DNA from: Pseudomonadota bacterium
Lineage (GTDB): Bacteria; Myxococcota; UBA9042; PHBI01
Assembly (NCBI GenBank): GCA_005788935.1
Contig: SYAK01000138.1
Span: 1-9,325, forward strand
Direction: 5' to 3'
DNA length: 9,325 nt
The position numbers were made by a program, and so were the translations under genes. How positions within the stretch are numbered: position 1 is the stretch's first letter; each line of letters starts with the position of its first letter. Below, in pieces: positions 1-9,325 of the stretch. The notes under the pieces were generated by a model. It ran no database searches and had not been told where the DNA came from. It worked only from the letters and a program-made list of their open reading frames with translations.

Positions 1-717
1 CCAGTCGGGGGATCCTCGACGGGCGGGTCGGTGCCGCCTGCGGGCTACTGGGCCCGGATCCGCGAAATCTGCGACCGCCACAACGTGCTGCTCATCGCGG
101 ACGAGGTGCTGTCGGGGGCTGGTCGGACGGGGCGCTGGGCCGCGATGGAGCACTTCGGCGTCGTGCCGGACATCATGACGATGGGCAAGGGCCTCTCGGG
201 CGGCTATGTGCCGCTCTCGGCGGTCATCACGTCGCGGCGCGTCATCGACCCGATCTACCACGGGTCCGGCGGCTTCAAGCACGCCCAGACGTTCTCGCAC
301 AGCCCGGCGATGTGCGCGGCGGGCCTCGCGGCCGTGCGGCATATCCGCGCGCATGACCTCGTCGGGCGGGCGGCGCGGATGGGCGACGTGCTTCACGCCC
401 GCCTCGCGTCCCTGTCGAGGCTGCCGGCGGTCGGTGACGTGCGTGGCCTGGGCCTCCTCGGCTGCGTGGAGTTCGTCGCGGACACGTCGACGAAGGCCCC
501 GTTCGAGCGCAGCGTGCGCTTCGCCGAGCGGATCGTCGCCGAGGCGCAGGCGCGCGGTCTGGTGCTGTGGCCGAACATCGGGCAGGCCGACGGGACCCGG
601 GGTGACCTCGTGATGGTGGCGCCGCCGTTCATCATCTCGGAGTCCGAGATCGACACGCTGGTCTCGCGGCTCGCCGACAGCATCGAGGCTGTGGCCCGCG
701 CGATCGGCGCAGCGTGA
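1..717 (+). CDS. Class III PLP-dependent aminotransferase, 5'-truncated by the window edge
   Basis: This is the C-terminal 238 residues of a class III (omega/ornithine/GABA-type) aminotransferase, a cytoplasmic enzyme that moves an amino group between an amine or amino acid and a keto acid using PLP. The frame is open back to base 1 (PVGGSSTGGS), so the GTG at 31 is internal and not the start. Typical family blocks are visible: a PPAGYW..IREICD segment, then LIADEV with the Asp (fragment residue 34) expected to contact the PLP ring nitrogen, GAGRTG just after it, and MGKGLSGGYVPLSAV with the Schiff-base Lys at fragment residue 63. The Asp-to-Lys gap of 29 residues is normal for class III enzymes. 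Roughly 200 N-terminal residues lie outside the window. The substrate cannot be read from this part. A 165-base gap separates it from the next gene, so it is probably not co-transcribed with it. Family assignment is secure; substrate and pathway are unknown. Confidence 0.93.
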   Translation, partial: PVGGSSTGGSVPPAGYWARIREICDRHNVLLIADEVLSGAGRTGRWAAMEHFGVVPDIMTMGKGLSGGYVPLSAVITSRRVIDPIYHGSGGFKHAQTFSHSPAMCAAGLAAVRHIRAHDLVGRAARMGDVLHARLASLSRLPAVGDVRGLGLLGCVEFVADTSTKAPFERSVRFAERIVAEAQARGLVLWPNIGQADGTRGDLVMVAPPFIISESEIDTLVSRLADSIEAVARAIGAA

Positions 718-882
718 GGGGGGGCACGGACGGGTCGAAGCCCTCGGCTCGGCTCGCGCGCCTGCACAGGGAATCCGGTGTCTGTCGCGGTGGTTCCCCG
801 CGCGGTCGATTCGAGATAACCTCGGCAAGAGCCGTCGTTCTGCCCGGGGGTCGACGCCCGGAACTTCACGCTGGAGGCCGCA

Positions 883-1641
883 ATGTCGCCTGTCTTGCAG
901 TGGCCCCTCGGCCGCCTTGTCCGAAACGTCCTCGCGGGGGGCACAGCCGCCGCCCTGGCCCTCGCGCCGCTGCCCGAGGGCGCGGCGCGCGCGGAGGCGC
1001 TGACCCCCATCACGGTGGCCGACGTCCCGCCAGAATCGGACTTCGAGGTATTTGACGACGCATCCGAGGATGACTCAGCCGCAGTGGGGCTCGATATGTT
1101 GAGCGACGTGTTTGGCGGGGTTGGTTCGGTGGGCGTCGCGTTCTTTGCGCTCTACCTGGTGGCCGCCTTTGTCCTCATCTACTTCGCGGGCGACCGCCAG
1201 AGCCGGGCCGATGGACGGCGGGACCCGGCCCTCGGGGCGCGTGTCCTCGTCGGCTTCCTGCTGACGCTCGCCGGACAGGTCGGGGTGGTGGCCCTGACGG
1301 GCCTGCTGGCGGTCCTCGTCGAGGCTGGCGGCGGGCTCGCCATCCGGACGACGCTCGGCCTGACGGTCGGCGCCTGCCTCTCCGCCATCGTGCCGCTCGT
1401 TATCGCGCGGCGCATCCCAGCCCTCGCCGCTGGCGCGCCCGACGTCGTGACGCGCAAGGTGTGGGGAGTCAACGCGTTCATCGCAGGGCTGACATCAGCC
1501 GCGTCGCTCGTGTCGACCACGACGGTGCTTTTCGCGAGCCAGCGCCTCGAGTCCACGCTGGTGGTCGTCCTGGTCGTCTATGCGGTCGCGGCGGTCGTCA
1601 CGGGCCTGCAGGTGACCCGGCCACGGCGCGCAGACGGCTGA
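883..1641 (+). CDS. Multi-pass membrane protein of unknown function with signal-like N-terminus
   Basis: I do not recognise a family for this 252-residue protein. The ATG at 883 is supported by GGAGG at 873-877, five bases upstream. Residues 11-37 look like a signal peptide or signal anchor: basic RLVR, then an Ala/Leu-rich core, then an ARA cleavage-type motif at 35-37. An acidic stretch follows (about 52-64, with seven Asp/Glu). Hydrophobic segments then appear at about 82-102, 120-147, 155-174, 196-217 (weaker) and 224-242, with short basic loops after the first (GDRQSRADGRR) and at the C-terminus (RPRRADG). It could therefore sit in the inner membrane with an exported acidic N-terminal segment. 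No catalytic or metal-binding motif is visible. The codon use is the normal high-GC third-position pattern, so it is very likely a real gene. It stands alone between the aminotransferase and a convergent zinc-ribbon gene, which gives no functional hint. Confidence 0.85.
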   Translation: MSPVLQWPLGRLVRNVLAGGTAAALALAPLPEGAARAEALTPITVADVPPESDFEVFDDASEDDSAAVGLDMLSDVFGGVGSVGVAFFALYLVAAFVLIYFAGDRQSRADGRRDPALGARVLVGFLLTLAGQVGVVALTGLLAVLVEAGGGLAIRTTLGLTVGACLSAIVPLVIARRIPALAAGAPDVVTRKVWGVNAFIAGLTSAASLVSTTTVLFASQRLESTLVVVLVVYAVAAVVTGLQVTRPRRADG

Positions 1642-1664
1642 GGCCCTTCGGGGCGCGTCAGTCG
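1635..1664. terminator. Hairpin spanning both convergent stop codons; possible shared terminator
   Basis: The bases 1635-1641 (CGGCTGA) pair with 1658-1664 (TCAGTCG), with one G-T pair. Inside this, GCCC at 1643-1646 pairs with GGGC at 1651-1654 around a TTCG tetraloop. The outer stem includes the TGA of the plus-strand gene and the TCA (minus-strand TGA) of the opposing gene. There is no T-run on either side, so it is not a classical intrinsic terminator. A role as a bidirectional transcription barrier or 3'-end stabiliser is inferred from position. Confidence 0.45.
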
Positions 1665-1987
1665 GCGTCGCGCTCGGGCGGCTTCGGCAGGATGCGACCG
1701 ATGGGTTCGGCGCGGCCGTAGGTCGGACGCTCGACCTTCTTCGGCCAGCGGGCGTCGAAGTCCTCCCAAGTCTCCTCGGGGACCGCGGTCGATTTCCAGC
1801 CCTTGTGGACGTTGAACCAGGCCTCGCGGTCGGACGCGAGGGCGCGCTGCTGCAGGCCGCAGACCTGACAGAAGAACATGACGCCCGAGACGACGCGCAT
1901 CGAGGTCTGCAGGAAGACCTCGCGCTCGATGTCGGCCGCGTCACAACGCGGGCACTTGCCGTTCGAGTCCTTGATGCTGCCGTCCAT
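1658..1987 (-). CDS. Small four-cysteine zinc-ribbon protein of unknown function
   Basis: This 109-residue soluble protein has two CxxC knuckles, C12-P-R-C15 and C40-Q-V-C43. This is the usual layout of a zinc ribbon holding one structural zinc, with 24 residues between the pairs. The region between them (EREVFLQTSMRVVSGVMFF) would form the beta hairpin. The tail after residue 44 is polar and Trp-rich (AWFNVHKGW, ETWEDFDARW) and ends in a basic/proline region. The ATG at 1987 is chosen because GGAGG (bases 1994-1998 on the plus strand as CCTCC) lies six bases upstream. An open frame runs further upstream to 2125, but it is Arg-rich and has no such site. No enzymatic motif is visible. It could be a nucleic-acid- or protein-binding adaptor, but that is only a guess. 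It converges on the 883-1641 gene with 16 bases between them and diverges from the 2161-2676 gene. Confidence 0.8.
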   Translation of the reverse strand: MDGSIKDSNGKCPRCDAADIEREVFLQTSMRVVSGVMFFCQVCGLQQRALASDREAWFNVHKGWKSTAVPEETWEDFDARWPKKVERPTYGRAEPIGRILPKPPERDAD

Positions 1988-2004
1988 CGCACGCCTCCGG
2001 GGAA

Positions 2005-2031
2005 GGCCCGCAGGCTGCCGAAAGGCGGGCC
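2005..2031 (-). promoter_or_regulatory. GC-rich hairpin in the probable 5' leader of the zinc-ribbon gene
   Basis: GGCCCGC at 2005-2011 and GCGGGCC at 2025-2031 form a perfect 7-bp inverted repeat around a 13-base loop. The hairpin begins six bases upstream of the zinc-ribbon gene's Shine-Dalgarno sequence (1994-1998), so in the transcript it would sit immediately before the ribosome binding site. This could tune translation or stabilise the mRNA. In DNA this GC-rich a 7-bp match can occur by chance, so confidence is low. Confidence 0.3.
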
Positions 2032-2160
2032 GCCCGTCAAGCGGCCTTTGCCGGCGTCGCGCGCCCCAGCGAAGCGCCGAGATGACGACCGATGCAATTG
2101 TGACATTCCGTGTACGCAAAGCCACTGGTTCGGTGCGCGCGTCTACCGCATCCTCGCGTC

Positions 2161-2676
2161 ATGCGGCATGACACCATCGAAGCCTGGCGGAGGGATGACT
2201 GGCGGCTCGCGGGGATCGGGCGGCTGCTCGGGTTCGCATCCTTTGGCGCCCTCGCGTCCGTCCTGGTCCTCGTCTTCGTGCTGGAGCACTCGGATCTCCT
2301 GCTCGCGCTGCTGTCACCGCTCGGGGTGGCGGCCGGGCTCGGGCGGATCCTCGTGTGGCGGGTGCGCGCCGTCCCCGAGCCAGTGCGGCGCCTCGGCCAC
2401 GGAAGCCCGCGGGACGCCGACGCCGCCTGGACGCTCATCGAAGCCCATCGGGCGGAGCTGCTCGCAGCGACCTGGCTTCCGGCCTCCATGTACGAGCCTC
2501 CCCTCGACCAGCTCGACCGCGCCGCGCTGACCGAGCGTGCCCGCCGAGTCCCCGCGGACGACGGGCGGCGGACGATGCGACGGTTCCTCGTGGGCTGGTC
2601 GCTTGTTGCGGTCGCGATCGTGATGACGCTGACGCTGGTCGATCTGGCGCCTCCCATCGTCTATCGTGGACTTTGA
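2161..2676 (+). CDS. Small membrane protein of unknown function (about three helices)
   Basis: I do not recognise a family for this 171-residue protein. It has a polar N-terminus (MRHDTIEAWRRDDW), two closely spaced hydrophobic segments at about 22-40 and 46-66, a soluble middle region of about 75 residues (68-140, with many Arg and Asp), and a final hydrophobic segment at about 142-161. This is consistent with an inner-membrane protein carrying a soluble domain between helices 2 and 3. The start is uncertain. The ATG at 2161 has no Shine-Dalgarno sequence, and the in-frame GTG at 2110, which would add 17 residues, has none either. The protein may be made from a leaderless or weakly initiated message. 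The gene ends 162 bases before the SulP gene on the same strand, so a link to the carbon operon is possible but not shown. Confidence 0.68.
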   Translation: MRHDTIEAWRRDDWRLAGIGRLLGFASFGALASVLVLVFVLEHSDLLLALLSPLGVAAGLGRILVWRVRAVPEPVRRLGHGSPRDADAAWTLIEAHRAELLAATWLPASMYEPPLDQLDRAALTERARRVPADDGRRTMRRFLVGWSLVAVAIVMTLTLVDLAPPIVYRGL

Positions 2677-2688
2677 AGGCATCATGTT

Positions 2689-2712
2689 TGGACACGCGGC
2701 TGGACACGCGGT
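2689..2712. repeat. 12-bp tandem direct repeat upstream of the SulP-Dab operon
   Basis: Two adjacent 12-base units, TGGACACGCGGC at 2689-2700 and TGGACACGCGGT at 2701-2712, differ only at the last base. They lie in the 162-base gap between the small membrane protein and the SulP gene, about 127 bases before the SulP start. Tandem sites about one helical turn apart are common for regulator binding, but no palindrome or convincing -35/-10 pair accompanies them. An operator role is inferred from position only. Confidence 0.45.
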
Positions 2713-2787
2713 GCGGATGATTTTTCGGGAACCCGGTCGCAGCTCGTTCCGTCTCTCCGATCGCACGGCCTCGGCACACCCCCCCAC

Positions 2788-2812
2788 GAGGCCGCGCCCG
2801 GAGCCGCGCCTC
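2788..2812 (+). promoter_or_regulatory. Candidate leader hairpin before the SulP gene
   Basis: GAGGC at 2788-2792 pairs with GCCTC at 2808-2812. After a one-base bulge (C2793), GCG at 2794-2796 pairs with CGC at 2805-2807. The result is a stem of eight pairs with an eight-base loop, placed 15 bases before the Shine-Dalgarno sequence at 2828. No T-run follows, so it is not an obvious terminator or attenuator. It could be a translation-modulating leader element or a chance result of GC richness. Confidence 0.25.
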
Positions 2813-2827
2813 ATGACGCGGTGTGAG

Positions 2828-2833
2828 AGGAGG
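2828..2833 (+). promoter_or_regulatory. Strong ribosome binding site of the operon's first gene
   Basis: AGGAGG, followed by T, matches the 16S anti-Shine-Dalgarno sequence perfectly. It is five bases before the ATG at 2839 and fixes the SulP start. It is stronger than the sites of the downstream operon genes, which rely on GGAG, GGGAG or GGAGG plus overlap with the preceding stop. Confidence 0.85.
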
Positions 2834-2838
2834 TCCCG

Positions 2839-4404
2839 ATGGATGCCAGCCAGTCTTCACCCGGCCACGCCACGCTCCTTCGGGACCTCCGCGCCGGTTT
2901 TCTCGTCTTCCTGATCGCGTTGCCGCTTTGCCTCGGTATCGCGCTCGCGAGCAACTTCCCGCCCGTCGCAGGCATCATGACGGCCGTCGTCGGCGGCCTT
3001 GTGGCCACCTGGGCTGGCAGCGCCGACCTGACCATCAAGGGGCCGGCTGCAGGCCTCATCGTCATTGCGCTCGGCAGCTTCAACGAGCTCGGTTACGAGA
3101 AGACGCTTGCCGTCGGGGTCATGGCCGCCTCGGTCCAGATCGTGTTCGCGCTGGTCCGGGCGGGACGCTTCGGCGAGATCTTCCCGGCGTCGGTCGTACA
3201 CGGCATGCTCGCGGCGATCGGCGTGATCATCATGTCCAAGCAGCTGCACACGATGGTGGGTGTCAAGCCAGAGGGGCACGAGCCGCTCGAGCTGCTCGCC
3301 GAGATTCCACGTAGCCTCGCTGGGCTGAACCCCGAGATCGCGCTCATCGGCGGCCTGTCGCTGCTCATCCTGCTCGTGATGCCCCGCCTGCCGTGGCCGG
3401 CGCTCAGGCGGGTACCAGGACCGCTTGCCGTGCTCGCGGCCGCGGTCCCCCTGGCGGGCTGGTTCGATCTTGCCCACCAGCACCCGTATGCCTTTCTCGA
3501 CGAGGTCCATGAGGTCGGGCCGTACCTGCTCGTCCAGGTCTCGGGCGACATCCTGGCCGCCGTGACGTGGCCCGACTTCTCGGAGGTCTTTTCCACCGCG
3601 TCGCTGAAGTACGTTCTGCTGTTTTCACTCATCGGAAGCATCGAGTCGCTGCTGTCGGCCAAGGCGGTCGACATCCTCGACCCCCTGAAGCGGAAGTCGG
3701 ACCTCAACAAGGATCTGCTCGCGGTCGGGATCGGCAACCTCGTCGCGTCCTTTATCGGCGGGCTGCCGATGATTTCTGAGATCGTGCGGTCCAAGGCCAA
3801 CATCGACAATGGGGCCGTCACCCGGAAGTCCAACTTCTTCCACGCGGTCTTTCTGCTCGGGTTCGTCGCGCTCCTGCCAGGCGTGTTGTCGAGCATCCCG
3901 CTTGCCGCGCTGGCCGCGATGCTGGTCTTCACGGGCCTGCGCCTCGCCTCGCCAGCAGAGTTCCGTCACACGTGGCATGTCGGTCGGGAGCAGTTCCTTG
4001 TGTTCGTCGTGACGCTCGTCACGACGCTCGCGACCGACCTGCTGGTGGGCGTGATCGTCGGGATCGCGTTGGAGTTCTCGCTGCAGGTCGTTTGGACGCT
4101 GCGCCCGCGTCTGCGCGTCGCGACTGAGGGCGACGTGTTCTGCATCGCGGTGCGCTCGCCAACCCTCTTTTCGAACTATCTGACCCTTCACCAGCGCATC
4201 CACGACGCGCGCGCCGCGGGGACACGCGCCATCCGGATCGACTTTTCGGAGTCGCCCGTCGTGGACCACACCACGATGGAGCGACTGACCGACATGCAGG
4301 CGGAGATGCTGGCGGTCGGCCTGTCGCTGGAGCTCGTCGGTCTCGACCGGCTCGTCCCGGTCTCCCATCACCCCCTCGCCGCGCGCCGGAGCCTCGCGCC
4401 GTGA
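2839..4404 (+). CDS. SulP/SLC26-family anion transporter with C-terminal STAS domain (candidate bicarbonate carrier)
   Basis: This 521-residue inner-membrane carrier has the full SulP layout: a 14-helix-type membrane region up to about residue 425, then a STAS domain at about 430-510. Visible SulP signatures are LPLCLGIALASNFPP in the first helix, IKGPAAGLIVIALG around helix 3, GSIESLLSAKAVDILD with acidic E269 in a core helix, and GLPMISEIVRSKANIDNG before helix 10. The STAS part has the expected beta-alpha pattern ending in VDHTTMERLTDM. SulP proteins carry sulfate, bicarbonate, dicarboxylates or other anions; cyanobacterial BicA is a sodium-bicarbonate example. The substrate cannot be read from sequence here. 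Its TGA overlaps the GTG of dabA (GTGA), so it is translationally coupled to an inorganic-carbon gene, which makes bicarbonate the best guess. No carbonic anhydrase domain is fused to it. The start is set by AGGAGG at 2828. Family assignment is very sure; substrate is inferred from context. Confidence 0.93.
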   Translation: MDASQSSPGHATLLRDLRAGFLVFLIALPLCLGIALASNFPPVAGIMTAVVGGLVATWAGSADLTIKGPAAGLIVIALGSFNELGYEKTLAVGVMAASVQIVFALVRAGRFGEIFPASVVHGMLAAIGVIIMSKQLHTMVGVKPEGHEPLELLAEIPRSLAGLNPEIALIGGLSLLILLVMPRLPWPALRRVPGPLAVLAAAVPLAGWFDLAHQHPYAFLDEVHEVGPYLLVQVSGDILAAVTWPDFSEVFSTASLKYVLLFSLIGSIESLLSAKAVDILDPLKRKSDLNKDLLAVGIGNLVASFIGGLPMISEIVRSKANIDNGAVTRKSNFFHAVFLLGFVALLPGVLSSIPLAALAAMLVFTGLRLASPAEFRHTWHVGREQFLVFVVTLVTTLATDLLVGVIVGIALEFSLQVVWTLRPRLRVATEGDVFCIAVRSPTLFSNYLTLHQRIHDARAAGTRAIRIDFSESPVVDHTTMERLTDMQAEMLAVGLSLELVGLDRLVPVSHHPLAARRSLAP

Positions 4405-7400
4405 CGGCCCCCGTCGCCCTGGCAGCACGGCGCAGCGCAGGGGACCGGCCAGGTGAGGCCCTGACGCACGCGCTCGCCCACGCCGCTCGCCTGCTGCCCG
4501 CTCAGGGGCCGATGGGGGTGTTCGTCCACCACAACACGCTGCATGCGTACGAGGACCGTCCCTTCGATGAGGCGGTCGTGGCGGCCGCGAGGGACCTCGG
4601 GGCCCGGCCTTACCTGGCAGAGTCGGAGTTCCGCGCACTTCATGCCGCAGGACGCATCCTGCCGCAGGACATCCGGGCCGCGGTCGCCGGACTGCCGGCC
4701 GACGCGCTCGGTCCCGCCTGGCCTGTCGGCGGGGGGCGCGACGTGCCGGCCGCAGAGGCCCTCGCCAACTGGGTCGTCGCCGCCCCGGCGCTCGAGGAGG
4801 AGGTCGGTCTCGTCTGGATGCTGCGGCACGGGGACGCCTTCTCACGGTTTCCGGACTGGGTGGGCGGGGACGCGCGCGCCAGGCACATCGAGGCCACGCG
4901 GACGGCCCTCGCGGGCATGCGCGGGGAAGCGCTCATCGAGGCGCTCGCCACGGGTGGCGGTGACCGGGCAGGCTCGCGGCGGGAACGCTTCTTCCGACAG
5001 TTCGGCGTGGTCCTCCGCGGGGAGGATTCGGCCCTCGAGCTGCCCGAGGTCGCGCGCGCCCTGTGGCACCTCTGGCACGGTTGCCGGGGCGTGGTAGCCC
5101 AAAGCGGAGACGGCCGACGCAGCGACCTCGGAGGCGCCCGCAGCGCCATCCATGTCCGTCCGCGCGGTCTTTTGCCCGAGGTGAGGCGGGCCCGGGTGGC
5201 GGCTGGACGGCCTGACCCGTTCGTGCGCGTGACAGGGACGCTGTCCCGGCTGGCCGCGGCCTTCCTCGACGAGGGCGTGAGCCACTGGCCGATGCCACTT
5301 CGCACCGAGGGGTTCTGGCGGGCGGCGCTGCATGCGCTCGCCGATGGTGCCAGCCCAGCCATCGGCGGACTTGCGCCAGCGCGTCTGCGCGAGCTCGCCA
5401 GGACCGCTCCGGCGGAGGCGGTGCTTGCGGTGCTCGGACGCTGGGCGATCGCGCCGCACGACTTCGGCGAGGTCGTTCATCAGTTGCTGCAGCTGCTCCC
5501 GGGGTGGGGCGGCATGTTCTGGCGGCTCGAGACGATGCCGCATGAGCGCCGGGATTCGACCTGCCCCATCACGTTGCTCGACTGGTTCGCGGTGGTGGCT
5601 GTGGTCTGCGACGCCAGCATCGGCGGCGTGGACGGCACGTGGGCCCCGGCCGCAACGGCGCTCGACGACGAGGACGACGTGCTGACCCGGACGGTCGAGA
5701 CGGACGCGGCGCGAGCGGACGTGGTGGCTTTCCGGCTCTTCCGGGCCGCCCTTGCGCTCGGCATCACGCGGGCCGAACTCGAGGCGCTCCCCGAGGCCCG
5801 CCGCGAGGCGCTGCTCGGGCGGCTCGTGGCCTTCAGCGACATCCCGCGTCGACGCATCTGGCATGCCGCCTTCGAGGCGCGCCACGCAGCCGAGGTGCTG
5901 ACCCCGCTCGCCCTCTTTGCGCGCCGCCACGCCGTCCCCGATGGACTGCCTGGCCGCCCGCGTCTCGCGGTCGTGTGCTGCATCGATGACCGCGAGGAGT
6001 CCTTCCGGCGCATCCTCGAGGAGCGCGGGCCCGACATCCGGACCCACGGCCACGCGGGGTTCTTCGGGTTCCCGATGCGTTACAAGGGCCTCGACGATGA
6101 GGCCGCGTACGCGCTGTGCCCCGTCAATATCGAGCCGAACGTGCTCGTCGAAGAGCGCCCGGTCGACGCGCGGGAGGCCAACCTTCGCGCGAGCGGCCGG
6201 CGTCGGGCCGCTCACCTGCTGCACGAGGTCCACGAAGCGTCACGGGCGCCAGGACGCGGGGCGCTCGTCTCGCTCGCCCTCGCGCCACTGCAGGCCCTGC
6301 TGCTGACCGCCCGCATCCTCGCCCCGCGCAAGGCCCGCGCGGCCGAACGATGGTTCGCGCGGCGCCTCGTGCCACAGCCCGCCACCGAGCTGACCCTCGA
6401 CCGCCGCGACGAGTCGGTGCCGCCCGCGCCGACCGGGACAGCGCTTGCCCTCGGCTATCCCCTCGACGAGCAGGTGACGCGGGCCGCGACCTTCCTCGAG
6501 AATCTGGGGATGGTGAAGGACTTCCCGCGGCTCGTCATCATCCTCGGCCACGGCTCGTCGTCCTTCAACAACCCGCATCGGTCGGCGTATGACTGCGGGG
6601 CCTGCGGCGGGCGCCACGGGTCGGCCAACGCGCGTCTCGCGGCCCAGGTCCTCAACCGCCCCGAAGTCCGGGCTCGGCTGCGTGCGCGAGGACTCGAGCT
6701 GCCAGATGACACCTGGTTCATCGGCGGTTTCCATCACACCGGCGACGACGGCATCCTGCTGCACGACCTCGGGCGCGTCCCGCCGCATCTCGCGGACGAT
6801 CTCCGCCGCGCCCGCGAGGACCTCGAGGCCGCCCGACGTGACAACGCCTTCGAGCGCTGCCGCCGCTTCGAGGCCGCCCATGCCGTCGCGAGCCCCGAGG
6901 CCGCCCTGCGACACGTCGAAGACCGCTGCCAGCACCTGAGTGAGCCGCGCCCCGAGCTCGGGCACGCGACGAATGCGGTCGCCATCGTCGGGCGGCGATC
7001 GCTGACGCGTGGGCTGTTCCTCGACCGGCGCTCGTTCCTCATCTGCTACGACGCCACCATCGACCCGCAGACCGCCATCCTCGAGCGCCTCCTCGCGGCG
7101 GTCGGCCCCGTCGGGGCCGGAATCAACCTCGAGTACTGGTTTTCGCGGGTCGACAACGAGCGCTATGGCGCTGGCACCAAGCTGCCGCACAACGTGACGG
7201 GGCTCTTCGGCGTGATGAGCGGCGCCGAGGGCGACCTGCGGACTGGACTCCCGTGGCAGATGGTCGAGATCCATGACCCGGTGCGTCTGCTGCTCATCAT
7301 CGAGGCGACCCCCGAGGCCGTCCTGACCGTGGCGTCCCGGCAACCGGTCGTCGCCCAGCTCGTCGTCAACAGGTGGGTGCGCGTCGCGACCGTCGACCCG

Positions 7401-7598
7401 GAGACGCGCGTGATGCACGTCTTCGAGGGCGGGCAGTTCGTCCCGTGGTCACCCGCCATCGACGCGGCCCTCGGCGAGGTCCCGGACAGCCGCTCCCACT
7501 GGCGCCACCACCTGCACAACCTGCCGAGCGTCGCGGTGCGGCGCATCACGGACCAAACCGCACGACCGGCCCACGGCAAGCCCGGGAGCGCCTCATGA
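4401..7598 (+). CDS. dabA: DabA-type inorganic carbon uptake protein (DUF2309/UPF0753), long form
   Basis: DabA is a zinc protein distantly related to beta-carbonic anhydrases. With DabB it is proposed to hydrate CO2 to bicarbonate at the inner face of the membrane, powered by cation flow. The N-terminal block at about 37-58 (GPMGVFVHHNTLHAYEDRPF) matches the family's start. The zinc-site motifs are clear: CCIDDREE gives C527 and D529, GHGSSSFNNPHRSAYDCGACGG gives H717 and C732. These align with C351, D353, H524 and C539 reported for Halothiobacillus DabA2, including the 2- and 15-residue spacings. The C-terminal HNVTGLFGV and DLRTGLPWQ blocks (about 930-955) are also family features. At 1065 residues it is much longer than the roughly 830-residue DabA2, with most of the excess before C527. 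The GTG start at 4401 overlaps the SulP stop by four bases, with GGAG at 4388-4391. The stop overlaps the dabB ATG. It is called MpsB in staphylococci. Confidence 0.94.
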   Translation: MTAPVALAARRSAGDRPGEALTHALAHAARLLPAQGPMGVFVHHNTLHAYEDRPFDEAVVAAARDLGARPYLAESEFRALHAAGRILPQDIRAAVAGLPADALGPAWPVGGGRDVPAAEALANWVVAAPALEEEVGLVWMLRHGDAFSRFPDWVGGDARARHIEATRTALAGMRGEALIEALATGGGDRAGSRRERFFRQFGVVLRGEDSALELPEVARALWHLWHGCRGVVAQSGDGRRSDLGGARSAIHVRPRGLLPEVRRARVAAGRPDPFVRVTGTLSRLAAAFLDEGVSHWPMPLRTEGFWRAALHALADGASPAIGGLAPARLRELARTAPAEAVLAVLGRWAIAPHDFGEVVHQLLQLLPGWGGMFWRLETMPHERRDSTCPITLLDWFAVVAVVCDASIGGVDGTWAPAATALDDEDDVLTRTVETDAARADVVAFRLFRAALALGITRAELEALPEARREALLGRLVAFSDIPRRRIWHAAFEARHAAEVLTPLALFARRHAVPDGLPGRPRLAVVCCIDDREESFRRILEERGPDIRTHGHAGFFGFPMRYKGLDDEAAYALCPVNIEPNVLVEERPVDAREANLRASGRRRAAHLLHEVHEASRAPGRGALVSLALAPLQALLLTARILAPRKARAAERWFARRLVPQPATELTLDRRDESVPPAPTGTALALGYPLDEQVTRAATFLENLGMVKDFPRLVIILGHGSSSFNNPHRSAYDCGACGGRHGSANARLAAQVLNRPEVRARLRARGLELPDDTWFIGGFHHTGDDGILLHDLGRVPPHLADDLRRAREDLEAARRDNAFERCRRFEAAHAVASPEAALRHVEDRCQHLSEPRPELGHATNAVAIVGRRSLTRGLFLDRRSFLICYDATIDPQTAILERLLAAVGPVGAGINLEYWFSRVDNERYGAGTKLPHNVTGLFGVMSGAEGDLRTGLPWQMVEIHDPVRLLLIIEATPEAVLTVASRQPVVAQLVVNRWVRVATVDPETRVMHVFEGGQFVPWSPAIDAALGEVPDSRSHWRHHLHNLPSVAVRRITDQTARPAHGKPGSAS

Positions 7599-8968
7599 CC
7601 GCCGCCCTCCCCGTTGCACCAGCCGCCCCCCCCGAGCCTTTCGGATGGCTGCTGCTGGCGCTGCCCACCGCGCTCCTGCTGGGCTTCATTGTTCTAAACA
7701 TTCAATCGATTGCGTTCAAGACTGCGTCCGAGCGTTCCATCGCACGCCAGACGCAGCTCGCCTTCGTCGCGGTCTTCGCGGGCGCTGTCGCCCTCCTCGG
7801 GCACGTCGTCCTGAGCGGCCGGACCGCGGTCGACCTCTCGGCGTGGTACGCGCCAGGTTACGGACTGCTGGCCCCGGCCCTCGAGGTGGATCTCACGCGC
7901 GCCATCCTGCTGGTCGTTTTCTCCGGCATCATCGGTCTGACCGCTCGTTTTTCAACGACTTACATGCATCGCGAACCCGGTTACGACCGTTTCTTTCTCC
8001 TGCTGTGGCTCTTCACGGCCGGCGTCACGATGGTCATCCTCGCCTCGCGCATCGACCTCTTCTTCATCGGCTGGGAGTTCGTCGGGCTGTCGTCGGCGCT
8101 GCTCATCGGCTTCTTCCGCAACAAGGGGCAGCCCGTCCGCGCCGGTCTCCGCGCCTGGACGACCTACCGCGGCTGCGACGTGGCCCTGCTGCTCGGGTTC
8201 GTCCTGCTGCATCACGCCGCCCACAGCTTCGACTGGCACGCGGTGCTGACCGCTGGCACCCGCCTCGAGCCAGGCGAGCTGCGCTTCGTCGGCGCGCTTC
8301 TGATCATCGGCGCGATGGGCAAGTCCGCTCAGGCCCCGCTTTCGGGCTGGCTGCCGCGGGCGATGGAGGGACCAACCTCGTCGAGCGCGCTGTTCTACGG
8401 CGGCGTCTCGGTCCACCTCGGGGCCTTCCTGCTGCTCGCCGTGATGCCGATCCTCGAGGCTGACCTGGGGTTACGCGTCGCGGTCGGCGTCATTGGCGGC
8501 GTCACGGCCATCCTCGCGGGGCTGACGAGCCGCGTTCGGCCGGATGTGAAGACGGCCATCGGCTGGTCGGTCGCGTCCCAGCTGGGCGTCATCTGGGTGG
8601 AGATAGCCCTTGGCCTCGAGACGCTCGCGCTCGTTCATATCGCGGCCCACGCCGTCTACCGCACGAGCGAGCTCCTGACATCGCCGCAGGCCCTTCACGA
8701 CCGCTTCGCGCGGGAGTCGGGGGCGGGCGGACAGCTCGGATTCAGGCATCCGATACCGTTTTCGCCCAAAGGCACGATGGCGTCGTGGGTCCATGCGCGG
8801 GCTCTCGGCGCGTTCGGCATGGAGGGGCTGGTGGCCCGCCTCTTCGTCCGCCCGTTCGTCGCCCTCGGGCGCGTCCTCGATCGCCTTGACCGCGGCCTGA
8901 GCGGCGATACCGCGCCCGAGCAGCCATCCGAGGGCAGTCAGCCAGTCGAGCATGCGGAGGTGGGCTGA
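7595..8968 (+). CDS. dabB: DabB-like proton/cation-conducting membrane subunit (NuoL/MrpA family), short and divergent
   Basis: This 457-residue polytopic protein belongs to the NuoL/MrpA antiporter-type family and is the expected membrane partner of DabA. Family landmarks are YMHREPGYDRFFLLLWLF before GWEFVGLSSALLIGF (E161, equivalent to NuoL E144), D195 in RGCDVALLLG (NuoL D178), and GAMGKSAQAPLSGWLPRAMEGPT (K243, NuoL K229). H348 and H352 match NuoL H334 and H338. Two channel positions differ: NuoL H254 is Tyr here (Y268), and NuoL K342 is Arg (R356). It is shorter than NuoL (about 610) and seems to lack the last helices, although a NuoL-like tail (FVRPFVALGRVLDRLDRG) is present before an acidic Pro/Glu-rich end. 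The ATG overlaps the dabA stop (ATGA) with GGGAG at 7584-7588. The frame is open upstream into dabA, but this start is clearly favoured. Next to dabA it is DabB/MpsA rather than complex I; the exact ortholog class is less certain. Confidence 0.88.
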   Translation: MTAALPVAPAAPPEPFGWLLLALPTALLLGFIVLNIQSIAFKTASERSIARQTQLAFVAVFAGAVALLGHVVLSGRTAVDLSAWYAPGYGLLAPALEVDLTRAILLVVFSGIIGLTARFSTTYMHREPGYDRFFLLLWLFTAGVTMVILASRIDLFFIGWEFVGLSSALLIGFFRNKGQPVRAGLRAWTTYRGCDVALLLGFVLLHHAAHSFDWHAVLTAGTRLEPGELRFVGALLIIGAMGKSAQAPLSGWLPRAMEGPTSSSALFYGGVSVHLGAFLLLAVMPILEADLGLRVAVGVIGGVTAILAGLTSRVRPDVKTAIGWSVASQLGVIWVEIALGLETLALVHIAAHAVYRTSELLTSPQALHDRFARESGAGGQLGFRHPIPFSPKGTMASWVHARALGAFGMEGLVARLFVRPFVALGRVLDRLDRGLSGDTAPEQPSEGSQPVEHAEVG

Positions 8969-9325
8969 TGGGGACCTTCGAGACCTTCGGCGCGCCGGTG
9001 CTGTCCGTGCCGCTGATGGCGGGGCTGCTGGTCGTGCCCTTCGTGGCCCGCGCCAGAACAGCGGCGGCAGCGGGGCGGCTCGCCTTGACGACCGCGGCGC
9101 TCCTGCTCACGTGGACAGCGGGGCTGGTCGTGCACTTCGTGACCTCGGGCGACGTGGGGCGCCGTATGGACCCGCTGCACACGGGCGCCACGCCGCTGCT
9201 CGGGGTCGACGGCATGGGGGCGGCCCTCATCCTGCTGACCACTGTCGTCGCGCTCGCCTGGCTCATCGTGCGGCGGCGCTCGAGCCCGCTCCCGCGCGAG
9301 CTCGCGGCGCTCGTCGCGATGGAGG
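8968..9325 (+). CDS. Second antiporter-type membrane subunit, NuoM-like, 3'-truncated by the window edge
   Basis: The ATG at 8968 shares its A with the TGA of the preceding gene (TGATG), and GGAGG at 8956-8960 lies seven bases upstream, so the start is well supported and coupled. The 119 visible codons encode a hydrophobic first helix (about 9-27, VLSVPLMAGLLVVPFVA), a second at about 39-58, a short exported loop, then LLGVDGMGAALILLTTVVALAWLIV. The GVDG(M/I)...LILLTT pattern is typical of NuoM/NdhD-type subunits at this position. The protein is therefore probably a proton-conducting transporter subunit related to NuoM. The key Glu and Lys helices lie outside the window, so channel competence cannot be judged. 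Its place right after dabB suggests that the complex contains two different antiporter-like subunits. Confidence 0.82.
   Translation, partial: MGTFETFGAPVLSVPLMAGLLVVPFVARARTAAAAGRLALTTAALLLTWTAGLVVHFVTSGDVGRRMDPLHTGATPLLGVDGMGAALILLTTVVALAWLIVRRRSSPLPRELAALVAME

Follow-up and report, generated by a model that had tools for sequence, protein, structure and literature searches.

What process is served by four overlapping genes that encode an anion carrier, a DabA protein and two subunits related to those of complex I? The genes lie on the forward strand of the window, the whole 9,325-nucleotide stretch of DNA analysed here. The SulP gene (2839–4404) begins with ATG, preceded by GGAGG, and encodes 521 residues with the PF00916 transporter domain that defines SulP membership (185.9 bits). 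The DabA gene (4401–7598) begins with GTG and encodes 1065 residues (PF10070, 719.8 bits), and the DabB gene (7595–8968) begins with ATG and encodes 457 residues (PF00361, 119.3 bits). The Pfam scores of all three proteins exceed the curated cut-offs. The NuoM-like gene starts with ATG at 8968 and is open at the window end (9325), with its N-terminal 119 residues visible. The open reading frames overlap by four bases between SulP and DabA (GTGA), four bases between DabA and DabB (ATGA) and one base between DabB and the NuoM-like gene (TGATG), confirming the coupled four-gene layout given in the preliminary description. No β-carbonic anhydrase (β-CA) gene was detected within the window. An ENA contig 10,989 bases long encodes a database protein with 100% identity to the window DabA. 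A search of viral contigs for DabA relatives found none.

The locus has the two features that characterize the DAB / DAC systems: a PF10070 DabA with a Cys2His zinc site and an Asp-Arg dyad, and a NuoL-like DabB encoded beside it. We consider it probable, though by no means assured, that the operon represents a His-type branch of the DAB CO2-uptake system plus an anion carrier, that is, an energy-coupled hydratase with a complex-I-like membrane part.

The related loci fall into three arrangement classes. Class I has the order DabB-DabA and a short DabA. Class II, to which the window locus belongs, has the order DabA-DabB-NuoM-like. The SulP gene of class II is located upstream in Myxococcota, Acidobacteriota and Armatimonadota, on the opposite strand in several Verrucomicrobiota and one Bryobacter, and after the NuoM-like gene in most Planctomycetota that possess SulP. 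Class III, retrieved in the Pseudomonadota search, has the order NuoM-DabA-DabB-NuoM-NuoM in all 21 loci assigned to it. Nine of these 21 have a SulP gene within 5 kb, which in one case is on the other strand. Two loci with a long DabA from the same search (L198 and L203) contain neither a detectable DabB nor a detectable NuoM-like gene.

The additional genes are recurrent. A genome scan with an alignment of the window DabA and 24 relatives yielded 579 confirmed stretches, of which the best 80 were kept. These 80 loci come from Planctomycetota, Myxococcota, Acidobacteriota, Verrucomicrobiota, Armatimonadota and others. Among the best 80 of 579, SulP is present within 5 kb of DabA in 39 loci (34 on the same strand), and a NuoM-like gene is present on the same strand in 66. 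In the 43 well-flanked loci of this set, with at least 2 kb upstream and at least 5 kb downstream, SulP is present within 5 kb in 29 and absent in 14, and the NuoM-like gene is present on the same strand in 41. Because the scan loci were picked by their likeness to the window DabA, a family-based survey of Myxococcota is less biased. DabA is found in 20 of 140 Myxococcota genomes in that survey. The 17 intact His-type Myxococcota loci with a long DabA contain SulP within 5 kb in ten cases and lack it in seven; the NuoM-like protein is encoded by a separate gene in 15, is fused to DabB in L188 and is present in neither form in L192. By comparison, 30 canonical loci with a short DabA, collected in four phylum searches, contain no SulP within 5 kb (0/30) and no NuoM-like gene (0/30), with 7 kb sought on each side and some contigs ending sooner, at worst after 1.7 kb upstream and 0.9 kb downstream. 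The difference in SulP (10/17 versus 0/30) gives 4e-6 in Fisher's test, with loci treated as unrelated. Two loci are left out of the Myxococcota and canonical tallies, G110 (fragments only) and L139 (Leu-type, on a 3.4 kb contig). The occurrence of SulP near DUF2309 is thus not confined to one genome, and the recurrent NuoM-like gene and SulP bear out the earlier view that the system extends beyond the two-gene DAB.

The catalytic site of DabA can be located by alignment. The zinc ligands are C527, H717 and C732 and the dyad is formed by D529 and R531, all encoded within 4401–7598 of the forward strand. The ligands and the dyad are conserved in 72 of 72 aligned database proteins. Mutation of the zinc-site or dyad residues impaired DAB2 (PMC13144422).

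The site differs from that of DAB2 at one position. The window segment RPELGHATNA aligns gaplessly with RPEWGLAGNA of DAB2, so that the residue at DAB2 Leu658 is His855, whose codon lies at 6963–6965 of the forward strand. In DAB2, Leu658 replaces the Gln or His of β-CA and was reported to be strictly conserved among 150 homologues (PMC13144422). DAB2 is not spontaneously active as a carbonic anhydrase, and replacing Leu658 by Gln did not make it active in vitro (PMC13144422). In our alignment, all 33 canonical rows have Leu at position 658. His is found there in 94 of the 98 class II rows (with two Leu and two gaps, L091 and L138) and in all 28 class III rows. The classes were set by gene order near DabA, and the Leu-type, contig-truncated rows L112 and L139 are therefore misfiled in class II. 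The 72 database proteins divide into 56 with His, 15 with Leu and one gap. A regular expression for the His/Leu residue read all but 40 of the 168 rows in the DabB tally; the alignment provides the count to use. A tree built from 82 of the 233 rows by a quick search with no bootstrap requires a single His/Leu change, and a branch of support 100 separates all His rows from the rest. DabA open reading frames shorter than 750 residues, longer than 1400 residues or repeated were dropped. The AF2 model of DabA has a mean pLDDT of 75.9, with residues 847–856 around His855 below 50. A Foldseek search of the model against the PDB gave no match at E ≤ 0.001, and 9RD0 is not among the 50 matches listed.

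A second difference lies in a predicted helical hairpin of DabA (residues 590–640, forward-strand DNA 6168–6320), which is composed of AF2 helices 590–614 and 617–640 and occupies the place of the DAB2 membrane finger. In DAB2, Glu444 is part of the finger that DabA inserts beside DabB and is essential in vivo (PMC13144422). Leu625 of the window DabA is aligned with Glu444, and the hairpin core contains no acid. All 33 canonical rows have Glu or Asp at position 444. Of the 98 class II rows a single one has Glu there, and 3 of the 28 class III rows have an acid. Against this pattern, an acid does occur somewhere in the hairpin core of some His-type sequences: in the His rows of class II (2/94), in class III (4/28) and in the His-type database proteins (4/56).

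The window DabB is a short NuoL-like subunit. Its AF2 model (mean pLDDT 82.7) contains about 11 membrane helices, as counted from the listed helices, and a C-terminal helix (409–436) of uncertain placement. The model matches NuoL across about 360 residues with a TM-score of up to 0.72. DabB keeps E161 (equivalent to NuoL E144), R192, D195, K243, K319, H348 and H352, and Y268 and R356 replace DAB2 H260 and K347. The NuoL H254 and K342 positions are Tyr and Arg in the window and in nearly all of its branch; both NuoL residues are conserved in DAB2, where their mutation is impairing (PMC13144422). The larger difference, overlooked in the preliminary description, is thus that DabA and DabB depart from DAB2 at residues (Glu444, His260 and Lys347) whose mutation impairs DAB2. 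The DabB of DAB2 has Ile151 at the position of NuoL E144, and introduction of Glu there halved growth (PMC13144422). All 143 loci with the order DabA-DabB have Glu at this position and none of the 25 with the order DabB-DabA do, with loci fetched twice counted twice.

The DabB tail past NuoL H338 has a median length of 90–110 residues in four His-type or unread groups, versus 181–202 residues in 23 canonical loci. Tails of class II contain no hydrophobic segment in 21 of 24 sampled sequences and one in the other three. Sampled canonical DabBs carry three to five such segments, which are mostly missing in class II. The window tail contains one, modelled as helix 409–436. The DabB samples comprise 12 of 59, 24 of 103 and 12 of 45 sequences; they were grouped by profile score, so that a few truncated or odd loci (L052, L040, L136, L192 and L211) are misgrouped. 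Exceptions within the branch that have long DabB tails are L062, L078 and the fusions L188 and L211. The His/Leu residue, the finger and the DabB traits split the tree once; their co-occurrence thus represents one event and is not independent support.

The visible part of the NuoM-like subunit is poorly recognized by general models. Pfam gives no match to the 119-residue fragment, and the NCBIfam NuoM model matches weakly (20.2 bits, where the cut-off is 550). When the open reading frames of the loci were searched by phmmer with this fragment, nothing was returned; a custom profile of the gene following DabB in relatives did match the fragment (24.6 bits, E 5e-10). Among the class II partners, of which 25 of 70 were sampled, NuoM E144 and K265 are absent and K234 is Arg, and an acid is present within one residue of NuoM E407 in 25 of 25. 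Of the three NuoM-like proteins of class III, two retain all four NuoM residues throughout the sampled rows; the third does not. The samples of partner subunits comprised 25 of 70, 25 of 36, 23 of 23 and 23 of 23 sequences. On the basis of the residue losses in the 25 sampled relatives, the idea that the class II NuoM-like subunit is a second working pump was rejected. Together with the shortness of DabB, these losses render the "two antiporter subunits" of the preliminary description an overstatement.

The same features bear on a reading in which DabB and the NuoM-like subunit form a sodium/proton antiporter that feeds SulP as a sodium-bicarbonate symporter, like bicA beside Mrp genes. Clusters of bicA with antiporter genes occur in Aphanothece and Nitrospira (PMC7784846), and mpsABC complements a sodium-antiporter mutant (PMC6689103). 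However, DAB2 is fully active without sodium (PMC13144422), the sampled partners lack NuoM channel residues, and DabB is short. An antiporter would also leave DabA without a role. We regard this reading as very improbable.

DabB is joined to the partner, or to part of it, in two loci. In L188, DabB and the partner form one protein of 1163 residues, with the DabB part at 159–524 and the partner part at 689–1156. One of the two DabBs in L211 matches only the C-terminal part of the partner (profile positions 335–436 of 486). In L192, no partner gene and no fusion are found in the stretch examined. In complex I, TM12 of NuoM packs against TM5 of NuoL. Conservation and the fusions suggest that the NuoM-like subunit may dock on DabB as NuoM does on NuoL and give the missing half-channel, and that its TM12 acid may stand in for Glu444. 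From the sequences, we read DabB and its partner as probably forming one proton path, in which the partner would give the half that is absent from DabB.

In the DAB-type uptake that we favour, DabA would be a β-CA-like zinc enzyme that converts CO2 to bicarbonate on the cytoplasmic side, with the zinc site assigned by alignment. Coupling would be rearranged relative to DAB2. DabB appears to keep the first 11 helices of the NuoL-like proton path and the complex I interface Glu but to lack most C-terminal helices; the coupling Glu of DAB2 is missing from the DabA hairpin. Proton flow through DabB and the NuoM-like subunit would drive one-way CO2 hydration, and SulP would move bicarbonate alongside the trapping of CO2 by DabA and DabB.

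The system might instead run in reverse. SulP would then import bicarbonate and DabA would dehydrate it, driving ion export or pH control, with the His making the enzyme reversible. A survey of 2017 proposed an exergonic reaction that drives outward ion translocation (PMC5700660). Three features of the window proteins agree with this direction: His855 restores a β-CA-like residue, the coupling glutamate of DAB2 is absent, and DabB keeps the complex I interface glutamate. However, bicarbonate dehydration yields little energy. DAB2 and MpsAB, moreover, supply cells with inorganic carbon (PMC13144422, PMC6689103), and DAB2 reportedly prevents the reaction from running backwards. Reverse operation is thus judged distinctly unlikely, and uptake remains the preferred reading.

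The C-terminal STAS match of SulP is weak (20.2 bits, below the cut-off of 22.6). The BicA model NF050096 gives 105.4 bits against a cut-off of 880, and the earlier claim that SulP takes up bicarbonate is unsupported as worded. The best NCBIfam score is that of the C4-dicarboxylate carrier DauA (178.7 bits), ahead of BicA and itself far below the cut-off of 614. This ranking agrees with the possibility that SulP serves another anion, such as sulfate, chloride or a dicarboxylate, or balances the charge of the DabB proton flow, and is unrelated to carbon. SulP substrates do vary (PMC10880623), and some DAB loci of the branch are without SulP.

The genomic association of SulP with DabA points in the other direction. 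A motif in TM10, PMISEIVRS (residues 310–318, forward-strand DNA 3766–3792), marks a SulP subfamily. The DNA pattern for PMISE(I/V)VR has ten sites in 9 of 140 Myxococcota genomes, and all nine genomes are among the 20 DabA carriers (hypergeometric 4e-9, with genomes treated as unrelated). Nine of the ten sites adjoin DabA or are separated from it by one gene; the remaining site, in G009, is on a different contig. In the 120 DabA-less Myxococcota genomes sampled, the pattern is absent (0/120); it is an exact pattern that variants escape. On a quick tree with several long branches, further DAB-linked SulPs are spread over one class III clade and two or more additional class II clades. Two of these additional class II clades sit beside SulPs that adjoin or are fused to β-CA, among the matches listed. 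The tree under-samples SulP paralogs, for which loci were available for 30 of the matches; matches below 150 bits, shorter than 380 residues or repeated were dropped. Two SulPs of the window's own clade (L086 and L088) are located away from DabA on their contigs.

That DAB loci of this branch have SulPs from separate subfamilies speaks for a functional link. Along with the absence of the exact motif from the sampled DabA-less genomes and the β-CA-linked neighbours in the tree, it counts against a carrier of some other anion, a reading that we hold to be unlikely but to carry some weight. SulP most likely moves bicarbonate, which would give the cell both carbon species, and the grouping would tie this SulP subfamily to a role in inorganic carbon. 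An apparent SulP-DabA fusion in L004 (one frame, 1660–6477) was set aside as proof of coupling: the linking stretch resembles untranslated DNA and is found on a single MAG contig.

The host genomes indicate where the bicarbonate might be used. A β-CA match is present in 29 of 34 carrier genomes, and the idea that the system replaces carbonic anhydrase was therefore rejected. In 11 distinct loci DabA has a β-CA gene within about 5 kb, four of these matches being weak (39–53 bits). A RuBisCO match is present in 3 of the 34 carrier genomes, which are of unstated completeness: it is strong in G017 (Nitrosomonas) and partial in the other two. With one strong match among 34, service to RuBisCO in most hosts was likewise rejected, and the bicarbonate probably feeds ordinary carboxylases. 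The finding hints at active inorganic carbon uptake without RuBisCO in several phyla, Myxococcota, Planctomycetota and Acidobacteriota among them. A different role was proposed in Leptospirillum, where a DUF2309 gene was linked to oxidant and chromate tolerance instead (PMC9080137).

The gene grouping itself has a precedent. The order and families of the window, with COG assignments made through Pfam, NCBIfam and a custom profile, correspond to clade C of COG3002 (YbcC), in which ybcC lies 5' of a nuoL homologue and is accompanied by COG0659 and COG1008, as described in the COGNAT paper of 2017 (PMC5700660). That paper proposed an ion-translocating complex of an unnamed reaction for clade C, before DabA had a function; its available text gives no function, names no residues for catalysis or coupling and does not connect the genes with CO2 (PMC5700660). 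The arrangement noted in the preliminary description was therefore already on record. No description of the His type was found among the listed open papers on DabA/DUF2309, SulP and NuoM, and the separation of these loci from canonical DAB as a branch was not found in print; the novelty of both is provisional.

Several known systems share parts of the window locus. DAB2 of Halothiobacillus neapolitanus (PDB 9RD0) has the same zinc site, Asp-Arg dyad and NuoL-like DabB (PMC13144422). In contrast to DAB2, the window has His in place of Leu658, no finger Glu444, a shorter DabB, a retained NuoL E144, a NuoM-like subunit and SulP. The gene order is DabA-DabB in the window and DabB-DabA in the canonical DAB2 relatives. 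The window thus departs from canonical DAB in each of its marks: Leu at 658, an acidic finger, a 15-helix DabB that has lost E144, and a dabB-first gene order with neither SulP nor a NuoM-like gene close by, the pattern of the 30 canonical loci. MpsAB of Staphylococcus aureus likewise pairs a NuoL-like protein with a DUF2309 protein and supplies inorganic carbon in a heterotroph. It differs in having two functional genes, with MpsC dispensable and neither SulP nor a NuoM-like gene named in the available part of the report (PMC6689103). The can2-sulP pair of Acidithiobacillus ferrooxidans also combines SulP with a CO2-hydrating zinc enzyme, but this partner is a soluble β-CA rather than DabA, and bicarbonate transport is predicted (PMC6458275).

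The membrane part recalls a further system. In cyanobacterial NDH-1MS, the membrane part that bears the CO2 hydratase includes NuoL-like and NuoM-like subunits, but the complex is redox driven and has many more subunits and another hydratase subunit, of the CupA type, in place of a PF10070 DabA. Complexes of this kind are listed in PMC8438413. Tentatively, and with considerable doubt, the His-type DAB could stand between DAB2 and NDH-1MS as a third type of carbonic anhydrase that is coupled to energy. Its β-CA-complete site may work without membrane potential; DabB and a NuoM-like subunit, docked as in complex I, would share the proton path; and SulP would complete a unit for CO2 and bicarbonate. 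If so, a single hydratase would be coupled to several proton channels in the Pseudomonadota form, NuoM-DabA-DabB-NuoM-NuoM. Set beside DAB2, the His-type branch offers a ready-made comparison for what locks the DAB enzyme and where its proton path runs.

Positions 1-717 of the window hold a class III aminotransferase gene, of which the C-terminal part is present. Between this gene and the operon lie three reading frames. Two of them (883-1641 and 2110-2676) look hydrophobic by eye, and neither has a match in Pfam or NCBIfam. The third (1658-1987, minus strand) encodes 109 residues with CxxC pairs, has the look of a zinc ribbon by eye, and finds no match in Pfam.

In L004, a DabA locus on a Sorangium MAG contig, a single open reading frame (L004:1660-6477) spans both SulP and DabA. 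The stretch joining the two appears to be untranslated.

DabA has a β-carbonic-anhydrase match no more than about 5 kb away in the fetched loci L005, L006, L011, L018, L034, L067, L071, L074, L142, L189, and L190, among which L071 and L142 are the same loci as L180 and L195, respectively. The match is weak in L006, L034, L067, and L074. In L018, L071, and L190, it is located upstream of SulP on the same strand.

L211 contains two divergent pairs of DabA and the NuoL-like subunit DabB (L211:5769-15974). Both DabB proteins carry an extra C-terminal membrane part; in one of them, this part matches the C-terminal portion of the NuoM-like partner subunit. L198 and L203 encode a long DabA, with neither DabB nor a NuoM-like gene detected in the fetched stretch. 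In L197, L199-L202, L204-L209, and L244-L253, all from the Pseudomonadota search, DabA-DabB is flanked by three NuoM-like genes. Among the rows sampled from these loci, two of the three NuoM-like proteins retain all four NuoM channel residues (E144, K234, K265, and E407).
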